Of a stretch of DNA of 64,000 nt, positions 1-64,000 are shown piece by piece. The notes beneath the pieces were generated by a model. The model searched no databases. It saw only the letters and a list, made by a program, of their open reading frames with translations, and was not told where the DNA came from. The first letter of the stretch is position 1; each line of letters opens with the position of its first letter. The stretch is from Gammaproteobacteria bacterium (GTDB lineage: Bacteria > Pseudomonadota > Gammaproteobacteria > Pseudomonadales > Azotimanducaceae). Both the position numbers and the translations under genes were made by a program. The DNA lies in NCBI GenBank assembly GCA_021773565.1, contig JAJFJZ010000025.1, positions 356,827 to 420,826 on the forward strand. Reading direction: 5' to 3'.

Positions 1-447
1 AAAATCGGAACCCGCCCAGCTCTGCGACATCAGACTGAACGGCAGACGAATAACCCGGTTCAGCTTGGGTGTATAGGTCCATACTTTTTCTGCCAGTTTT
101 AATGTGGCATTACCCGCATCTTTAGCGGGCGCTGAAAATCGCACCAATGCATTCGCACGGCCCTCAGTCCAGCTCTTAAGTTGCGAGGATCGCTCCCAGT
201 CGGGCCGGTGTATCACCATCTTTAACTCAACGAAACTGGACAGACCTCGCGTCTGATCAATTGCAGCAGCTATCAGGGAATGCGCGTCTACCGGACTGGC
301 GGTCACTGTACCAGGGTTCCCGGATTTATCAGCGTCTGTCGCTTGCAGGTTTACGGTAAGGAACAAGGGGCATACAAAACAGAACAGGCAAAGGGTGTAC
401 AACAGTTTGTCACCGCGGGCTGTTTGAATACTTAAACTTCGTACCAC
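1..447 (-). CDS. Outer-membrane lipoprotein-sorting (LolA-like) protein, 3' part missing
   Basis: A minus-strand frame opens at a GTG (447) preceded by AAGGGGTGAA and runs off the left edge of the window; 149 codons are visible. Residues about 16-38 form a hydrophobic signal segment. The segment after it (VIHRPDWERSS, ARxNALVRF-like, LNRVIRLP, SQSWAGSDF) matches the LolA-like outer-membrane lipoprotein-sorting family (COG2834/PF17131), periplasmic beta-sheet proteins often encoded beside RND or MacB-type exporters. The gene is divergent from a TetR regulator, with an AT-rich palindromic spacer between them, so that regulator may control it and whatever follows it outside the window. Family is fairly sure; substrate and partner are unknown. 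Confidence 0.8.
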   Translation of the reverse strand, partial: MVRSLSIQTARGDKLLYTLCLFCFVCPLFLTVNLQATDADKSGNPGTVTASPVDAHSLIAAAIDQTRGLSSFVELKMVIHRPDWERSSQLKSWTEGRANALVRFSAPAKDAGNATLKLAEKVWTYTPKLNRVIRLPFSLMSQSWAGSDF

Positions 448-463
448 TTTTCACCCCTTATTG

Positions 464-510
464 ATAAAATATTTTATACGCTATAATATTAGACTCTGTC
501 AAATATTATA
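464..510. promoter_or_regulatory. Palindromic operator region between divergent LolA-like and TetR genes
   Basis: Two exact dyads lie in the 78-nt spacer. One is the 14-bp palindrome ATAAAATATTTTAT (464-477). The other is TATAATATT (482-490) with its complement AATATTATA (502-510), separated by 11 nt. Palindromes of this kind between a TetR gene and its divergent target are the usual site of autoregulation; part of the AT-rich sequence could equally be -10 promoter elements. Confidence 0.45.
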
Positions 511-525
511 CACCCTGGATTTAGC

Positions 526-1134
526 TTGTCACTACGCGCCAGAAAAAAACAACAGGCCAGAAACGATATCCTGAACGCTGCCGAAAAGCTGATTAAGCAA
601 AGGGGCTACTCGGACACTACCATGAAGGACATCGCCGAGGTGGCAAACATGTCCTACCAAACGTTATACAACTACTTTCCAACCAAATCGACCATTGTAC
701 AATCCATGTTGCTCAAGGATGTGGTTGTGGCAGCAGCCAGGGCCGAAGCGCTCATTAACAACTACGTGAGTGATCCAATTGGCCTCATTAATGCGGGTGC
801 AAAAATTCAGCTGGATATGGTCTCAAGCCGTGATCGGCATCTATGGAGAGAGTTTGTTGCCGAATACATGGTTAACTCCCAGGATATGGCGGAAGCGGTT
901 GAACATACCGACCTCAGCGCACATGCTCGAATAGAACGCGCCCTGAAAGTAACTCAACAAGCCGGTCATTTGAAAACCAGCGTAGACGTGGTGGTGATGG
1001 CAAATATAATCTATAACACCACCGAAATGGCTTTTTTGGCCTACATCATGCGCCCTGACCTAAAGCGTGCAGACATGTTACAGGCGTTTGAGAAGGAAAT
1101 TTCACTCATAATTTCGCCTTACCTCACCAGCTAG
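526..1134 (+). CDS. TetR/AcrR family transcriptional regulator
   Basis: 202 aa, the usual size for TetR repressors. Residues 10-57 are the typical N-terminal helix-turn-helix (RNDILNAAEKL, TTMKDIAEVANMS, TLYNYFPTKSTI). The remaining helices form the variable ligand and dimer domain. The frame starts at TTG 526 with GGAT upstream; no ATG is available before the HTH. It probably represses itself and the divergent LolA-like gene through the palindromes immediately upstream. It might also affect the downstream thiolase gene, though a REP-like relic separates them. The ligand cannot be inferred. Confidence 0.9.
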   Translation: MSLRARKKQQARNDILNAAEKLIKQRGYSDTTMKDIAEVANMSYQTLYNYFPTKSTIVQSMLLKDVVVAAARAEALINNYVSDPIGLINAGAKIQLDMVSSRDRHLWREFVAEYMVNSQDMAEAVEHTDLSAHARIERALKVTQQAGHLKTSVDVVVMANIIYNTTEMAFLAYIMRPDLKRADMLQAFEKEISLIISPYLTS

Positions 1135-1168
1135 ATCGTCAATAGCTGCGGGCAAAATGAATTACACT

Positions 1169-1194
1169 AATTAAGTGGACCTGACCCCTTTTTT
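1169..1194. repeat. Solitary REP-like relic (GGGGTCAGGTCCACTT type)
   Basis: Read on the minus strand this stretch contains AAAAGGGGTCAGGTCC followed by ACTTAATT. It shares the GGGGTCAG core with the REP units around the RAYT gene at 26 kb but differs after the core. It lies between the TetR and thiolase genes. Confidence 0.4.
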
Positions 1195-1249
1195 GTTCTT
1201 TAATTCACATGACTTACAGATTCGAACAACAAGATACGAGGAAATTGGC

Positions 1250-2416
1250 ATGGCAGAAGCATATATAGTTGCAGCGGCACGCACCGCGGGTGGGCGTAGA
1301 GACGGCCGTCTTAAAGATTGGCATCCGGCAGCACTATCAGGTCAGACCCTGGATGCCCTACTCGACCGAACCGGCGCAGATCCAGAGTTGGTGGAAGATG
1401 TAATTATGGGCTGTGTAGGCCAGGCTGGTGAACAGAGCGTTAATATTGCGCGAAATTGTGTGCTGTCCTCGCGTATGCCAGAGAGCGTTCCTGCAACCAG
1501 TGTCGATCGTCAATGCGGCTCTTCACAACAGGCCTTGCACTTCGCGGCCCAGGCTGTCATGTCCGGCACCATGAACTGCGTTATCGCCGCAGGCGTTGAG
1601 AGCATGACCCGTGTTCCCATGGGTTTGCCTACCATTCTTGCCCTGAAAGCAGGATTTGGTATGCCTTACGGACCCGTCATGGAAAAACGCTATCCCGATA
1701 TCAAGTTCAGCCAGTTTACCGGGGCGGAAATGATGGCCAAAAAATATGGCTTGAGCCGAGAAGAACTGGATGCCTATGCATTTGGCAGTCACCAAAAAGC
1801 CATCAAAGCTACCCGGAGTGGCGCTTTCGATAAGGAAATTGTGCCCGTTAAAGTGTCCGGGGATGCTGACGGAATGCATACAGTAGACGAAGGAATTCGC
1901 TTTGATGCCAGCCTGGAAGGCATATCCAAGGTTAAATCCATCGCAGAAGACGGTTGGCTAACTGCCGCATCGTCCAGCCAGATATGTGATGGCGCATCCG
2001 CAGTCATGGTAGTAAACGAGCAAGGCTTAAAGGATTTAGGCGTTGAACCTCTGGCTCGCATTCACCAGCTTACCGTTTTGGGACATGACCCGGTGATAAT
2101 GTTGGAGGCACCGCTACCCGCAACCAAAAAAGCACTGGATCGTGCCGGAATGTCGATCAACGACATAGACCTGTTTGAGGTAAACGAAGCCTTCGCATCG
2201 GTTCCGCTTGCATGGCTAAAGGAACTAAATGCAGATCCCGATCGCTTAAATTGCAATGGTGGCGCAATAGCCCTGGGGCATCCGCTGGGCGCATCCGGCA
2301 CCAAACTTATGAGCACGCTGGTACATGCCCTGCACACACAGGATAAAAAATGGGGCCTGCAAACCATGTGTGAAGGTGGTGGTTTGGCAAACGTAACTAT
2401 CATAGAGCGCTGTTAG
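1250..2416 (+). CDS. Acetyl-CoA C-acyltransferase (thiolase family)
   Basis: 388 aa thiolase, catalysing CoA-dependent cleavage of a 3-ketoacyl-CoA or the reverse condensation. The catalytic triad is visible: nucleophile Cys89 in VDRQCGSSQ, His344 in LGHPLGASG and Cys374 in MCEGGG. These positions fit classical degradative or biosynthetic thiolases. The N-terminal AEAYIVAAARTAGGRR and the DRQCGSSQQALHFAA segment resemble the group that includes actinobacterial steroid 3-ketoacyl-CoA thiolases. The ATG at 1250 has GAGGA 7 nt upstream; a longer in-frame extension from 1175 would carry 25 residues that do not fit the family and partly derive from the REP-like relic. No other beta-oxidation genes adjoin it, so the substrate is open. 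Confidence 0.9.
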   Translation: MAEAYIVAAARTAGGRRDGRLKDWHPAALSGQTLDALLDRTGADPELVEDVIMGCVGQAGEQSVNIARNCVLSSRMPESVPATSVDRQCGSSQQALHFAAQAVMSGTMNCVIAAGVESMTRVPMGLPTILALKAGFGMPYGPVMEKRYPDIKFSQFTGAEMMAKKYGLSREELDAYAFGSHQKAIKATRSGAFDKEIVPVKVSGDADGMHTVDEGIRFDASLEGISKVKSIAEDGWLTAASSSQICDGASAVMVVNEQGLKDLGVEPLARIHQLTVLGHDPVIMLEAPLPATKKALDRAGMSINDIDLFEVNEAFASVPLAWLKELNADPDRLNCNGGAIALGHPLGASGTKLMSTLVHALHTQDKKWGLQTMCEGGGLANVTIIERC

Positions 2417-2540
2417 CGTCCCACGCAGTTCTGGAAGCCTGGGTTAATTATCGTATGCAAAGCGCGGTAATTATTCAGGGCTTATTAAACTGTTATGCTA
2501 TCTGTTCGTTCCTGTACAGTAATTCGGATATTACAGTTCC

Positions 2541-4628
2541 ATGACAGACAAGCCCCTAGCACAAAAAACAAACGCGCCGGTCGCCGAGCGCAGAACACAC
2601 TCCATAAGCCATCACGGCCATACGCTTAACGACCCTTACGCCTGGTTGCAGGACGCCAACTATCCGGAGGTTAATGACCCGGACATACTTGCGTATCTCA
2701 AAGCCGAAAACAGCTATTTTGATGGCCACATGGCTAAACACCACAATGAGATCGAGAGTTTGTTCGACGAAATGAAAGCGCGGCAAAAGCTGGACGATGA
2801 ATCCGTGCCATACCGGGAAGCTAACACATATTATCAGTGGGCCTATAATCAGGAGGCACAGTACCGCACCTGGTACCGATGGAAGGAGGGGGAAGAACAA
2901 ACTAAAGAAGTATTCCTTGATGAAAACCAACTCGCAGAAGGTCTTGAATACTTTCGCTTAGGTGGCTATGACATAAGTAACAATGGCAAATTCCTTGCCT
3001 GGAGTGACGATACTGATGGATCCGAGAGGTTCAACATCTCCTTTAAAAACCTCGAATCCGGAATTGTGTTGCAGGATAAAATTCCAGCCACCATTGGCAG
3101 CCCTATCTGGGCAAAAGACAATCAAACACTGTACTACGTAGTAGTGAACAAAAACTGGCGACCCTATCAGGTGCGCTCGCATGTTCTGGGTGATGTCATT
3201 GAGAACGATAAGGTAATTTATACCGAACACGACGAAGCCTTTTTTGTTGGCATTTCACTCAGCCAATCAGAGAAATATTTGTTTATCTCGTGCGGGGATC
3301 ACGTGACCAGCGAAATACATTACCTGGATCTGCATCAAACCGACCAGGTCTTGCAAAGGATAAGTCCGCGGCGTACCAATCACGAATATAGCGTAGACCA
3401 TGGAGACGGATTTTTTTTCATAACAACAAACAAAACCCAGAAGAATTTTTCTGTAATGTATGTAGAGGACAACAATCCTGATGAGCCAAACTGGCAGCCC
3501 CTGGTGGACGGGAATGCGCACCTCTATATTCGAGGATTTCTGCCACTGAAAAAGCATCTGGTGGTACAGGAGCGTATTGATGGGCTGGACGCAATCAGAA
3601 TTCTGTCTGGTGAAGTTTCCTGTAACATGGATGAATACTACATCCAGTTTCCCGAAGCTGCATACAGGGCAGAGTTAGGTACTAACGCAGAATTCGAAAG
3701 TGATGTGCTTCGTATCTCTTACGAGTCTATGGTTACGCCCCCTACCGTGCTGGAATATCACTTTGCCAGCACAGCGCTTGAAGTGCGTAAAACACTTGAA
3801 ATTCCCTCCGGCTATTCAGCTGATGCCTACTCGACAGAGCGCTTGATGATCGAAGCGAGAGACGGTGTGCAGGTTCCTGTATCCATAGTTTATCCCAGGG
3901 AATTTAAACGTGATGGCAGTCATCCGCTCTATCTTTATTCATACGGGGCGTACGGCTATGCCGTGCCACCCGGATTTTCCACAACCCGTCTGTCTTTGCT
4001 CAACCGCGGTTTTGCTTTTGCCATAGCGCACATCCGGGGTGGTGACGATCTTGGCTATCAGTGGTACGAAGATGGCAAGCTTGATAAGCGCACAAACACC
4101 TTCAACGACTTTGTTGATGTTGCACGGGGACTGATCGAACGCAAGTACACAAGTAGTGGGAAGATCGCGATAGCAGGCGGCAGCGCCGGTGGGGAACTTG
4201 TGGGTGCAGTAACCAACCAGGCTCCGGAATTATGGGGCGCGGTAGTTGCTCACGTACCTTTTGTGGATGTTCTGAATACCATGTTGAACCAGGATTTACC
4301 GCTAACTCCGCTGGAATGGCCGGAATGGGGAAACCCGCTGGAGGACAAAACGGCCTTTGAACATCTTCTGTCCTATTCGCCTTACGAACAGATAGAATCG
4401 AAGGATTATCCGCCGATGATGGTTACGGCAGGGTTAAACGATCCACGGGTAACCTACTGGGAGCCTGCCAAATACGTGGCGCGTTTGCGGCATGAAAAAA
4501 CTGACCAGAACCTGCTTTTGTTAAAAACCAACATGGGTGCCGGGCACGGTGGGAAGTCAGGCCGTTTTGATTCTCTTTATGAAACAGCCGAGGAGTTCGT
4601 ATTTATTCTGGATGCGCTGGCTACCTAG
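2541..4628 (+). CDS. ptrB: Oligopeptidase B (protease II), S9A prolyl oligopeptidase family
   Basis: 695 aa cytoplasmic serine peptidase cleaving short peptides after basic residues. It has an N-terminal beta-propeller (about 1-410) and a C-terminal alpha/beta-hydrolase. The nucleophile is Ser548 in AGGSAGGEL, the acid is the Asp in AGLNDPRV (about 634), and the His is at about 669 in GAGHGGKSGR. YGAYGYAVPPGF and ARDGVQVPVS are typical of the family, as is the length. No signal peptide is present. The gene stands alone after a 124-nt gap and converges on a small zinc-ribbon gene 7 nt away, so the two may share a termination region. Confidence 0.93.
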   Translation: MTDKPLAQKTNAPVAERRTHSISHHGHTLNDPYAWLQDANYPEVNDPDILAYLKAENSYFDGHMAKHHNEIESLFDEMKARQKLDDESVPYREANTYYQWAYNQEAQYRTWYRWKEGEEQTKEVFLDENQLAEGLEYFRLGGYDISNNGKFLAWSDDTDGSERFNISFKNLESGIVLQDKIPATIGSPIWAKDNQTLYYVVVNKNWRPYQVRSHVLGDVIENDKVIYTEHDEAFFVGISLSQSEKYLFISCGDHVTSEIHYLDLHQTDQVLQRISPRRTNHEYSVDHGDGFFFITTNKTQKNFSVMYVEDNNPDEPNWQPLVDGNAHLYIRGFLPLKKHLVVQERIDGLDAIRILSGEVSCNMDEYYIQFPEAAYRAELGTNAEFESDVLRISYESMVTPPTVLEYHFASTALEVRKTLEIPSGYSADAYSTERLMIEARDGVQVPVSIVYPREFKRDGSHPLYLYSYGAYGYAVPPGFSTTRLSLLNRGFAFAIAHIRGGDDLGYQWYEDGKLDKRTNTFNDFVDVARGLIERKYTSSGKIAIAGGSAGGELVGAVTNQAPELWGAVVAHVPFVDVLNTMLNQDLPLTPLEWPEWGNPLEDKTAFEHLLSYSPYEQIESKDYPPMMVTAGLNDPRVTYWEPAKYVARLRHEKTDQNLLLLKTNMGAGHGGKSGRFDSLYETAEEFVFILDALAT

Positions 4629-4635
4629 CGTTTTT

Positions 4636-4875
4636 CTAGATCGCCCTGTGTAAATTTGCACGCTCCAGATGTGCACTTCCCATACGCCGTCGAATAATAT
4701 TCTGTACCAGACCCACGGTCGTCCATCCATGGTCAATTTCCAGGCGACAGCCTTCGCAGTCCAGATGGCCACCGTCCATTGCTGTATCCAGCAGATCACT
4801 ATATGGAAGCCTTGTCACGCGTTGACAATTTGTACACTCCAATCCAATCATTGGATCAAGGCCTACGTAGTCCAT
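4636..4875 (-). CDS. Small double-CxxC zinc-ribbon protein of unknown function
   Basis: 79 aa. Two pairs of cysteines (CTNC at about 14-17 and CEGC at about 40-43) with intervening polar sequence suggest one zinc-binding ribbon. A strong GGAGG sits 5 nt before the ATG at 4875, which is the main reason to accept this short gene. It is read towards ptrB (convergent, 7-nt gap). The C-terminal third is basic (NIIRRRM) and could contact nucleic acid or be disordered. I do not recognise a named family, and an overlapping frame here is only a shadow. Confidence 0.65.
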   Translation of the reverse strand: MDYVGLDPMIGLECTNCQRVTRLPYSDLLDTAMDGGHLDCEGCRLEIDHGWTTVGLVQNIIRRRMGSAHLERANLHRAI

Positions 4876-5114
4876 TCTTGCCTCCGTGTTTCCATTGCAG
4901 TCACTTTTTGTCCCTCAAAGTCCATTATTGAGATGTTTTTTCGGATTTTTCGATCCGATTTACGCATATATTCCTTACCTGATATTTCCATGCGAATCTC
5001 GTGCCACAAGAGGGGATATATCCGAAAATATTCGGGATAATGAACTGCATCACGCTTTCGATAAACGAAAGCGGGGGCTTCACAAAAGCCCAACCACCAT
5101 GGCAAGGTTCTACC

Positions 5115-8100
5115 ATGGCTTTCTCTTCTAAAAACAATTCCGTGTTGACTGAACTATTTCATCCTCAAATCGCTGCCTGGTTTAAACTTCGATTCGATAA
5201 ACCTACCGAAGTTCAATCACTTAGCTGGCCTGAAATAGCTAATAGACAACATCTACTGATCACTGCTCCAACGGGAAGCGGCAAGACGCTTACCGCATTT
5301 TTGTGGGCAATTAATCAGTTTATTAGCAAGCAACTGGAAACCGGGACTACACGTGTACTTTATATCTCGCCACTAAAAGCTCTGAACAATGACATACAAC
5401 GCAACCTGCTCGAACCGCTGAGCGAATTGCGGCAATGTTTTGATCAAACTGACGACGCCATGGCAGAGATCAAGGTACAGATTCGTTCCGGGGATACACC
5501 TCAGAATGAGCGCCAGCGGATGTTACGAAATCCACCCGAAATATTAATCACTACCCCGGAAAGCCTGAATCTTATGCTAACCAACCCCAAAGGCAGGTTG
5601 GCATTAAGCGGAGTAAAAACTGTAATTTTTGATGAGATTCACTCGATTGCCGACAATCGACGAGGTGTTCAGTTAATGGTCTGCGCAGAACGTCTGGCAA
5701 ACATCGCCGGTGAGTTTCAACGGATTGCGCTATCTGCAACGGTACGACCGCTGGAAAAAATCGCAGCCTTTGTTGGAGGACAGCAAAAAGCCAACACTCC
5801 ACGAGTTGTAAAGATTATCGATAGTAAAACCGACAAAAAGCTGGTGATGCGAGTGGTATTTCCACAATCAGCAAAAGCAGCTCGAAACCAGGGCGTTAAA
5901 ATTTGGGAGCCCCTGACGGAAAGTTTCCTTCAACATATTGACAGGAACACATCAACGCTTTTTTTCACTAACAATCGAGCGTTGGCGGAAAAAATCACCC
6001 TTAAAATTAACGCCCATGAGTCAGAACCTGTCGCATACGCTCACCATGGTTCACTGGCTCGAGAAATTAGAACACTCGTCGAACACCGATTGAAAGCAGG
6101 TGAACTTAAAGCCATCGTCGCGACTAACAGTCTGGAAATGGGAATAGATATCGGCACACTGGACGAGGTAGTACTGGTACAGTCCCCACCTTCCATCGCC
6201 TCAACGGTTCAACGTATCGGACGTGCCGGGCATGGCGTGGGGGAAACCAGTCGGGGTACGCTTTATCCTACTCACCCGCAGGATTTTGTAGAAGCTGCTG
6301 CGCTTACTCGCGCAGTACTCGACAGGGACATCGAACCGATCAAACCCCTGGAAAATGCACTGGATGTACTCGCGCAGACAATTGTGTCCATGACGGCAAC
6401 GGAAATCTGGGACAAAAACGCTTTATTCGAGCTGGTTACCCGCAGTTATTGTTATCGAACGCTGGCTTTTGAAGTGTATAGCCTGGTGGTAGACATGCTT
6501 GCAGGAAGATACCAACAAAGCCGGATTCGTAATCTCAAGCCACGAATTGAATTTGACCGTATCAACAATTCCCTGGATGCCAACAAGGCTGCACTATTTG
6601 CCTTGTACAATTCAGGAGGCACCATTCCCGACCGTGGATACTATAAATTACGCCACGTTGATTCGGGTGCGCTCATCGGTGAACTGGATGAGGAGTTTGT
6701 CTGGGAAGCCCGGGTTGGCCAAAATTTTACGCTCGGTACCCAGCACTGGCGGATAAATCGCATCACCCACAACGACGTTCTGGTAAGCCAATCTGCCAGT
6801 AAAACGACACCACCACCGTTCTGGAAGTCGGAAGGCCTTAACCGCAATTTCCATCTTTCCAATTTGATCGGAATTTTTCTCAGCGACAGTAATCAACTGC
6901 TCCAACAACACGGAGAAAGCAAACTCCATGCAAAACTGGTGGAAACACATGGCTTTGACGAAGGCGCCGCTGAAGAACTTACAGAATACTTGTCTGCCCA
7001 GCGTGCGTTCACCAATACCGGGCTGCCACATAGAAATCACTTACTGCTCGAACATGTAAAAGCTGGTCCGGGTGGCTACCACGGTCCGGATCACGAACAA
7101 CAACTTGTTTTTCACACCTTATGGGGCGGCACATTAAATCAGCCATTTGCCCTGGCGCTCTCTGCCGCGTACGAACGCCACTTTAGCCATCGTCCCGATA
7201 TTCATGCAGACAATAACGCCGTGGTCATACAGGTAAAGCACAGTATCGACCCGGACCTTTTTCTGAGTCTGGTCACGCCGGAAAACCTTGAAGAACTGTT
7301 ACGGGAATCCCTGGAAAATTCCGGCTTTTTTGGCGCACGATTCAGGGAATGTTCCGCCCGCGCGCTGTTACTCACACGGCAGAAATTTAATCAGCGCTTA
7401 CCACTTTGGATGAGCCGCCTGCAGGCAAAAAACATGATGGACGCCGTTAAAGCTTATCCGGATTTTCCCATTCTACTGGAAACGTGGCGCACCTGCCTGC
7501 AGGACGAGTTTGATCTTGAACAACTCAAAAATATGCTCGCGGAACTTCGTAATGGCGAAATTACCTGTACCCAAATATGCACCGACAGACCAAGCCCGTT
7601 CGCGGCTAACATCAGCTGGAACCAGATCAATAGCCAGTACATGTATGCCGATGATAGTCCACAAACTCCCGGCGTAAGCGCGCTCACTGATGAACTGCTG
7701 CGCTCTGCAGCCTTTGGCCAGGCGGCACAGATTGTATTGTCGGATGCGGTGATAAAGGAGTTTGAGGAAAAGCGTCAGCGTTTGTACACCGGGTATGCTC
7801 CACAGAGCCTTTCCGACCTGGAAGCGTGGACCAGGGAGCGCGTCTGTATTCCGCAGCTGGAGTGGTTTGCGCTGTGTAATAGACTAACAGAAGGGCTTCA
7901 GGCTGAATTTGAAGGCAGTGATCGACTGGTCTGGATTGGCAGTGGCTTAAACCGGTGGTACATCCATCTGGAGAACCTGGCGGTTATCAATCGACTATGG
8001 CTGGACACCGGGGATTCCCACCGCTTTTCCGACACCAGAACCGCTGCTGAATTACTTGGCGAGTTTCTGGTTTTTTATGGGCCACGCACGCTCACCCAAA

Positions 8101-9614
8101 TATCAAATCTGTTACCCCTAAAAGGCACCATAGCAACCGCACTTATAGCCACGCTGATAGATGAAGGAACTTTGGTTAGCGGTTATTGGAGCAGCCCGCA
8201 AGAATCGCCATCCCCGCAGAAAAATGTTTCGAACCTGCAATTTTGTGACGCACAAAATTTCGATAGCCTGTTGCGTTTCGAACGAAATGCCAAACGGCGG
8301 GCCATTGTATCCATACCTTTCGAGAAGGCTGTTTCGTTTTTTGCTGATTGGCAGTCCTTCCGCGCTTCAGGGGATACAGTAGCGGACAAAATGGAAAAAC
8401 TTTCCGGTGTGCAGGCACCAACAGACATTTGGCTAAACGAGTTTCTCCCCGCCAGGCTCGATGCTTTTTCACTACACCAGCTTGACGAACTGATTGCCAA
8501 CGACGAACTCGTGTGGATAGGCAGCGAAAAACACCAGCTAACGCTGGTATGGAAGCAGGAACTGGAGTTGATATCTGCAAACACAGAGCCTTCAGCGACA
8601 ACGGAAGAGCCCTCAGCGGAAATAGAAGAGCCTTCAGCGGAAATAGAAGAGCCTTCAGCGACAACGGAAGAGCCCTCGCTGGATCTCTACAAACTTTTTA
8701 CAGACCCGCTGGCGCAGTATTCCTACAATCAATTGCAGGACCTTAGTGGGCAGGGAGCCGAGCAATTTAATTCAGGTTTTTGGGACCAGGTGTGGCGTGG
8801 ACATCTAACTTCCAACAGCATCGCTACCCTGGATAAGGCCATGACTATGAAGTTTAAACTCTCCCCTGAAGATAACGGTTTGCAATCGTTTGACAAGGAC
8901 AACCGCCGATCTTCAAGGCGCACCTTTGCTCGCCGTATCCGGGGGCTTACTCAGGGCTGGCCGGGTTTGTGGCGAATAGTCGAATCCAGAAATACCGGGG
9001 ACGATGCCCTTACACGAATGGAACAGGACAAGGAACGCGTACGCCTGCTCGTAGATCGTTACGGAATTGTGTGCCGCGAAATGATAGATCATGAAGCGCC
9101 CTCGTTTGCGTGGAGCCGCCTGTTTCGGTGTATGCGCCTGATGGAATTATCCGGCGAGCTTGTGGGTGGATTGTTTATAGAAGGGCTCTCCGGTCCACAG
9201 TTTGCTGCACCGGCTGCCCTTCTAAAACTCTCCCGGGCACTCCCGGAAAACGCCTTCTGGATTAGCGCGCTGGATCCGATCAGCCCTTGTGGCCTGGGCC
9301 TCAAGGGAGGATTGAATAAAAAACCGATGGCTTTACCCCAGCGCAGACGAGGCAACTATCTGGTTTATAGCTCGGGCAAACTCGCACTGTATGCAGAGAA
9401 AAACGGTGCGCGGCTTACCTTTTTGATCGATGCTGAAGACCCCGGGCTGGAAACCTGTTACGAGCTGATTCAACATCTTTTATCACAGCGCGGTCGAATT
9501 CAGCTTCAGGAAATAAATGCAGTAACACCAAATAATAGCCCTTACCTTGATGGGCTCACGAGGCGATTTGAAAGTATGCGCGACCATAAAGGCATTAGCC
9601 TGCTCAATCGTTGA
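5115..9614 (+). CDS. lhr: Long-form Lhr ATP-dependent DNA helicase
   Basis: 1499 aa superfamily 2 helicase of the 'large helicase-related' long type, implicated in DNA repair. Visible motifs: Q-like region (FDKPTEVQSLSW), Walker A APTGSGKT, Ia ISPLKAL, TTPESL, motif II FDEIHS, motif III LSATV, and motif VI QRIGRAGHG. They are followed by the Lhr-core winged helix (about 430-870) and the C-terminal beta-barrel/winged-helix region typical of bacterial long Lhr. A low-complexity linker of four 7-residue EPSA[TT/EI]E repeats sits near residue 1158. The ATG at 5115 (MAFSSKNNSV) has AAGG upstream and begins just before the helicase core; an in-frame extension to 5001 is not family-like. The gene stands alone, which is common for lhr. 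Confidence 0.93.
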   Translation: MAFSSKNNSVLTELFHPQIAAWFKLRFDKPTEVQSLSWPEIANRQHLLITAPTGSGKTLTAFLWAINQFISKQLETGTTRVLYISPLKALNNDIQRNLLEPLSELRQCFDQTDDAMAEIKVQIRSGDTPQNERQRMLRNPPEILITTPESLNLMLTNPKGRLALSGVKTVIFDEIHSIADNRRGVQLMVCAERLANIAGEFQRIALSATVRPLEKIAAFVGGQQKANTPRVVKIIDSKTDKKLVMRVVFPQSAKAARNQGVKIWEPLTESFLQHIDRNTSTLFFTNNRALAEKITLKINAHESEPVAYAHHGSLAREIRTLVEHRLKAGELKAIVATNSLEMGIDIGTLDEVVLVQSPPSIASTVQRIGRAGHGVGETSRGTLYPTHPQDFVEAAALTRAVLDRDIEPIKPLENALDVLAQTIVSMTATEIWDKNALFELVTRSYCYRTLAFEVYSLVVDMLAGRYQQSRIRNLKPRIEFDRINNSLDANKAALFALYNSGGTIPDRGYYKLRHVDSGALIGELDEEFVWEARVGQNFTLGTQHWRINRITHNDVLVSQSASKTTPPPFWKSEGLNRNFHLSNLIGIFLSDSNQLLQQHGESKLHAKLVETHGFDEGAAEELTEYLSAQRAFTNTGLPHRNHLLLEHVKAGPGGYHGPDHEQQLVFHTLWGGTLNQPFALALSAAYERHFSHRPDIHADNNAVVIQVKHSIDPDLFLSLVTPENLEELLRESLENSGFFGARFRECSARALLLTRQKFNQRLPLWMSRLQAKNMMDAVKAYPDFPILLETWRTCLQDEFDLEQLKNMLAELRNGEITCTQICTDRPSPFAANISWNQINSQYMYADDSPQTPGVSALTDELLRSAAFGQAAQIVLSDAVIKEFEEKRQRLYTGYAPQSLSDLEAWTRERVCIPQLEWFALCNRLTEGLQAEFEGSDRLVWIGSGLNRWYIHLENLAVINRLWLDTGDSHRFSDTRTAAELLGEFLVFYGPRTLTQISNLLPLKGTIATALIATLIDEGTLVSGYWSSPQESPSPQKNVSNLQFCDAQNFDSLLRFERNAKRRAIVSIPFEKAVSFFADWQSFRASGDTVADKMEKLSGVQAPTDIWLNEFLPARLDAFSLHQLDELIANDELVWIGSEKHQLTLVWKQELELISANTEPSATTEEPSAEIEEPSAEIEEPSATTEEPSLDLYKLFTDPLAQYSYNQLQDLSGQGAEQFNSGFWDQVWRGHLTSNSIATLDKAMTMKFKLSPEDNGLQSFDKDNRRSSRRTFARRIRGLTQGWPGLWRIVESRNTGDDALTRMEQDKERVRLLVDRYGIVCREMIDHEAPSFAWSRLFRCMRLMELSGELVGGLFIEGLSGPQFAAPAALLKLSRALPENAFWISALDPISPCGLGLKGGLNKKPMALPQRRRGNYLVYSSGKLALYAEKNGARLTFLIDAEDPGLETCYELIQHLLSQRGRIQLQEINAVTPNNSPYLDGLTRRFESMRDHKGISLLNR
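8586..8669 (+). repeat. Four 21-bp tandem repeats inside lhr
   Basis: Four consecutive 21-bp units beginning GAGCC[T/C]TCAGCG encode the heptads EPSATTE, EPSAEIE, EPSAEIE, EPSATTE; a fifth partial unit begins at 8670. The order is palindromic at the type level (A-B-B-A). It is in frame and forms an acidic linker before the C-terminal domain, and is likely length-variable between strains. Confidence 0.85.
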
Positions 9615-9683
9615 CCATCAGATCAGTAAGTAACACCTGGCCAATGTTCTATAATAACACCAACAAAGTCGAGAATAGCCGTC

Positions 9684-10700
9684 ATGACCCACACAGAAAA
9701 CGCGCCTCTTGAATCCTGGTTGGCGCAGGAAACACCGGAGCCTGTTCTGGAACCAGCGCTTCCTATCGTAGACCCGCATCACCACCTGTGGGATCTGCGG
9801 AAAATGACCGGTGAGCCATTTACCAGTTTTCAGCAGAAGGTTTACCTTGGTGAAGAAATATCAAACGATATCGCTATGTCAGGGCACAACATTGTTCAGA
9901 CAGTATTCGCACAATGTAACGCCTTCTATCGGACAGATGGCCCAGAGGAATTGAGAGCAGTTGGAGAAACAGAATTTGTCCATGAAATAGCTGCCCTGAG
10001 CAGGTCGGGTTTGTACGGCAACACACAACTCTGCGCTGGCATATTCAGTGCAGCAGATCTGCGACTAGGCGACAAAGTTGAACCGGTATTACAAGCACAC
10101 ATGGCTGCATCCCAATATTTTCGGGGCGTGCGAACCGCCTTTCCGCGAGATCTGAACGATGAGTTCATGGCCGGTTACAATATGCTCGCGAAACATAATC
10201 TCAGTTTTGATCACTACTCACCCGATCACCAAAGACTGCCAGTACTGGCGAAGCTCGCCAGGATGCAACCGGATGTGACAATAATAGTTAATCATCTTGG
10301 AGGAAAAATTGACCCAGGTGCAAATAACGACGCGTTCGATCAGTGGCGCCAATCTATAGACACTATCGCGGCCTGCAGCAATGTTGTCTTGAAAGTTGGT
10401 GGTGCCCAACAGCGCGTTGGACCGTGGGAACCTCCTTTCCACGCGAACCAGCGAAATAATCCAATTGGTTCCGAAGCTCTTTGTGCGCTTCTCTATCCAT
10501 GGTACACCTATGCGATAGGGGCATTTGGTCCTGATCGTTGTATGTTTGAAAGCAATTTCCCGGTCGACAAGGAATGTGTGTCCTATCGGACACTCTGGAA
10601 TACATTTAAATGTATTGCCGATAAATCAGGCTTGAGTGATTCCGAAAAAGAAGACATGTTCAGTGGCACAGCTAAACGCGTGTATCGCCTGCACGATTGA
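9684..10700 (+). CDS. Amidohydrolase family 2 protein (metal-dependent hydrolase/decarboxylase)
   Basis: 338 aa TIM-barrel protein of the Amidohydro_2 family (PF04909), which contains lactonases, ACMSD-type decarboxylases and related enzymes. The N-terminal metal-binding motif is IVDPHHHLWDL. A mid-protein NHLGGKI carries the next His, and the C-terminal MFESNFPVDKE matches the family's conserved 'ESNFP/GSDWP' segment with the catalytic acid. There is no signal peptide, so the protein is cytoplasmic. It starts at ATG 9684, 69 nt after lhr, with weak GAG upstream. No pathway partners adjoin it; the substrate is unknown, with a 2-pyrone-dicarboxylate-lactonase-like role possible. Confidence 0.85.
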   Translation: MTHTENAPLESWLAQETPEPVLEPALPIVDPHHHLWDLRKMTGEPFTSFQQKVYLGEEISNDIAMSGHNIVQTVFAQCNAFYRTDGPEELRAVGETEFVHEIAALSRSGLYGNTQLCAGIFSAADLRLGDKVEPVLQAHMAASQYFRGVRTAFPRDLNDEFMAGYNMLAKHNLSFDHYSPDHQRLPVLAKLARMQPDVTIIVNHLGGKIDPGANNDAFDQWRQSIDTIAACSNVVLKVGGAQQRVGPWEPPFHANQRNNPIGSEALCALLYPWYTYAIGAFGPDRCMFESNFPVDKECVSYRTLWNTFKCIADKSGLSDSEKEDMFSGTAKRVYRLHD

Positions 10701-10892
10701 TTAATCGCGTTGGGGCAGGTCGGGTCAAAGTCGTAGAGCCTAGTTCGCGGAACTTAGGGCCAGAGCGTTAACCACGTCATGGTTCACAATGCTGTTGAAG
10801 GGCTATTATTTGCAGGATACGCGCTTGATAATCAAGAGTGATAAGCAAGGACAGCTATTCTGAGCACGCACTTACCAAATCCTGAACTGGAC

Positions 10893-12155
10893 ATGCTGCT
10901 AGGCAGGCACAATGCAGGCACGCTATGCCTTGCGCGTGTGGATCATCTGGATAGCATTCAGCAGGCAGATGATGCTTCAAGTTTTCCAGCAGAACAACTA
11001 CAGGAAGCTTTTCTGGACCGTCTGCATGGCTGTCTACCTTCCAACTGTGATTTACAAAGCCTGGCACTGGGGAAATTTGCCTGGGTGCTTGATTCAGAAA
11101 CAGAACAGGAGGCCACAAATGATGAAATTCTGGCGCTGTTCCAAAGCCCGTTTGATTACGACCACCACACTGCATTCGTGACACTCAGTATCGCAGTTGT
11201 CGACATAGCCAATATTACTGAAACGGCCGGAAGCCTGCTGCAACTGAATCAGGCACTCCGCAACGCACAAGCGCAGGGCGGGAATCGTTGTTATCAGGCG
11301 CGCGCTCCACGGGATGTTTTAGCCCAGATACCATCTGCGATCGAACGCGAAGAGTTCGCTATTCATTTTCAGAGTGTGTGGAGTACTGACACGCTACAAC
11401 TGTCTGGTGCAGAAGCACTGCTGCGCTGGCACGGCCTCGATCTTAACAACATTGACCCGGGGCAACTTGTACAAATGGCCGAAGCCGGTAACAAGATGGC
11501 TAGTCTGGGCAACTGGATAATTCGTAAATCATGTTCACACGCCAGCGCCTGGCTGGAAACCTGGGCGCATCCCTTAACACTGGGGGTAAATATTTCGCAG
11601 CAGCAATTTCATTCACCGCACTTTATGAGCAACCTGGCCATTTGCCTGGAAAATACCTGGCTGGACCCCAAGTGCCTGGAACTTGAACTTCGGTATTCTG
11701 ATTTTTCTGCGCTTCTGGAGCGCGACAGTGCCAGCCTGCTTGGGCTTAGTAAAATGGGTGTACGCCTGTGTCTGGACAATATCGATGCCCATTTTTTTGA
11801 GCACCAACACCAGCCGCTTAAAGAATTTATTCTGGGTCATACGGCCATACCTGCGGACAACAGAAATAGCCTGGGTATCCAAATAAGCAGTATCAAGATT
11901 GACCCGGAGCTGATTATCCCACTGTTTTCCGCGGAACACCTTGACGATTCACAATCTGAACTCAAAAACGAACTCAAACACTATATTGGGGAGTGCAGGC
12001 AGGAACACATTCGCAGCACTGCAGTGGGAGTAGAAAACAAGGACATACTAAAATCGATAGGCGGTTTCGGGTTTGATTTCGCGCAAGGATACGCGCTGGG
12101 CCGAGCCCTCACTGCCAAAGGGTTTACGCGACTAGCTCGCAGCTCTGCTTACTAG
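10893..12155 (+). CDS. Degenerate EAL-domain protein
   Basis: About 420 aa. Residues about 150-415 align with the EAL cyclic-di-GMP phosphodiesterase fold: SGAEALLRW, GVNISQQQF, LELELRYSD, IKIDPEL, AVGVENKDIL and FAQGYALGRAL. The DDFG-type metal-binding motif is replaced by LDNIDAHFF and the ELTES segment by ELRYSDF, so enzymatic activity is doubtful and a c-di-GMP-sensing or scaffolding role is more likely. The first 150 residues look like a worn GGDEF domain. ATG 10893 has no ribosome site. In-frame codons ATT (10857) and CTG (10860) follow AAGGA (10847-10851) at good spacing, so a rare start 11-12 codons upstream is plausible. Confidence 0.8.
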   Translation: MLLGRHNAGTLCLARVDHLDSIQQADDASSFPAEQLQEAFLDRLHGCLPSNCDLQSLALGKFAWVLDSETEQEATNDEILALFQSPFDYDHHTAFVTLSIAVVDIANITETAGSLLQLNQALRNAQAQGGNRCYQARAPRDVLAQIPSAIEREEFAIHFQSVWSTDTLQLSGAEALLRWHGLDLNNIDPGQLVQMAEAGNKMASLGNWIIRKSCSHASAWLETWAHPLTLGVNISQQQFHSPHFMSNLAICLENTWLDPKCLELELRYSDFSALLERDSASLLGLSKMGVRLCLDNIDAHFFEHQHQPLKEFILGHTAIPADNRNSLGIQISSIKIDPELIIPLFSAEHLDDSQSELKNELKHYIGECRQEHIRSTAVGVENKDILKSIGGFGFDFAQGYALGRALTAKGFTRLARSSAY

Positions 12156-12166
12156 CAGTGCGAAGT

Positions 12167-13357
12167 TTATACGAACAACTCCGCAAGGAAGGCGTTGATA
12201 AACACTCCCTGTGGATCCAGGTGTTCTCGAACTCGACAGAAAGCAGCATATTGTGGGTACATACTTGAGAGTTCGTTCTTTTTTAAGGAGTGCACTTTGC
12301 CCCAGTGAGGACGACCGCCATACTTTCTGAATATTGTTTCGGCAGCGTCAAAAACCTCGTGATAGGAGCGTTCCGCACCCTGATGCACCGAAAGCGTTAC
12401 CACTTCCCGCTGGTAGGCAGTACTCAGGGGTAACTCATCAGCCGCCATGGTGCGATATTCAATAGGCCACGGAAGTCTGGGGAACTTCCGCAAAAACAGC
12501 TCCCGCAATTCACAAAAACAACGCCAGCCCTGTTCATAGGGCACGGCGTATTCCATTTCATTGAATTTCGCCGGACGATCACTTGGGAATACCTCATATG
12601 CTGGCGCGATGTATTCACTGCTACTCATACGTTGCGCTACGTGGTCCGTACGATTGAGCGTTTTGAAGGAAAAAATATCCGTATTCGGGGCCCAGAAAAA
12701 CTCGAAGTGTTTGTTAGAAGCCACCAGGTTTTCACGGCACGCTACACACTCCGACCAATCGCCCTGCCAGTTATTTTCATGCAGATAAAACGCCGGTTTG
12801 AGCTTGAGAGTGACATCGACAATTACGCCGAGCATTCCCATGGATATTTTGGCGTAATCCAGCAGTTCGCTGTTCTCCGTCTCGGAAATGACCAGCGTAT
12901 CACCCTGGGCGGTAACCAGGGTAAGCCCGATAATACTGTTAGGCATGCTGGGTAAGGTGATCCCTGTACCGTGGGTACCTGTGGAAAGCGCTCCAGCCAG
13001 ACCCTGACGGTCGATATCTCCCTGTTGAGGAAGCGACAAACCAGCAGACCACAGCAGCGGTCCCAGTTTATGGATTTTTGTTCCTGCCTGTATCTTTGCC
13101 GTATTGTTCGGAGGGTCTACCGAGAGCAGGCCTTGCATATTGTCCAGGGAGAGGATGACATCATCGGTCCAGAAAGGGTTAAAGGAATGCGCGCTACCAG
13201 CACACCTCAAGGTCAGTCCGTCTCTACGACAACCTTGTACAGCCTGGCTTACCTGTTCTATTGAGCCCGGACTTTCAAAGCGCACAAAATCGTGTACATG
13301 TGCACCAGACCAATTACACCAGGCTTTAACTGTAGGCAGTTCGGGACGGTCCATCAT
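12167..13357 (-). CDS. FAD-linked D-arabinono-1,4-lactone/L-gulonolactone-type oxidase
   Basis: 396 aa. An N-terminal FAD-binding PCMH domain (RCAGSAHSFNPFW, QAGTKIHKLG, GALSTGTHGTG) is followed by a C-terminal ALO domain with RPHWGKVHSL near the end, where the family's substrate-binding His/Lys lie. It would oxidise an aldono-lactone or a related polyol or sugar. The start chosen is ATG 13357, which shares one base with the TGA of the upstream TRAP permease (TGATG), indicating translational coupling. It is the last gene of the TRAP operon, suggesting that the imported substrate, or something made from it, is oxidised here. There is no FAD-attachment His of the eukaryotic type (the HGTG segment is present, but the sequence cannot prove covalent flavin). 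Confidence 0.87.
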   Translation of the reverse strand: MMDRPELPTVKAWCNWSGAHVHDFVRFESPGSIEQVSQAVQGCRRDGLTLRCAGSAHSFNPFWTDDVILSLDNMQGLLSVDPPNNTAKIQAGTKIHKLGPLLWSAGLSLPQQGDIDRQGLAGALSTGTHGTGITLPSMPNSIIGLTLVTAQGDTLVISETENSELLDYAKISMGMLGVIVDVTLKLKPAFYLHENNWQGDWSECVACRENLVASNKHFEFFWAPNTDIFSFKTLNRTDHVAQRMSSSEYIAPAYEVFPSDRPAKFNEMEYAVPYEQGWRCFCELRELFLRKFPRLPWPIEYRTMAADELPLSTAYQREVVTLSVHQGAERSYHEVFDAAETIFRKYGGRPHWGKVHSLKKNELSSMYPQYAAFCRVREHLDPQGVFINAFLAELFV

Positions 13358-14703
13358 CAATACGCCTGATCGGGTAACCATGTTACCAGCGCCTGCCAGT
13401 TAAAAATTATTACCAGACCTGCCAACTGGATCAGGATAAAAGGTATAACCCCCTGGTAGATAGTCGATACATCCACTTCGGGCGGTGCAACACCGCGGAG
13501 ATAGAATATGGCAAAGCCCACCGGAGGTGTCAGGAAACTTGTCTGCAGGCACACGGCAAACAACACCGTAAACCAGATTGGGTCGAAACCCAGTGTTATT
13601 ACTACGGGTGATACGAGAGGCAGCACGATGAGTGTGAGCTCAATCCAGTCCAGAAAGAAGCCCAACAGGAAAGTTGCCAGCAGTATGCAAATTATTATCC
13701 CGGTGCTTTCAAAAGGCAGCCCAAGTAATGCGCGCTCGATCAGCTCATCCCCGCCCAGACCCCTGAGAACCAGCGAAAAAGCCGTGGCACCCAACATGAT
13801 GGCAAATATGAATGCCGTAGTTTTAGTCGTGCCCTGCAATACTTCCTTTAACACCGGGACAGTCATCACTCCCCTGCTGAGTGTGAGCAGCAGTGCGCCT
13901 GCAGCGCCAACCCCCGCTGCTTCGGTTGGAGTGGCGAGACCAAAAAAAATGCTACCCAATACAGCAAGAATCAGAAATGCAGCCGGTACTATCGCCTTTA
14001 CAAGGTCCCAAACCGCTTTTAAGTCAATGGCTTTTGTTTTGGCAGCCGGGGCACTTTCAGGCCGAAACAAACCCACCAATAATAAATAGGTGATGTACAT
14101 AACACCCAATAATGCTCCCGGAAGCATCGCTCCCAAAAACAAATCACCCACGCTCATCGCCATGCGATCTGCCATTAACACCAGCATAATGCTTGGTGGA
14201 ATAAGAATGCCAAGGGTGCCAACGGCGCAAACAGTACCTGCCGCGAGACTGGGCTTATAGCCATTTTCGAGCATAACCGGCAGGCCTATCAGCCCGAGAA
14301 GGACTACAGATGCGCCAATTATGCCGGTTGTGGCTGCCAGTAATAATCCTATTACCGTAACCGCCACTGCCAGTCCGCCGCGCAAGGGGCCCAGCAAGCG
14401 ACCAATACTGGTCAGCAAATCTCTGGCAATACCCGAGCGATCCAATAACAGACCCATAAAAACAAACATGGGCAAAGCAACCATTACCCAGTTTTCCATT
14501 ACGTTCCATATTCGGTCCACCACCAATGAGGTGTACGGCCAGTCCACGCCAACATACCACCCCATATCCACCTCAAAAATAATTGCCAGTGCGGTGAACA
14601 CAACCGCTAACCCTCCAAGCAGCCAGGCGATGGGGAAGCCGGTGAATACCAGCGCAATAAAACTGAAAAACATCAACAGTGCAAGAATTTCACCTGGACT
14701 CAT
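13357..14703 (-). CDS. TRAP transporter large permease, DctM type
   Basis: About 448 aa with 11-12 predicted membrane helices, the ion-coupled transport subunit of a tripartite periplasmic transporter. Family signatures include the N-terminal GFPIAWLLGG, LPMFVFMG, TTGIIGASVVLLG and LGILIPPSI. ATG 14703 follows GAGGG and overlaps the small permease by 14 nt; ten further upstream codons are possible but out of family. The TGA stop overlaps the ATG of the oxidase gene. The order binding protein - small permease - large permease is the standard one. Confidence 0.93.
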   Translation of the reverse strand: MSPGEILALLMFFSFIALVFTGFPIAWLLGGLAVVFTALAIIFEVDMGWYVGVDWPYTSLVVDRIWNVMENWVMVALPMFVFMGLLLDRSGIARDLLTSIGRLLGPLRGGLAVAVTVIGLLLAATTGIIGASVVLLGLIGLPVMLENGYKPSLAAGTVCAVGTLGILIPPSIMLVLMADRMAMSVGDLFLGAMLPGALLGVMYITYLLLVGLFRPESAPAAKTKAIDLKAVWDLVKAIVPAAFLILAVLGSIFFGLATPTEAAGVGAAGALLLTLSRGVMTVPVLKEVLQGTTKTTAFIFAIMLGATAFSLVLRGLGGDELIERALLGLPFESTGIIICILLATFLLGFFLDWIELTLIVLPLVSPVVITLGFDPIWFTVLFAVCLQTSFLTPPVGFAIFYLRGVAPPEVDVSTIYQGVIPFILIQLAGLVIIFNWQALVTWLPDQAY

Positions 14704-15241
14704 GATTACCCTCAGGGTGATCCGTGGCGCCAAACAGAAAAGCGAACAAACGCGTAAGCCGAGCCAGTGCTGCCAGCAATAACAGTAAAAAAGACAGGGG
14801 AAGAAGGGCCTTTATAAACCAGCGATAGGGCAAGCCGCCCGGGGCCTGGGATATTTCATTTAACTCAAAGCTAAGCATGGCGTAAGGGATGCCATACCAG
14901 ATGATAAGCACGATAAACGGCAACAGGGCCAACAAAATACCGTATAACTCAAGCCAGGCCTGATTTCGCGCAGACAACTTCACCAACACCACGTCGACTC
15001 TCACATGGCCATTGGCCTGATAGGTGTATGACAATCCGAGTAAAAAACCGATGGAGTATAGATGCCATTGCAGTTCTTCCAGCTCGATGTGTCCCTCATC
15101 AAACAAGTAACGCATTACTACGTTTACAACAATGACTCCCAACAGTACCAGCCACAACCATGATATATGGCGCCCCATAACATCTAACGCTCCATCTATG
15201 GCGCGCGAAAAAGCAGTTTCTGGTAAACGCAACTTATCCAC
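14690..15241 (-). CDS. TRAP transporter small permease, DctQ type
   Basis: About 183 aa with four predicted membrane helices (about residues 22-45, 60-78, 98-120 and 145-168), matching the DctQ subunit that pairs with DctM. The segment EELQWHLYSIGFLLGL followed by HVRVDV is a family hallmark. GTG 15241 shares its first base with the TAG stop of the binding-protein gene (TAGTG), so I prefer it to the frame-open ATG at 15277, which would overlap the upstream gene by 37 nt. It ends inside the start of dctM. Confidence 0.9.
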   Translation of the reverse strand: MDKLRLPETAFSRAIDGALDVMGRHISWLWLVLLGVIVVNVVMRYLFDEGHIELEELQWHLYSIGFLLGLSYTYQANGHVRVDVVLVKLSARNQAWLELYGILLALLPFIVLIIWYGIPYAMLSFELNEISQAPGGLPYRWFIKALLPLSFLLLLLAALARLTRLFAFLFGATDHPEGNHESR

Positions 15242-16398
15242 TATAAATCTCTGGGCAGGTAGGCCAGGCGCTTCCAAAGCGCGTATTCTTCTTCAAAGGC
15301 ACGCTGGGATGTCAACACGGCTGCAAAATCAGCATCCTTCCCAGCCTCTTCGTCCAGCACCTGCATGGTAACTGTTTTGAGTTCTCGCAAGATATCCATG
15401 GGTAGATACCGAGCAGTCACACCCGCCTCCTCGAATCCCCGAATAATACCGCCCTGTACCGCCTCTCCATGTGCAAGCAGATGCCCGGTGGCCGCAGTAC
15501 AGGTGGTGTGAAACAGGGCCTGCTCCGATTCGGAAAGTTGTTGCCATATCTGCAGATTCACAACCAGGTGCGCCGTTGAGTAAGGCTGATGCCACCCGGG
15601 AAAATAATTGTTTTTAGCGATCCGTGCAAAACCCAATGCATCATCTACAATGGGAAGCGAAAATTCTGTAGCGTCAATAGCACCTTTTTCCAGCGCCTGA
15701 AAAATTTCGCCACCGGGCAACATCGTCACCGAAGCACCGAGCCGCTGCACAACTCTTCCACCAAGACCTGCGAAACGAATTTTTAAACCATCAAAATCGG
15801 AAAGCGAAGTTATCGGTTGCCTGAACCAACCTGCAGTCTCCGGACCAATAATGCCGCAGAGGATAGGCATAAGATTATGCGGTGCATAAATTTGCTCGGT
15901 GAGTTGCTGTCCTCCCCCCTTATACCACCAGCCCATGTAAGCCCAGGGTTCAAGGCCAAAAGGGGCTGCACCAATGAGGGCTGAGGCGGGTATCTTGCCC
16001 TGGTCATAGCCAATCCAGGTAAACCCGGCCTGAACCTTGCCCTCGCGAACAGCATCGGTAATAGAAAAAGCGGGAACAATTTCACCCGGATCAAACAGGT
16101 CCAGTTGAATTGCCCCACCGCTAGCCCGTTTTAACCAATCCGCAACATACACCGGATTATCACCCAGCACAGGCAGATTTTCGGAGATATACAATGGCAC
16201 TCGCCAGCGAATGTGCGCGGGTTGACTTTCCTGTTCCGCGCCTCCGCTCGTTCCAGCGCTTGCGGTTTCTGTTTCAGGCCTTGAGGGACGAATAGCCAGG
16301 CTAATGAGCAAACCTGCTACCAGCGCTACGATTACTGCCACCAGTGCGGCTCGATTGGAAATCAAGTTATTGCCTCCCCTGAATGCTCTGCTAAACAT
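15241..16398 (-). CDS. TRAP transporter solute-binding protein, DctP/TakP-like
   Basis: 385 aa periplasmic binding protein. An uncleaved-looking N-terminal membrane segment (about 17-37) is followed by a Ser/Gly/Glu-rich linker and the DctP fold from about residue 65. The segments KGAIDATEFSLP and DALGFARIAKNNYF with PGWHQP resemble TakP/FcbT1-type proteins (COG4663), which bind alpha-keto acids or aromatic acids as anions; the ligand here is inferred only at that level. It is first gene of the operon DctP-DctQ-DctM-FAD oxidase, all joined by overlapping stop and start codons. The next gene upstream is divergent (145-nt gap), where the operon promoter must lie. Confidence 0.88.
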   Translation of the reverse strand: MFSRAFRGGNNLISNRAALVAVIVALVAGLLISLAIRPSRPETETASAGTSGGAEQESQPAHIRWRVPLYISENLPVLGDNPVYVADWLKRASGGAIQLDLFDPGEIVPAFSITDAVREGKVQAGFTWIGYDQGKIPASALIGAAPFGLEPWAYMGWWYKGGGQQLTEQIYAPHNLMPILCGIIGPETAGWFRQPITSLSDFDGLKIRFAGLGGRVVQRLGASVTMLPGGEIFQALEKGAIDATEFSLPIVDDALGFARIAKNNYFPGWHQPYSTAHLVVNLQIWQQLSESEQALFHTTCTAATGHLLAHGEAVQGGIIRGFEEAGVTARYLPMDILRELKTVTMQVLDEEAGKDADFAAVLTSQRAFEEEYALWKRLAYLPRDL

Positions 16399-16543
16399 TG
16401 CCGTTCTATTTATGTATTACAGACTATCTGAATCCGTCCAGAATCAGAACCTTCCCTTTTACCTGCTTTAATCGCATACAATAATTAGTCAGAGCTCCTT
16501 TAGTATCGAGACAATAACAACACCGGCCGGAGGACCTTCAGGC

Positions 16544-18073
16544 ATGGCTTCAAGTTTTCAACCACAAACATTTTTTGATCGGCTGGCCGCGCATCCTGGT
16601 GAAGACGTAGCACTTTCAGATGGTAGGCATTGTTTAAATTACGCGCAGTTACGTACTCTATTTTATGAGTTCGCTCTCACGCTACTGGTGCCTGGCCAAA
16701 AATCCCTTGGAGGGGAGCGCATAGCCCTTATACTACCGGCTGGATTTAACTACACCGTCGCCTTGCTGGGCATCTGGCGAGCGGGTGGAGTTGCTGTACC
16801 ACTAAATGTAAACACTCCCCCGAACGAGATTATGTACGCCCTGTCCACTGCTGGCGTGACTCGGGCATTTACCGATAAAGAACATCAGCAGGTTTCAGAT
16901 TCATTATGTGCTGAGCTCGGAATTCCCCTTGAACTCTGTGACACCCATAACACCTCTGAAACCATTAGCGAGCGCGATATACCGCTTCCAGGGCCCGATG
17001 CCCGAGCGCTCCTGTTATTCACCAGCGGCACCACCAACAAACCCAAAGGCGTGGTCACCACTCACGGTAACCTCACCGCTCAAGTGAACACACTACTTGA
17101 AGCGTGGTATTGGCACGCAACTGATGTCATTCCGCTATTTTTGCCAATGCACCATGTACACGGAATCATCAACGTACTGTGTTGCGCTCTGGCGGCTGGT
17201 GCACGCATTGAAATTTTTGAAAGCTTTGATATGCCACGCCTCTTTGAAGGTGTGGCTAACAAGACTTATACCCTGTTTATGGCCGTACCAACAATTTACG
17301 TAAAAATGATAAAGGCCCTGGATGATCTGCAGGAAAACCAGCAGGCAATTGCTATTTGTCAGGGATTTGGAAATATGCGGCTGATGATTTCAGGATCTGC
17401 TGCCTGTCCGGTATCAGTACACACTGCGTGGAAAAAACACACCGGACAGGTTTTGCTCGAGCGATATGGCATGACCGAGATCGGCATGGCGCTTTCCAAT
17501 CCTTACCACGGCCCTAGAAAACCCGGGACCGTTGGACAACCACTGCCCGGAGTTGAACTGATGCTGGTAAATGAGCAGAACCAGGCGGTAACAGGGGACA
17601 ACAATCCAGGGGAAATCTGGGTAAAGGGGCCAAATGTATTTCTGGAATACTGGGAGAACCCACAGGCAACGCAAGATACCTTCTCGGAGGACGGCTGGTT
17701 TAAAACCGGAGACATCGCGATTCTTGAAACCGGCTATTACCGAATTATGGGCCGCTCATCCGTTGACATCATAAAAACCGGGGGAGAAAAAGTATCAGCG
17801 CTGGAAATAGAGAGTGTCCTGCTTGAGCATAAAGATATTGTAGAGTGTGCGGTTATAGGTGTGCCCGACGAAACCTGGGGCGAAGCTGTTTTGGCAGTGA
17901 TTGTACTCGAAGAGTCCGCTGGGGTATTGTCTGTTGATGCGCTAAAAGTATGGTGTAAGTCCTGTATGTCCGGCTACAAGGTACCAAAACGCTTCGAGAT
18001 GATGCGTGCTTTACCCAGAAATGCCATGGGCAAAATTACCAAGCCAGCTTTGGCAAAATTGTTTACCAGGTGA
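16544..18073 (+). CDS. AMP-forming acyl-CoA synthetase, MatB/ACSF3-like (malonyl-CoA synthetase)
   Basis: 509 aa member of the ANL superfamily, activating a carboxylic acid with ATP and CoA. Visible motifs: P-loop-like LLFTSGTTNKPKGVVTTH, PMHHVHGIINVL, YGMTEIGMA, DGWFKTGDI, and the C-terminal hinge and lysine (IIKTGGEKVSALEIE, NAMGKITKP). The HHVHGIIN and SVDIIKTGGEKVSA segments are close to malonyl/methylmalonyl-CoA synthetases (MatB, human ACSF3), so a dicarboxylic short acid is the likely substrate. GGAGGA lies about 10 nt before the ATG. It is followed 25 nt later by an amidohydrolase gene on the same strand and is probably co-transcribed with it; the functional link is unclear. Confidence 0.88.
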   Translation: MASSFQPQTFFDRLAAHPGEDVALSDGRHCLNYAQLRTLFYEFALTLLVPGQKSLGGERIALILPAGFNYTVALLGIWRAGGVAVPLNVNTPPNEIMYALSTAGVTRAFTDKEHQQVSDSLCAELGIPLELCDTHNTSETISERDIPLPGPDARALLLFTSGTTNKPKGVVTTHGNLTAQVNTLLEAWYWHATDVIPLFLPMHHVHGIINVLCCALAAGARIEIFESFDMPRLFEGVANKTYTLFMAVPTIYVKMIKALDDLQENQQAIAICQGFGNMRLMISGSAACPVSVHTAWKKHTGQVLLERYGMTEIGMALSNPYHGPRKPGTVGQPLPGVELMLVNEQNQAVTGDNNPGEIWVKGPNVFLEYWENPQATQDTFSEDGWFKTGDIAILETGYYRIMGRSSVDIIKTGGEKVSALEIESVLLEHKDIVECAVIGVPDETWGEAVLAVIVLEESAGVLSVDALKVWCKSCMSGYKVPKRFEMMRALPRNAMGKITKPALAKLFTR

Positions 18074-18098
18074 AGTCCACGAACATCCCGGAGATACC

Positions 18099-19772
18099 AT
18101 GCTGGATATATTGATAAAAAATGCACGTATTATTGACGGTACCAACGCCAAAGCATTCCACGCTGACGTTGGTATTAAAGATGGCAAGATTAGTGCTGTG
18201 GGCAGCATTCAGCAAAGCGCCACCCGTGAAATTGATGCCCACGGCCACCTGTTAACGCCCGGGTTTGTAGACATCCACACCCATTACGACGGACAAGTAT
18301 GCTGGGATAAGGAAATTACACCCAGTTGCTGGCACGGTGTGACCACCATCGTTATGGGGAATTGCGGAGTAGGATTCGCACCCGTTAAGCCCGGCACTGA
18401 GCAAACCCTTGTACGCATTATGGAAAGCGTGGAAGACATACCCGGTGCGGCACTGCATGACGGTATTCAGTGGGGCTGGGAGAGTTTTTCAGAATATCTT
18501 GATGCCATCGACACCCCCTACACTATGGACGTTGGCACGCAGGTTCCCCACGTAGCATTGCGACATTACGTTATGGGTGATCGTTGTTATGACGATGCTG
18601 GCCCGCAAGACATGCAGGAAATGGCCAACCTGACCAGAGACGCCCTGAAAGCAGGTGCGATGGGCTTTTCCACCTCCCGTTTTTATGGCCACAAAGATCC
18701 CCAGGGCAATGTAATTCCGGGCACTAACGCAAGTGCACAGGAGATGCTTACCATAGCCAGTGCTTTCGAGACGGTAGATCATGGCACCATCGAAATAATT
18801 TCGGACTACTTGCAGGACGATGACGAAGTAGCCTGGATTGAAGACATAATACGCAGCACCGGCCGGCCGGTAACCACTCTGGCAACGGCCGGACCTTCCA
18901 GAGTCTGGCAGGAAGCAGAGCGCTTGCAAAAAGAAGGCTTAAGCTGGCGTCCACAGGTAGGTGCCAGACCTGCCTCCATACTCATGAGCTTGAAGGGAAC
19001 ACTTAACCCCATGAGTATTTATCCGGCCTATTCGGATATTCGTGATTTACCAGTAAACGAGCAAATCTCTTGCCTGCGTGACCCTGAATTTCGACATCGA
19101 ATACGCACCGAAAACCCAAGGAAAGCCAATAAGAAGCAACAGGCAGCTTTTATGTTCATGAGTGATTTTGATCATATCTATCGCATGGACAACTTAAGTT
19201 ACGAACCAAGCCATGCTGAAAACAGTATTGCTGGTATCGCACAGCGAGAAGGGAGCGAGCCACTAGATGTTCTGATGGACGCACTGGCTGACGAAATCCC
19301 CTTACTATACCTGTTTGGTCGATATCGCGACAACCTGGATGAACAAATTGAGGCCATTAAAAACCCGCTTAGCGTATTTGGATTATCCGATGGCGGAGCA
19401 CACTGTGGCGTTTTATGTGACGCAAGCGTGCCAACATATATGTTGAGTTATTTCGCTCGCGACAGGACCCGCGGACCCACCATGCCGCTGGAACAGGTAG
19501 TCCACAAAATGACCCAGGACACAGCACAACTCTATGGCATGCAAGACCGTGGGGTAATTGCAGAAGGTTATAAAGCTGACCTCAATCTAATTGACTTTGA
19601 AGCGCTAAAACTTGGCAACCCCGAGATGGTGTACGACCTGCCCTCCGGCGGAAAACGCCTGATACAAAAAGCCAGCGGTTATCTGGCCACCATCTGTAAC
19701 GGCGTTGTTACCTTTGAGAATGGGCAAGCTACCGGAGAAAAACCCGGGAGGCTGTTGCGCGGGGGACAGTAG
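18099..19772 (+). CDS. N-acyl-D-amino-acid deacylase-type amidohydrolase (D-aminoacylase family)
   Basis: 557 aa cytoplasmic TIM-barrel metallohydrolase of COG3653. The N-terminal small beta domain is followed by the metal motif DIHTHYDGQ, the conserved cysteine segment MGNCGVGFAP (which in D-aminoacylases carries a metal-bridging Cys), FSTSRFYGH, and a C-terminal LSDGGAHCG with the catalytic Asp. ATG 18099 has GGAG 7 nt upstream; an in-frame extension into the synthetase gene is discounted. It would remove acyl groups from N-acyl-D-amino acids, or hydrolyse a related amide or urea. The putative operon partner is the acyl-CoA synthetase. Confidence 0.88.
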   Translation: MLDILIKNARIIDGTNAKAFHADVGIKDGKISAVGSIQQSATREIDAHGHLLTPGFVDIHTHYDGQVCWDKEITPSCWHGVTTIVMGNCGVGFAPVKPGTEQTLVRIMESVEDIPGAALHDGIQWGWESFSEYLDAIDTPYTMDVGTQVPHVALRHYVMGDRCYDDAGPQDMQEMANLTRDALKAGAMGFSTSRFYGHKDPQGNVIPGTNASAQEMLTIASAFETVDHGTIEIISDYLQDDDEVAWIEDIIRSTGRPVTTLATAGPSRVWQEAERLQKEGLSWRPQVGARPASILMSLKGTLNPMSIYPAYSDIRDLPVNEQISCLRDPEFRHRIRTENPRKANKKQQAAFMFMSDFDHIYRMDNLSYEPSHAENSIAGIAQREGSEPLDVLMDALADEIPLLYLFGRYRDNLDEQIEAIKNPLSVFGLSDGGAHCGVLCDASVPTYMLSYFARDRTRGPTMPLEQVVHKMTQDTAQLYGMQDRGVIAEGYKADLNLIDFEALKLGNPEMVYDLPSGGKRLIQKASGYLATICNGVVTFENGQATGEKPGRLLRGGQ

Positions 19773-19855
19773 TTTAACCACCGCCAGTACGTGATGATAT
19801 ATACATTGGGCAAAGCTCATTCCAGCCTGGCACCAGCGGTAAATGGAAAACACAT

Positions 19856-20293
19856 TTGTCAACCATTGAAGTCTTATTGAAACTGGGAATCAGCATAGTA
19901 GCCTGGATGGTTATCTATGCACACTGTATCTGGGCAGCCACGCTTGGAGTGGCTGGCTGTGACGCAGACGGGGATGCACTATGGCTGCTGCTGTTGATAT
20001 TTGCACCTTTTACACTCGGTTTCTCATTTTCCTTGTCTGCAAGCACACAACTACCTGAAGTACATGGAATCATCAAATACCTGGCGCTGCCGCTGGTGGT
20101 GCTAATACCGCTCGCCGCTTTGCCGGTTTGGACGACGATGCAAATTGCTACCATTGGCACAGCTGCCATTTGTGGTGACGGTGCACAGGCCAGCTGGCAC
20201 GCGTGGTGGGCACCCGTACAAATTTTCACCTTGTTAACCGTTACAGTTATGGCGTGGCGTGCATGGACCGCTGGATCCGAGGCAGGAGCCTGA
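19856..20293 (+). CDS. Four-helix membrane protein of unknown function
   Basis: 145 aa, strongly hydrophobic, with about four predicted transmembrane segments (about 8-30, 42-60, 72-92 and 118-138) and two Cys in short extracytoplasmic-looking loops (AGCDAD, AICGDG). The start is TTG 19856 with GGAA about 9 nt upstream; no ATG in frame is available before the first helix. It follows the deacylase gene by 83 nt on the same strand and precedes mscL. I do not recognise a family. Confidence 0.55.
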   Translation: MSTIEVLLKLGISIVAWMVIYAHCIWAATLGVAGCDADGDALWLLLLIFAPFTLGFSFSLSASTQLPEVHGIIKYLALPLVVLIPLAALPVWTTMQIATIGTAAICGDGAQASWHAWWAPVQIFTLLTVTVMAWRAWTAGSEAGA

Positions 20294-20409
20294 CAATAGC
20301 GTTTCATATTTAGTTTGATAGTGTTATAAGTCTACAAATTGTGCAGGACATAAGCTTCTGGAAAGAAGTCAAGAACTAACAATCAAAAACGAACAGGAAG
20401 GACACAATC

Positions 20410-20811
20410 ATGAGTATGATCTCGGAATTCAAAGATTTCGCAATGCGCGGAAACGTCATCGACATGGCAGTAGGTATTGTCATAGGTGGTGCTTTCGGAA
20501 AAGTTGTTTCAACCTTTGTAGCCAACGTCCTGATGCCACCAATAGGCCTGTTGCTTGGTGGGGTCGATTTCAGCGATTTGGCAATAACACTCAAGGCAGC
20601 CACAGCAGATACTACAGCAGTACTTATGAGTTATGGCGTCTTCGTGCAGACACTGGTAGATTTTATAATTATTGCTTTCGCAATATTCATTGTTGTAAAA
20701 GCCATGAATACCCTTAAAGCAAAAGAGGAAGCACCTGCACCGGCAGCACCGCCGGCTCCCAGTAAGGAGGAAGTGCTGTTAACAGAAATTCGGGATGCGC
20801 TACAACGTTAA
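20410..20811 (+). CDS. mscL: Large-conductance mechanosensitive channel MscL
   Basis: 133 aa inner-membrane pentameric channel that opens under osmotic downshock. The N-terminal amphipathic S1 helix ([16 protein letters not shown]) leads into TM1 with the gating glycines ([13 protein letters not shown]), a loop with [16 protein letters not shown]2 (about 78-100), and a cytoplasmic helix (LLTEIRDAL). A proline/alanine-rich linker ([10 protein letters not shown]) precedes the last helix, as in many MscL. An excellent AGGAAGGA ribosome site lies upstream of the ATG. Length and all regions are normal. Confidence 0.97.
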
Positions 20812-20886
20812 TAGCGGTATCGCGTTCATAGTTCACGGCAAGTCCCTGATAGAATTTCGCAGGCAATAGAAAATGTTACGTGGCTC

Positions 20887-20930
20887 GCCCGAGGGTGAAA
20901 CACGCAACACTTTACTTTACAACCTCGGGC
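20887..20930. repeat. 8-bp inverted repeat upstream of the DUF3754 gene
   Basis: GCCCGAGG (20887-20894) and its exact complement CCTCGGGC (20923-20930) enclose 28 nt. The second arm ends 13 nt before the ATG at 20944, which has no Shine-Dalgarno sequence. It could be an RNA hairpin presenting the start codon or a protein-binding dyad; chance is not excluded. Confidence 0.3.
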
Positions 20931-20943
20931 CAAAATCCAGTAA

Positions 20944-22116
20944 ATGTCAGATAGAGAGATTTACATCCCACTCAGCAAAACGGAAGTGGTTAATCTGGTC
21001 AAGCAGACTTTGCCTGCGACACAACGCGAAGCCTTTTCGGCCTTTGTTAAAATACTTTTTGCCTGGTACCACTATAATTACCACGCACAACTGGAAAACC
21101 TGAAAGAATCCTTTCACGCTGTGTCCACAAGCTCGACCACCAACACGTCGGCATCACACGAACAATTCGAATTTTTTGAGCAAGAGTTGGACAGAGTAGT
21201 ATGTGCTGCCAATTTCACACCCATTTCGGAAGCAGATCTCAACAAAGCACTGGCCGAGGAATCTGTGTTCAAGGTCAGGTTATTTGTCGACTTTAATGAT
21301 TTTGACAAGGTGATTTTTTATCGTCGTGGTAAATCTCTACGCAACATCACGCTCTCACGCTGGTTTGGTTTATCCAGCCAAACCATCGAATTTACCAACT
21401 ATGATCGTGTGTTGATCTATGTGCGATTTAAGACCCGCGAACAAACCCACCAAAACGGCCGTGTAATTTTAAAACTATTCGAAAACATCCCCCAGGCGGA
21501 TCTGGAAATGTTGTTCCCGAATACCGTGGTTCGCATGCGACTTTCTGACAAGGTATTTATTGGCGTGCCCGCATTCCTCAGCGGACTGATAATCCTGACA
21601 ACCAAAATAGGTGCCAGTCTGTTGTTGGTTGGTGGCCTGATAGCGTTCTGGCTAGGGTTTCGCAATGAAGCCACGACTCTGGACCAGCCAACCTTACTAG
21701 CATTGTTAAGCAGCGCTTTCGCTTTGGGTGCCTATCTATTCAAGCAATTTTCCAATTTCAAAAACCGGAAAATTCGTTTTATGAAAGTTCTCGCCGAAAA
21801 TTTGTATTTTAAGAATCTGGATAACAATTCAGGCGTGCTGGCAAACATTATAGATTACGCCGAAGAATCCGAATGCAAGGAAGTATTGCTAGGTTACGGG
21901 GAACTACTTTGCGGTGGACCTATGTCTGCCGATCAACTACTCGCGGCGATAAATACCAGACTGGGAAACAGGACCAATTTTGATATAGATGGTGCGATCG
22001 AAAAACTGCTCGACCTTGAGCTATGCAAACTGGACAACAAGCTCTACCACGCCAAACCGTTACCAGAAGCGATCAGGGATCTGGACCGTCGCTGGGACCA
22101 GATATTTTCCTACTAG
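20944..22116 (+). CDS. DUF3754 (TMEM143-like) membrane protein
   Basis: 390 aa. The N-terminal REIYIPLSKTE and the central KLFENIPQADLEMLFPNT followed by VRMRLSDK are the conserved core of PF12576 (DUF3754), a family shared by bacteria, plants and the mitochondrial protein TMEM143, with no established function. Two membrane helices follow (about 213-240 and 250-268), then a C-terminal cytoplasmic helical region with a winged-helix-like look. A stop codon (TAA) directly precedes the ATG, which fixes the start despite the lack of a ribosome site. It converges with gloB, 38 nt apart. Confidence 0.85.
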   Translation: MSDREIYIPLSKTEVVNLVKQTLPATQREAFSAFVKILFAWYHYNYHAQLENLKESFHAVSTSSTTNTSASHEQFEFFEQELDRVVCAANFTPISEADLNKALAEESVFKVRLFVDFNDFDKVIFYRRGKSLRNITLSRWFGLSSQTIEFTNYDRVLIYVRFKTREQTHQNGRVILKLFENIPQADLEMLFPNTVVRMRLSDKVFIGVPAFLSGLIILTTKIGASLLLVGGLIAFWLGFRNEATTLDQPTLLALLSSAFALGAYLFKQFSNFKNRKIRFMKVLAENLYFKNLDNNSGVLANIIDYAEESECKEVLLGYGELLCGGPMSADQLLAAINTRLGNRTNFDIDGAIEKLLDLELCKLDNKLYHAKPLPEAIRDLDRRWDQIFSY

Positions 22117-22154
22117 AATAACGTTAGCTTGCTGACTTCTGCTTTACAGCTCGG

Positions 22155-22949
22155 CTACCAGGCGTTTCGCAGCTGCCTGAGATGGACAAATACTTCCCGC
22201 TCGTCTGGCTTATCGGCAAGTTCCGGGAACGATTCCCGTAATCGCGCAATCACAGAAGCATTGCCGAGGCGGAAAAAGGTATTCACCAGTTTTTCCTGGC
22301 CCAGGCTGGTAACCATGGCTTTATCCGGGTTGTGAGAAGCTTTCAACGATTCCAGTAAACGCGCCGCATCATTATTGTCGGGTTCGCGATCCATGGTAAA
22401 TTCCAGATTATTGGTAATGTAATCATGGCCCGGGTAGATCAGCGTGTCTGGTGACAGCGTTGCCAACTGTCGGGAGAATGTATCGTACAGCTCGGATGGA
22501 TGACCGCCGTTGTGGCAATTGCCCGCACCCGCATTAAACAGGGTGTCACCGCAAAACAGCGCCGGTGTATCAGTGTTAGACAATAAGCAGACGTGGCTCA
22601 TGGTATGCCCGGGTGTATCCAGTGCTAACAACTCTACACTTTTTCCAACCTTCACCACATCACCGGCAGTCAGGCCCTGATCCATGCCTGCAATACTGTT
22701 TCCGGCATTTTCATGCGCCAACAAGCGAGCTCCTGTTGCTGCGATCATGGGAGTATTTCCGCCGGTGTGGTCACCGTGCTCGTGTGTGTTCACTATTTGG
22801 GTAATTGTCCAACCACGTTGTTCAGCAAGGGCCAGGCACTTCTTATAATCCAGCGGATCTACCGCCAGTGCTTCCCCAGTTTCACCGCAGGCGATGAGGT
22901 AATTGAAGTTTCGATAGGCATTGCCAGTCCAGATTTGTTCTACGATCAT
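22155..22949 (-). CDS. gloB: Hydroxyacylglutathione hydrolase (glyoxalase II)
   Basis: 264 aa metallo-beta-lactamase-fold thioesterase that hydrolyses S-lactoylglutathione to lactate and glutathione. Binuclear metal ligands are present: NTHEHGDHTGG, TPGHTMSH, FCGDTLFNAG and YPGHDYITNN. The C-terminal HAGH domain is recognisable from NTFFRLGNASV and the final arginine-rich helix. Length is typical. ATG 22949 has GGAGA about 7 nt upstream. It is divergent from the deacetylase gene. Confidence 0.93.
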   Translation of the reverse strand: MIVEQIWTGNAYRNFNYLIACGETGEALAVDPLDYKKCLALAEQRGWTITQIVNTHEHGDHTGGNTPMIAATGARLLAHENAGNSIAGMDQGLTAGDVVKVGKSVELLALDTPGHTMSHVCLLSNTDTPALFCGDTLFNAGAGNCHNGGHPSELYDTFSRQLATLSPDTLIYPGHDYITNNLEFTMDREPDNNDAARLLESLKASHNPDKAMVTSLGQEKLVNTFFRLGNASVIARLRESFPELADKPDEREVFVHLRQLRNAW

Positions 22950-23068
22950 GGCCCGGTCTCCATTATATTTTGTATCCTCAGTATAGCCGATAGCAAACGC
23001 TACACGTAAAGTGCGAGATGAATTAAGCTTGGTAAACTAGGATAAGCGCAAGGAACGGAAAACGAAAC

Positions 23069-24004
23069 ATGAGCCTGGACTACATCAGCCATAACCATTG
23101 CCTGCTGCACGTGGCAAAACCCCGACATCCGGAGAGGCCAGAGCGGCTGGTAGCAGTGAACGACTACCTGACAGCAAATGGTCTACTCAGTGAATTCAAT
23201 CAGATCCAGGCCAGTGAAATATCGAGGGAGCGAATTCAGACCTTACACAATCCCTCGATGATTACTAAGCTGTACACCGAGTCGGCGAAACTCGCGGGCA
23301 CAGAAAAGCTCTATATGGCGGACCCGGATACGGGAATGTGTGCCGAATCCATGCGCGCTGCAGAGTTAGCTGCGGGTGCTGTGCAGGTCGCTGTTGACCG
23401 TGTTCTGGCCGGGGAGAGTAAGCGCGCATTTTGTGCAGTTCGCCCTCCCGGGCATCACGCAGAGGAAAGCGGCAGCATGGGGTTTTGCCTCATCAATAAC
23501 ATCGCTCTGGGTGCCATGCGTGCACTGGATCATGAGGGAGTAGAGCGGGTCGCGATTCTGGATTTTGACGTGCACCACGGTAATGGCACTGTGGATTTAT
23601 TCAAGGACCGTCCCCAAGTGCTCGTTTGTTCCAGCTTCCAGCATCCGCACTACCCCAACCGTTTATTTGATGTACAACGCGAAAACATCGTCAACACGCC
23701 ACTCGATGCTGGTACAGCAGGGCTTGGGTTTCGTAAAGCTATTGAGCGCGACTGGATTCCTGCTTTGGAAAAATTCCGGCCAGACCTGATTATGATTTCT
23801 GCCGGTTTTGACGCACACACTGAGGACCCACTTGCCGACCTGCGTCTGAATGAGGACGACTACACCTGGATAAGCCAGTTGTTGGTAAATGCTGCTAATG
23901 ATTATTGTGAAGGCAGAATTGTGAGCTCCCTTGAAGGTGGATATGCGCTGGATGCACTGGCGCGTTCGGTTGCAGCACATCTTGAAGTATTGCATGCCCA
24001 TTGA
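23069..24004 (+). CDS. Histone-deacetylase-superfamily amidohydrolase (acetoin-utilisation/acetylpolyamine type)
   Basis: 311 aa, arginase/deacetylase fold, removing acyl groups from lysines, polyamines or small amides with an active-site Zn2+. Diagnostic segments: HPERPERL, RPPGHHAEE (charge-relay His pair), FDVHHGNGT (metal Asp and His), SAGFDAHTEDP (metal Asp) and LEGGY (transition-state Tyr as EGGY). ATG 23069 follows GGAACGGAAAACGAAAC. It is short and single-domain like bacterial HDAC-like amidohydrolases. Its physiological substrate is unknown. Confidence 0.92.
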   Translation: MSLDYISHNHCLLHVAKPRHPERPERLVAVNDYLTANGLLSEFNQIQASEISRERIQTLHNPSMITKLYTESAKLAGTEKLYMADPDTGMCAESMRAAELAAGAVQVAVDRVLAGESKRAFCAVRPPGHHAEESGSMGFCLINNIALGAMRALDHEGVERVAILDFDVHHGNGTVDLFKDRPQVLVCSSFQHPHYPNRLFDVQRENIVNTPLDAGTAGLGFRKAIERDWIPALEKFRPDLIMISAGFDAHTEDPLADLRLNEDDYTWISQLLVNAANDYCEGRIVSSLEGGYALDALARSVAAHLEVLHAH

Positions 24005-24064
24005 AAATTCAGCAACCGCCTTGCGCTGGAAATAGCGGGAAATCTACAAGCACGGAAAATATCG

Positions 24065-26131
24065 ATGAAGCACAGGATCAAGACAAATTGTCCCAGAGAT
24101 TGTTATGACGGCTGTGGCATCGTTGTCGAAAAACGAGATCACGGCAAACACCGGATATTAGGTGATCCCGACCACCCGGTTTCGCGCGGCAAACTCTGTA
24201 GCAAGTGTGCCGTTGCCTACAACGGCGTGTGGCAGGACCCCAAAGCACGATTGCAACAGCCCTTGCGACGGATTGGCGCAAAAGGCTTGCAAGAATTTGA
24301 ACCCATTTCCTGGGATGACGCGCTGGCAGCCATAGCAGAGAAAATGCAGCATGCCATCGATTCCCACGGTGCTTCCGCAATTCTGCACACGCACTACTCG
24401 GGTACGCTGTCGTTGCTCGGCTATTTTTTTCCCAATCGCTTGTTTAATTACCTCGGTGCCTCTGAAGTGGATCCCGACACCATCTGCAACGCCGCAGGTC
24501 ATGTCGCCTGGCACCTGTTGTTTGGCAACTCAATCGCGGGTTTCGATCCACGCACCATAAAAGATGCTAATTGCGTACTTGTGTGGGGCGCCAATCCATC
24601 TCATTCTGCACCTCACGCCCATGAACACTGGCTCGGCAATGCCACAGGTAACGTCATTGTAGTCGATCCGATTCTAACAGAGACAGCTGCATCTGCGGAT
24701 CTGCACCTGCAACCGCGCCCCGGCACGGATGCCGCCCTGGCGTTCTGCCTGCTCCACTGTTTGCAACGCGATGGCCATTTTGATGAGGCGTATATTAACG
24801 CCCATACCATCGGCTTTACAGAAATCAGCGCCGATATTGCCCAAGCCACGCCCGCCTGGGGTGAAGAAAAAACCGGCGTTGCAGCCGGCGATATCGAGCG
24901 AGCAGCCACTATTTATGGACGGGGTCCATCCCTGCTTTGGTGCGGACAGGGCCTACAGCGGCAGGCAACCGGCGGCAATGTCATGCGTGCGGTGGGTTTA
25001 CTTCCCGCACTGACCGGCAATATCGGTAAAGCAGGCGCAGGTTTTTATTATCTCAACATCACACCTATACTGGCTGGAATCGATCTGGATTGGCTGGGCG
25101 GCGGACATATCGCCAAAAAAGGGGGTAAGACGGTTAGCCACATGAAGCTGGCGGAACGCCTCTCTGATCCGGAAGAGTTCAACGTTTTCTTCTCCTGGAA
25201 CACCAATCCGCTTGCTTCTGCACCCGAACAAAAAAAGTTGCGCAAGGCACTCCAGCGTGAAGATCTTTTCTCGGTGGTTTGCGATGTTTTCATGACTGAT
25301 ACGGCAAGTTATGCGGATATCGTATTGCCTGCGGCCAGTTTTCTGGAGTACGACGACCTGACCTTCAGCTATTTTCATTTGCACATGGGTGCGCAAGCCA
25401 AAATTTCTGATCCTATGGGCAATTCCTTGCCGAATGCCGAGATCTTTCGTCGGCTAGCTAAAGCGTTGAAACTTGATGAACCCGCACTGTTTGAAACCGA
25501 TCAGGAAATAATTTCCACCCTGATGGAACAAATGAATACCGGCATGAGTTTCGATGATCTAAAAAAACGCGGCTATTTCGCACTCACCGCTGATCCTATG
25601 TTGATGTTTGCCGAGCAGGATTTTGGTACACCCAGCGGTAAAATTGAAATCGCCTCGGAGCAAGCCATTGCTTTGGGTCTGCCGCGCACGCCCCAGCCCT
25701 GGGCGGATGCCCCGTCTCAAAACGGTAACCTGCGGTTTTTGACTCCTGCATCGAAATGGCGGCTGAACGATTCCTACGCCAATGACCCCCACCTTATTGA
25801 ACAGTCAGGCACGGCATTGCTCCACATGAATCCTGCTGATGCCAGCAGACTGGATATCGCAGAAAATGACCTGGTAACCGTCGCCAATGAAACAGGATCA
25901 ATTGAGCTCACTACGCATATTGACGATAGCGTGTTGCCCGGCACGGTTCTCTCGTACAAGGGACGTTGGCCGCTGGTTGAGGGCTCGCAAACTAACGTGA
26001 ATTTTCTACACACAGCACGTATGGCAGACATGGGTGAAAGCACCAGTGTGCACTCGACAGAGGTTGGGGTCAGAGTAAAGTGCCAGAGTAAACCAGGATC
26101 AGGTTGGGGTCAGAGTAAAGTGCCGGAGTAA
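24065..26131 (+). CDS. Molybdopterin-dependent oxidoreductase (FdhA/DMSO-reductase superfamily) with a REP-derived C-terminus
   Basis: 688 aa. N-terminal [4Fe-4S] motif (CPRDCYDGC, then RGKLCSKC) followed by the molybdopterin oxidoreductase domain (VWGANPSHSAPH, LLWCGQGLQRQ, SWNTNPLASAP, MTDTASYADIVLP) and the MopB C-terminal dinucleotide-binding domain from about residue 545. There is no Tat signal, so it is cytoplasmic; FdhF/assimilatory-like relatives oxidise or reduce small substrates, not defined here. The native family sequence ends near residue 666 (GESTSVHSTE). The remaining 22 residues (beginning VGVRVKCQSK) and the stop codon are read from two 40-bp REP units, so the original stop has been overwritten. 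Confidence 0.9.
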   Translation: MKHRIKTNCPRDCYDGCGIVVEKRDHGKHRILGDPDHPVSRGKLCSKCAVAYNGVWQDPKARLQQPLRRIGAKGLQEFEPISWDDALAAIAEKMQHAIDSHGASAILHTHYSGTLSLLGYFFPNRLFNYLGASEVDPDTICNAAGHVAWHLLFGNSIAGFDPRTIKDANCVLVWGANPSHSAPHAHEHWLGNATGNVIVVDPILTETAASADLHLQPRPGTDAALAFCLLHCLQRDGHFDEAYINAHTIGFTEISADIAQATPAWGEEKTGVAAGDIERAATIYGRGPSLLWCGQGLQRQATGGNVMRAVGLLPALTGNIGKAGAGFYYLNITPILAGIDLDWLGGGHIAKKGGKTVSHMKLAERLSDPEEFNVFFSWNTNPLASAPEQKKLRKALQREDLFSVVCDVFMTDTASYADIVLPAASFLEYDDLTFSYFHLHMGAQAKISDPMGNSLPNAEIFRRLAKALKLDEPALFETDQEIISTLMEQMNTGMSFDDLKKRGYFALTADPMLMFAEQDFGTPSGKIEIASEQAIALGLPRTPQPWADAPSQNGNLRFLTPASKWRLNDSYANDPHLIEQSGTALLHMNPADASRLDIAENDLVTVANETGSIELTTHIDDSVLPGTVLSYKGRWPLVEGSQTNVNFLHTARMADMGESTSVHSTEVGVRVKCQSKPGSGWGQSKVPE

Positions 26132-26180
26132 ACATGGTTCAGGTTGGGGTCAGAGTAAAGTGTCGGAGTAAACTGGATTC
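26061..26180 (+). repeat. Three tandem 40-bp REP units
   Basis: Three head-to-tail units start at 26061, 26101 and 26141. Each begins AGGTTGGGGTCAGAGTAAAG, continues TG[C/T]C[A/G]GAGTAAAC and ends in a variable 8-nt tail. Spacing is exactly 40 bp. They lie at the 3' side of the RAYT gene and the first two are translated as the end of the molybdoenzyme. Confidence 0.9.
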
Positions 26181-26823
26181 ATCTCCTCATTGAAGTTACT
26201 TGTTCCCTGAAAGTTTCCGTTCCCAGCACCAACCCTGTATTGATGCAGTGACGAATTTTAGCAATGGCTTCTACCGATAAAGAATCGCTGACGAGAGCTC
26301 TGTAACCAGACTGCCGCTGTTTGTCGCTTGATCCCAGTGACGTGTAGATTACATGCGGCGTCCACATATATGCCCGGTGACCAAACGCGTGAGATCGGTA
26401 GCTGGACCATTTGTAATCTCCCGGATCTTTTACGACGCCAGCTCTAACAGGGTTGAGTTCGATATACTGCAGACAGTTGAGTAAGTACTGCGAACTCTGC
26501 ACCACTGAAGATTTGAAGCGTCCATCAAACAGAGTACCGGTTCGTGTGTACCGGTAGTTAAACTGTCTAACGTAAAGTCTACCGATGTACTGCATAAGGA
26601 GGGAAACCCCATTGTCTATGTGAGGCGTCAGTAGTAGATGCACATGATTGGTCATAAACACCCAGGCATGTATTGATACCTGATACTTTGCCGCGCCCTC
26701 AGCGAGCCAGTGTGCATAGGCCGCGATATCAGCTTCGCAGGTAAAACACGCCTGGCGGTTATTTCCTCGATGCACGATATGAACGGGGTACTCGGTCGGA
26801 CAAAATCGGGGAAGGCGAGGCAT
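26179..26823 (-). mobile_element. REP-associated tyrosine transposase (RAYT, Y1_Tnp/IS200-like)
   Basis: 214 aa single-strand-specific HUH transposase domesticated to mobilise REP sequences. The metal-binding HUH motif is MTNHVHLLL, the catalytic tyrosine is in LQYIELNPVRAG, and the N-terminal PRLPRFCPTEYPVHIVHRGNNR is typical of the RAYT group. Its 3' end abuts the third REP unit, and an inverted REP unit lies about 100 nt beyond its 5' end, the usual RAYT-REP arrangement. The frame is complete, so the element may be active. It sits between the molybdoenzyme and the HMA-thioredoxin gene. Confidence 0.93.
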
Positions 26824-26919
26824 CGTATGGACTGCATGATCGGGAGTTTGTATTGTGAGTGTGTAGTGAGGATATGTGAGAGGATTATGACGTCAACGGG
26901 CGTGTGAGAATGCTGTACG

Positions 26920-27645
26920 TCAGTGGGTTTTACTCTGGCACTTTACTCTGACCCCATAACTGGGCACCTCACGCAAGTCTCTAATTAGAGGCTCTCGATC
27001 AATTGGCCCCGCGTGGCGATACATTTCCTCACCGCTGGAATTCAACACAAGCAGAGTGGGTAACCCCACTACGTTGAAGTATTTTCCGATGGAAGGATAT
27101 TCGTCGGTATCAATCTTTAATACAACATAGCCAGATAACAGTGTTTTAACATCGGGATCGCTTAAAGTTGTTTCTTCAAGTTGCTTACAGGCGCCGCACC
27201 AGGGCGCATAAAAGTCGATGAATACGAATTGTCCTCTTTCCCCTGCTTCACGAAGTGCAACAGATACAAGATCGGCAAGCTGCGTTGATTTCACCGGAGA
27301 ATCGAGCTTGGCATCACTTGCCACTATAAATGGCCGATAGCCAAGCTCAATAATGGATGCACGCATCTCGTCCGAGTGCACCTTTGTAGCGTCGTAGTTT
27401 ACCGTGAATCTATCTGTAGCAAGATCAATATCAACACTATTTACACCTGCCAGCTCTAACAGAGCGGCTTCGACCGAATTCGGTCAGCTCATTCAGGTGG
27501 CGCCGCTTTTACTCTTCATCATGCCGTCTACAACAATGCTAACACTGGATAAGCTCTGCTTGAGGGCATCGCCATAGGCGCTCATTGAAAACAACATTGC
27601 GATAATGCCAACTCCAGCCAGTAACTTCTTAACATCGAATATCAT
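26920..27645 (-). CDS. Putative selenoprotein: MerP/HMA-like UxxU domain fused to thioredoxin
   Basis: One minus-strand frame of 241 codons with two in-frame UGA codons (27495-27493, codon 51; 27486-27484, codon 54). Residues 1-25 are a signal or membrane segment. Residues about 33-100 are a heavy-metal-associated domain (VSIVVDGM, PNSVEAALLELAGV, VDIDLATDRFTVNYD) in which the UGAs replace both cysteines of CxxC, giving U-M-S-U. Residues about 112-228 are a thioredoxin domain with FYAPWCGACK (Cys150, Cys153) and a cis-Pro in VGLPTLLV, resembling DsbD's C-terminal domain. It is likely exported, binding and/or reducing a soft metal such as Hg(II). Residues 231-241 (GVRVKCQSKTH) and the stop come from a REP unit. 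ATG 27645 is about 20 nt downstream of a MerR-type promoter start. If UGA were a true stop, only a GTG-started thioredoxin piece (27381) would remain. NCBI families for HMA-domain (seleno)proteins exist, as I recall. Confidence 0.82.
26921..26960 (-). repeat. Inverted REP unit at the end of the HMA-thioredoxin gene
   Basis: The complement of this segment contains GTTATGGGGTCAGAGTAAAG followed by TGCCAGAGTAAAACCCACTG, the same core as the 26061 array in opposite orientation. It provides the last 11 codons and the TGA stop of the thioredoxin domain. Confidence 0.9.
27449..27468 (-). promoter_or_regulatory. Candidate bacterial SECIS stem-loop
   Basis: On the transcript, GCC-GCUCU-[GUU]-AGAGC-U-GGC folds into a 5-bp upper stem plus a 3-bp lower stem with one bulged U and a three-nt apical loop starting with G. 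The loop begins 24 nt after the second UGA and 33 nt after the first, both inside the 16-37 nt window I recall for bacterial SECIS models. A bulged U plus a G/U loop is what SelB recognises in fdhF, though here the bulge is on the 3' side. A nearer palindrome (GACCGAATTCGGTC) overlaps the second UGA and could compete. Confidence 0.6.
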
Positions 27646-27671
27646 CAGGATACCTACTCAATATTTCTTCT

Positions 27672-27702
27672 ATTCTATTTCCTGTAGCAGCTACAGGTGC
27701 AA
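27672..27702 (-). promoter_or_regulatory. MerR-type promoter of the HMA-thioredoxin selenoprotein gene
   Basis: Minus strand: -35 TTGCAC (27702-27697), a 19-bp spacer, -10 TAGAAT (27677-27672). The spacer contains the perfect dyad CTGTAG-CTG-CTACAG (27682-27696). A 19-bp spacer with a central dyad is the hallmark of promoters activated by MerR-family DNA distortion. Transcription would start near 27665, about 20 nt before the ATG. It lies just after the merR-like stop codon. Confidence 0.85.
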
Positions 27703-27706
27703 GACT

Positions 27707-28111
27707 TTAATGCTCCTGTAATGCTTCAATAATCGGGCATTCAGGTATGTCCTTACCAGAACATTGCCTGGATAGTTCGCTAAGTGTTTTTTCCATTTTG
27801 CGCAGATCACCAATTTTCGCGTGAATGTCAGCAAGATGGGTATCTGCAAGTTGTTTTACCTGTTCGCAGGATACTTGTTCTCCGTCAACTACGGCTAACA
27901 AGCCTCTGATTTCTTGCATGGAAAAACCAAGTTCCCTGCTTCTGCGGATAAACACCAATCGTTCAACCAGCTCGCAACTAAAAAGCCTGTGACCCGCCGC
28001 ACTGCGGTCGGGTGACGGTAACAATCCCTCCTTTTCGTAGTAACGAATGGTTTCTATGTGGCACCCCGTTCGTTGGGCCACCTTGCCTATTGTCTGGCGA
28101 TCTGACGGCAT
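27707..28111 (-). CDS. MerR-family Hg(II)/soft-metal-responsive regulator
   Basis: 134 aa from ATG 28111, which has AGAGGA 8 nt upstream; the longer open frame to 28189 would run through the operator and is rejected. Residues 4-73 are the winged HTH (TIGKVAQRTGCHIETIRYYEK, split by family positions; GLLPSP, RSRELGFS). The metal-binding cysteines of mercury MerR are conserved: one at the start of the dimerisation helix (VSCEQV) and two near the C-terminus (QCSGKDIPECP, seven residues between them; eight in Tn501 MerR, as I recall). It sits between two promoters carrying the same CTGTAG-N3-CTACAG dyad with 19-bp spacers and probably activates both on metal binding. Confidence 0.9.
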   Translation of the reverse strand: MPSDRQTIGKVAQRTGCHIETIRYYEKEGLLPSPDRSAAGHRLFSCELVERLVFIRRSRELGFSMQEIRGLLAVVDGEQVSCEQVKQLADTHLADIHAKIGDLRKMEKTLSELSRQCSGKDIPECPIIEALQEH

Positions 28112-28124
28112 ATCCGAATTCCTC

Positions 28125-28155
28125 TTGCACCTGTAGTGACTACAGATATTACTAT
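28125..28155 (+). promoter_or_regulatory. MerR-type promoter of the GDCCVxC operon (leaderless)
   Basis: Plus strand: -35 TTGCAC (28125-28130), a 19-bp spacer (28131-28149) containing the perfect dyad CTGTAG-TGA-CTACAG (28131-28145), and -10 TACTAT (28150-28155). The expected start point is near 28162, the A of the first ATG, so the mRNA is probably leaderless, consistent with the lack of any Shine-Dalgarno. The dyad and the -35 are identical to those of the selenoprotein gene promoter. Confidence 0.85.
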
Positions 28156-28161
28156 AGAAAA

Positions 28162-28386
28162 ATGAGTGAAGTAATCCAGCATTCGACAATTACATGCCCA
28201 AACTGCGGGCATATCGAAAAAGAAGTGATGCCTACCGATGCCTGCCAGTTCTATTACGACTGCAAGGGCTGTACTGAATTGCTCCGCCCTCTACCAGGAG
28301 ACTGTTGTGTGTACTGTTCTTTTGGCGACGTCGCATGTCCTCCCATCCAGCAGGGAGACGAACGTAGTCAACGGATACCTCGATGA
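28162..28386 (+). CDS. GDCCVxC-motif small zinc-ribbon-like protein
   Basis: 74 aa with nine cysteines: CPNC near the N-terminus, CxxC (CKGC) in the middle, and the signature PGDCCVYCSFGDVACPP. This is the GDCCVxC family, which I recall as having members with selenocysteine in the last Cys position and as often adjoining mercury-resistance genes; here all positions are Cys. It is likely a cytoplasmic soft-metal-binding or redox protein. The ATG at 28162 sits at the predicted transcription start. The stop overlaps the next gene (ATGA), so it heads a three-gene coupled operon under the MerR-type promoter. Confidence 0.85.
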   Translation: MSEVIQHSTITCPNCGHIEKEVMPTDACQFYYDCKGCTELLRPLPGDCCVYCSFGDVACPPIQQGDERSQRIPR

Positions 28387-29309
28387 ACTCACACAGCAAC
28401 AACACCTATTGGATTAAATTGGCTTCGCGCAGCAAACGCCTGCTATCAATTGTTGTCTGCACAATCCTGGCTTCGTGTAGTTCAGGTGACAACCAAAACA
28501 TTAATAGTCTTGTTTTCAGCTTTGAGCGAAATGCAATTCTTGTAAAGCTGATGTTGAATCAGGAAGGACCTTTCAACCTGCTCGTAGATACTGGATCGGA
28601 TCCGTCCGTAGTAGACAGTTCCCTGGCTGAAGAACTGACCTGGCCCACAATACCCATTGGGTCCCAGGGTAGCGGCGCAGGCAATCAATCCGCTGATATA
28701 TACCTCCTACCCCCATTGAAGGTTCAGTTCGGTACGCCGTCGCCTGAAAGAAAATTATTTCTGGGTGTTGATCTGACCGGTATTAGCGAGCGTCTTGGGC
28801 AACCGGTGCATGGCATACTGGGGTACAACGTGTTAGCCGGGAAACGAGTTGTCGTTGATTTTCCAAATAGACAAATCAGCTTTGGGCTAATCGAAGACCG
28901 CGCACTAACCGGTTTGTCTCTGCCGATGGTCATTAATCCAGACGATCCCATGCCCTTCGTACAAGGTCTTTTGTCAATTAATGGCATTGCCGTCAGCACT
29001 TCCGTAGACACCGGTTTCAACGGTGGCGTACTACTCACACCGGGTGGATTGCAACGACTCGGCTTTACACCAAATACCCTGGATAAATGTACGGAAACCA
29101 TAGGTTACGGAGGTGCCGTACCACGATGCGCAGTGAGGCTTGAAAGCGTTCGACTTGGTGGTCAAAAAACAAATATTACAGAGGCATTTTACGATCCAAG
29201 CCTGAACACAAATCCCGGCGAGGCCGAAGCCAGGCTCGGCAACTCACTGTTATCAGAATTTGTCCTTGTATTTGATTATCCAAACAAGCAACTGGAGGTT
29301 TCACAATGA
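28383..29309 (+). CDS. Lipoprotein retropepsin-like aspartyl protease
   Basis: 308 aa. A basic N-terminus and hydrophobic segment end in the lipobox ILAS|C (Cys32), so this is a lipid-anchored envelope protein. Two pepsin/retropepsin-like DTG motifs are present (LLVDTGSDPSVV, Asp69; TSVDTGFNGGVL, Asp209), each followed by hydrophobic strands, so a single chain could supply both halves of an aspartic-protease active site. The start ATG overlaps the previous stop (ATGA) and its own stop overlaps the next start the same way. Co-regulation with a metal-responsive regulon is unexpected for a protease; it may process or quality-control envelope proteins damaged by metal. Confidence 0.8.
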   Translation: MNSHSNNTYWIKLASRSKRLLSIVVCTILASCSSGDNQNINSLVFSFERNAILVKLMLNQEGPFNLLVDTGSDPSVVDSSLAEELTWPTIPIGSQGSGAGNQSADIYLLPPLKVQFGTPSPERKLFLGVDLTGISERLGQPVHGILGYNVLAGKRVVVDFPNRQISFGLIEDRALTGLSLPMVINPDDPMPFVQGLLSINGIAVSTSVDTGFNGGVLLTPGGLQRLGFTPNTLDKCTETIGYGGAVPRCAVRLESVRLGGQKTNITEAFYDPSLNTNPGEAEARLGNSLLSEFVLVFDYPNKQLEVSQ

Positions 29310-29848
29310 AACAAACAGACTCACTTGAACTCGTTGCAGCCGGATCGCTTAAGCGACCAGGACCCATTGGAAGATTGGTACGATTGTCACTGGGCGTATT
29401 CTGCTTATACGCCTTTTATGAACTTTACTATTATCTGGAACAGACAACGACACAACCTCTTTCGTCGCTGGATAACCGGGTCCTGTTACTACTTGGACCA
29501 CTCTGCCTATTCAACTACGTTGTGAACATTGGCTTCACAAAAAACTGGGGGCAACTTCCGCTTATCATCTCACTTGCCGTGCTTGTATTATCAGCCGGCG
29601 CCGCATACCTGGTGTCCGGAAGTTTCGACAGCCCGATTTTTGGTGTTCCACTCAACCTGTGGTTCGCGTATTTCTACGGGCACCTGGGAGTTTCATTCGT
29701 ACTGGCTGCGATAATTGCTACACCCGGCTGTGAGATGCGGTCTATTCCGGAATTAATCGGCAAGGCTCGCGGAACTGTTTCGAATGAACACCACTGTCCT
29801 GTCGGGTTTATAACCGGGATCGACGAGTGGGAGCACGGTCGGACATAA
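29306..29848 (+). CDS. Multi-pass membrane protein with Cys/His tail, third gene of the MerR-controlled operon
   Basis: 180 aa. Four to five hydrophobic segments (about 28-46, 58-75, 84-103, 118-140) follow a short cytoplasmic N-terminus. A conserved-looking tail contains TPGCEMRSIPEL and, 20 residues on, HHCPVGF. The Cys-Glu-Met and His-His-Cys groups are plausible soft-metal ligands. Size and topology recall small metal-transport proteins such as MerC/MerT, but I do not see their family motifs, so no function is assigned. The start overlaps the protease stop (ATGA), implying coupled translation. A perfect REP hairpin follows three nt after the stop. Confidence 0.65.
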   Translation: MKQTDSLELVAAGSLKRPGPIGRLVRLSLGVFCLYAFYELYYYLEQTTTQPLSSLDNRVLLLLGPLCLFNYVVNIGFTKNWGQLPLIISLAVLVLSAGAAYLVSGSFDSPIFGVPLNLWFAYFYGHLGVSFVLAAIIATPGCEMRSIPELIGKARGTVSNEHHCPVGFITGIDEWEHGRT

Positions 29849-29851
29849 GTA

Positions 29852-29924
29852 ATGGGGTCAGAGTAAAGTGCCAGAGTAAAACCCACTGATGCAAGTTTAC
29901 TCTGGCACTTTACTCTGACCCCAT
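29852..29924. terminator. REP pair forming a perfect 29-bp hairpin between convergent genes
   Basis: ATGGGGTCAGAG... (29852-29880) and its exact complement (29896-29924) enclose a 15-nt loop. Both arms carry the REP core found at 26061 and 26921. It fills nearly all of the gap between the membrane-protein stop and the argG stop and would act as a bidirectional terminator or mRNA 3'-end stabiliser. There is no T-tract, so intrinsic termination is not certain. Confidence 0.75.
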
Positions 29925-29927
29925 AAC

Positions 29928-31166
29928 TTAACTATCACCTTTAAATTGCCCGGCTTTGGCCAGCGCTACCGCCTCTACTGACAGTATATCTGCATAACCC
30001 TGGGAGCTTTCGGGATTGAGACCGTCGCTGGCTTCCATGGAAGAATCTGCCTCATTGTACAAGGACGCTGGAAGTTCACCCATGTGGTTAAAAAATACAT
30101 TACCTTTGTATAGGTCCAGCGAAACTACACCATTGGCCTGTTCCGTTAAGGTGTCCACGGCAGCTAATGCAGCTTTGGTCGCCGTGTCAAAGAAACGACC
30201 GTCATAAATCTGGTCAGAGATAAAGCTGCCCAGGTTTTTGTACAGCTTACTGGCGCGTCGATCCAGTGTTGCCTGCAGTACCTGTTGCAGGCCCCTGTTT
30301 AATAACTCCATACCGGGTGCTTCATAGACTCCGCGACTCTTGGTACCAATAATGCGATTCTCAAGTGCATTGCTCATACCAATGCCATTGCGCCCCCCAA
30401 TATCGTTGGCTAGACACATGGCGTCAAATGGGCTTACACGGTTGCCGTTAATTTCTACCGCACGGCCTTTATCAAAACGAATTTCGATGTTTTCCAGTTC
30501 ATCCGGCGCATCCTGGGGCCACACGCCCATGGTAGGCTCAACTATCAGCATGCTGGTCTCAAGCTGTTCCAGGTCTTCTGCTTCATGGGACAAGCCACCC
30601 AGGTTGGCATCCGTTGAATAACGCTTTTTCATACCAACGACCGCAGGAATCTGGAATGTGGCAAGATAATCGGCCATTTCCGTGCGCCCGGGGAATTCTT
30701 TCAAAAGTTCGTGATCGCGCCAGGGCGCAAACACTTCCATTGAGGGCGCGAGAGAGCGGGTATATCGCTCAAAGCGCATCTGGTCATTACCCCGCCCGGT
30801 AGCACCATGGGCCAGCACGTTAACCCCGCGCGTTTTCATTGCTTTTACCAGACCCTGAACACACACAGCGCGCGCGATTCCGGTGGTATTCCAATAACCG
30901 CCATCGTAAGTTGCGGAGGCTTTGATAACCGTAAAACAGGCTTCAGCCATCTCGGCTTTTAGATCAACGAGTACGGTTTCAGCACCACAGGGTTGCATTT
31001 TTTTGACGACATTCTGAATATCGTCTTCATCCGGTTGCGCAAGGTCAGCAGAGAAGCAAATTACATTCACCCCGGCTTCCATCAAACGTTTTGTAACTGT
31101 TTTACTGTCCAGACCCCCAGATACACACATGCCGACGGTTTTGCCTTTTAATTCTGCTAATTTCAT
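29928..31166 (-). CDS. argG: Argininosuccinate synthase
   Basis: 412 aa cytoplasmic enzyme ligating citrulline and aspartate with ATP in arginine synthesis. The N-terminal PP-loop ATP motif is MCVSGGLDSKTV; HGATGRGNDQMRFE, PWRDHELLKEF, LANDIGGRNGIGM and IGTKSRGVYEAPGM are strongly conserved. The length is normal. The gene stands alone with weak ribosome-binding sequence before ATG 31166. Its 3' end meets the REP hairpin. Confidence 0.96.
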   Translation of the reverse strand: MKLAELKGKTVGMCVSGGLDSKTVTKRLMEAGVNVICFSADLAQPDEDDIQNVVKKMQPCGAETVLVDLKAEMAEACFTVIKASATYDGGYWNTTGIARAVCVQGLVKAMKTRGVNVLAHGATGRGNDQMRFERYTRSLAPSMEVFAPWRDHELLKEFPGRTEMADYLATFQIPAVVGMKKRYSTDANLGGLSHEAEDLEQLETSMLIVEPTMGVWPQDAPDELENIEIRFDKGRAVEINGNRVSPFDAMCLANDIGGRNGIGMSNALENRIIGTKSRGVYEAPGMELLNRGLQQVLQATLDRRASKLYKNLGSFISDQIYDGRFFDTATKAALAAVDTLTEQANGVVSLDLYKGNVFFNHMGELPASLYNEADSSMEASDGLNPESSQGYADILSVEAVALAKAGQFKGDS

Positions 31167-31214
31167 AGTTGTGCTTAGGAGTGAGTAATAAGTTGAGAAC
31201 TAATTTTAGAGGGT

Positions 31215-31237
31215 ATTAGGTATTCTGTCCCCAATTT
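31215..31237. repeat. Solitary REP-like relic (GGGGACAGAATACC type)
   Basis: On the minus strand it reads AATTGGGGACAGAATACCTA. It differs from the 26-kb REP units after the GGGG but has the same design (GGGG, purine-rich continuation). It lies between argG and the phosphatase-fold gene. Confidence 0.4.
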
Positions 31238-31246
31238 ATTTGACGG

Positions 31247-32398
31247 CTATTTAAGAATTTCACGCAAGGGTTTGCCAATTTCCTCGTCATATTTGCGGTA
31301 GTCCAGTCCCAGCAAGCTCAACACGGTAGCCGCTGCCTGATTCTGGTATACCACCTGCTCGCTCTGCAACAGTCCGGTGGCCTTAACATCCGGCCCCATT
31401 GCAGCCATCCAGATAAACTCGGAGCCCACCACACCATTTTCAAACCCCTGTGCATCCGGCATGAGTTTTTCCACGGCTCGTTTACTGGCATGATGTTGCC
31501 ACATTTCCAACGGCAGTTCTCCCCTGCCATGATCTGTTAGAATTACCAGATTGGTATTATCCCGATACTCAGGCATTGACTGCACAGTAGCCCACAGGTC
31601 CTCTATAAATGCATCAAAGCGATGCGTGGCTTCAATGTAATGGTCATAACGCCCCTGATGTGCAAAGTCATCTGATTCCCCATATGCGATATACAGCAAT
31701 CGCGGTTTACGCTCGCGCAAATATTCCAGTGCAAAATTATGTGTATATACATCAAGGCGTACGTTTCGCCAGGGACTGTGGGTTTGTGTTTGCAGACGAT
31801 TCATCAGATGCACACCCGGATTGTTAAAAAACCGGAAAGGTTCAAACCCGGCATTTACATCCAGCCCACTGCGCTCTACATTCAGGATAAAGGGGAATAC
31901 ATCCCACGAGCCAAAAACACCTACCTTACCTCTAAAACCAGGCTGCTGGTTTAGCCATTCGGGCACTGTGATATTTGCATTGGGTATTTTGTCATTGCTG
32001 TTAATGCGTGAATCGGCCTTACCTGTGAGAATTTCGTTATATCCCGGGTATGAAAAATACCAGCCATTACTTACCTGCATCGAACTGTTGTGGTCAACAT
32101 CGCCAATAAGTGCACCCTGTTGCGCGACGGTATTCCACAAAAAGGGCATTAGCCGTGCTCGACCTTCAACAGCGTTTTTGTGTCCGTAGTCTGTTCTAAC
32201 AACTTCGGCGTCTTCGGCAAAACGTTCATCTTCCAAAAGCCGGTTATCAAGCCCGCGAAAAACCTCCTGCCAGCGAATACCATCGGCTGTTACCCAGATT
32301 ACATTTTCTGCTGCCCGGATTTCGCTCCCGCAGACCACACCTGACACAAGCATCCAGGATCCCAAAATTTGGGTGAGTAATTTTTTCAGGGAATACAA
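31247..32398 (-). CDS. Alkaline-phosphatase-superfamily hydrolase (type I phosphodiesterase/sulfatase fold)
   Basis: About 383 aa, exported (signal segment about 1-30 ending CGSEIRAAE). AlkP-fold metal motifs: VIWVTADGIRWQEVF at the N-terminus with metal Asp, SYPGYNEILTG in the nucleophile region (Asn/Ser instead of an obvious Thr/Ser nucleophile), YGESDDFAHQGRYDHY (Asp and His ligands), LTDHGRG (Asp-His ligands), and WQHHASKRA. The substrate is unknown: a phosphodiester, phosphoester or sulfate ester. I prefer TTG 32398, which has GGAG 9 nt upstream; the longer frame to 32437 overlaps the preceding cox-like gene. It may be the last gene of the cox-like operon. Confidence 0.75.
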   Translation of the reverse strand: MYSLKKLLTQILGSWMLVSGVVCGSEIRAAENVIWVTADGIRWQEVFRGLDNRLLEDERFAEDAEVVRTDYGHKNAVEGRARLMPFLWNTVAQQGALIGDVDHNSSMQVSNGWYFSYPGYNEILTGKADSRINSNDKIPNANITVPEWLNQQPGFRGKVGVFGSWDVFPFILNVERSGLDVNAGFEPFRFFNNPGVHLMNRLQTQTHSPWRNVRLDVYTHNFALEYLRERKPRLLYIAYGESDDFAHQGRYDHYIEATHRFDAFIEDLWATVQSMPEYRDNTNLVILTDHGRGELPLEMWQHHASKRAVEKLMPDAQGFENGVVGSEFIWMAAMGPDVKATGLLQSEQVVYQNQAAATVLSLLGLDYRKYDEEIGKPLREILK

Positions 32399-32417
32399 GT
32401 TAACCAACTCCGCCAGT

Positions 32418-33209
32418 TTACAGTGCTGCCAGTGCACGCTTGGCCATCACCCTCACCAGCTGGGCACGATATTCTGCCGAGGCATGCATATCACTATTAA
32501 AGTTTTCAACGTCGATGTGCACAGCATCTATGGCAGCTGATGAAGCGTCACTATTAAGCGCATCTTCCAATGCCAGCGCGCGAAAAGCACATCCGGCCGC
32601 ACCGGTTACACCTACCTGAATTTTTCCAGAATATTCTGCAATCATTACGCCTACCACAGCATAACGGGATGCAGGATTTGGAAACTTGGCGTAGGCACAA
32701 CGATCGGGCACTGTGAATTCCAGTCGCGTTATTAGCTCACCTTCTGTTAAGGCTGTTTCAAACAGTCCCTGGAAAAACTCAGTACCCACAATAGTGCGCT
32801 GCGTGGTAATCACACTGCTATTAAGTGTAACGACGGCAGCTGGGTAGTCAGCTGCCGGATCGCTGTTGGCGACCGAGCCCCCAATGGTGCCCCTGTTTCT
32901 CACCTGCGCATCCCCTATGAGTCCGGCAAGAACTGCCAGTGCAGGTATCGAGTCCCGCACCTCTGTAGACGCTGCGACCTCAGCATGCAGTGTCATGGCA
33001 CCAATGGACAACACAGAACCGCTCGTAGAGATGCCCCTCAGCTCTTCTATCCCGGCTAGATCAATAACATCGGAAGGTGCGGCAAGACGTTGCTTAAAGG
33101 TAGGAATCAGTGTTTGCCCACCAGCCAGATAAATTCCATCAGCCGTATTGGTTTTCAGGCTTTGGGCTTCATCAAGACTGGATGCCTTATGATATTTAAA
33201 CTCATACAT
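32418..33209 (-). CDS. Molybdenum hydroxylase FAD subunit (CoxM-like)
   Basis: 263 aa FAD-binding PCMH-type subunit that relays electrons from the 2Fe-2S clusters. Typical motifs: LAGGQTLIP (pyrophosphate binding), IGAMTLHAEV, RNRGTIGGSVANSDPAADYP (the family's two FAD loops), and a C-terminal CO_deh_flav_C domain (AGCAFRALALEDAL). ATG 33209 shares a base with the TAA of the large subunit gene (TAATG), indicating coupling; 13 extra upstream codons are rejected. Confidence 0.92.
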   Translation of the reverse strand: MYEFKYHKASSLDEAQSLKTNTADGIYLAGGQTLIPTFKQRLAAPSDVIDLAGIEELRGISTSGSVLSIGAMTLHAEVAASTEVRDSIPALAVLAGLIGDAQVRNRGTIGGSVANSDPAADYPAAVVTLNSSVITTQRTIVGTEFFQGLFETALTEGELITRLEFTVPDRCAYAKFPNPASRYAVVGVMIAEYSGKIQVGVTGAAGCAFRALALEDALNSDASSAAIDAVHIDVENFNSDMHASAEYRAQLVRVMAKRALAAL

Positions 33210-35602
33210 TATACCGCCCCCCCAGATGAGGATTTGCTCTGCTGACAAGCCCGCCAGACCTTTTCACTCGTGGCAGGCATGCTGATATTTTTTATGCCAA
33301 TTGCATCCGTCACGGCATTTATCACGGCTGGAGGAGACCCGATAGCACCCGCTTCCCCACAACCCTTTACACCCAGTGGATTATGCGTGCAGGGAGTTAC
33401 CGTGGTATCGACAACAAAATTGGGAACATCGTCTGCTCTGGGCATGCAGTAATCCATGAAAGACCCGGTCTGCAATTGACCATATTCGTCATAAACCGCC
33501 TCCTCCAGCAGGGCCTGCCCGATACCCTGGGCCAGCCCTCCGTGCACCTGGCCTTCTACAATCATTGGATTAATAACCTTGCCAAAATCGTCCACCGCGA
33601 CAAACTGGATGATTTCAATTACTCCTGTATCCGGGTCTATCTCAAGCTCGCAAATATGGGTACCAGCCGGAAAAGTAAAGTTATCCGGATCATAGAATGC
33701 TGTAGCGGTTAAACCCGGCTCCAGATCTTCCGGAAACGTTGCGGGAAAGTAGGCCGCAGCTGCTACTTCAGCAAAATCCATGGATTGATTGCTGTCTCTA
33801 AGTGTGAAAGTTCCATCTTCAAAATCTATCAGATCAGCTTCACTGTCCAGTAAATGTGCAACTATCACTTTGCACTTGGAAATAATTTTATCGGTCGCCA
33901 ACACCAGTGCAGAGCCACCAACTGCAATTGAGCGTGACCCATATGTCCCCAAACCGTACTCAACGCGGCCTGTGTCACCGTGCACGATTTCTACACTGTC
34001 CAGATCAATTCCCAGCCGATCAGACACCACCTGGGCAAACGTAGTTTCATGCCCCTGCCCGTGACTGTGAGACCCGGTGAACACAGTAACATTACCCGTC
34101 GGGTTTACCCGAACTTCACCACTCTCAAATAATCCAACGCCTGCGCCCAGTTGCATGGCCAACTGGCTGGGTGCAAGCCCGCAGGCTTCGATATAGCAGG
34201 AAAACCCGAGTCCCCGCAATTTTCCACGAGATTGAGCTTCCGCCTTACGTTCGGCAAAACTATCGTACCTGGCCAGTTCGAGTGCCTTATCCAGACTGGC
34301 ACCATAATTCCCCGTGTCATAAACAAGTGCTACCGGCGTCTCGTAGGGGAAATCTGACGGCTGGATAAAGTTTCGTCGCCGTAACTCAGCCGGGTCTATA
34401 CCCAGTTCGCGTGCAGCAGTTTCAACTATCCGTTCAACCACATAAGTAGCCTCCGGTCGGCCTGCGCCACGATAGGCATCAACCGGTGTTGTGTTGGTGT
34501 ACACACCTTGCACTTCTACGTAGATGGCAGGTGTTTTGTACTGACCAGCCAACAATGTTCCGTACAGATAGGTAGGTACGGCAGACGCAAAAAGTGACAG
34601 ATAGGCACCCAGATTGGCGGTAGTTTTTACCCGCAGCCCCAAAAACAATCCCTGTTTATCCAGTGCCAGCTCTACCCTGGTGAGATGATCGCGACCATGG
34701 GCATCGCTTAGAAAGGACTCAGCCCGGTCACATGTCCACTTAACGGGACGGGAGACTTTTTTCGAAGCCCACGCAGCGGCTGTTTCTTCCGGGTAGACAA
34801 ATATTTTGGAGCCAAAGCCGCCCCCAACATCAGGCGCGATAATCCGCAACTTGTGTTCCGGCGCTAACTGTACAAAAGCAGAGAGTACCAGACGTTCAAG
34901 ATGCGGATTCTGGGAAGTGGTATAAATTGTATAACTGTCGTTAGTCGCATCAAATTCGGCGACAGCAGCGCGCGGTTCCATAGCATTGGGAATAAGCCGG
35001 TTATTCGACAAATCAAGCTGGCTAATATGATCAGCGCTTTCGAAAGCGGCATTGGTTTCTGCCTCGTCTCCCAGGGCCCACTCGTAGCAGAGGTTATTGG
35101 GTATTTCCGGATAAATCTGTTCAGCACTGATAGCACCAGCCAGTGAGATAACCGCATCCAGTTCTTCATAATCTACCAATACCTGCTCGGCAGCATCACG
35201 TGCTATTTGCAGACTTTCGGCAATAACCACGCCCAACGGTTCTCCAACATAATTTACACTGTCCACAGCCATTGTCGGATGGGGTGCTACCTTCATGGGA
35301 CTGTCATCCTTGGAAACCACTGCCCATCCGCAGGGTAAATCAGCGATCCCGTCCGCCGCCATTTCTGCGCCGCTTAATACAGCAAGTACCCCGGGCATGG
35401 CGAGGGCTGCGGACGCATCAATTTCCAGAATTCTGGCTCGCGCATGGGGTGAGCGTATAAAAACAGCATAGGTCTGCCGCTGCATCTCTACATCACTTAC
35501 ATAAGAGCCCTGGCCGGTAATAAACCGTACATCTTCCCGACGTTTAACCGACGCGCCTATTCCTGAATTGGAAACGCCAGCACTGGATACTGCCTTACTC
35601 AT
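33209..35602 (-). CDS. Molybdenum hydroxylase large subunit (form II CoxL-like)
   Basis: 797 aa molybdopterin cytosine-dinucleotide-binding catalytic subunit of the xanthine oxidase family. The active-site loop [12 protein letters not shown] identifies the form II/CoxL-like group rather than genuine form I CO dehydrogenase (AYxCSFR). Other motifs: [31 protein letters not shown] near the C-terminus with the catalytic Glu. The natural substrate of form II enzymes is not settled; purines, aldehydes and N-heterocycles are candidates. Start and stop overlap both neighbours (TGATG, TAATG). Confidence 0.93.
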
Positions 35603-36093
35603 CAGACCACCTCCTGTTCGGTTGTCTTGCCGGGTGCCATTTCAAGTGCCGCGTTAAACATGGCCTTTACAATATTGTGATAACCCGTACACCTGCAGAT
35701 ATTGCCCTCAAGGCCCTCCCTTATGGCCGCCTCGTCCAGCACTTCACTATTATTAACCAGGTCAATGCCGCGCATGATCATCCCCGGGGTACAAAATCCG
35801 CACTGCAGGGCATGGTGCTCTTTGAAGGCAGCCTGCATTGGGTGTAAATCTGCGGGGCTACCGATCCCCTCGATGGTAGTTACAGCCTGGCCATCCACCT
35901 GGGCGGCCAGAACCGTGCAGGCCTTAACAGCCATACCGTTTAAGTGCACCGTGCAGGCACCACACTGGCTGGTGTCGCAGCCAATGTGTGTACCGCTTAA
36001 ATACAGCTGGTCGCGAATCACATCTGCCAGAAGTGCATTGGGAGTGATCTCCAGTTCTTCATCTACACCATTAACCGTCACGGAAATTTTCAT
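35602..36093 (-). CDS. Molybdenum hydroxylase iron-sulfur subunit (CoxS-like)
   Basis: 163 aa with two [2Fe-2S] domains: plant-ferredoxin type ([13 protein letters not shown] and the following KACTVLA Cys) and the C-terminal four-helix domain (QCGFCTPGM and [11 protein letters not shown]). GGGAGGG precedes ATG 36093. It feeds electrons from the Mo centre to FAD in the complex with the next two gene products. Confidence 0.94.
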
Positions 36094-36122
36094 ACGCCCT
36101 CCCGGCTATTATTTTGTCTTTC

Positions 36123-36695
36123 TCATAAAAGGTTCCACAAGAGTAAAACGCCAACCACAATCGCAAGACCAATACCCACCCGAACACCTATTGAAGCTCC
36201 AGCACTTATTGCCGATGTATCCTCACTTGCAATGGCAATCGAGTCTGGTGCCACGGCGGTACTGAAGGCACTAAAAAAATCATCCGCCATTTTGCGCGCT
36301 GCCGCATCAATCAGGCGGGATCCTACCTGTGCAAGTTTACCGCCGACACGTGCTTCCACTGAATAACTTAACAAAGTGCTGTCTTTCGGGTTTTCTACTC
36401 CCGGCTGCAGGGTAACGCGCGCATTACCTTTACCAAAACCTACTGCCCCACCCTTGGCTGCTACAGCAATGCTGTACGATTCGGGTTCATTAATGTCAGA
36501 AAGTTTTAATTCGGCGGTAAAAGTCGCGCTTACCGGACCGATTTTTGCCTTAACCCTGGCTGTAAACGAGTCGTCCGATATTTTGGTCATTTCCTCGCAA
36601 CCCTGAAGGCTGGCAGCGAGTAAATCCGGATTATTAAGCGCCTGCCAAACAATAGTCTGGGGTGCCGGGATGAGGTATTGCCCGCTTTGCTCCAA
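36123..36695 (-). CDS. CoxG-like SRPBCC-domain membrane-anchored protein
   Basis: 190 aa. The first 145 residues form the START/SRPBCC fold of the CoxG family (PAPQTIVWQALNNPDLLAA, LQGCEEM, VKAKIGPVSATFTAE, GGKLAQVGSRLIDAAARKMADDFF). A C-terminal hydrophobic helix (about 168-188) anchors it. CoxG is thought to tether or assist maturation of molybdenum hydroxylases at the membrane. The start is TTG 36695, preceded by AGGGG; no ATG fits. First gene of the G-S-L-M operon. Confidence 0.88.
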   Translation of the reverse strand: MEQSGQYLIPAPQTIVWQALNNPDLLAASLQGCEEMTKISDDSFTARVKAKIGPVSATFTAELKLSDINEPESYSIAVAAKGGAVGFGKGNARVTLQPGVENPKDSTLLSYSVEARVGGKLAQVGSRLIDAAARKMADDFFSAFSTAVAPDSIAIASEDTSAISAGASIGVRVGIGLAIVVGVLLLWNLL

Positions 36696-36923
36696 GTTAG
36701 GCGACCCCTATTGCCAGAAGCATGGCCAAATACACAGCTATCCCGGCTGATTGAAATTTCACGACATGCCTCCCTGAAACAAAGCGCCTGTGGACTTGTC
36801 TCAACAATACCCAATAGTAGATTTCTGTACAATGCAGATTCCCCGGAAACACACGATCAGCGGAATGCCCGGACATCTTTACCCAACAGACACCAGGCGC
36901 ACGGCAGCTTTGCGTTGCACCCG

Positions 36924-38348
36924 GTGATTCGCCATTTATTAATCCTGTTTCTGTGCCTTTGTAATCTGATTGCACCGCAAGTTTATGCTGCATGGAAAGA
37001 ACCCGAGACGCTGGTCTCCCAGGTAAAAACACTCCAAATAAAATTCAACATTCCGGCTCTTGCTATTGTGCTGATGGATAAAAACCAGGTCTTGTATAGC
37101 AACACTTTTGCGCACCCGGCCACACAAAGGAGCGTATCAGTACACACCCCCTTTCGCGTTGGATCCATTACCAAAACCTTTACCGCGCTCACTCTGTTGC
37201 GATTGGCTGATGCTGGTAAAATCGAGTTGGACAAACCTGTTAAAGCGCTCCTGCCACCTGGAAGTTATGTTAATAGTTGGGAAAGTCAGTCGCCGCTCAA
37301 GGCAATTCATCTGTTGGAGCATACCTCCGGACTCAGTGATTTGAGCGCGCAGGAGTTTAACTCCAATGCCGTGCTTAGCCTGCGCCAGGCGATGGCTGTT
37401 AACCCGACCGCACGCACTACCCACTGGCCTCCAGGTACCCGACACTCCTACAGCAATGTGAACCCGGGGTTAAGCAGTCTGCTTATCGAGCAGGCCTCAG
37501 GTGGAAGTTTCGAAACAGCAGCAACACAATTACTAAGGGACATGGGTATGCCGGGAGCAGGTTTTAGCGAAGCAGACGCTCCAGACCTGCCGGGTGGTTT
37601 CAAAGCGGATGGCATAAGCCCTATACCTTACTGGAACATGAGCTTCAGGGCTTTTGGCGCGTTAAATGTTTCTGCTGAAGAAATGCAGGCCTTCCTGTAT
37701 TTTCTTCTAAACAAAGGCAAAACCCGCAATGGCAAAACCTTGTTGGCATCTACCTATTTTGAGCAGCTGTTCAAGCCACGAACCAGCCTCGCTGCACAGG
37801 CAGGACTCACGCTGGGTTACGGTGCAGGCCTGTATGGCTGGATAAAAAATGGCCAAGTCCTGTATGGGCACGGTGGAGACGCAGACGGGTATCTCAGTCG
37901 CTATGGAATACATCGTGAATCAGGGCGCGGGTATTTTGTCGTTATCAACACCGACAACCCAAAAGCCCTTGGGGAACTGCGAACCCTTATAGAGAATGCC
38001 TTGACCCAGGGATTGGAAGGCAAGTTGAGCAAGACAACAATACTTGCCGCCGCAATAGCTGAACAATATACCGGCACATATTACCCCTCTACAACACGCT
38101 TTGGTGTGCAGCAATGGCTGGCAGGGGAAAAAGAGCATGCGCAGCTTCGCCTGCAAAATGGAGCATTGGTGTTTTTACACCGTGGACGAAGAACAAAACT
38201 GATACCCACCGGTAAGCACCTGTTCCGACGTGCCGACGATCCGATAGCCAGCATTGCAATCATAAAGGGGCACGACGACAAACTTTACCTGCAAGGGGAG
38301 TTAGGCGAGTTTGTGCGTACAAATGGGGTAGCTGGACAAGATCGCTAG
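36924..38348 (+). CDS. Exported beta-lactamase-fold serine hydrolase (class C/esterase type)
   Basis: About 474 aa from GTG 36924, which opens a clear signal peptide (hydrophobic core LLILFLCLCNLI, cleavage after VYA). The serine beta-lactamase/D-Ala-D-Ala carboxypeptidase fold is shown by the SxxK motif GSITKTFTAL, the YxN motif HSYSNVNPG and a C-terminal HGGDADGYLSRYG (replacing KTG with HGG). The family includes esterases and peptidases, and real beta-lactamase activity is unlikely on this evidence alone. The open frame extends to 36678 but overlaps the divergent coxG-like gene. The 228-nt spacer contains no other feature I can name. Confidence 0.82.
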   Translation: MIRHLLILFLCLCNLIAPQVYAAWKEPETLVSQVKTLQIKFNIPALAIVLMDKNQVLYSNTFAHPATQRSVSVHTPFRVGSITKTFTALTLLRLADAGKIELDKPVKALLPPGSYVNSWESQSPLKAIHLLEHTSGLSDLSAQEFNSNAVLSLRQAMAVNPTARTTHWPPGTRHSYSNVNPGLSSLLIEQASGGSFETAATQLLRDMGMPGAGFSEADAPDLPGGFKADGISPIPYWNMSFRAFGALNVSAEEMQAFLYFLLNKGKTRNGKTLLASTYFEQLFKPRTSLAAQAGLTLGYGAGLYGWIKNGQVLYGHGGDADGYLSRYGIHRESGRGYFVVINTDNPKALGELRTLIENALTQGLEGKLSKTTILAAAIAEQYTGTYYPSTTRFGVQQWLAGEKEHAQLRLQNGALVFLHRGRRTKLIPTGKHLFRRADDPIASIAIIKGHDDKLYLQGELGEFVRTNGVAGQDR

Positions 38349-38352
38349 AACC

Positions 38353-38387
38353 TGTACAATCTGTTCCCCCCGTTCAGTTTATGTACA
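38353..38387 (+). promoter_or_regulatory. Two TGTACA boxes upstream of the MerR/MlrA-like gene
   Basis: TGTACA at 38353-38358 and 38382-38387, 29 nt apart, just before the start codon at 38399. The same hexamer recurs downstream of the gene (39440-39497). MlrA-type MerR proteins recognise TGTACA-containing inverted repeats, so autoregulation is likely. Confidence 0.55.
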
Positions 38388-38398
38388 AGTAAGTAGCG

Positions 38399-39364
38399 AT
38401 GAGCGAGCAGGAACTATACAGAATTGGAACCGTATCCAAACTTACGGGTATTTCTCCCGAGTGTTTGCGCGCCTGGGAGCGGCGATATGACATGCAACCC
38501 GCGCAGAAAACCGGTAAAACACGGTTTTATAGCCACGAACAACTACAAAATCTCAATAAAATCAAACGTTTGATCGATCAGGGACACCCCATAAGTAGCC
38601 TCGCCCAATTGGATACAAACCAGCTTAGTGCACGTTTAACACCGGTTGCAGAAATAAATCTGTCCTCTCAAGCGTCATTTGCATCAACTTTTTCTTCCAC
38701 AGGCGCTTACATGCCACGGCTACCAAATATTGGCCTGATAGGTGCAAACCTGATAATGCTGGAGCAAGACGACGGCACGTCGGAGCGCGTGGAGGTCACC
38801 CAGCGCTGGCACAATGTTGCGGAATTTCTTAATAGCCGGCCAAGTGAGTTAAACAACCTGACGGCCGTGGCATTATCAACCCCCACGCTAAACCTTAGCG
38901 AAATTCGTGATATCCATGTTCGCATGCCCGACCTAAGGGTGGTTGCGGTATATCAATATGCTTCAGAAACGCGCATAGAAGCTGTACGACAGAAGGGTAT
39001 TCCCCTGCTCGCCTGGCCTGTCACCTGGGATAAGCTGGTGGCGGTGTGCGCCCAACCTGTTGAATTTGAAATCGGCAAAACTACGCCAAAACGTTACGAC
39101 GACAGTCAGCTACTGGCAATTGCATCCGTGGCCAAGGACTATGGAGACAGCTCAACGAGGCACCTCGTTTCTCTTATTTCCAGCCTCAATGCTTATGAGC
39201 AGTACACTACTGAGCAGGTGCTGGAAGCACCCGAAGAAGCTGAGTTACATTGCCGTATCCGGGAAGATGTAAGCTTCGCCCGCGCGCAACTGGAACACAG
39301 CCTGGGCAACATCATTACTACCAGGGCAATCCCTATCCCTGAAAAATCCGGTTTTTCCAGTTAA
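38399..39364 (+). CDS. MerR-family regulator, MlrA/CarA-like (two-domain)
   Basis: 321 aa. N-terminal MerR winged HTH (residues about 7-75: RIGTVSKLTGISPECLRAWER, with the R-A-W-E-R-R-Y signature that distinguishes MlrA/CarA/LitR-type proteins). Residues about 100-230 look like a B12-binding-type Rossmann domain (NIGLIGANLIML, VVAVYQYAS), but without the DxHxxG cobalamin motif, and a helical tail follows. This suggests a MlrA-like regulator that has lost or never had B12 binding. Flanked on both sides by TGTACA boxes, it probably controls itself and the promoter downstream at 39463. Confidence 0.82.
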   Translation: MSEQELYRIGTVSKLTGISPECLRAWERRYDMQPAQKTGKTRFYSHEQLQNLNKIKRLIDQGHPISSLAQLDTNQLSARLTPVAEINLSSQASFASTFSSTGAYMPRLPNIGLIGANLIMLEQDDGTSERVEVTQRWHNVAEFLNSRPSELNNLTAVALSTPTLNLSEIRDIHVRMPDLRVVAVYQYASETRIEAVRQKGIPLLAWPVTWDKLVAVCAQPVEFEIGKTTPKRYDDSQLLAIASVAKDYGDSSTRHLVSLISSLNAYEQYTTEQVLEAPEEAELHCRIREDVSFARAQLEHSLGNIITTRAIPIPEKSGFSS

Positions 39365-39438
39365 CGTCACCACTATAGAGTGCGATTTCAGGGACTTTTC
39401 CGCGTACAAATCTTATTTCACATCCATCTGAAAATTAA

Positions 39439-39497
39439 TTGTACAAAACCTGTACAAAACTCTTGACTCATTCGATTAACTGTACATAATACGTACA
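39439..39497 (+). promoter_or_regulatory. Sigma70-type promoter embedded in four TGTACA-type boxes
   Basis: Boxes at 39440-39445, 39451-39456, 39481-39486 (TGTACA) and 39492-39497 (CGTACA), with spacings 11, 30 and 11, making two box pairs. Between and over them lies -35 TTGACT (39463-39468), a 16-bp spacer and -10 CATAAT (39485-39490). Binding would block or remodel the promoter. Likely target of the MlrA-like regulator, driving the PrcB-like lipoprotein gene. Confidence 0.6.
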
Positions 39498-39725
39498 ACA
39501 TTAACAGTTTCAGGCGTGAAATGGTTTCGTTGCAGTCCTCCCTTATAAGTGTCCTTCCCTATACGATACTAAGCTCGGCGCAGTTTGCCGACACGCCTTT
39601 TTTCTCCCTGCCGAGAAGGCCCGGACAAAGTAGTAGCGTCTGAAGGGATGCGAGTCAGGTAGTTTATACTGGCAGTACTCGCATCTCAGGCTTTCTCTGG
39701 CTCTCATAGAGGTTGTTGCCGGAAA
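39498..39725 (+). other. Long leader region between the TGTACA promoter and the PrcB-like gene
   Basis: About 228 nt without a convincing gene. A 40-codon plus-strand frame (39521-39643, hydrophobic N-terminal half) is open but has no ribosome site. Downstream, GATGCGAGT (39647-39655) pairs exactly with ACTCGCATC (39677-39685) across 21 nt. This may be a structured 5' leader or an attenuator. No known riboswitch consensus is visible. The minus-strand frame here looks like a shadow. Confidence 0.35.
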
Positions 39726-40259
39726 GTGAAAAATCATTTCGGCATTCCTCCTGCTCGGATCTTACCTTTACCTCTACTTTTTTTAATACTGATTGCCTTA
39801 GCGGGATGCACCGGTACACCGGAGGTTGTGAGTGTACTTGCATACCAGAACTGCGAACGGCTGACAGCAGGCGTTAAACGCATAGATTACTCGGAAATTG
39901 CGACCATTCGGGGTAGCGTAATGCTTGATTACAAGGAAGCCAGACCTTCGGATCAGTCACAGCCGCTTAAATTTCTCGCCCTCTCCAAAGGGGTGCAACC
40001 CACTTCGGGGTACGCCCTGAAGCTCGCCGATGGCGCTCGAATGGTTGCAGGAAAGCTGCAAATACCAGTCATATGGGAGACGCCCATGCCGGACAGTCTG
40101 CAAGCCCAGATGCTGACCCACCCCTGTCTGATAGTTGCACTGGACTGGCCTGTAGAAAAACCGGACGATATGAATATAGATTTTATCGACCAGGACGGCG
40201 AGATCATTGCTACCTATCCACAGACAGGTCTGGATGAACCTATCTCCGCTTCATACTAG
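39726..40259 (+). CDS. PrcB-family lipoprotein
   Basis: 177 aa. The signal peptide ends in lipobox ALAG|C (about residue 28), so it is an envelope lipoprotein. The C-terminal half (LSKGVQPTSGYALKLADGA, IPVIWETPMPDS, HPCLIVALD) fits the PrcB_C domain (PF14343), first known from the Treponema PrtP protease complex and common in unrelated lipoproteins. The start is GTG 39726. It is transcribed from the TGTACA-regulated promoter 228 nt upstream. Function is unknown. Confidence 0.72.
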   Translation: MKNHFGIPPARILPLPLLFLILIALAGCTGTPEVVSVLAYQNCERLTAGVKRIDYSEIATIRGSVMLDYKEARPSDQSQPLKFLALSKGVQPTSGYALKLADGARMVAGKLQIPVIWETPMPDSLQAQMLTHPCLIVALDWPVEKPDDMNIDFIDQDGEIIATYPQTGLDEPISASY

Positions 40260-40282
40260 CGCAGCACCGGTAGCAAAAATTC

Positions 40283-41293
40283 CTATGAGAGCAGTGTAAG
40301 TGCCAGTTCGGCGCGCGTACCCACACTGGCTTTATAAACCTCCAGGTCTACTTCATCCCCCATTGCACCCATCAGATATCGTTTGTACACACCCTGGCCT
40401 ATTGCAGCCAGTCGCCAATGAGAAAACGCCCGGTAGTAAGCTATGTCATCCAGGTGGCGACCGGTCTTAGCCTGATAAATTTCACACAGGCTGGCCTGAT
40501 CAATAAAACCGCCAGCCGCACTTGCAGGCACCGTGGCAAGGTCGACAGAATTCGCGGCAGCATCTTCCCAGGAATTTAGCAGATATCCCACATCGGCCAG
40601 TGGATCTCCAAGGGTACATAACTCCCAATCCAGCAAGGCCTGTATGCGACCTTTGCGTACAATCATATTTCCAAGCCGATAATCACCGTGCACGATTGTT
40701 GCACCAATTTGTTGTGGCAACCTTTCGTTCAACAACCTGAATGTTTCCTCCATTGCAGGAATTGGGTGGGTTTTGCTTGCTTCCCATTGGCGCGACCAGC
40801 GTTTTAGCTGGCGCGCCAGATAAGCTTCCTTACGTCCCAAAGCCCCCAGGCCCACTGTGTCCGGGTTAATCATGTGCAGACGGGCCAACACTTCTGCTAC
40901 ATCACGAGACAGTGAAAGGCGCGCATCTGCCGAGAGTACTTGTGCATCCTCAGCTGTATGCAATACATCACCGGAAACAAATTCAAAAATGCAAAAGGGT
41001 GTTTCGTTTACCGAGAGATCCTCGCAAAGCCCAAGGCATTCAGGTACAGGTACAGTGCTACCAGCCAGTGCAGAGATTATGCGATGTTCCCTTGCCACAT
41101 CATGTGCACTTTGCAGTACATGCCCCAGAGGTGGACGGCGCAATACAAATACTTTTCCGTTTGCATCTTCACATCGATAGGTGAGATTTGAACGGCCTCC
41201 GGCAATTAACTCAAAAGTGGCCGGGCCTTTAAAGCCCTCCACATGCGCATTTAACCACCGCGAAACGCGCTCTACTGCTATTCCCTCTGACAC
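40283..41293 (-). CDS. Aminoglycoside-phosphotransferase-fold kinase (ACAD10/YcbJ-like)
   Basis: 336 aa kinase-fold protein of COG3173. Motifs: the N-lobe GGRSNLTYRC (P-loop), catalytic VHGDYRLGNM (HGD brace) and metal-binding LLDWELCTLGDPLAD. Proteins of this group often lie next to acyl-CoA dehydrogenases and phosphorylate hydroxyacyl substrates or CoA-related compounds; none is adjacent here. Start GTG 41293 with GGGGAG upstream. It converges with the PrcB-like gene 23 nt away. Confidence 0.85.
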   Translation of the reverse strand: MSEGIAVERVSRWLNAHVEGFKGPATFELIAGGRSNLTYRCEDANGKVFVLRRPPLGHVLQSAHDVAREHRIISALAGSTVPVPECLGLCEDLSVNETPFCIFEFVSGDVLHTAEDAQVLSADARLSLSRDVAEVLARLHMINPDTVGLGALGRKEAYLARQLKRWSRQWEASKTHPIPAMEETFRLLNERLPQQIGATIVHGDYRLGNMIVRKGRIQALLDWELCTLGDPLADVGYLLNSWEDAAANSVDLATVPASAAGGFIDQASLCEIYQAKTGRHLDDIAYYRAFSHWRLAAIGQGVYKRYLMGAMGDEVDLEVYKASVGTRAELALTLLS

Positions 41294-41344
41294 TATCTAC
41301 TCCCCGTTATAATTAATCAGAGCTTCCCTGCTATTATAGGCCCT

Positions 41345-42868
41345 ATGCGCACAAGTTTAACCTCAGCATTTATTCTCCTCAGTTTTTGCTTGCTTGTGAC
41401 CGGATGTACCACACCCCCGCTTATTGGTGTCACTACACAACCAAATGATGCGCAGGCCGGAAAACTAACACTACAAAACAATAAGACCTACGCGGTACGC
41501 CCGGATTTGCTCATTTACACGGGTCTCGCCAACTATCAATATCCGGACGGATCCGTGTATGAAGGTGACTTTGTTGCTGGAAAACGACAAGGCAAAGGAC
41601 ACGAGATACTGCCAAGTGAAGAAGAATACGAAGGTGAATGGTACCAGGACCAACGGGAAGGTCAGGGGGTACTAATAATACCCGACCACAGTATTTACAC
41701 TGGCGCCTTCCGAAACAACCGGCGAGCCGGTTTTGGCATTCAAACCAGTCCCAGCGGCAGGTATGAGGGAGATTGGCTGGCTGATGTTCCACATGGTTTT
41801 GGTCACTTTACCGGTGTGGCAGGCCTTGAATATCTTGGTGAGTGGAAACTGGGTAAACGCGCGGGATATGGCGTAGGAATAACGCGCGCTCAAAGCCGAT
41901 ATGAAGGCATGTGGCGAGACAATCAACGTAGTGGCTACGGTGAAGAAACCCGCCTGGATGGCGGCCGATATCTGGGTGACTGGGTCGATAACAAGCAGGA
42001 AGGCCTGGGCGTATCCACCTTGCCTAACGGCGACACTCATTCCGGAGAATGGGCGTTTAATGCACCCATGGGCGCGGGTACCAGGAGGGATGAAAACGGT
42101 GTGCAACTAAGCGGAATGTGGTCTGGAACCAAATTGCGTGCAGGACTAGTGCAGCTGAGTAACAAAAAAAGCTATGCTGGCCCGTTGTACAACCCTCGAA
42201 AACAGGGCTTGAATCCACAGTTTCTTGCCTGGATAACGGAACAGGCCGGGGCAGGCAATGCCCAGGCACAACTCATGCTTGGTGAGGCATACTCCGACTA
42301 CAACCTACCCAAGCCGGACGAGGAAAAAGCTCGACGCTGGTTTGAACTCGCCGCGCAGCAGAATATGGTAGAAGGGAAGTATCGCCTTGCGCTGCTGTTC
42401 CTGCAAAATTCCCAAAACGTACCCCAGGCTATAAGCCTGTTAACTGAAGCGGCCGAACAACAACACGCCCTTTCAAGCCTGAAACTCGCATCGATGTATG
42501 AAAACGGTGAACATGTAGAACAAAGTATTGATACAGCAATAAAACTTTATGAGCAGGCCAGCAATCTTGGTAATTTGCAGGCCAGAAACAAACTGGCGTG
42601 GCTATTCGCCACCTCTTCCAGCGAACAGATTCGGGATGGCAGCAAGGCGCTGACCCTGGCAAGACCCATGGCTTATCTATTTGATACCTGGCCTTACCTT
42701 GAAACACTTGCAGCTGCGCTTGCAGAAACAGGCAATTACAGCAATGCTGTAACTGTACAAGAGAAAGCAATTGAGCGAGCAGAAAACGAGACCAATCCGG
42801 ATATACTGGCGCAGTTAAACCACAGACTGGATTTGTACAAAGCTGAAAAAGCATTTCGGTCCCACTGA
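41345..42868 (+). CDS. MORN-repeat and Sel1-repeat lipoprotein
   Basis: 507 aa. Signal peptide with lipobox LVTG|C (about Cys21). Residues about 57-240 hold some eight MORN repeats (YPDGSVYEGDFVAGKRQGKG, EYEGEWYQDQREGQG, RYEGDWLADVPHGFG and so on), beta-hairpins that bind membranes or scaffold proteins. Residues about 300-440 hold Sel1/TPR-like helices (AQLMLGEAYSD, ARRWFELAAQQ, AIKLYEQASNLGN). This looks like an envelope scaffold. It is read divergently from the phosphotransferase gene and is followed by an aminotransferase gene 34 nt away. Confidence 0.88.
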   Translation: MRTSLTSAFILLSFCLLVTGCTTPPLIGVTTQPNDAQAGKLTLQNNKTYAVRPDLLIYTGLANYQYPDGSVYEGDFVAGKRQGKGHEILPSEEEYEGEWYQDQREGQGVLIIPDHSIYTGAFRNNRRAGFGIQTSPSGRYEGDWLADVPHGFGHFTGVAGLEYLGEWKLGKRAGYGVGITRAQSRYEGMWRDNQRSGYGEETRLDGGRYLGDWVDNKQEGLGVSTLPNGDTHSGEWAFNAPMGAGTRRDENGVQLSGMWSGTKLRAGLVQLSNKKSYAGPLYNPRKQGLNPQFLAWITEQAGAGNAQAQLMLGEAYSDYNLPKPDEEKARRWFELAAQQNMVEGKYRLALLFLQNSQNVPQAISLLTEAAEQQHALSSLKLASMYENGEHVEQSIDTAIKLYEQASNLGNLQARNKLAWLFATSSSEQIRDGSKALTLARPMAYLFDTWPYLETLAAALAETGNYSNAVTVQEKAIERAENETNPDILAQLNHRLDLYKAEKAFRSH

Positions 42869-42902
42869 AACCAGGCAACTTTAAATCAAGCGAGCATCCA
42901 GC

Positions 42903-44219
42903 ATGACCTCCGAAACAAACTGGCCATTTATAAAGTACGGAGACAACACCGAAATTGTACGCACAAAGGGTGCATATCTTGAAACACCCAAGGGATCCCA
43001 AATACTGGACGCTGCGGGTGGCGCCATTGTTGCAAATATTGGACATGGCAGAGCCCGCGTAGCGAAGGCGGTTGCCAAGGCAACCCTGAACTGCACTTTT
43101 GTTGTTCCACCATGGATTACCCCACAGCGACAGGAATTGGTCGAGCGTCTGCAAAGCGACTGGCTACCCGAAGAACTGTCCCGCATTCACTTAACCTGCG
43201 GTGGTTCAGAGGCAGTTGAAACCGCTATGAAAATTGCCCTGCAATACCAGTGCGCAAAGGGAGAGGAACAGCGGTGTAACATTATCGGCAGAACCCTCTC
43301 CTACCATGGCACAACACTGGCCACAACCGCCGTAGGCGGCCATACATTGCGTAAGGCGGGACTGGCGCACGCGCTGGAAGTCTATCCACGCGTACAAACA
43401 CCTTACCCGCTACGTTGTCCACTGGGTCCACATCATCCGGATGCCACACAATATTACCTGGATGAGTTTAGCGAGTGCATAGACCGTCTGGGAGCAAATA
43501 CGGTAGCTGCATATCTTGCGGAGCCCATCATTGGCAGCAGTGGAGGCGCCATCGTTCCCCCTGACGGTTATTGGCAGGGGATACGGGAAATATGTGACAA
43601 CCACGGGATATTGCTACTTCTGGATGAAGTCATGACCGGTTTTGGCCGTACCGGTAAAAATTTCGGCTACCAGCACTGGCCCATTACACCAGACATTTTG
43701 GTGTCCGGCAAAGGGCTGGCTGGAGGTTATGCACCAATTGCAGGGGTATTCTCAAGTGACCACATCGCAAATGCGATTGGAGACGCCAATCTAAATGTAA
43801 TGTTTCACACCTATGCAGCGCACCCCGCAGCCTGCGCAGCAGCAGTGGAAGTACTCGACATCCTGAAAGAAGAAAACCTTGTGGACCGGGCACGTGACAT
43901 GGGCAAGCTTTTAAACACTCGCCTGAATGACGCATTCTCCAATCATCCGCACATTGCCGAGGTTCGTGGCAAAGGGCTGTTACAGGCTATCGAGATTGTG
44001 CAAAACCGGGACAGTCTGGAACCCTTTCCAGCGGACCGAAATATAGCCAACAGAGTTGTTAAGGAAGCCATGCGTCGCAAGGTGTTTTTCTATGGCGGTG
44101 GCAACGGAGATGTAAGGGATATCGTTTGTATGGGCCCACCCTTCATCATTACCGAAAAAGAAATTGATACCATGGTGAGTGTGCTGCTGGATTCGGTTGA
44201 CGCAGTTTGTGGCAAATAA
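42903..44219 (+). CDS. Class III PLP-dependent aminotransferase
   Basis: 438 aa fold-type I enzyme transferring an amino group from an omega- or alpha-amino donor. PLP-binding segments: SEAVETAMKIA, LLLDEVMTGFGRTG, and the Schiff-base Lys in VSGKGLAGGYAP. Other family blocks are LSYHGTTLATTAVGGH, AEPIIGSSGG and a C-terminal domain. Its length and the TLS-YHG/EPI-GS pattern fit 4-aminobutyrate or beta-alanine-type transaminases; the exact substrate is not readable. It starts at ATG 42903 (34 nt after the MORN gene). Confidence 0.9.
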   Translation: MTSETNWPFIKYGDNTEIVRTKGAYLETPKGSQILDAAGGAIVANIGHGRARVAKAVAKATLNCTFVVPPWITPQRQELVERLQSDWLPEELSRIHLTCGGSEAVETAMKIALQYQCAKGEEQRCNIIGRTLSYHGTTLATTAVGGHTLRKAGLAHALEVYPRVQTPYPLRCPLGPHHPDATQYYLDEFSECIDRLGANTVAAYLAEPIIGSSGGAIVPPDGYWQGIREICDNHGILLLLDEVMTGFGRTGKNFGYQHWPITPDILVSGKGLAGGYAPIAGVFSSDHIANAIGDANLNVMFHTYAAHPAACAAAVEVLDILKEENLVDRARDMGKLLNTRLNDAFSNHPHIAEVRGKGLLQAIEIVQNRDSLEPFPADRNIANRVVKEAMRRKVFFYGGGNGDVRDIVCMGPPFIITEKEIDTMVSVLLDSVDAVCGK

Positions 44220-44269
44220 AACTGCCGTTGTAGAATTGCATGGACTATGAAGCCAGGATCTAATCGACG

Positions 44270-45091
44270 ATGTTTACCCGATCTCAAATGCAATTAGCGC
44301 CGAGTATGTTCGGCACAGCGTTGTTTCAACGACTGCTCGTGGCCTGGGCAGGCATTTTTATCTCCGCAATATGCTACTGTCTGTTGCGTAGCGTTTTGGA
44401 TATTGGGTATTCCCACCAAGCAAGCGCTACAATTAAATGGGCGATCATTCAGTGGGGCGCATGGCCGATTGTCCTGCCAGTCTGCCTCTATCTTTTTCAA
44501 CTTGTAGCGCGCCATTTGTCATTGGCTACAGGTCTTATTGCGAGTGCAGTTTTCGCCATTGGTGGCGCAAGTCTGTTCGCGAGTGTTATGCAGATCGCAC
44601 TCGTAGGTGAGCGGTCGTGGTACGAGACGACCTATCACATGGCACCGATCGCAGCAGGCACCTACCTTGTTTTCGGGATCATCGTGTTTTGGCATCTCTA
44701 TCCGTCCGCGTTCAACCAATCCAAACCCACAATTGTTATCGAAAACGACGAAACCATCGAGTTGACGGTCTGGAAGGGCCAGGTACAAACGAAAATTGAT
44801 ACAGCGCTCATCGAATGGGCGCGCGCCGCCCGGAATTACGTTGAATTTTATGCCGGCGGTAAGTCCTACCTGATGCGCGCCAGCATGGCAGAGCTTGAAC
44901 TTCTTTTGCCCGATCATCGTTTCCTGCGCACGCACCGGTCCTATCTGGTTAACAAGAAATTTGTCGTCGGGGTTGCCGGTGGCAGTACCCGGTCATCTGT
45001 AGTCCTCGAGTCGGGATTGAAGTTACCTGTTGGTAAGACCTACAGGCGCTCTCTTCTCGCCGCAATTAGACCAGACACTGCGATTGCCTGA
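44270..45091 (+). CDS. Membrane-anchored LytTR DNA-binding regulator
   Basis: 273 aa. Four predicted membrane helices occupy residues about 20-150. A C-terminal LytTR domain (about 168-268) carries IDTALIEWARAARNYVEFY, LMRASMAELELLLP, FLRTHRSYLVNKK and the terminal KLPVGKTYRRSL, matching the beta-sheet DNA-binding fold of LytR/AgrA regulators. Membrane-bound LytTR proteins often control a neighbouring gene in response to an envelope signal. The next gene (PQQ dehydrogenase) follows on the same strand after 150-190 nt, so it is a candidate target. Confidence 0.85.
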   Translation: MFTRSQMQLAPSMFGTALFQRLLVAWAGIFISAICYCLLRSVLDIGYSHQASATIKWAIIQWGAWPIVLPVCLYLFQLVARHLSLATGLIASAVFAIGGASLFASVMQIALVGERSWYETTYHMAPIAAGTYLVFGIIVFWHLYPSAFNQSKPTIVIENDETIELTVWKGQVQTKIDTALIEWARAARNYVEFYAGGKSYLMRASMAELELLLPDHRFLRTHRSYLVNKKFVVGVAGGSTRSSVVLESGLKLPVGKTYRRSLLAAIRPDTAIA

Positions 45092-45283
45092 ACATACGTT
45101 CGTCCCAAATACTGCTATTTGGTCCCCTGGCTGTGGTGATCTTTTGACTGGACCTGCAAGCTGCAACAGTTCGTCGCGATCGTCCCAATAAGGCATTATT
45201 CGAGTATTCTCGACCATTCATAAGCTAAAGAGTCGGTCACGATGGCGGGCGAATTTTCCGTCAACAGTTACCAGGTAACATTC

Positions 45284-47419
45284 ATGTCCCGCAAATCAAT
45301 AGTAGTCATTGCGTTCATCGCATTCTCGATATCGATGGGGTGGATGCTACTGTCAAACCAACCCCGTAGTGAACGTGCGGCAATCATCGTACAGTTTGGT
45401 GATGCGGAAATTGCTGATGGAAGCCGGACAGAAGACTGGCTGGCCTATGGACGTACGCACTCCGAACAGCGATTCAGCCCGCTGGAGGACGTAAACACTG
45501 ATACAGTCTCTCGCCTGGACGTGGCGTGGTACGTCGACTTGCCGAAGGACGTGGGGCTGGTCTCAACACCATTGGTTGTCGGGGGCAAACTCTACTTTAC
45601 CGGCACCATGAACGTCATTCGTGCCTTTGACGCAACCACGGGCGAAATGATCTGGGAATACGACCCCGACGTTGCCGGACACATTGGCAACGGGCGGCAG
45701 GCGGGTTGGGTCCACAATCGAGGAATTTCGTTTTTCAAAGGAAAAATCTACGCATCCACCTGGGATGGGCGACTCCTGGCGTTGGATGCAAAGACTGGCG
45801 AACTGATCTGGAGCACGCGCACGTTTGAAGCCAACAAGCCGCTCTACATTACCGGTGCGCCCAAGGCCTTCAAGGACAAGATACTCATCGGCAATGGCGG
45901 CACGGAGGTTGGTCCCTCCAGAGGTTTCGTCACCGCTTATGATGCAGGGACGGGAGAAGAAGTCTGGAAATTCTATATCGTGCCTGGAAATCCGGCAGCG
46001 GGCTTCGAAAACGAAGCGATGGCGATGGCAGCCAAAACCTGGACCGGCAATTGGTGGGAGCACGGTGGCGGCGGAAACGCCTGGCACGGGTTCACCTACG
46101 ACCCTGAGTTTAATGCTATCTATATCGGCACCGGCAATGGTTCGCCCTGGAACCGCAGGATCAGAAGTCCCGGCGGCGGGGACAACCTGTTCCTAAGTTC
46201 CATCGTAGCCCTGAACGCGGATACCGGCGACTATCTTTGGCACTATCAGGAAAGTCCAGGGGAAACCTGGGACTACACCAGCACGATGGATATCGTGCTC
46301 GCAGACCTGGAGGTGGACGGCCGGCCGATCAAGGCCATATTGCATGCACCTAAAAACGGATTTTTCTATGTGATCGACCGGGCGACCGGGAAACTGGTTT
46401 CTGCTGAACCATTCTCCCCGGTCAGCTGGGCCACTCACATCGACAAAGAAAGTGGGCGGCCGGTGGAAACGCCCGGCGCTCGGTATGAAGACGGCGAGGC
46501 AAATGTCTGGCCCAGCGCACACGGTGCTCACAGCTGGCAGGCTATGTCCTACAACCCGATTACAGGCCTGGTTTATCTGCCAACGATGAATATGGGCGGA
46601 CGGTATGTCGACATGGGACTGGACGTCTCCTGGCGTGCAGAGGATTTTATCGGAGGAACTGGCGTGGGTCTTTTCGAAATATTACTTGATGATAATATCC
46701 CCGTCGGCATGTTACAGGCGTGGGATCCAGTGAAACAGGAAGCGGCGTGGACAGTGCCGCAGGATCACCCGTGGAATGCCGGAACTCTGACGACGGCTGG
46801 AAACCTGGTGTTTCAGGGTCGATACGATGGCATGTTTGTTGCCTATGATGCGACTACAGGAAAGCAGGTCTGGCAGTATGATCTTGGCCTGGGCATTTCT
46901 GCCCCGCCCATTACCTACCGACTGGACGGCACGCAATACATAACGTTACTTGTTGGCTACGGCGGTGGCTACACGATGGGGCTCACTCCAGGGTTACCGG
47001 ATGAGGGTTGGGCATACGGGGTTCATACGCGACGACTCGTTACTTTTGCGCTCGATGGAAATACAGCATTGCCGCAACAGCCTCCGCCTTTTTTTCCGCA
47101 ACCCCTTGTGTATGGCGATTTCGATTTGGACGAGACGCTGGCGACAAAGGGTGCTCGACTATTTGGTACTTACTGTGCCATCTGTCACGGCGGTGGGGCT
47201 GTTGCGAACGCCATGGCACCTGACTTGCGTGCTTCCAGGGTGCCGCTGGACTCCAGGGGCTTCGCAGAAGTAGTGCGCGAGGGCGTTCGCGTGAATCGTG
47301 CCATGCCCGCATTCGCAAGCCTTGAGGATGAGGAGTTAAAGGCGCTTCGTCATTACATCCGTGCCGTCGCTCATCGGGATGCATCTCGCAACCGGTCAGA
47401 ATCAGACCGCATACATTAA
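45284..47419 (+). CDS. PQQ-dependent quinohemoprotein alcohol dehydrogenase (methanol/ethanol family)
   Basis: About 711 aa periplasmic dehydrogenase oxidising an alcohol with PQQ. N-terminal membrane or signal segment, then an eight-bladed propeller with tryptophan-docking motifs (GEMIWEYDP, GELIWSTR, GEEVWKFYI, GKQVWQYDL). A C-terminal cytochrome c domain has the haem motif CAICHGG and distal Met in NRAMPAF. The segment where typical enzymes have a vicinal Cys-Cys ring near the PQQ reads GRQAGWVHNRGISF, lacking it; family members without that pair exist. ATG 45284 (MSRKS, AGG upstream) is preferred; the frame is open to 45242. Confidence 0.9.
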   Translation: MSRKSIVVIAFIAFSISMGWMLLSNQPRSERAAIIVQFGDAEIADGSRTEDWLAYGRTHSEQRFSPLEDVNTDTVSRLDVAWYVDLPKDVGLVSTPLVVGGKLYFTGTMNVIRAFDATTGEMIWEYDPDVAGHIGNGRQAGWVHNRGISFFKGKIYASTWDGRLLALDAKTGELIWSTRTFEANKPLYITGAPKAFKDKILIGNGGTEVGPSRGFVTAYDAGTGEEVWKFYIVPGNPAAGFENEAMAMAAKTWTGNWWEHGGGGNAWHGFTYDPEFNAIYIGTGNGSPWNRRIRSPGGGDNLFLSSIVALNADTGDYLWHYQESPGETWDYTSTMDIVLADLEVDGRPIKAILHAPKNGFFYVIDRATGKLVSAEPFSPVSWATHIDKESGRPVETPGARYEDGEANVWPSAHGAHSWQAMSYNPITGLVYLPTMNMGGRYVDMGLDVSWRAEDFIGGTGVGLFEILLDDNIPVGMLQAWDPVKQEAAWTVPQDHPWNAGTLTTAGNLVFQGRYDGMFVAYDATTGKQVWQYDLGLGISAPPITYRLDGTQYITLLVGYGGGYTMGLTPGLPDEGWAYGVHTRRLVTFALDGNTALPQQPPPFFPQPLVYGDFDLDETLATKGARLFGTYCAICHGGGAVANAMAPDLRASRVPLDSRGFAEVVREGVRVNRAMPAFASLEDEELKALRHYIRAVAHRDASRNRSESDRIH

Positions 47420-47510
47420 GGACAGAATGCGACCCTGAGGCCCCTATCAGCGGTTGGCAAATACTGGATACGGTTGACACAGTTTGTGTTGGCTGCAAAG
47501 CCCTGGACTT

Positions 47511-48380
47511 TCAGGGCATTACAGACACTGCGGGTCTCATCAGTTGCTGATACATACCCTTCACGTTGAGCGCAAACCATGCATCGTACAAAGCCCAGTC
47601 CTTGTACTCATCCAGTGAGATGGTCTGCTGCATTTCCTCAACAGACAATCCTGCGTCAATCGCGTCGCGAACCGCTGATTCCAGATCTTCCATGTAGTGT
47701 CGAAACAAGCGCACATCCTTGTGGGTACCAATTTGGTCGTGTGCTGGTATGAGGATATCAAAATCCATGCTCTCCAGATTGTGCAGTGATGCGAGCCATT
47801 CAGGATAGTGATATGCCCAGAGCGGGATATCCTGAAAAGGCAGTGCTTTGGCCAGGACAAAATCAGCAGCGTAGATTGCTCGTTGTGCGGGGAAATGCAC
47901 GATTAGTGAATCATTGCTGTGGCTGATCCCTGCATAGCTGAGTTCGACAACGGATTGGCCAAGCACAAGCGTCATTGAGTCGGAGAAAGTGATATCGGGG
48001 AGTGGCGTTGGTATCTTCAAAACGTTTAGTCCCGCCACGGCATTATCGTGAGCAATGATGGTGGCGGTGGCTGCAAATACTTCTCCACCTGACACGTGAT
48101 CTTCATGGTGATGACTATAGACCAGGTACTTAACCTCCTTTTGAAACCTTTGTTGTAATTGTGTTTTCAACCAGGTGGCAGTTTCCGCATTAATTTGATC
48201 AACAACTATCACACCATCGGAGGTCACCAGAAATACACCATAATGTGCATTCTCCTGGAATCGATAAAGGTCGCCGGTAATCCTGACAATTCCCCGGTCG
48301 GGTAGTTGTTCAGCCACGACAGGCATGCCACAGGCCATGCTGAAAAGTACCAGGCCACGTATTAGTAAAGATGGTTTCAT
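47511..48380 (-). CDS. Exported metallo-beta-lactamase-fold hydrolase
   Basis: 289 aa with a signal peptide (about 1-23, MPVVA). MBL fold: VDQINA, the zinc motif SHHHEDHVSGG (HxHxDH), a later SHSNDSL His and AADFVLA, and the PAHDQIG His. It resembles the secreted zinc hydrolases linked to quinoprotein dehydrogenases, though a relay function here is only inferred from its convergent position next to the PQQ dehydrogenase. The substrate is unknown. Stop lies 91 nt from the end of that gene. Confidence 0.85.
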   Translation of the reverse strand: MKPSLLIRGLVLFSMACGMPVVAEQLPDRGIVRITGDLYRFQENAHYGVFLVTSDGVIVVDQINAETATWLKTQLQQRFQKEVKYLVYSHHHEDHVSGGEVFAATATIIAHDNAVAGLNVLKIPTPLPDITFSDSMTLVLGQSVVELSYAGISHSNDSLIVHFPAQRAIYAADFVLAKALPFQDIPLWAYHYPEWLASLHNLESMDFDILIPAHDQIGTHKDVRLFRHYMEDLESAVRDAIDAGLSVEEMQQTISLDEYKDWALYDAWFALNVKGMYQQLMRPAVSVMP

Positions 48381-48482
48381 GGACGCAAGTATAAGGTTTG
48401 GGCGACATTAGGGAAGTACGGAAAACCTGCTGCTACATGCCTTTGGACTTGCGTACTCACCGATTGAAGCATTTTCTCTTCG

Positions 48483-49430
48483 TTATTTTGGCGTTTCTCC
48501 ACCCAGGTATTGTTCTACACCCGGATGGTAAGGGGCGGCAAACACCAGTGCCTCCCCATCTATTCCCAGATCTCGATACACTGGTACCTTTTCTGCTAAT
48601 ACCTCTCTTTGTTCCTGCAGAACTTCCAGAATTTTCGCAACATGTTGAGGTGGCATATTTCGGTGTGCAGAAATCACAGTTTGGATACCGAATCCGCTTC
48701 GATCAACAGTAATTCCCTTATACGTGCCGCCGGGAATTTCCGCTCTTGTTAGTTCCCAACTGGATTCGACGAAGGCTGCGATTTCAGCATTCCAGAGGTT
48801 TACAAGCTGCACTCCACATTCCTCAACGAGTTGTCGGTATATGGCGTTCGGATGGCCTGTTGAATATATCGCCGCATCAATGCTGCCACTACAGAATAGT
48901 TGCGGTAAACCTGAACTGGCAGAACTGTGGATTGTGAAATCTGCCTGATCAAACTCAAGCGCGCTCAGCATTCTCTCTGTGATTACCCGACTTCCGGATC
49001 CCACATTGCCAATATTCAATCTTGCTCCCCTGAGGGCCGCCAGGCTGGATACATCAAGTTCGGGTTGAACAGCGAGAATAAATATTTCTCGATGCAGTGA
49101 CGATACGGTTCGCAAATTCTGATGCGGTGTATCAAATGGTGCATCCCCTCGCCAGGCCTGATACTGCAAACTTACCTGACTCAGCACCAGATCGAACTCT
49201 CCCCTTTCGAGGCCCTGCAGATTGTACTTGGAGCCCGGTGACTCAACCGCTTCACATGAAAACCCGTGCGCCAATATTGATATCTGCTCACACAGCGCGA
49301 CGGCCATCGGGTAGAAAGTCGCACCCTTACTTCCGGTCCCAATGGTGTAGTGCGTTGCGGGTGTGCCGGGTGTCGCAATCAAAACAAAGGCTAACAGCGC
49401 CAATGGCAATCTGATTCTGGTAAGTACCAT
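48483..49430 (-). CDS. TAXI-family TRAP transporter solute-binding protein
   Basis: 315 aa periplasmic binding protein. Signal peptide, then the TAXI signature near the mature N-terminus (HYTIGTGSKGATFYPMAVALC), AVESPGSKYNLQGLERGE, LNIGNVGSGSR and CSGSIDAAIY. TAXI proteins bind glutamate-like or small carboxylate ligands and normally pair with a fused 4TM-12TM permease, which is not adjacent here. ATG 49430 has GGAGGG upstream; an 89-codon extension to 49697 is rejected because it crosses a REP-like relic and has no family similarity. Confidence 0.88.
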   Translation of the reverse strand: MVLTRIRLPLALLAFVLIATPGTPATHYTIGTGSKGATFYPMAVALCEQISILAHGFSCEAVESPGSKYNLQGLERGEFDLVLSQVSLQYQAWRGDAPFDTPHQNLRTVSSLHREIFILAVQPELDVSSLAALRGARLNIGNVGSGSRVITERMLSALEFDQADFTIHSSASSGLPQLFCSGSIDAAIYSTGHPNAIYRQLVEECGVQLVNLWNAEIAAFVESSWELTRAEIPGGTYKGITVDRSGFGIQTVISAHRNMPPQHVAKILEVLQEQREVLAEKVPVYRDLGIDGEALVFAAPYHPGVEQYLGGETPK

Positions 49431-49449
49431 ACACCCTCCTGGCCCGGTT

Positions 49450-49470
49450 AAAGGGGTCAGTGTCATTTTA
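49450..49470. repeat. Solitary REP-like relic (GGGGTCAGTGTCATTTTA type)
   Basis: Plus-strand AAAGGGGTCAGTGTCATTTT, again with the GGGGTCAG core, upstream of the TAXI gene. It matches neither the 26-kb units nor the 1169 or 31215 relics after the core, so it represents a further REP variety. Confidence 0.4.
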
Positions 49471-49530
49471 TCCCGGTAGCTTAACGCGGCAATTGCCTGA
49501 AGTGCCAATCCACAGACACTGTTATGGCTT

Positions 49531-50769
49531 CTAGGGGTTTGCCGTACGGCTGATTTCAAAGGTGATACCGATATCGGATGGTCCTTCCAAGCCTCTTTGA
49601 GAACTGAAATACAGACGTGTACCATCCGGAGACAGTGCAGGTCCCGCAATCTCGGAGCTCGCATGGCCATCCAATTGCAGCAATGGCAATAAGTCACCTG
49701 AGGGATTCAACACAACAATTTGCATGTCTCCCCCATCTTCTGCCACGAGAATATTTCCCAGAGTGCTCACTTTCAAATTGTCTACGCCGGTTAGAATCGG
49801 GTTCAGCGCAGAAGTGGCACCATAGTAGACGCTGATCTGTTGAGACTGAACAGCATAATCCCACACCCTATTATCAAATTTGGTGGTGAAGTAGATGTGT
49901 CCATTTGAATAATCTATACCTTCACCACCACGGAATTCACTCACCTGGTCTAACTGTTTTCGAGTAGGTGTCGATACTGCTTGTGGGTCGGGAATATTTT
50001 GCCATTCTATCTGTCCGTTGCTCTCATCTACTATAAGCGCAGCCTGCAGCGTGCCACTTGCAAGATTGGGATGACCCTCACTGGTAAGGGTGTCTGGCAC
50101 AAACCGGTAAAACAGACCATCATTCTGGTCTTCCGTGAGGTAAAGTACTGCGTTATCCGGGTCAACTGCGACCGCTTCGTGATTAAATCGTCCCAATGCT
50201 GGAACCTCTACGGCAGGCAGTGTACCGGTAGGGTCACATTCGAAAACTCGTCCAAGTTCCTGGTTCTCCTCACAACTTAGCCACGTCCGCCATGGCGTTG
50301 CACCCCCTGCGCAGTTTCTTGAAGTACCAGTAAGAATGGAATAACTGTCAACGATCTGGCCAGCAGAATCAAACCTGATGGCACCAACGCCGCCATTACC
50401 ATTAGGCAATTCGCTGTTGGAAACATAAATCCAGCCGCCATCTGACGTTTCAAAGACGGCACCACCATCCGGGGCATCGTGCCAGAGATAACCAGAACTA
50501 TCGAGTACAGGCTCTCCTGAAATTGCGACCACTCTGGAGGTATATCCCGGCGGTAACATCACACCATTTACATCGGGAACATTGAGTGGCTGCAGCACCG
50601 CAAACTCGTCAACTTTTAATAACGGCATAATTGGCGGGGAATCAACGGAAACAGATACCGAAGGCGGCGTTCCACCACCACATGTTGAAATTAACGGCGC
50701 CGATGCCATAAGCAGAGGGATTTGCACAATCCGTTTTATGGCATTTCTGCGTTCAATTTTCGGTGGCAT
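49531..50769 (-). CDS. PhoX/DUF839-like secreted phosphatase-type protein
   Basis: 412 aa beta-propeller protein. The N-terminus (ERRNAIKRIV) has a twin arginine followed by a hydrophobic stretch and STC (a possible lipobox), so Tat or Sec export is likely. NCAGGATPWRTWLSCEEN is the PhoX/DUF839 Ca/Fe-binding signature, followed by GRFNHEAVAVDP and YLTEDQNDGLFYRF. PhoX enzymes hydrolyse phosphomonoesters using Ca2+ and iron; many DUF839 proteins are untested. The gene starts at ATG 50769 without a clear ribosome site. Confidence 0.83.
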   Translation of the reverse strand: MPPKIERRNAIKRIVQIPLLMASAPLISTCGGGTPPSVSVSVDSPPIMPLLKVDEFAVLQPLNVPDVNGVMLPPGYTSRVVAISGEPVLDSSGYLWHDAPDGGAVFETSDGGWIYVSNSELPNGNGGVGAIRFDSAGQIVDSYSILTGTSRNCAGGATPWRTWLSCEENQELGRVFECDPTGTLPAVEVPALGRFNHEAVAVDPDNAVLYLTEDQNDGLFYRFVPDTLTSEGHPNLASGTLQAALIVDESNGQIEWQNIPDPQAVSTPTRKQLDQVSEFRGGEGIDYSNGHIYFTTKFDNRVWDYAVQSQQISVYYGATSALNPILTGVDNLKVSTLGNILVAEDGGDMQIVVLNPSGDLLPLLQLDGHASSEIAGPALSPDGTRLYFSSQRGLEGPSDIGITFEISRTANP

Positions 50770-50774
50770 ATCTG

Positions 50775-50808
50775 TTTCTATCAGGCACTCGCCTGCATCT
50801 TTTCAAGC
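50775..50808. repeat. Duplicate of the NTF2-like gene's 3' end
   Basis: 34 bp matching 51978-52011 with two differences, same orientation. It still encodes (minus strand) LEKMQASA plus stop. It lies immediately beyond the 3' end of the OmpA-like gene, so that gene is bracketed by the two copies. Confidence 0.75.
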
Positions 50809-50853
50809 GTCGCGGTTGGCTTTAGAAGAGTCTGAGTGGTTTGCATCACGATT

Positions 50854-51930
50854 TTATTGGGTTTGGTTATCCACCAATTCTACCCGTCGATTTAGCGCCC
50901 GACCCTCCTCTGTCGCGTTGGAAGACACCGGGCTGGCATAGGACACACCGAAAGCCACAAGGCGTTCTTGCGAAATCCCATATTTTGTTGACAACTCTTC
51001 TACAACTGAGCGTGCTCTATTTTGTGATAAGTTCATATTGTATTCAAAGGCACCTGCATTATCTGTGTGGCCAACCACCAGTAACTTTAAATCAGGTTTT
51101 TGCTCAAACAATTTGGCAATTTCCTGAAGCGTTGCCTCAGAATCTTCTTTGACAGTAGCGCTATTGGTGTCGAAAAGAATTCCATAAAGCGAAACACTTC
51201 CCGTCGATGATATTTGTTGAGCCATTTCGCTGGCCTCGAGTTTGACCATATTTTTCTCACGCGGCCTGCCTTCGACAATATCAACAACCGCAACTGTTCG
51301 TCCTTTGAACGCATTACAATTGGTATAGCCATAACTCTTAATAGTGTATGTATGAACAGAGATATACGCACCCGTTTCAGGCAGTTCCGCGACAAGGTAA
51401 CGCTGGTCCATTATGCCGCCAATGGTCGCACAATATCCTTGAGAGTAGTCCTCCAAACCCAGCCTTTCGCGCGGACGAAGAAAACTCGCCAGACTATCCT
51501 GATATTTGCCAATGCTGTTATCTTTCTTGCCACCGCATTCCTCACGTTTGCACTCAAATAGTACATTGCCGCCCTGGGCAACAATCTCATCCTGGTAATT
51601 GCGTACTACTTCCAGCGGTGAACGCTCAGCTGGTAAGACATAAACCAGGCGCGTATACGGACCCTCAACCGTTTTCGACTCTGCAAATGAGTACACAGTC
51701 TGGTAACCTGTTGATGAATCATTTTGACGTTTGAGTGTTGACAGTGGAAATGTGAATTCATCATAACTCTTTTGTTGTTGGGCCACGATGTAGGAACCCG
51801 CGTAACGCTTTAAAAGGGGATGATCCTTGCTCCCTTCGCTATCGGTAGTTGGGAGTTCTGGAATTATCACTGCCGAAAATGCCGCCGTGGAGATAACTAA
51901 CAGCATTAAGAATAATATTGGTTTTCTCAT
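50854..51930 (-). CDS. OmpA-family outer-membrane protein with DUF4892 domain
   Basis: 358 aa. Signal peptide (RKPILFLMLLVISTAAFSA), then a DUF4892-like region (AGSYIVAQQQKSYDEF, YTRLVYVLPAERSPLEVVRNY, SGYCATIGG-type loop), then a C-terminal OmpA/MotB peptidoglycan-binding domain (YGILFDTNSATVK, VVGHTDNAG, LSQNRARSVVEEL, RRVELV). Location: outer membrane or periplasm, bound to peptidoglycan. ATG 51930 has GAG upstream; GTG 51939 is an alternative. The gene is flanked by direct repeats of the NTF2-like gene's 3' end, suggesting insertion into that site. Confidence 0.87.
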   Translation of the reverse strand: MRKPILFLMLLVISTAAFSAVIIPELPTTDSEGSKDHPLLKRYAGSYIVAQQQKSYDEFTFPLSTLKRQNDSSTGYQTVYSFAESKTVEGPYTRLVYVLPAERSPLEVVRNYQDEIVAQGGNVLFECKREECGGKKDNSIGKYQDSLASFLRPRERLGLEDYSQGYCATIGGIMDQRYLVAELPETGAYISVHTYTIKSYGYTNCNAFKGRTVAVVDIVEGRPREKNMVKLEASEMAQQISSTGSVSLYGILFDTNSATVKEDSEATLQEIAKLFEQKPDLKLLVVGHTDNAGAFEYNMNLSQNRARSVVEELSTKYGISQERLVAFGVSYASPVSSNATEEGRALNRRVELVDNQTQ

Positions 51931-51977
51931 TTTTATCACTCATTTACAATTAAATTAAGTTGAATCCTCGTACCAGA

Positions 51978-52011
51978 TTTCAATCAAGCACTCGCCTGCA
52001 TCTTTTCAAGC
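51978..52011. repeat. Original 3' end of the NTF2-like gene, duplicated at 50775
   Basis: This segment contains the last eight codons and stop of the gene at 51984-52412 and is the direct-repeat partner of 50775-50808. Confidence 0.75.
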
Positions 52012-52412
52012 ATGGCTTTCATCTGCTGGTGCATGGCGTTCACTGCCTGTAAGGGTCGAATCATGACTTTAAATTCAGTAATCTTGCCCTCGTCGTTGCA
52101 AGTGATGATATCCACACCATTGACGTATTTACCGTCTACTTCCGACTCGAATTCGAGTACAGCATGATTGCCACTCAACACTTCCTTTGCGTACCTGAAC
52201 TTTGAAAAAGCAGTACCATTCTCGTTCTCTATTCCACCACTAAAAGTATTTCCCGCCGCGGTCAGATACATTTTGGTCAGATCCTTACCTTTCTGTGCTG
52301 TAAACACGATGGGTGAGTAAAACTCAACATCATCAGCCAGTAACTCATCCAGCCCACCGTCAAGCTCACCTTGAAGATGCAAGTGCCATTTTTTCATTAC
52401 CGCTTCAATCAT
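51984..52412 (-). CDS. SnoaL/NTF2-like small protein
   Basis: 142 aa cone-shaped NTF2-like fold. Characteristic blocks are IEAVMKKWHLHLQGELDGGLDELLADDVEFYSPIVF, cited here in short as MKKWHLH and LADDVEFYSP, and ITEFKVMIRP near the end. Such proteins bind or convert small hydrophobic molecules. ATG 52412 has AAGGAG 6 nt upstream, a strong site. It is divergent from the alcohol dehydrogenase gene. Confidence 0.85.
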   Translation of the reverse strand: MIEAVMKKWHLHLQGELDGGLDELLADDVEFYSPIVFTAQKGKDLTKMYLTAAGNTFSGGIENENGTAFSKFRYAKEVLSGNHAVLEFESEVDGKYVNGVDIITCNDEGKITEFKVMIRPLQAVNAMHQQMKAMLEKMQASA

Positions 52413-52555
52413 TACCGCTCCTTAATGAACATACAAAACCCTGAGGTATGCATTAAACATGATAGGCCGGGAATAACCAAAGAACTTTAACGGCAAAGGC
52501 CTTCCGATAACCAGCGTCTGTGGCATACTCGAAATACTTTGCACAAGGATATACC

Positions 52556-53650
52556 ATGCCCACACCAGCCCGAGTAGTTGTATTACCTGCAGATGATGGC
52601 CCCCTACAGGTCGTCGAAATCGATTTGCCAGATCCAGGCCCAGACCAGATTATCGTCAAACAGTTCGCCTCAGGCGTATGCCATTCTCAATTGCATCAGA
52701 TGCACACACCGCGTCGTTCACCGGTTGTCCTGGGTCACGAGTCCACCGGCATCGTTACTCAAAAAGGCTCACAAGTCAGCCACGTGAGCGAGGGCGATAC
52801 CGTCATGGTGACCTGGGTACCGCGTGATGCAACTGCCGCTAGCAGAAATCCTGACGCGGCAGTATTGAAGTTACCGGATGGCAGTACCGCCATATCTCAA
52901 AATGTATTCACCTGGGCTGACACAACTATCGCCGACGAGCAATATGTGGTGAAGGTCAACCCCAATATACAAAAGGAAGTTACGGCCATCATTGGTTGTG
53001 CTGTAATGACTGGCGCGGGAGCGGTTGAAAATACTGCAGGCGTAAAACAAGGTGACAGTGTTGCAATTTTTGGCGTCGGTGGCGTGGGTTTATCTGCTGT
53101 CGTTGCTGCAAAAAAACTCGGCGCTCATCCAATCATCGCTGTTGACCTTGATGAAGAAAAGCTGGCATTTGCGAAAGAATTCGGAGCCACACACACCGTT
53201 AATGCCGGTGAAACTGATCCAGTCGCAGCAATCAAGGCGCTAACGCCTCAACCCGGGCGCCAGACCATGTACGAAGGTGAAGTGTCCGGCGCTGATTTTG
53301 TATTTGACTGTATCGGCTTAAAACAGACGATGGAGCAGATAGTACCGGCAGCGCGAACCGGTTTTTTTGGTGCACAACCTGGTGGCACAGCGGTTCTGGT
53401 TGGTGTGCCCACGACGCAGGTTGAGTTGAAAGCGATCGACATGCTGGTTAACGAGAAGAAGTTTATCGGTTCCATAGGAGGTTCCTGCTCACCGGACCGG
53501 GACTTTTCGAAATATCTGCAGTGGTACGCGGAAGGGAGTTTGAATCTGGATTCCATGGTAACCGCCCGTTACAGCATTGATGACATCAACGAAGCAACAC
53601 GCGCACTGGCTGCAGGAAAGATTGCCGGGCGGGCTATTCTGGTGTTTTAA
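52556..53650 (+). CDS. Zinc-type MDR alcohol dehydrogenase lacking the structural-zinc loop
   Basis: 364 aa. The catalytic-zinc region is conserved (GVCHSQLHQM, LGHESTG, and IGCAVMTGAGAV) and the Rossmann NAD-binding fold is clear (VAIFGVGGVGLSAV, AVDLDEEKLAFAKEFGA). The four-Cys structural-zinc lobe typical of class I/III enzymes is replaced by DATAASRNPDAAVLKL, with no Cys. It oxidises or reduces an alcohol or aldehyde with NAD(H); the substrate is unknown. ATG 52556 has AAGGA 6 nt upstream; 12 open upstream codons are ignored. Its last 50 bp are duplicated at 54913. Confidence 0.9.
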   Translation: MPTPARVVVLPADDGPLQVVEIDLPDPGPDQIIVKQFASGVCHSQLHQMHTPRRSPVVLGHESTGIVTQKGSQVSHVSEGDTVMVTWVPRDATAASRNPDAAVLKLPDGSTAISQNVFTWADTTIADEQYVVKVNPNIQKEVTAIIGCAVMTGAGAVENTAGVKQGDSVAIFGVGGVGLSAVVAAKKLGAHPIIAVDLDEEKLAFAKEFGATHTVNAGETDPVAAIKALTPQPGRQTMYEGEVSGADFVFDCIGLKQTMEQIVPAARTGFFGAQPGGTAVLVGVPTTQVELKAIDMLVNEKKFIGSIGGSCSPDRDFSKYLQWYAEGSLNLDSMVTARYSIDDINEATRALAAGKIAGRAILVF

Positions 53651-53659
53651 CTACCGCGG
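53608..53659 (+). repeat. 3' end of the alcohol dehydrogenase gene, duplicated at 54913
   Basis: About 52 bp from GGCTGCAGGAAAGATTGCCG through the TAA stop and a few bases beyond, matched by 54913-54964 with about seven differences, same orientation. Confidence 0.75.
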
Positions 53660-53770
53660 AAGTAACCTCAGCTAACGAACGATTTATGCATACCAATCTC
53701 ACAGAGCAGAGGTTTGTGATCGTAGCTGGTAAGCTATAAAGGAAACCTCTGGATTCATGGAGTAATCCGA

Positions 53771-54913
53771 ATGTCTGCAATTGAAAGGTCCGGAAATTTG
53801 AACCGAAGACAGTGGCTCAAGGGCGCAGGTGTGGTGGTTAGCGCCAGCCTTACGCCGATAAGTTTGTTGCATGCAGCGATGCCAGTGGGTTCTAGCAAGA
53901 TAATCCCTCAGCCTGACCACATCATCCGGGCAAATTTTAACGAAAACCCCTACGGCCTTTCCCGTGTTGCCCTCAGAGCCATTCAAAATACCTTCAACAA
54001 AGCCGGTCACTACGATTGGGGGCCCAGACTAAAAGTCATTGACGTAATGACACAATTACATGACTTACCTCCCGATCAGATCATCCTGGGCTCTGGATCA
54101 GGTGAAATTCTAAAAGTTGCAGGTTTAATGGCTGGCATGAAACAAGGATCTGTCGTTTGTGCTGATCCCACCTATGATGACCTCATTCGATTTGCAGAGA
54201 AAAACGGTGCTGAAATAATCAAAGTGCCGGTTCGCCAGGACCTTGGGATAGATCTGGAACGAATGAAAAAGGCTATCCGCAAAGATACGAAAATCGTCTA
54301 TATAGTAAACCCAAATAACCCTATTCCATCGATCATCGCGAAGCGCGAACTTGAAAGTTTTGTCAAAGACGTCTCAAAGAGATGTTTGGTATTCGTGGAC
54401 GAAGCCTATTTTGAGTTTGTAGACGATCCAGTTTATGGCTCCATGATTGACCTTGTGCGAGCCGGACAAAAGAACCTGATTGTGACAAGAACAGCCTCAA
54501 AAATTCATGGTATGGCAGGCCTGCGCGTGGGCTTCGGTTTCGGCCATGCGGATCTACTAAAAGAACTGGACAAAATCAAAACCGGACAAATGAATATCCT
54601 GGGTCTGGCAGGCGCAGCGGCAAGTTATACGGATACTGAATTTCAGCAATTTACACTGCGAAAAACCAGAGAGTCGAAGATGATCATGGAAGAAATGATT
54701 GCTGAACTGGGTTTAAGATCAACAAAATCCCACGCAAATTTCGTGTTTTTTGATACCGGGCATACAGTAGAAGAGATCAATAAAAGACTAAAAGAGAAAG
54801 GCATATTGTCTGGTAGACCATTCCCTCCATACCTTACATGGTCGCGTGTAAGCCTGCAGAAACCTGAAGAAATGCGCTACTTCGTACAAACGTACAAGCA
54901 ACTGTTTGGCTAG
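53771..54913 (+). CDS. Tat-exported HisC-like class I/II aminotransferase
   Basis: 380 aa. A twin-arginine signal (NRRQWLKGAGVVVSA, h-region to HAA) precedes a complete histidinol-phosphate-aminotransferase-like fold: NFNENPYGLS, LGSGSGEILKV, NPNNPIP, DEAYFEFVD, the PLP Lys in TRTASKIHGMAGLRVGF, and a C-terminal PPYLTWSRVS arginine that would bind the carboxylate. So a PLP enzyme seems to be folded with cofactor and sent to the periplasm. It is bracketed by copies of the alcohol dehydrogenase 3' end. Probably not the histidine-pathway enzyme; the substrate is unknown. Confidence 0.87.
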   Translation: MSAIERSGNLNRRQWLKGAGVVVSASLTPISLLHAAMPVGSSKIIPQPDHIIRANFNENPYGLSRVALRAIQNTFNKAGHYDWGPRLKVIDVMTQLHDLPPDQIILGSGSGEILKVAGLMAGMKQGSVVCADPTYDDLIRFAEKNGAEIIKVPVRQDLGIDLERMKKAIRKDTKIVYIVNPNNPIPSIIAKRELESFVKDVSKRCLVFVDEAYFEFVDDPVYGSMIDLVRAGQKNLIVTRTASKIHGMAGLRVGFGFGHADLLKELDKIKTGQMNILGLAGAAASYTDTEFQQFTLRKTRESKMIMEEMIAELGLRSTKSHANFVFFDTGHTVEEINKRLKEKGILSGRPFPPYLTWSRVSLQKPEEMRYFVQTYKQLFG

Positions 54914-54964
54914 GCTGCAGGAGAGAGTGCCGGACGAGCTATTCTGGTGTTTTAACAACCCCGG
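54913..54964 (+). repeat. Copy of the alcohol dehydrogenase 3' end beyond the HisC-like gene
   Basis: Direct-repeat partner of 53608-53659 (still readable as AAGESAGRAILVF plus stop). It begins at the TAG of the HisC-like gene. On the minus strand it encodes the last residues (VVKTPE) of the S4 protein. Confidence 0.75.
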
Positions 54965-55208
54965 TCGTGACAGCCGAAGAGAGTTTGATACATATTTTGT
55001 CGCCATTGAATTCGATCGTATCACCGGCAAGAATTTTTTTACGCTTTTGTGTCTCGATTTTACCGTTAACCAGTACCCGGGCAGCCGCAACAACGGCTTT
55101 ACCCTCACCACCACTGGACACCATACCTTCAAACTTCAGAATCTTGTATAACTCGACGGGTTCCCGGGTGATTTCAACTGTACGCACCTGATTTTCTGGT
55201 GTGATCAT
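54939..55208 (-). CDS. S4-domain RNA-binding protein (YbcJ-like)
   Basis: 89 aa with one S4 domain: ELYKILKFEGMVSSGGEGKAV, shortened here to LYKILKF and VSSGGEGKA, then RVLVNGKIETQKRKKI and IEFNGDKI. This matches YbcJ, a small S4 protein of unknown RNA target. AGGA lies about 8 nt before ATG 55208. Its last six codons are read from the antisense of the duplicated alcohol dehydrogenase tail, so its C-terminus may have been altered by that event. Confidence 0.85.
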   Translation of the reverse strand: MITPENQVRTVEITREPVELYKILKFEGMVSSGGEGKAVVAAARVLVNGKIETQKRKKILAGDTIEFNGDKICIKLSSAVTTGVVKTPE

Positions 55209-55292
55209 TATTTGAATCCTGCTATAGATATTGAAAGTTTCCTCATAGCTCTAGCAGCTAGCCGAACTGAGCACACAGGCATATAGCATCCG

Positions 55293-56625
55293 TTAATCAA
55301 GGCTACGACGAATCAATGTCACGGGTAAATCATCTCTCGGCTTCGAAATGGGTGACTGCTGCACCGGCATTTCATATCCGTCAGGGACTTGCCAACGATA
55401 GTTCTTTAACATCTCTGCCAGCACCAGCTTAATTTGCATGTTAGCGAAGTGAAGACCAATGCACATATGAGCGCCTCCGCTGAAGGGTACCCAGCTGTAG
55501 CCATGTCGTTTGTGTTCCGCACGCTTTGGTCCAAAACGCTCCGGATCGAACTTATACGGATTGTCCCAGTATTCCTTCATGTAGTGCGTATGAATCGGAT
55601 AGGTGATGACCAATGCGTCCGCGGGAATTAGATAACCGCCATATGCGAATGCGCGGTTGCTCATTTTTGGCAAAGTGGAAAGGGGCGGGTACATCCGCAA
55701 GGCCTCTTTGATAACCCAATCGTTTTTCGATAGTACCGTTCATCGTTTCAGTCGTTGGGTTCTGCATATCAAGTACATCCAACTCGGCAGCGATTCTTTC
55801 CTGCCACTCCGGATTTCTGGCAAGCGCATAAGTGATACTGGTGAGTGTGCTGGTTGTTGTGTCATGGGCTGCCATCATGAGGAAGATCATGTGATCAACA
55901 ATTTCCTGGTCTGTGTAGCCCCTGCCCTCTTCGTCTTCGGCTTTGCACAATAACGAGAACAGATCATTGCCTTCGCCAGCGCGTCGTTGTGCAATCATTG
56001 GCAGGAAGAAGTTGCACATCGTTTGCCTGGCTTTTATACCGCGCCAGAGCAGCGTTCCAGGGATCGCAAAGGGGATCCGTGGCATGGACGCCGCGACGGT
56101 TGTTTCAAATGCTGTGTTGATAGCACGTGAGTCGTCCCCCAGATCCATGCCCAGAAAAATGGTTGCCGCGAGATCGAGGGTCAATTTTTTTAACGTGGGG
56201 TAAGCCATCATGGTGCCCTGGGCAGGCCAACTTGCAATCTCGTCCCTTATCTGCGGAATCATCTGTCCGAGGTAGCCGTGCATGGCCTTGCTCTTGAAAC
56301 CCGCTTGCATTAAGCGGCGATGATATCGATGATCATCGCCATCCCGCAGCATGAGGCCGTTGGGAAATATGCGCCCGATTATCATGTCCCAGGCTTTTTT
56401 GTTAGAGAATGTCTTGTCGCGGTTCAGCAGGCACAGACTATGCGCGTCGGCGCCAAATAGATGGACTACACGCATTTTGCCCGCTTTTTGCATCACAACA
56501 TCACCATATTCACGACGCAGGTCCTGGCCATGTTTCAATGGGTTGTTGTAGCTACGTTTTATGTAGCGTATGGATTTGAGCAATCCGGTTTGGATCGGCT
56601 GCAGCGGCGTTGAGACGTTCGTCAT
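55293..56625 (-). pseudogene. Cytochrome P450, interrupted by one frameshift
   Basis: Together the two frames give a normal ~443-aa P450: N-terminal part from ATG 56625, I-helix oxygen-binding AAHDTTTSTLTS, then ExxR in VIKEALRMYPP and the haem-ligand loop PFSGGAHMCIGLHFA. The frame changes at the run of five T (55723-55727; five A in the coding strand). Removing one A joins IE-NDWVIKEAL in frame. Either a real frameshift mutation (or programmed slip) or a sequencing/assembly error. Catalytic parts are intact, so the gene may be functional in the organism. The substrate class is unknown, and no ferredoxin partner adjoins it. Confidence 0.88.
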
Positions 56626-56782
56626 TGCTAATTCTATAAGTGGTAGTCAAAGAGCTGGCAATATTACGACTACAGTGATGCTTCAGTCACCTGATTTGCA
56701 TCTATAACGGTAAAAAGCCAGTAAGACTTGCGGTACTCAAATAGGCGCTCCTTGCTTTCTCCACATTTATAACGGCTTGCAT

Positions 56783-59700
56783 TCACGGGTCACCATACAC
56801 CTCGGCAGGTACTTCAGGGTCGCTCGTCACCGTGTCCGCGTTGTCGCCCAGGCCGTCACCATCGGAGTCCGTAGTCTCCGTCGGGTCATCCGGGAATTTA
56901 TCGGCGTTGTCACCCACGTTGTCACCATCTGAGTCTGTCGTCTCCGTCGGGTCATCCGGGAACCTATCAGCATTGTCGCCCACGTCGTCACCATCAGAAT
57001 CCTTCGTTTCAAACGAGTCATCCGGGAACCTATCGGCATTGTCACCCACGTCGTCGCCATCGGAGTCCGTAGTCTCCGTCGGATCATCCGGGAACTTATC
57101 GGCATTGTCACCCACGTCGTCACCATCCGAGTCCCGTGTTTCAAACGGGTCATCCGGAAACGCGTCCGCATTGTCACCCACCTCGTCGCCATCGTAATCT
57201 GCCGACTCCGTAGGGTCATCCGGGAACTTATCGGCATAGTCACCTACGCCGTCACCATCAGAGTCTGTCGTTTCCGTAGGGTCATTCGGGAACTTATCTG
57301 CATTGTCACCTAAGTCGTCACCATCCGTGTCCGTCGTCTCCGTAGGGTCGTTCGGGAACTTATCAGCAAAGTCACCCACGCCGTCACCATCAGAGTCTGT
57401 CGTCTCCGTTGGGTCATCCGGAAAATCATCGGCATTGTCCCCCACGTAGTCACCATCACTGTCTACAGTTTCCGTCGGGTCATCCGGGAACTTATCGGTA
57501 TTGTCACCCACGTTGTCACCATCTGAGTCCGTCGTTTCAAACGGGTCGTCGGGAAACGCGTCCGCATTGTCTCCAACCTCGTCGCCATCGTAATCTGCCG
57601 ACTCCGTCGGATCATCCGGGAACTCATCGACATTGTCACTCACGCCGTCACCATCGGAGTCTGTCGTCTCCGTAGGGTCATCCGGGGTAGCATCGCTGCT
57701 ATCACCCGCGCCGTCACCGCTCGTATCTGAGTTCGTCGGGTCATTCGGGAAATCATCATAGATATCGTCTATGCCGTCGCGATCTGAATCTTCTCTATAA
57801 CCTCCCCGCGGAACATCCGGAAACTGATCAGCGAAATCTGGAACGCCATCACCATCTGAATCAGTCCAATATCTCGAAACACCTTGATCACTGCCACCGC
57901 ACGCTTTAGCGACCAAATATTCGCTATATTCCCCCACAGCATTAAGTAGCACTTTCAACCAACCAAATTTATGTAGTAGGCCTACAGTTGTGAGGGACTT
58001 AAGCGATCGACGTTCAACAGCGATCTGGGCCGCCTTCCCAATACCGGCGGTCATAAATTCCATTCCACAATCCAGCGCACCGCACCCTCCTACACTGCTG
58101 ATGTTTGCGGCGCATGCCAGGATTTGAAAATAATCATTCAAGAAAAACAGGAAGTTTAGAAATTTTGCACCATTTGCCAGGGCAATGCCGTTTGTTATTA
58201 TAAATCCGATAACGTCACCCCTACCGCTGTTCGAATAGCCTAATGTATGCCCGGTCTCAAGGTCTACAAGCCAAAATGCTGCCCCAAAAGGTTCCTCAGC
58301 CATTCTTAACGGCGAGTAGAGCGCCATTTTCACCTTCGACGGATCAAGTTCATTGCGAAAATCCGGGAACCTTTGGCGTAGTTCCCGTTCTCCGGCTAAC
58401 ACCCAGTCGGCTGCGCGGTTTTTTTCCAGATCAAAGTTGAACTGGCTAGCGGTGTTGGAGTTCACCTTCTCTCCAGCGATCAGGTAGTTTTCAAGCAGGG
58501 TGTCAAAAACGCCTTGCTGTATCGAGATCCACCTGCCTCGCTTGTCATCATCTGACAGGGGTAATATATGGTTCTCTATAATGTCGATACCGATGGTAAA
58601 TTCAGCAGTAGAGTTTTTCATCGACATCGTGCCGTACTGTGACACAAGATTCGTGCGGGTAATGCCGTAACCGGTCTTGTCAGAGGGCTGCTGACGTAGC
58701 AGAGAAAAGTTGAGCAGTTTCAACATTGATACTCTGGAGATCGGAAATTTCTCCAGCACTTCCTGTTGGGTAGGAACAACCGATGCGTCGGCTATTTCTT
58801 TGCTTAACTCCAAGTACACTAATGTAAGGCTGCGGAGTTCTTCGTACAGATATGAATCCGGGATATCAAACGGCAGGAGCAGAAAATGCTGTGCTGACAT
58901 AAATTTTGCTGCCCGGGAGGTTCTAACTTCTTCGGAAAGGGTGACAGCACGCGGGGCTTTGGAAGATATTCGGTAACCGGGTTTTCCAGTGGGTTCAGGT
59001 TTTGCATAAGCAAGCGCGGTAGACAGCTCTACACATTTGTCACTTCCATAGAGTTCACTAAGCAATAACATGGGTTCCATTTCCGGCACATCGGAAAGGG
59101 CATTTTTTCCTAATACCCATAAGTCTTCCAGGTCTACGCCTGACTGCTCAGAACAAGCTTGTCGTTGTTTGTTTAGTTCTGCCTGTTCTTCTTCCCATAG
59201 TGAATAAACGCGTTCAGCCTCGGTGCGGACACGCTCAGCTTTCTGTTTTTCTCTGTCAAGAAAGGCATCTATTATGTGATCTCGAAAATCAAATAGTGTT
59301 CTAGTTTGCGTGACGGTGTCGCCTCCGCCCGTCAAATCAATCTCGAGTCGTACTTCAGCCAGTTGGTCGTCTCGAGATAACGACATCCCCTGTATGGACT
59401 TATTCATCTCATTCAAAAGATTAGCGTTAAAAGCGCCAACAGCCGATTCCGGCATTTTGGCATTAACATTCAGACTGCCGTCAGCGCGAATACTCGCCTG
59501 GGAAATAATGTCGTCCCCTAATCGCAGCAATGGTAGCCATTCATCTTGCATCGCGAGGTTTTTACTTAGGCCCGCACCAGAAAGGTCCGCTAGCTCATCA
59601 GGTTCTGTGCGCTTTCGTATTGGGAGGTAGGCCAGACTAACTGGTTGCATAAGGGACTTGGCGGTGCGAATTGTGTGCTTAAGCGCGACTCCGGAAGTTT

Positions 59701-60562
59701 CTTCACCTTGCGCATTTATCTTGTCTGCGATGATGCGAAATGTGACCTGATGGTGGAGGATCTCGGGCAAATCCTCACGGGAAATCGCCACTTGCGCAGA
59801 GTCTGTGTACCCAAGCATTTTGAGTGAACTAACTTGCTGCTCGAAAAAGAAGTCAAAAACAACAGTTTCTTCACCCGATTGTGCCAATACCCACCAGTGA
59901 TCCTTCAATGACTCCAGGGCGTTGTTAAATTCGGGTGTGGGTGCATATTCCTTCAGAGGCAATGCCTGGATCAATGCCTTCGTTTGCTCATTCGCCTTAT
60001 CTATCAGTTGACTGTAACTCGAATGCGTTTTTTGCTCCTTGCGAGTGTCAACCGGCCGCTGAACTGCGAGGCTCTCTCTGACCAGATTTTTGGCGATTGA
60101 GAGAGCCTTGTCGTTCAGCGTGGCGTTGGAGAGCTCTGCCTGATAACCGGCTCGCTCCAGAAGTTCCACAAGTAGTAAACTGCGATCGAGGCTATTGCCC
60201 CGTCTTTCCATCAATACACCCCAGGCACCTTTTAACACCCCGGTATATGGAAGCGGAGCAGTATTGGATTTTACCCATTCGTAAAGCTCGTGAGGGTCGC
60301 GACCAACATCTTGCAGGACCGCGTCAAAGTCGAAGTATTTCCGATTGACCATATCTTCATCCGAGCGGATCTCCTGCTGTAATCGTTGGAGATAAGCACT
60401 GGAATTGGCGGTACGGAAGCCCTCCTCGGGCACAGCCAAAACAGAGGGTGCTGTCAATGTGAAAGCTAACAGCAGCACACAAACGCCTGGAAAGATAGTT
60501 AGGCGCCAACTAGCAGACAGGGCTGATTGATTAGTTTTGGTGGCGAATCCAGTTCCGTGCAT
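56783..60562 (-). CDS. Large secreted protein: transglutaminase-like domain plus 16 thrombospondin-type-3 repeats
   Basis: About 1259 aa. Signal peptide (LTIFPGVCVLLLAFTLTAPSVLA, given here only by its position about 20-42). Residues about 80-160 (DPHELYEWVKSN, LKGAWGVLMERRGNSLDRSLLLVELL) resemble bacterial transglutaminase-like domains in which the Cys is replaced, so probably non-catalytic. A long unknown region follows (about 170-890) with a hydrophobic stretch (GDVIGFIITNGIAL). From about residue 900 on come 16 acidic repeats (DSDGDGVGDNADKFPDDPTE), calcium-binding thrombospondin type-3/OmpA-linker motifs. Surface or outer-membrane-associated, calcium-dependent role is likely. ATG 60562 is chosen; a TTG at 60589 is also open. 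Confidence 0.8.
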   Translation of the reverse strand: MHGTGFATKTNQSALSASWRLTIFPGVCVLLLAFTLTAPSVLAVPEEGFRTANSSAYLQRLQQEIRSDEDMVNRKYFDFDAVLQDVGRDPHELYEWVKSNTAPLPYTGVLKGAWGVLMERRGNSLDRSLLLVELLERAGYQAELSNATLNDKALSIAKNLVRESLAVQRPVDTRKEQKTHSSYSQLIDKANEQTKALIQALPLKEYAPTPEFNNALESLKDHWWVLAQSGEETVVFDFFFEQQVSSLKMLGYTDSAQVAISREDLPEILHHQVTFRIIADKINAQGEETSGVALKHTIRTAKSLMQPVSLAYLPIRKRTEPDELADLSGAGLSKNLAMQDEWLPLLRLGDDIISQASIRADGSLNVNAKMPESAVGAFNANLLNEMNKSIQGMSLSRDDQLAEVRLEIDLTGGGDTVTQTRTLFDFRDHIIDAFLDREKQKAERVRTEAERVYSLWEEEQAELNKQRQACSEQSGVDLEDLWVLGKNALSDVPEMEPMLLLSELYGSDKCVELSTALAYAKPEPTGKPGYRISSKAPRAVTLSEEVRTSRAAKFMSAQHFLLLPFDIPDSYLYEELRSLTLVYLELSKEIADASVVPTQQEVLEKFPISRVSMLKLLNFSLLRQQPSDKTGYGITRTNLVSQYGTMSMKNSTAEFTIGIDIIENHILPLSDDDKRGRWISIQQGVFDTLLENYLIAGEKVNSNTASQFNFDLEKNRAADWVLAGERELRQRFPDFRNELDPSKVKMALYSPLRMAEEPFGAAFWLVDLETGHTLGYSNSGRGDVIGFIITNGIALANGAKFLNFLFFLNDYFQILACAANISSVGGCGALDCGMEFMTAGIGKAAQIAVERRSLKSLTTVGLLHKFGWLKVLLNAVGEYSEYLVAKACGGSDQGVSRYWTDSDGDGVPDFADQFPDVPRGGYREDSDRDGIDDIYDDFPNDPTNSDTSGDGAGDSSDATPDDPTETTDSDGDGVSDNVDEFPDDPTESADYDGDEVGDNADAFPDDPFETTDSDGDNVGDNTDKFPDDPTETVDSDGDYVGDNADDFPDDPTETTDSDGDGVGDFADKFPNDPTETTDTDGDDLGDNADKFPNDPTETTDSDGDGVGDYADKFPDDPTESADYDGDEVGDNADAFPDDPFETRDSDGDDVGDNADKFPDDPTETTDSDGDDVGDNADRFPDDSFETKDSDGDDVGDNADRFPDDPTETTDSDGDNVGDNADKFPDDPTETTDSDGDGLGDNADTVTSDPEVPAEVYGDP
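56800..57862 (-). repeat. 16 x 66-bp calcium-binding repeats with a 6-unit higher-order duplication
   Basis: Units of 22 codons (D-x-D-G-D-x-x-x-D-x-x-D-x-F-P-x-D-P-x-E). Units 4-9 and 10-15 correspond one to one, including the rare ESA-DYDGDEVGDNADAF pair, and matching positions are 396 bp (6 x 66) apart (for example 57181 and 57577). This indicates a recent block duplication on top of the older unit amplification. Confidence 0.9.
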
Positions 60563-60807
60563 CGCTCGTCGCCAATGCGCTATTTCCAACCGAAAAATAT
60601 GCTTAATTTTTTTTACTCCAAATGCATTTCATCAGAGAAAATGGCACCGCTATGGTCTTGTTTCAAAAGATACATTTGTGCCCAAACTTACTTGAGTCTA
60701 ACTCGTTAAGCGCCAATTTGCATCTGCGCGGCGGCGGCAAACATGCTGGCCACTGGAGGTATACATATGTGTATTGTTTTGCTTATGAACAGCAGAAGTC
60801 TCGCCGA

Positions 60808-62604
60808 TCAGTTCTTCGATTCCGCACAACCACCATCACCCAGACTGGCATACTCCGCTTCGTTGAATGCCTCCCCTGTAAAAATGTTCTTGTAGGCGTC
60901 GCAGTGGTCTTGCTGTTTGTAGGAAGCATCGCTAAGCAGACGTTTTCGAAGATCCGGGATTGACAGTCGGTCGCTGACCATTCTTATGCCCTGATCAGAT
61001 TCGGTATCAAAAACCATCAACCGGGGTGCTGCAGCTTCTGAGCTGTTCCAGGCTTGCCAGAGAAGCTGCTTACCAGAGCGTCCCTTACCCGGAAAACCGG
61101 TGTAGGCAAATTCGGCCCAATAGGCGCGCATTTCTCTGGATACCACATCAAACTCATCTGACATGGAATCAGGAAAAATAAGGCGCAGAGGTTTCGGAAA
61201 ATTGCCAAACACAAACGGCAGTTCAAGTGCATGCGCAGCGCCGAAAAGATCCTTAAGGTTAATAAAGCCAAAATTACGCCAATCATCAACATCAAAACGA
61301 TAGGCGAACACTTGCAGGTTGCCCGCCTGATTCAGCGCTGTGGCAAGCTCGTCTACTCCGCGAATTTCCCAGGCATCCGTGGCATAACGGTTGTCACGAT
61401 TGTAACTTTCCAGATCGTTAAATCCGGAAGGCAAGCCGAAAGTTCTGTTGATCTTGTCACTGCCAAAAGCCATGAATAGTTTTACTTCATCCCGGTTCGT
61501 ACCCAGAATTATTGGTACCGCGTTATGCGTTTCAGCGCTCGAAAACAGTTCCTTAGTTGTGATGTCTACTGGCAGAACATATCCATCGGCAAAAAGTGCA
61601 GGGTTGCCAAGCATACCACCGAAGCCGCCAGTGTAGAGATTAAGCAACTGTTCCGGACTCAATCTGTGTAGTGCTGATGAAATATCCAGGTGATCCATTT
61701 TTTCCTGATGTTGTTTTGCTTCATCACGATCTGCTACAAGGGATTGATCGAGCAACATCTGGTTGACAATTTCCCTGGAACTCAGGCGATGACCCGCTTG
61801 CTCGTCATCAGAATAATTTTCCGCTATAGCTGTACTTGTCATGTTTAGTCCACCACTCTGGGAGATAGCTTTGTGGAACAATCCATTTGCCAATGGTGAC
61901 GCCATCATGGAGAGAACATCAAATCCACCTGCCGATTCGCCGAATATGGTGACATTGTCGGGATCTCCACCGAATGCCGCGATATTATCCTGAACCCATT
62001 GCAATCCAAGTATGATGTCCAGGGTACCGTAGTTTCCGGAATCGTCTGCAAGCGTACTGGTCTCGTCATGTAAAGCCGGGTGCCGAAACCAACCCAATGG
62101 GCCCAGGCGATAATTCAGACTGACGATAATCAGCTTGTGCTCCCGACTGAGTCGTGCGCCGTTGTAGAGTGAAGTGGCTGACTCTCCAATACTGTTGCCG
62201 CCGCCATGAATCCAGAACATGACCGGCAGCTTTTTGGTTACTTCCTGCGGTGACCAGACATTCAGAAACAGGCAATCTTCGACACCTCGCATTTCGCCTC
62301 CCGGGCGCTGTGGGCAGGCATCACCGAAGGCAAGCGTTTCACGTTTGTTTTGCCACTGACGAGCTGGTCTTGGCGCACGCCAGCGCAGATCACCAATGGG
62401 TGCTTCAGCAAAAGGGATACCGAGCCAGGTCGAGACACCGTCGTCGAAGAACCCGACAATTTCACCTGATGTTGTTTGCGTCAATGTAGATTCATCCGCG
62501 ACAGGCGTGGATTGGCTGGCGGGTGCAAGGTAGAGATAGAGCCAACCTGCGCTGACAACCATAAGCAAAACGAGCACGACAAGTGTGTAGAATAGTTTAC
62601 GCAT
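60808..62604 (-). CDS. Type-B carboxylesterase
   Basis: 598 aa alpha/beta-hydrolase with an N-terminal membrane/signal segment (about 4-27), therefore exported or anchored. Family blocks: TWLGIPFAEAPIGDLRW, EDCLFLNVWSP, MFWIHGGGN (oxyanion hole), the nucleophile Ser224 in FGESAGGFDV, and a later GTNRDEVKLF and HALELPFVFGNF with the catalytic acid and His. Cleaves carboxylic esters; natural substrate unknown. It lies 224 nt from the unknown gene upstream. Confidence 0.93.
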   Translation of the reverse strand: MRKLFYTLVVLVLLMVVSAGWLYLYLAPASQSTPVADESTLTQTTSGEIVGFFDDGVSTWLGIPFAEAPIGDLRWRAPRPARQWQNKRETLAFGDACPQRPGGEMRGVEDCLFLNVWSPQEVTKKLPVMFWIHGGGNSIGESATSLYNGARLSREHKLIIVSLNYRLGPLGWFRHPALHDETSTLADDSGNYGTLDIILGLQWVQDNIAAFGGDPDNVTIFGESAGGFDVLSMMASPLANGLFHKAISQSGGLNMTSTAIAENYSDDEQAGHRLSSREIVNQMLLDQSLVADRDEAKQHQEKMDHLDISSALHRLSPEQLLNLYTGGFGGMLGNPALFADGYVLPVDITTKELFSSAETHNAVPIILGTNRDEVKLFMAFGSDKINRTFGLPSGFNDLESYNRDNRYATDAWEIRGVDELATALNQAGNLQVFAYRFDVDDWRNFGFINLKDLFGAAHALELPFVFGNFPKPLRLIFPDSMSDEFDVVSREMRAYWAEFAYTGFPGKGRSGKQLLWQAWNSSEAAAPRLMVFDTESDQGIRMVSDRLSIPDLRKRLLSDASYKQQDHCDAYKNIFTGEAFNEAEYASLGDGGCAESKN

Positions 62605-62828
62605 AAACAGGGTTCCGGTTTTGTGTATGGAAAGCGAGTTCTACTTTAACCCTGACAGCACAAGTTGTTAACTGTCAGCATCGGAAAATTATCAAGCTCA
62701 AACCGTGCAGCGCCGTGGACGTCCACTTTCTCCATAGCGGTCACTCAAACCGTTAGAAAAATACTTTTTGAACGTCTCTTAACGGCCAAGAACGGCCTTT
62801 CAGAAAACGGGGTAGTTGGAATTTGAGT

Positions 62829-63686
62829 CTATCTTGTAGGTACCCAATCTGTAAGCTCAAACTGTTGCCCATGGATGATGACCTGATCAGTTCTCTGATC
62901 CTCCATGTTCATTCCAAAGAAGGTAGTTTCACTGCTAGTTATAAACCATCCCACAAAGGCGTCTCTAATTCTGCCAATGAACATGCAATCCAATGTACTT
63001 GTTGTTGTAGAAGAACTCGGTCCAGTATTTTTCGAGTCGTGACTTAGCCGCTCAAAATACAAACCCGATTCACTTAACCATCCCGACTTCTTTGTCGGCA
63101 AGGCTTTGTTATAGTCAAAGTTTTCCAGAATGTATTCAACTATCTCAGTCGCGGTGCTTTCAGAGATGACCGCCGCGGGAGCGGTTCTGGGAATCGCTTT
63201 GTTCGGGACGAGAGAGAGCAAAATTTGCTGGACAAGGAGATCGTAGGCTTGTGAAAATCTCCATTCGTAGTGCTGAAATACGTTTCTCAAACGTAACAGC
63301 TGTAAGAGATTCAGTGTTCTGTGAGAAATTCTTCCTAATCTCTCCGCTTTAACGCGCGCAGTTTCTTCTATCTCCGACCACATCGCTTTGAGTTCTTCCA
63401 TTTCAATGCGGACCATACGATGGTCGACATACATTAGATCCACTAAATTGGGATCAAGGTTGAGAATACATTTCTTGATTTCCGAAGTGGATTCTCTCGT
63501 CGCATTGGCGCGGAACTTATACAAAGCAGGTCGCTTATAGCCCTCGAGAATAGCTGCTATTTGCTTCTGCAAGTTCGAATCAAAAACTTCGTCGATTCCT
63601 TCGATGGTGGAAGAAAAGTCGAAGTTAGAAAGATCGCAATAGAACGGCTTGGTCTTACGAAGTATGTGTAGGTTTTCTTCATTCAT
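62829..63686 (-). CDS. Hypothetical protein, no recognised family
   Basis: 285 aa, soluble, helix-rich (SEIEETARVKAERLGR, LNLLQLLRLRNVFQHYEWRFSQAYDLL), with a Ser/Thr-rich segment (GPSSSTTTSTL) before a C-terminal stretch. No signal peptide or motif is obvious. ATG 63686 has AAGG upstream. Codon usage and base content look slightly different from the esterase next to it, and the flanks are gene-poor, so it may be an acquired gene. Confidence 0.6.
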   Translation of the reverse strand: MNEENLHILRKTKPFYCDLSNFDFSSTIEGIDEVFDSNLQKQIAAILEGYKRPALYKFRANATRESTSEIKKCILNLDPNLVDLMYVDHRMVRIEMEELKAMWSEIEETARVKAERLGRISHRTLNLLQLLRLRNVFQHYEWRFSQAYDLLVQQILLSLVPNKAIPRTAPAAVISESTATEIVEYILENFDYNKALPTKKSGWLSESGLYFERLSHDSKNTGPSSSTTTSTLDCMFIGRIRDAFVGWFITSSETTFFGMNMEDQRTDQVIIHGQQFELTDWVPTR

Positions 63687-64000
63687 GAGGCTAACCTTCG
63701 ATACAAACGACTTGAATGAGTCGTCTCCCGCCGCTCAACCTAGCGCTGGAGAGCAGTCCAAGCATCCCGCTCCGAACTCTCCGAGCATCTTCCGTTCGGT
63801 GTCCGTCGATGAACATCTAAAATATACACTAGAGGATTGATGACGCCAAGGACTCCTTAGGGCACATTTGAGCCGGTCACGACAGTAAAAGTCGAACGGC
63901 CGCTTTCTCGTTAGCAGACACTCAAACTTTACGATTTAGGTATTTCAATAATCTCCTATCAGCCACAAGCGGCCATCGAGAAGCGCTTCTACACACCGAT
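63687..64000. other. Gene-poor end of the window
   Basis: About 314 nt with no convincing reading frame on either strand. The stretch from about 63880 (CGAACGGCCGCTTTCTCG) and the last 50 nt (CAAGCGGCCATCGAG) contain short repeated GGCCGCT-type words of the kind often seen in spacer DNA. A similar gene-free region lies between the esterase and the unknown gene (62605-62828). Confidence 0.4.

Follow-up and report, generated by a model that had tools for sequence, protein, structure and literature searches.

A minus-strand frame of the analyzed window (the whole stretch of 64,000 nucleotides of an Azotimanducaceae genome) raised the question of whether its two in-frame UGA codons are ordinary stops upstream of a short thioredoxin gene or specify selenocysteines in the metal-binding site of a larger protein, and what such a protein would do. 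Retranslation of the frame (27645-26920) with TGA read as U gave 241 codons with U51 and U54 and with neither TAA nor TAG, in agreement with the original prediction, which had placed two UGAs at these codons and no other internal stop; the frame is terminated by a third UGA (26920-26922). As had also been anticipated, standard ORF calling yields only a shortened thioredoxin (26920-27381; 153 aa, GTG start), by which the metal domain is lost, and the database protein for the same contig (P0003) is likewise shortened, to 148 aa.

With C substituted for U, both halves of the predicted protein matched Pfam profiles above their gathering thresholds, i.e., PF00403 (HMA) at residues 46-103 (50.4 bits vs. 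24.8, E 3e-13) and PF00085 (thioredoxin) at residues 139-224 (50.3 bits vs. 23.5, E 2.6e-13), which bears out the earlier description of a MerP-like HMA domain with UxxU fused to a CGAC thioredoxin. The likening of the motif to the CxxC of HMA domains holds for the spacing of UxxU and needs correction for what precedes it, namely a conserved loop insertion of 7-8 residues (GMMKSKSGATUMSUP). In the thioredoxin half, W149, C150, C153, and P196 (the last of which we take to be the cis-Pro) are invariant in the 24 sequences compared. A putative N-terminal signal segment was recognized by eye and in a predicted helix (residues 5-31); the L023 homolog, as framed, is devoid of an export segment, which counts against our best reading. 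The C-terminal GVRVKCQSKTH of the window selenoprotein is derived from a repeat element.

Table 1. Features of the predicted selenoprotein gene and its surroundings (positions within the window).
Feature	Position	Strand	Basis or remark
HMA-thioredoxin selenoprotein gene (predicted)	26920..27645	-	241 codons + UGA stop
Thioredoxin domain, DsbD-gamma-like	26974..27231	-	Pfam match; WCGAC at 27187-27201
HMA domain, UxxU replacing CxxC	27337..27510	-	Pfam match
Predicted bSECIS region	27442..27495	-	RNAalifold on 10 loci; synonymous conservation peak
UGA codon 54, predicted selenocysteine	27484..27486	-	UGA in 10/10 intact loci
UGA codon 51, predicted selenocysteine	27493..27495	-	UGA in 10/10 intact loci
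MerR-type promoter/operator of the selenoprotein gene	27672..27702	-	TTGCAC - 19 bp - TAGAAT
MerR-family regulator	27707..28111	-	TIGR02051 132.9 bits, below cut-off 150.85
Second operator copy, divergent	28125..28155	+	2 mismatches to consensus
GDCCVxC domain (seleno)protein family gene, Cys form	28162..28386	+	NF041374 101.7 bits, cut-off 40
Aspartyl-protease-like gene	28383..29309	+	PF13650 56.3 bits; start overlaps GDCCVxC stop
Hydrophobic protein, by eye membrane-like	29306..29848	+	No family over cut-off; start overlaps preceding stop

The repeat element itself, GGGGTCAGAGTAAA, is present in the window in six copies (26066, 26106, 26146, 26942, 29854, and 29909; 0.02 expected), which surround a REP-associated tyrosine transposase gene (26179-26823, minus strand; NF047646 68.7 of 80 bits) and supply the C-terminal GVRVKCQSK to both the selenoprotein and a molybdopterin-oxidoreductase-like ORF (24065-26131).

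Conservation of the two UGAs was analyzed at ten intact loci: the window copy, its paralog in the same genome G000 (L054; 58% identical to the window protein), L017, L018, L019, L020, L021, and L070 of the same family as the window, and L022 and L023 of Planctomycetota. L019 and L020 belong to one isolate, and the eight loci from outside the window genome come from seven other genomes. It was revealed that both UGAs are in register at all ten loci and are the only UGAs inside these frames, so the segment is kept among homologs, as the selenoprotein interpretation had foreseen. The residues between the two U positions differ (UMSU, UMNU, UMAU, ULTU, and ULGU), and therefore the loci do not carry one copied stretch. 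Many database relatives begin downstream of the UGAs, and all those spanning the motif (5 of 26 matches) have W..W at the U positions, as a gene caller translating UGA as Trp would write them. A Cys form of the fusion was absent from these 26 matches; in a wider word-based search, scoring of the best 7997 word-sharing candidates gave 45 matches, with no HMA Pfam match in the new rows inspected, and the HMA half alone, used as the query, retrieved one protein at E ≤ 1e-8, which was an ordinary CxxC HMA protein and not a Cys fusion. The exchange of Cys and Sec at both positions, proposed earlier as a check, was thus not seen in the word-based searches, and the case for a selenoprotein therefore rests on conservation of the UGAs and on constraint acting on the RNA.

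Such constraint was found directly downstream of UGA 51. RNAalifold, run unaided on the ten loci, recovered two hairpins within 54 bases from this codon. The first (27472-27485) begins inside UGA 54, and the second (27453-27465) has a three-base loop, located 32 bases after UGA 51 and 23 bases after UGA 54, of which the first base is G at all ten loci; the usual distance of a bSECIS from its UGA is 16-37 bases. Pair counting showed that 99% of 100 cells were paired (the sole broken cell belongs to L070) and that four pairs were changed on both sides, which was reached by none of 500 shuffles. Moreover, of 419 synonymous codon comparisons made among the ten loci at codons 52-68, 307 were identities (0.73), and the best 17-codon window for synonymous identity starts at codon 51 (0.76 vs. 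0.37 for the median window). Folding of the window strand alone was less telling (z of -2.6, -1.6, -1.4, and -2.7 for four stretches), and the Rfam search over 26800-27800 gave four matches, all below gathering.

The sel genes, whose presence elsewhere in the genome had been named as a further check, were all identified in the window genome (4.23 Mb in 32 contigs, 98% complete): selA, selB, and the tRNA-Sec gene are adjacent on contig C11, and selD, whose own frame contains one UGA, is also present. Among the other carriers, SelD was over the cut-off in 8 of 8 and tRNA-Sec in 7 of 8 (45.4 of 47 bits in the exception, G627, the genome of L023), while SelB was scored in the window genome only. 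SelA was detected in five of the six carriers of the family; the exception, G048, is an intact carrier with an assembly 73% complete, and it counts, as does G627, against our best reading. With SelA occurring in 176 of 206 genomes of the family, finding it in a carrier is of little weight by itself. The Sec machinery and the conservation of both UGAs support the original prediction of a selenoprotein, and we predict from sequence that selenocysteine would be inserted in the cell at both UGA 51 and UGA 54.

Of the 206 genomes of the family searched, nine gave a match at E ≤ 1e-14, of which six possess eight intact copies and three possess decayed remnants (G561:C342, L071; G556:C143, L072; G025:C55, L058). 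In the class-level draw, the window genome was the only one with a match (1 of 369 at E ≤ 1e-20), and the gene is thus rare. A tblastn search of plasmids matched 90 records, none of which covered 80% of the query, and the annotated ones among the best 15 of the 90 were DsbD. The three decayed relatives, as well as the repeat-derived C-terminal residues of the window copy, might be taken to mean that the UGAs are true stops and that the frame has become a pseudogene or consists of two ORFs. We consider this highly improbable in view of the ten intact loci having just these two internal UGAs, the conserved RNA hairpins, the Sec machinery, and purifying selection (dN/dS of 0.17 for L017/L018 at dS 0.74, and 0.70 for L022/L023, most other pairs being near or beyond synonymous saturation). 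The remnant with the most stops (G561) moreover belongs to a genome in which SelA gave no match and no tRNA-Sec passed the cut-off, which fits dependence on selenocysteine as one case only; the two other genomes with decayed copies, G556 and G025, have SelA and tRNA-Sec at least in part.

What the protein may do is suggested by its promoter and neighbors, a mercury regulon having formed no part of the original prediction. The MerR-family gene of the window is placed between two operator copies, one heading the selenoprotein gene and the other the divergent GDCCVxC gene (Table 1), and the spacer of the former contains the dyad CCTGTAGCTGCTACAGG (CCTGTAG..CTACAGG). As in mer operons, a MerR-type regulator is thus combined with a 19-bp-spacer operator in the window, the score with the MerR equivalog model being below its cut-off. 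The two overlapping genes downstream of the GDCCVxC gene are possibly members of the same operon or regulon. With a consensus built from six upstream sites (L019 and the extra sites of the window, L054, and L021 being left out), the operator was found with at most three mismatches at seven of the ten intact loci (window, L054, L017, L018, L019, L020, and L021); L070 has a six-mismatch site only, L022 and L023 have none, and no sites were found in five shuffled and six Markov windows. A MerR gene is adjacent to the selenoprotein gene, or no more than two genes away, at five of ten loci (window, L054, L020, L021, and L022).

The same operator recurs at mer genes of the family, at loci outside the consensus set. 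At L088, an operator with three mismatches is accompanied by MerT (100.9 bits), MerP with CAACP (72.8 bits), and a GDCCVxC protein (104.1 bits); at L087, a one-mismatch operator by a divergent MerR (121.3 bits), a MerT match, and a MerP recognized by eye; and at L086, a three-mismatch operator by the best MerT match (116.2 bits). The NCBIfam cut-offs were likewise missed by those MerT, MerP, and MerR proteins of L087 and L088 that were scanned, so such a shortfall is usual here. MerT or MerC is located near the selenoprotein gene at three of ten loci: MerC, above both cut-offs, lies across the MerR gene from the L054 paralog; L019 carries on one strand the operator, a GDCCVxC gene (by motif), MerT, a UxxC protein, and the selenoprotein; and L022 carries MerR, a zf_CopZ-MerT-HMA fusion, and the selenoprotein. 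The window copy has neither transporter nearby, and MerT gave no match in the window genome. Across the family, MerT was over the cut-off in 2 of 6 intact carriers vs. 4 of 200 other genomes (p 0.010), and at the looser E ≤ 0.001 in 2 of 6 vs. 16 of 200 (p 0.088), so the co-occurrence is weak. MerA was over the cut-off in none of nine genomes, a set of incomplete assemblies from which the merT-merP genomes were left out; its absence counts against our best reading, although it would fit trapping of mercury instead of its reduction. The PADLOC search gave no match.

In four carriers, flavoproteins resembling MerA scored about 380 bits, short of the cut-off of 454; they were rejected as candidates, their neighborhood showing no mer gene on inspection by eye and containing no operator site.

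The gene neighborhood and the promoter point to a likely role in mercury handling, and we propose that the protein is probably a periplasmic bis-selenol substitute for MerP, controlled by MerR and equipped with its own DsbD-gamma-like reductase, and that the captured metal is likely Hg(II). According to this model, built on sequence comparisons, the MerP-like HMA domain with UxxU and the CGAC thioredoxin would be exported together to the periplasm, where the two selenols would capture Hg(II); the adjacent MerR-family regulator would switch on expression from the 19-bp-spacer operator. The HMA half would replace MerP, either trapping Hg(II) or passing it to a MerT/MerC transporter, and the thioredoxin half would keep the selenols reduced by opening the U-U diselenide that readily forms in the periplasm, with electrons presumably coming from a DsbD-type donor. 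The open frame, its two domains, the constraint on UGAs and RNA, the Sec genes, the operator-like site, and the mer-type neighbors of some loci are observed in the sequences. The self-contained metal-binding and reducing protein, like the selenocysteine insertion, export, metal, transfer partner, and electron route on which it depends, is what we infer from these comparisons.

The identity of the metal deserves separate consideration, as the selenoprotein might instead be a general soft-metal chaperone for another thiophilic ion, such as Cu(I), Ag(I), Cd(II), or Pb(II). The HMA half scored 50.2 bits with CopZ models and 29.5 bits with the MerP model TIGR02052, far under the cut-off of the latter (92.55); the MerR neighbors have MerR as the best match, yet below the cut-off, and the CadR/PbrR, CueR, or ZntR models score nearly as high; and L021 has a P-type ATPase and copper-repressor-like neighbors. 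Against this, MerC lies by the paralog and MerT at L019 and L022, and the operator is common to the merT-merP loci. Three Cys residues are, moreover, invariant in the five neighboring MerR proteins and in a set of seven including a merP-linked one, and the Cys at residue 76 (numbered by the first alignment row), which we take to separate sensors of divalent metals from those of monovalent metals, is kept in all seven regulators compared. A metal other than mercury seems to us unlikely.

Still less probable, in our opinion, is that UxxU serves as a redox center instead of binding metal, with both halves acting as a periplasmic diselenide/disulfide relay under metal or oxidative stress. A Sec pair oxidizes more easily than a Cys pair, the fused thioredoxin is DsbD-gamma-like, and the gene preceding the selenoprotein gene at L019 encodes the UxxC protein with weak thioredoxin-fold matches, which is also present at L089 and L090. 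On the other side, HMA folds are mainly metal carriers, and the regulon and operator are of the mer type, both of which count against such a relay.

Comparison with known systems places the predicted protein next to several described families. With MerP it shares the HMA fold, the CxxCP-type position (UMSUP vs. CAACP), and likely export, as well as a mer-type regulator and, at some loci, nearby transporters; it differs in the predicted Sec in place of Cys, in the 7-8-residue KSKSG loop insertion, and in the C-terminal thioredoxin. An HMA-like domain with UxxU is common to the fusion and to the NF041115 UxxU metal-binding (seleno)protein, whose 74-position model lacks a thioredoxin; the fusion reached 38.6 of 95 bits (C for U), and 27.5 bits in the six-frame genome scan, and thus remained under that cut-off. 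The HMA half of a mercury-type selenoprotein is shared with the MerT/CopZ fusion-like heavy metal transport selenoprotein (NF045683), which has a MerT-like partner domain instead of thioredoxin and with which the fusion scored 18.8 of 375 bits. Finally, the thioredoxin fold and the role of a periplasmic reductase domain are shared with DsbD gamma (32-38% identity over about 105-110 residues; 1vrs_D and 2fw entries), of which the motif is CVAC, whereas the present protein has CGAC and an attached HMA domain and is devoid of the DsbD membrane domain. The VIA list was dominated by the thioredoxin half and is therefore uninformative on the HMA half.

Sec-containing MerP and UxxU metal-binding selenoproteins are already in print. 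In its table, a 2026 review lists NF041115 as "Metal-binding protein (putative mercuric reductase)" with UxxU and 2 Sec, and Sec MerT as another row (PMC13188914), and the table of the 2008 GOS survey has rows for a Sec-containing "Mercuric transport protein MerP" and a "Putative mercuric transport protein" (PMC2398784). The latter are, like the present protein, mercury-transport-type selenoproteins of marine microbes, known to us as table rows. The thioredoxin fusion was not met in the literature examined, i.e., the accessible portions of PMC13188914, PMC9312934, PMC2398784, and PMC12013277 and the literature listings, and this is not meant as a claim of its absence from print.

The affinity of selenium for mercury exceeds that of sulfur, and the antagonism of selenium and mercury is a long-standing theme of toxicology. 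As a more tentative extension of our proposal, to which we give somewhat less than even chances, a selenium-based branch of mer systems may be envisaged, in which a MerR regulon would combine the bis-selenol Hg(II) trap with built-in reductase, replacing MerP, with the GDCCVxC protein and a ResA/TlpA-like UxxC selenoprotein beside MerT, mercury being sequestered by selenium without MerA. If true, a regulon with two selenocysteines in a MerP-type site joined to a thioredoxin would represent genetically encoded selenium-mercury chemistry, in a protein whose metal domain ordinary annotation misses.

The UxxC proteins constitute a second candidate selenoprotein family (L019:5373-5948, plus strand; L090:1824-2426, plus strand; L089:809-1444, minus strand), for which Pfam and NCBIfam gave no matches. 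They look exported, adjoin MerT and GDCCVxC genes, and share the motif VGPTUG[VI]CLRGL with UGA in 3/3. A hairpin is located 20 bases after the UGA, and the three strands are not folded more stably than their shuffles (z of -0.1, -0.1, and -1.4); the predicted structure, of low confidence (pLDDT 66), gave weak ResA-like or thioredoxin-fold matches.

Both the operator and the order of genes connect the GDCCVxC family, which the table of the 2026 review (PMC13188914) lists as a "hypothetical protein", to genes of the mercury type, with members recognized by profile in the window, L088, and L090 and by motif at L054, L019, and L089.
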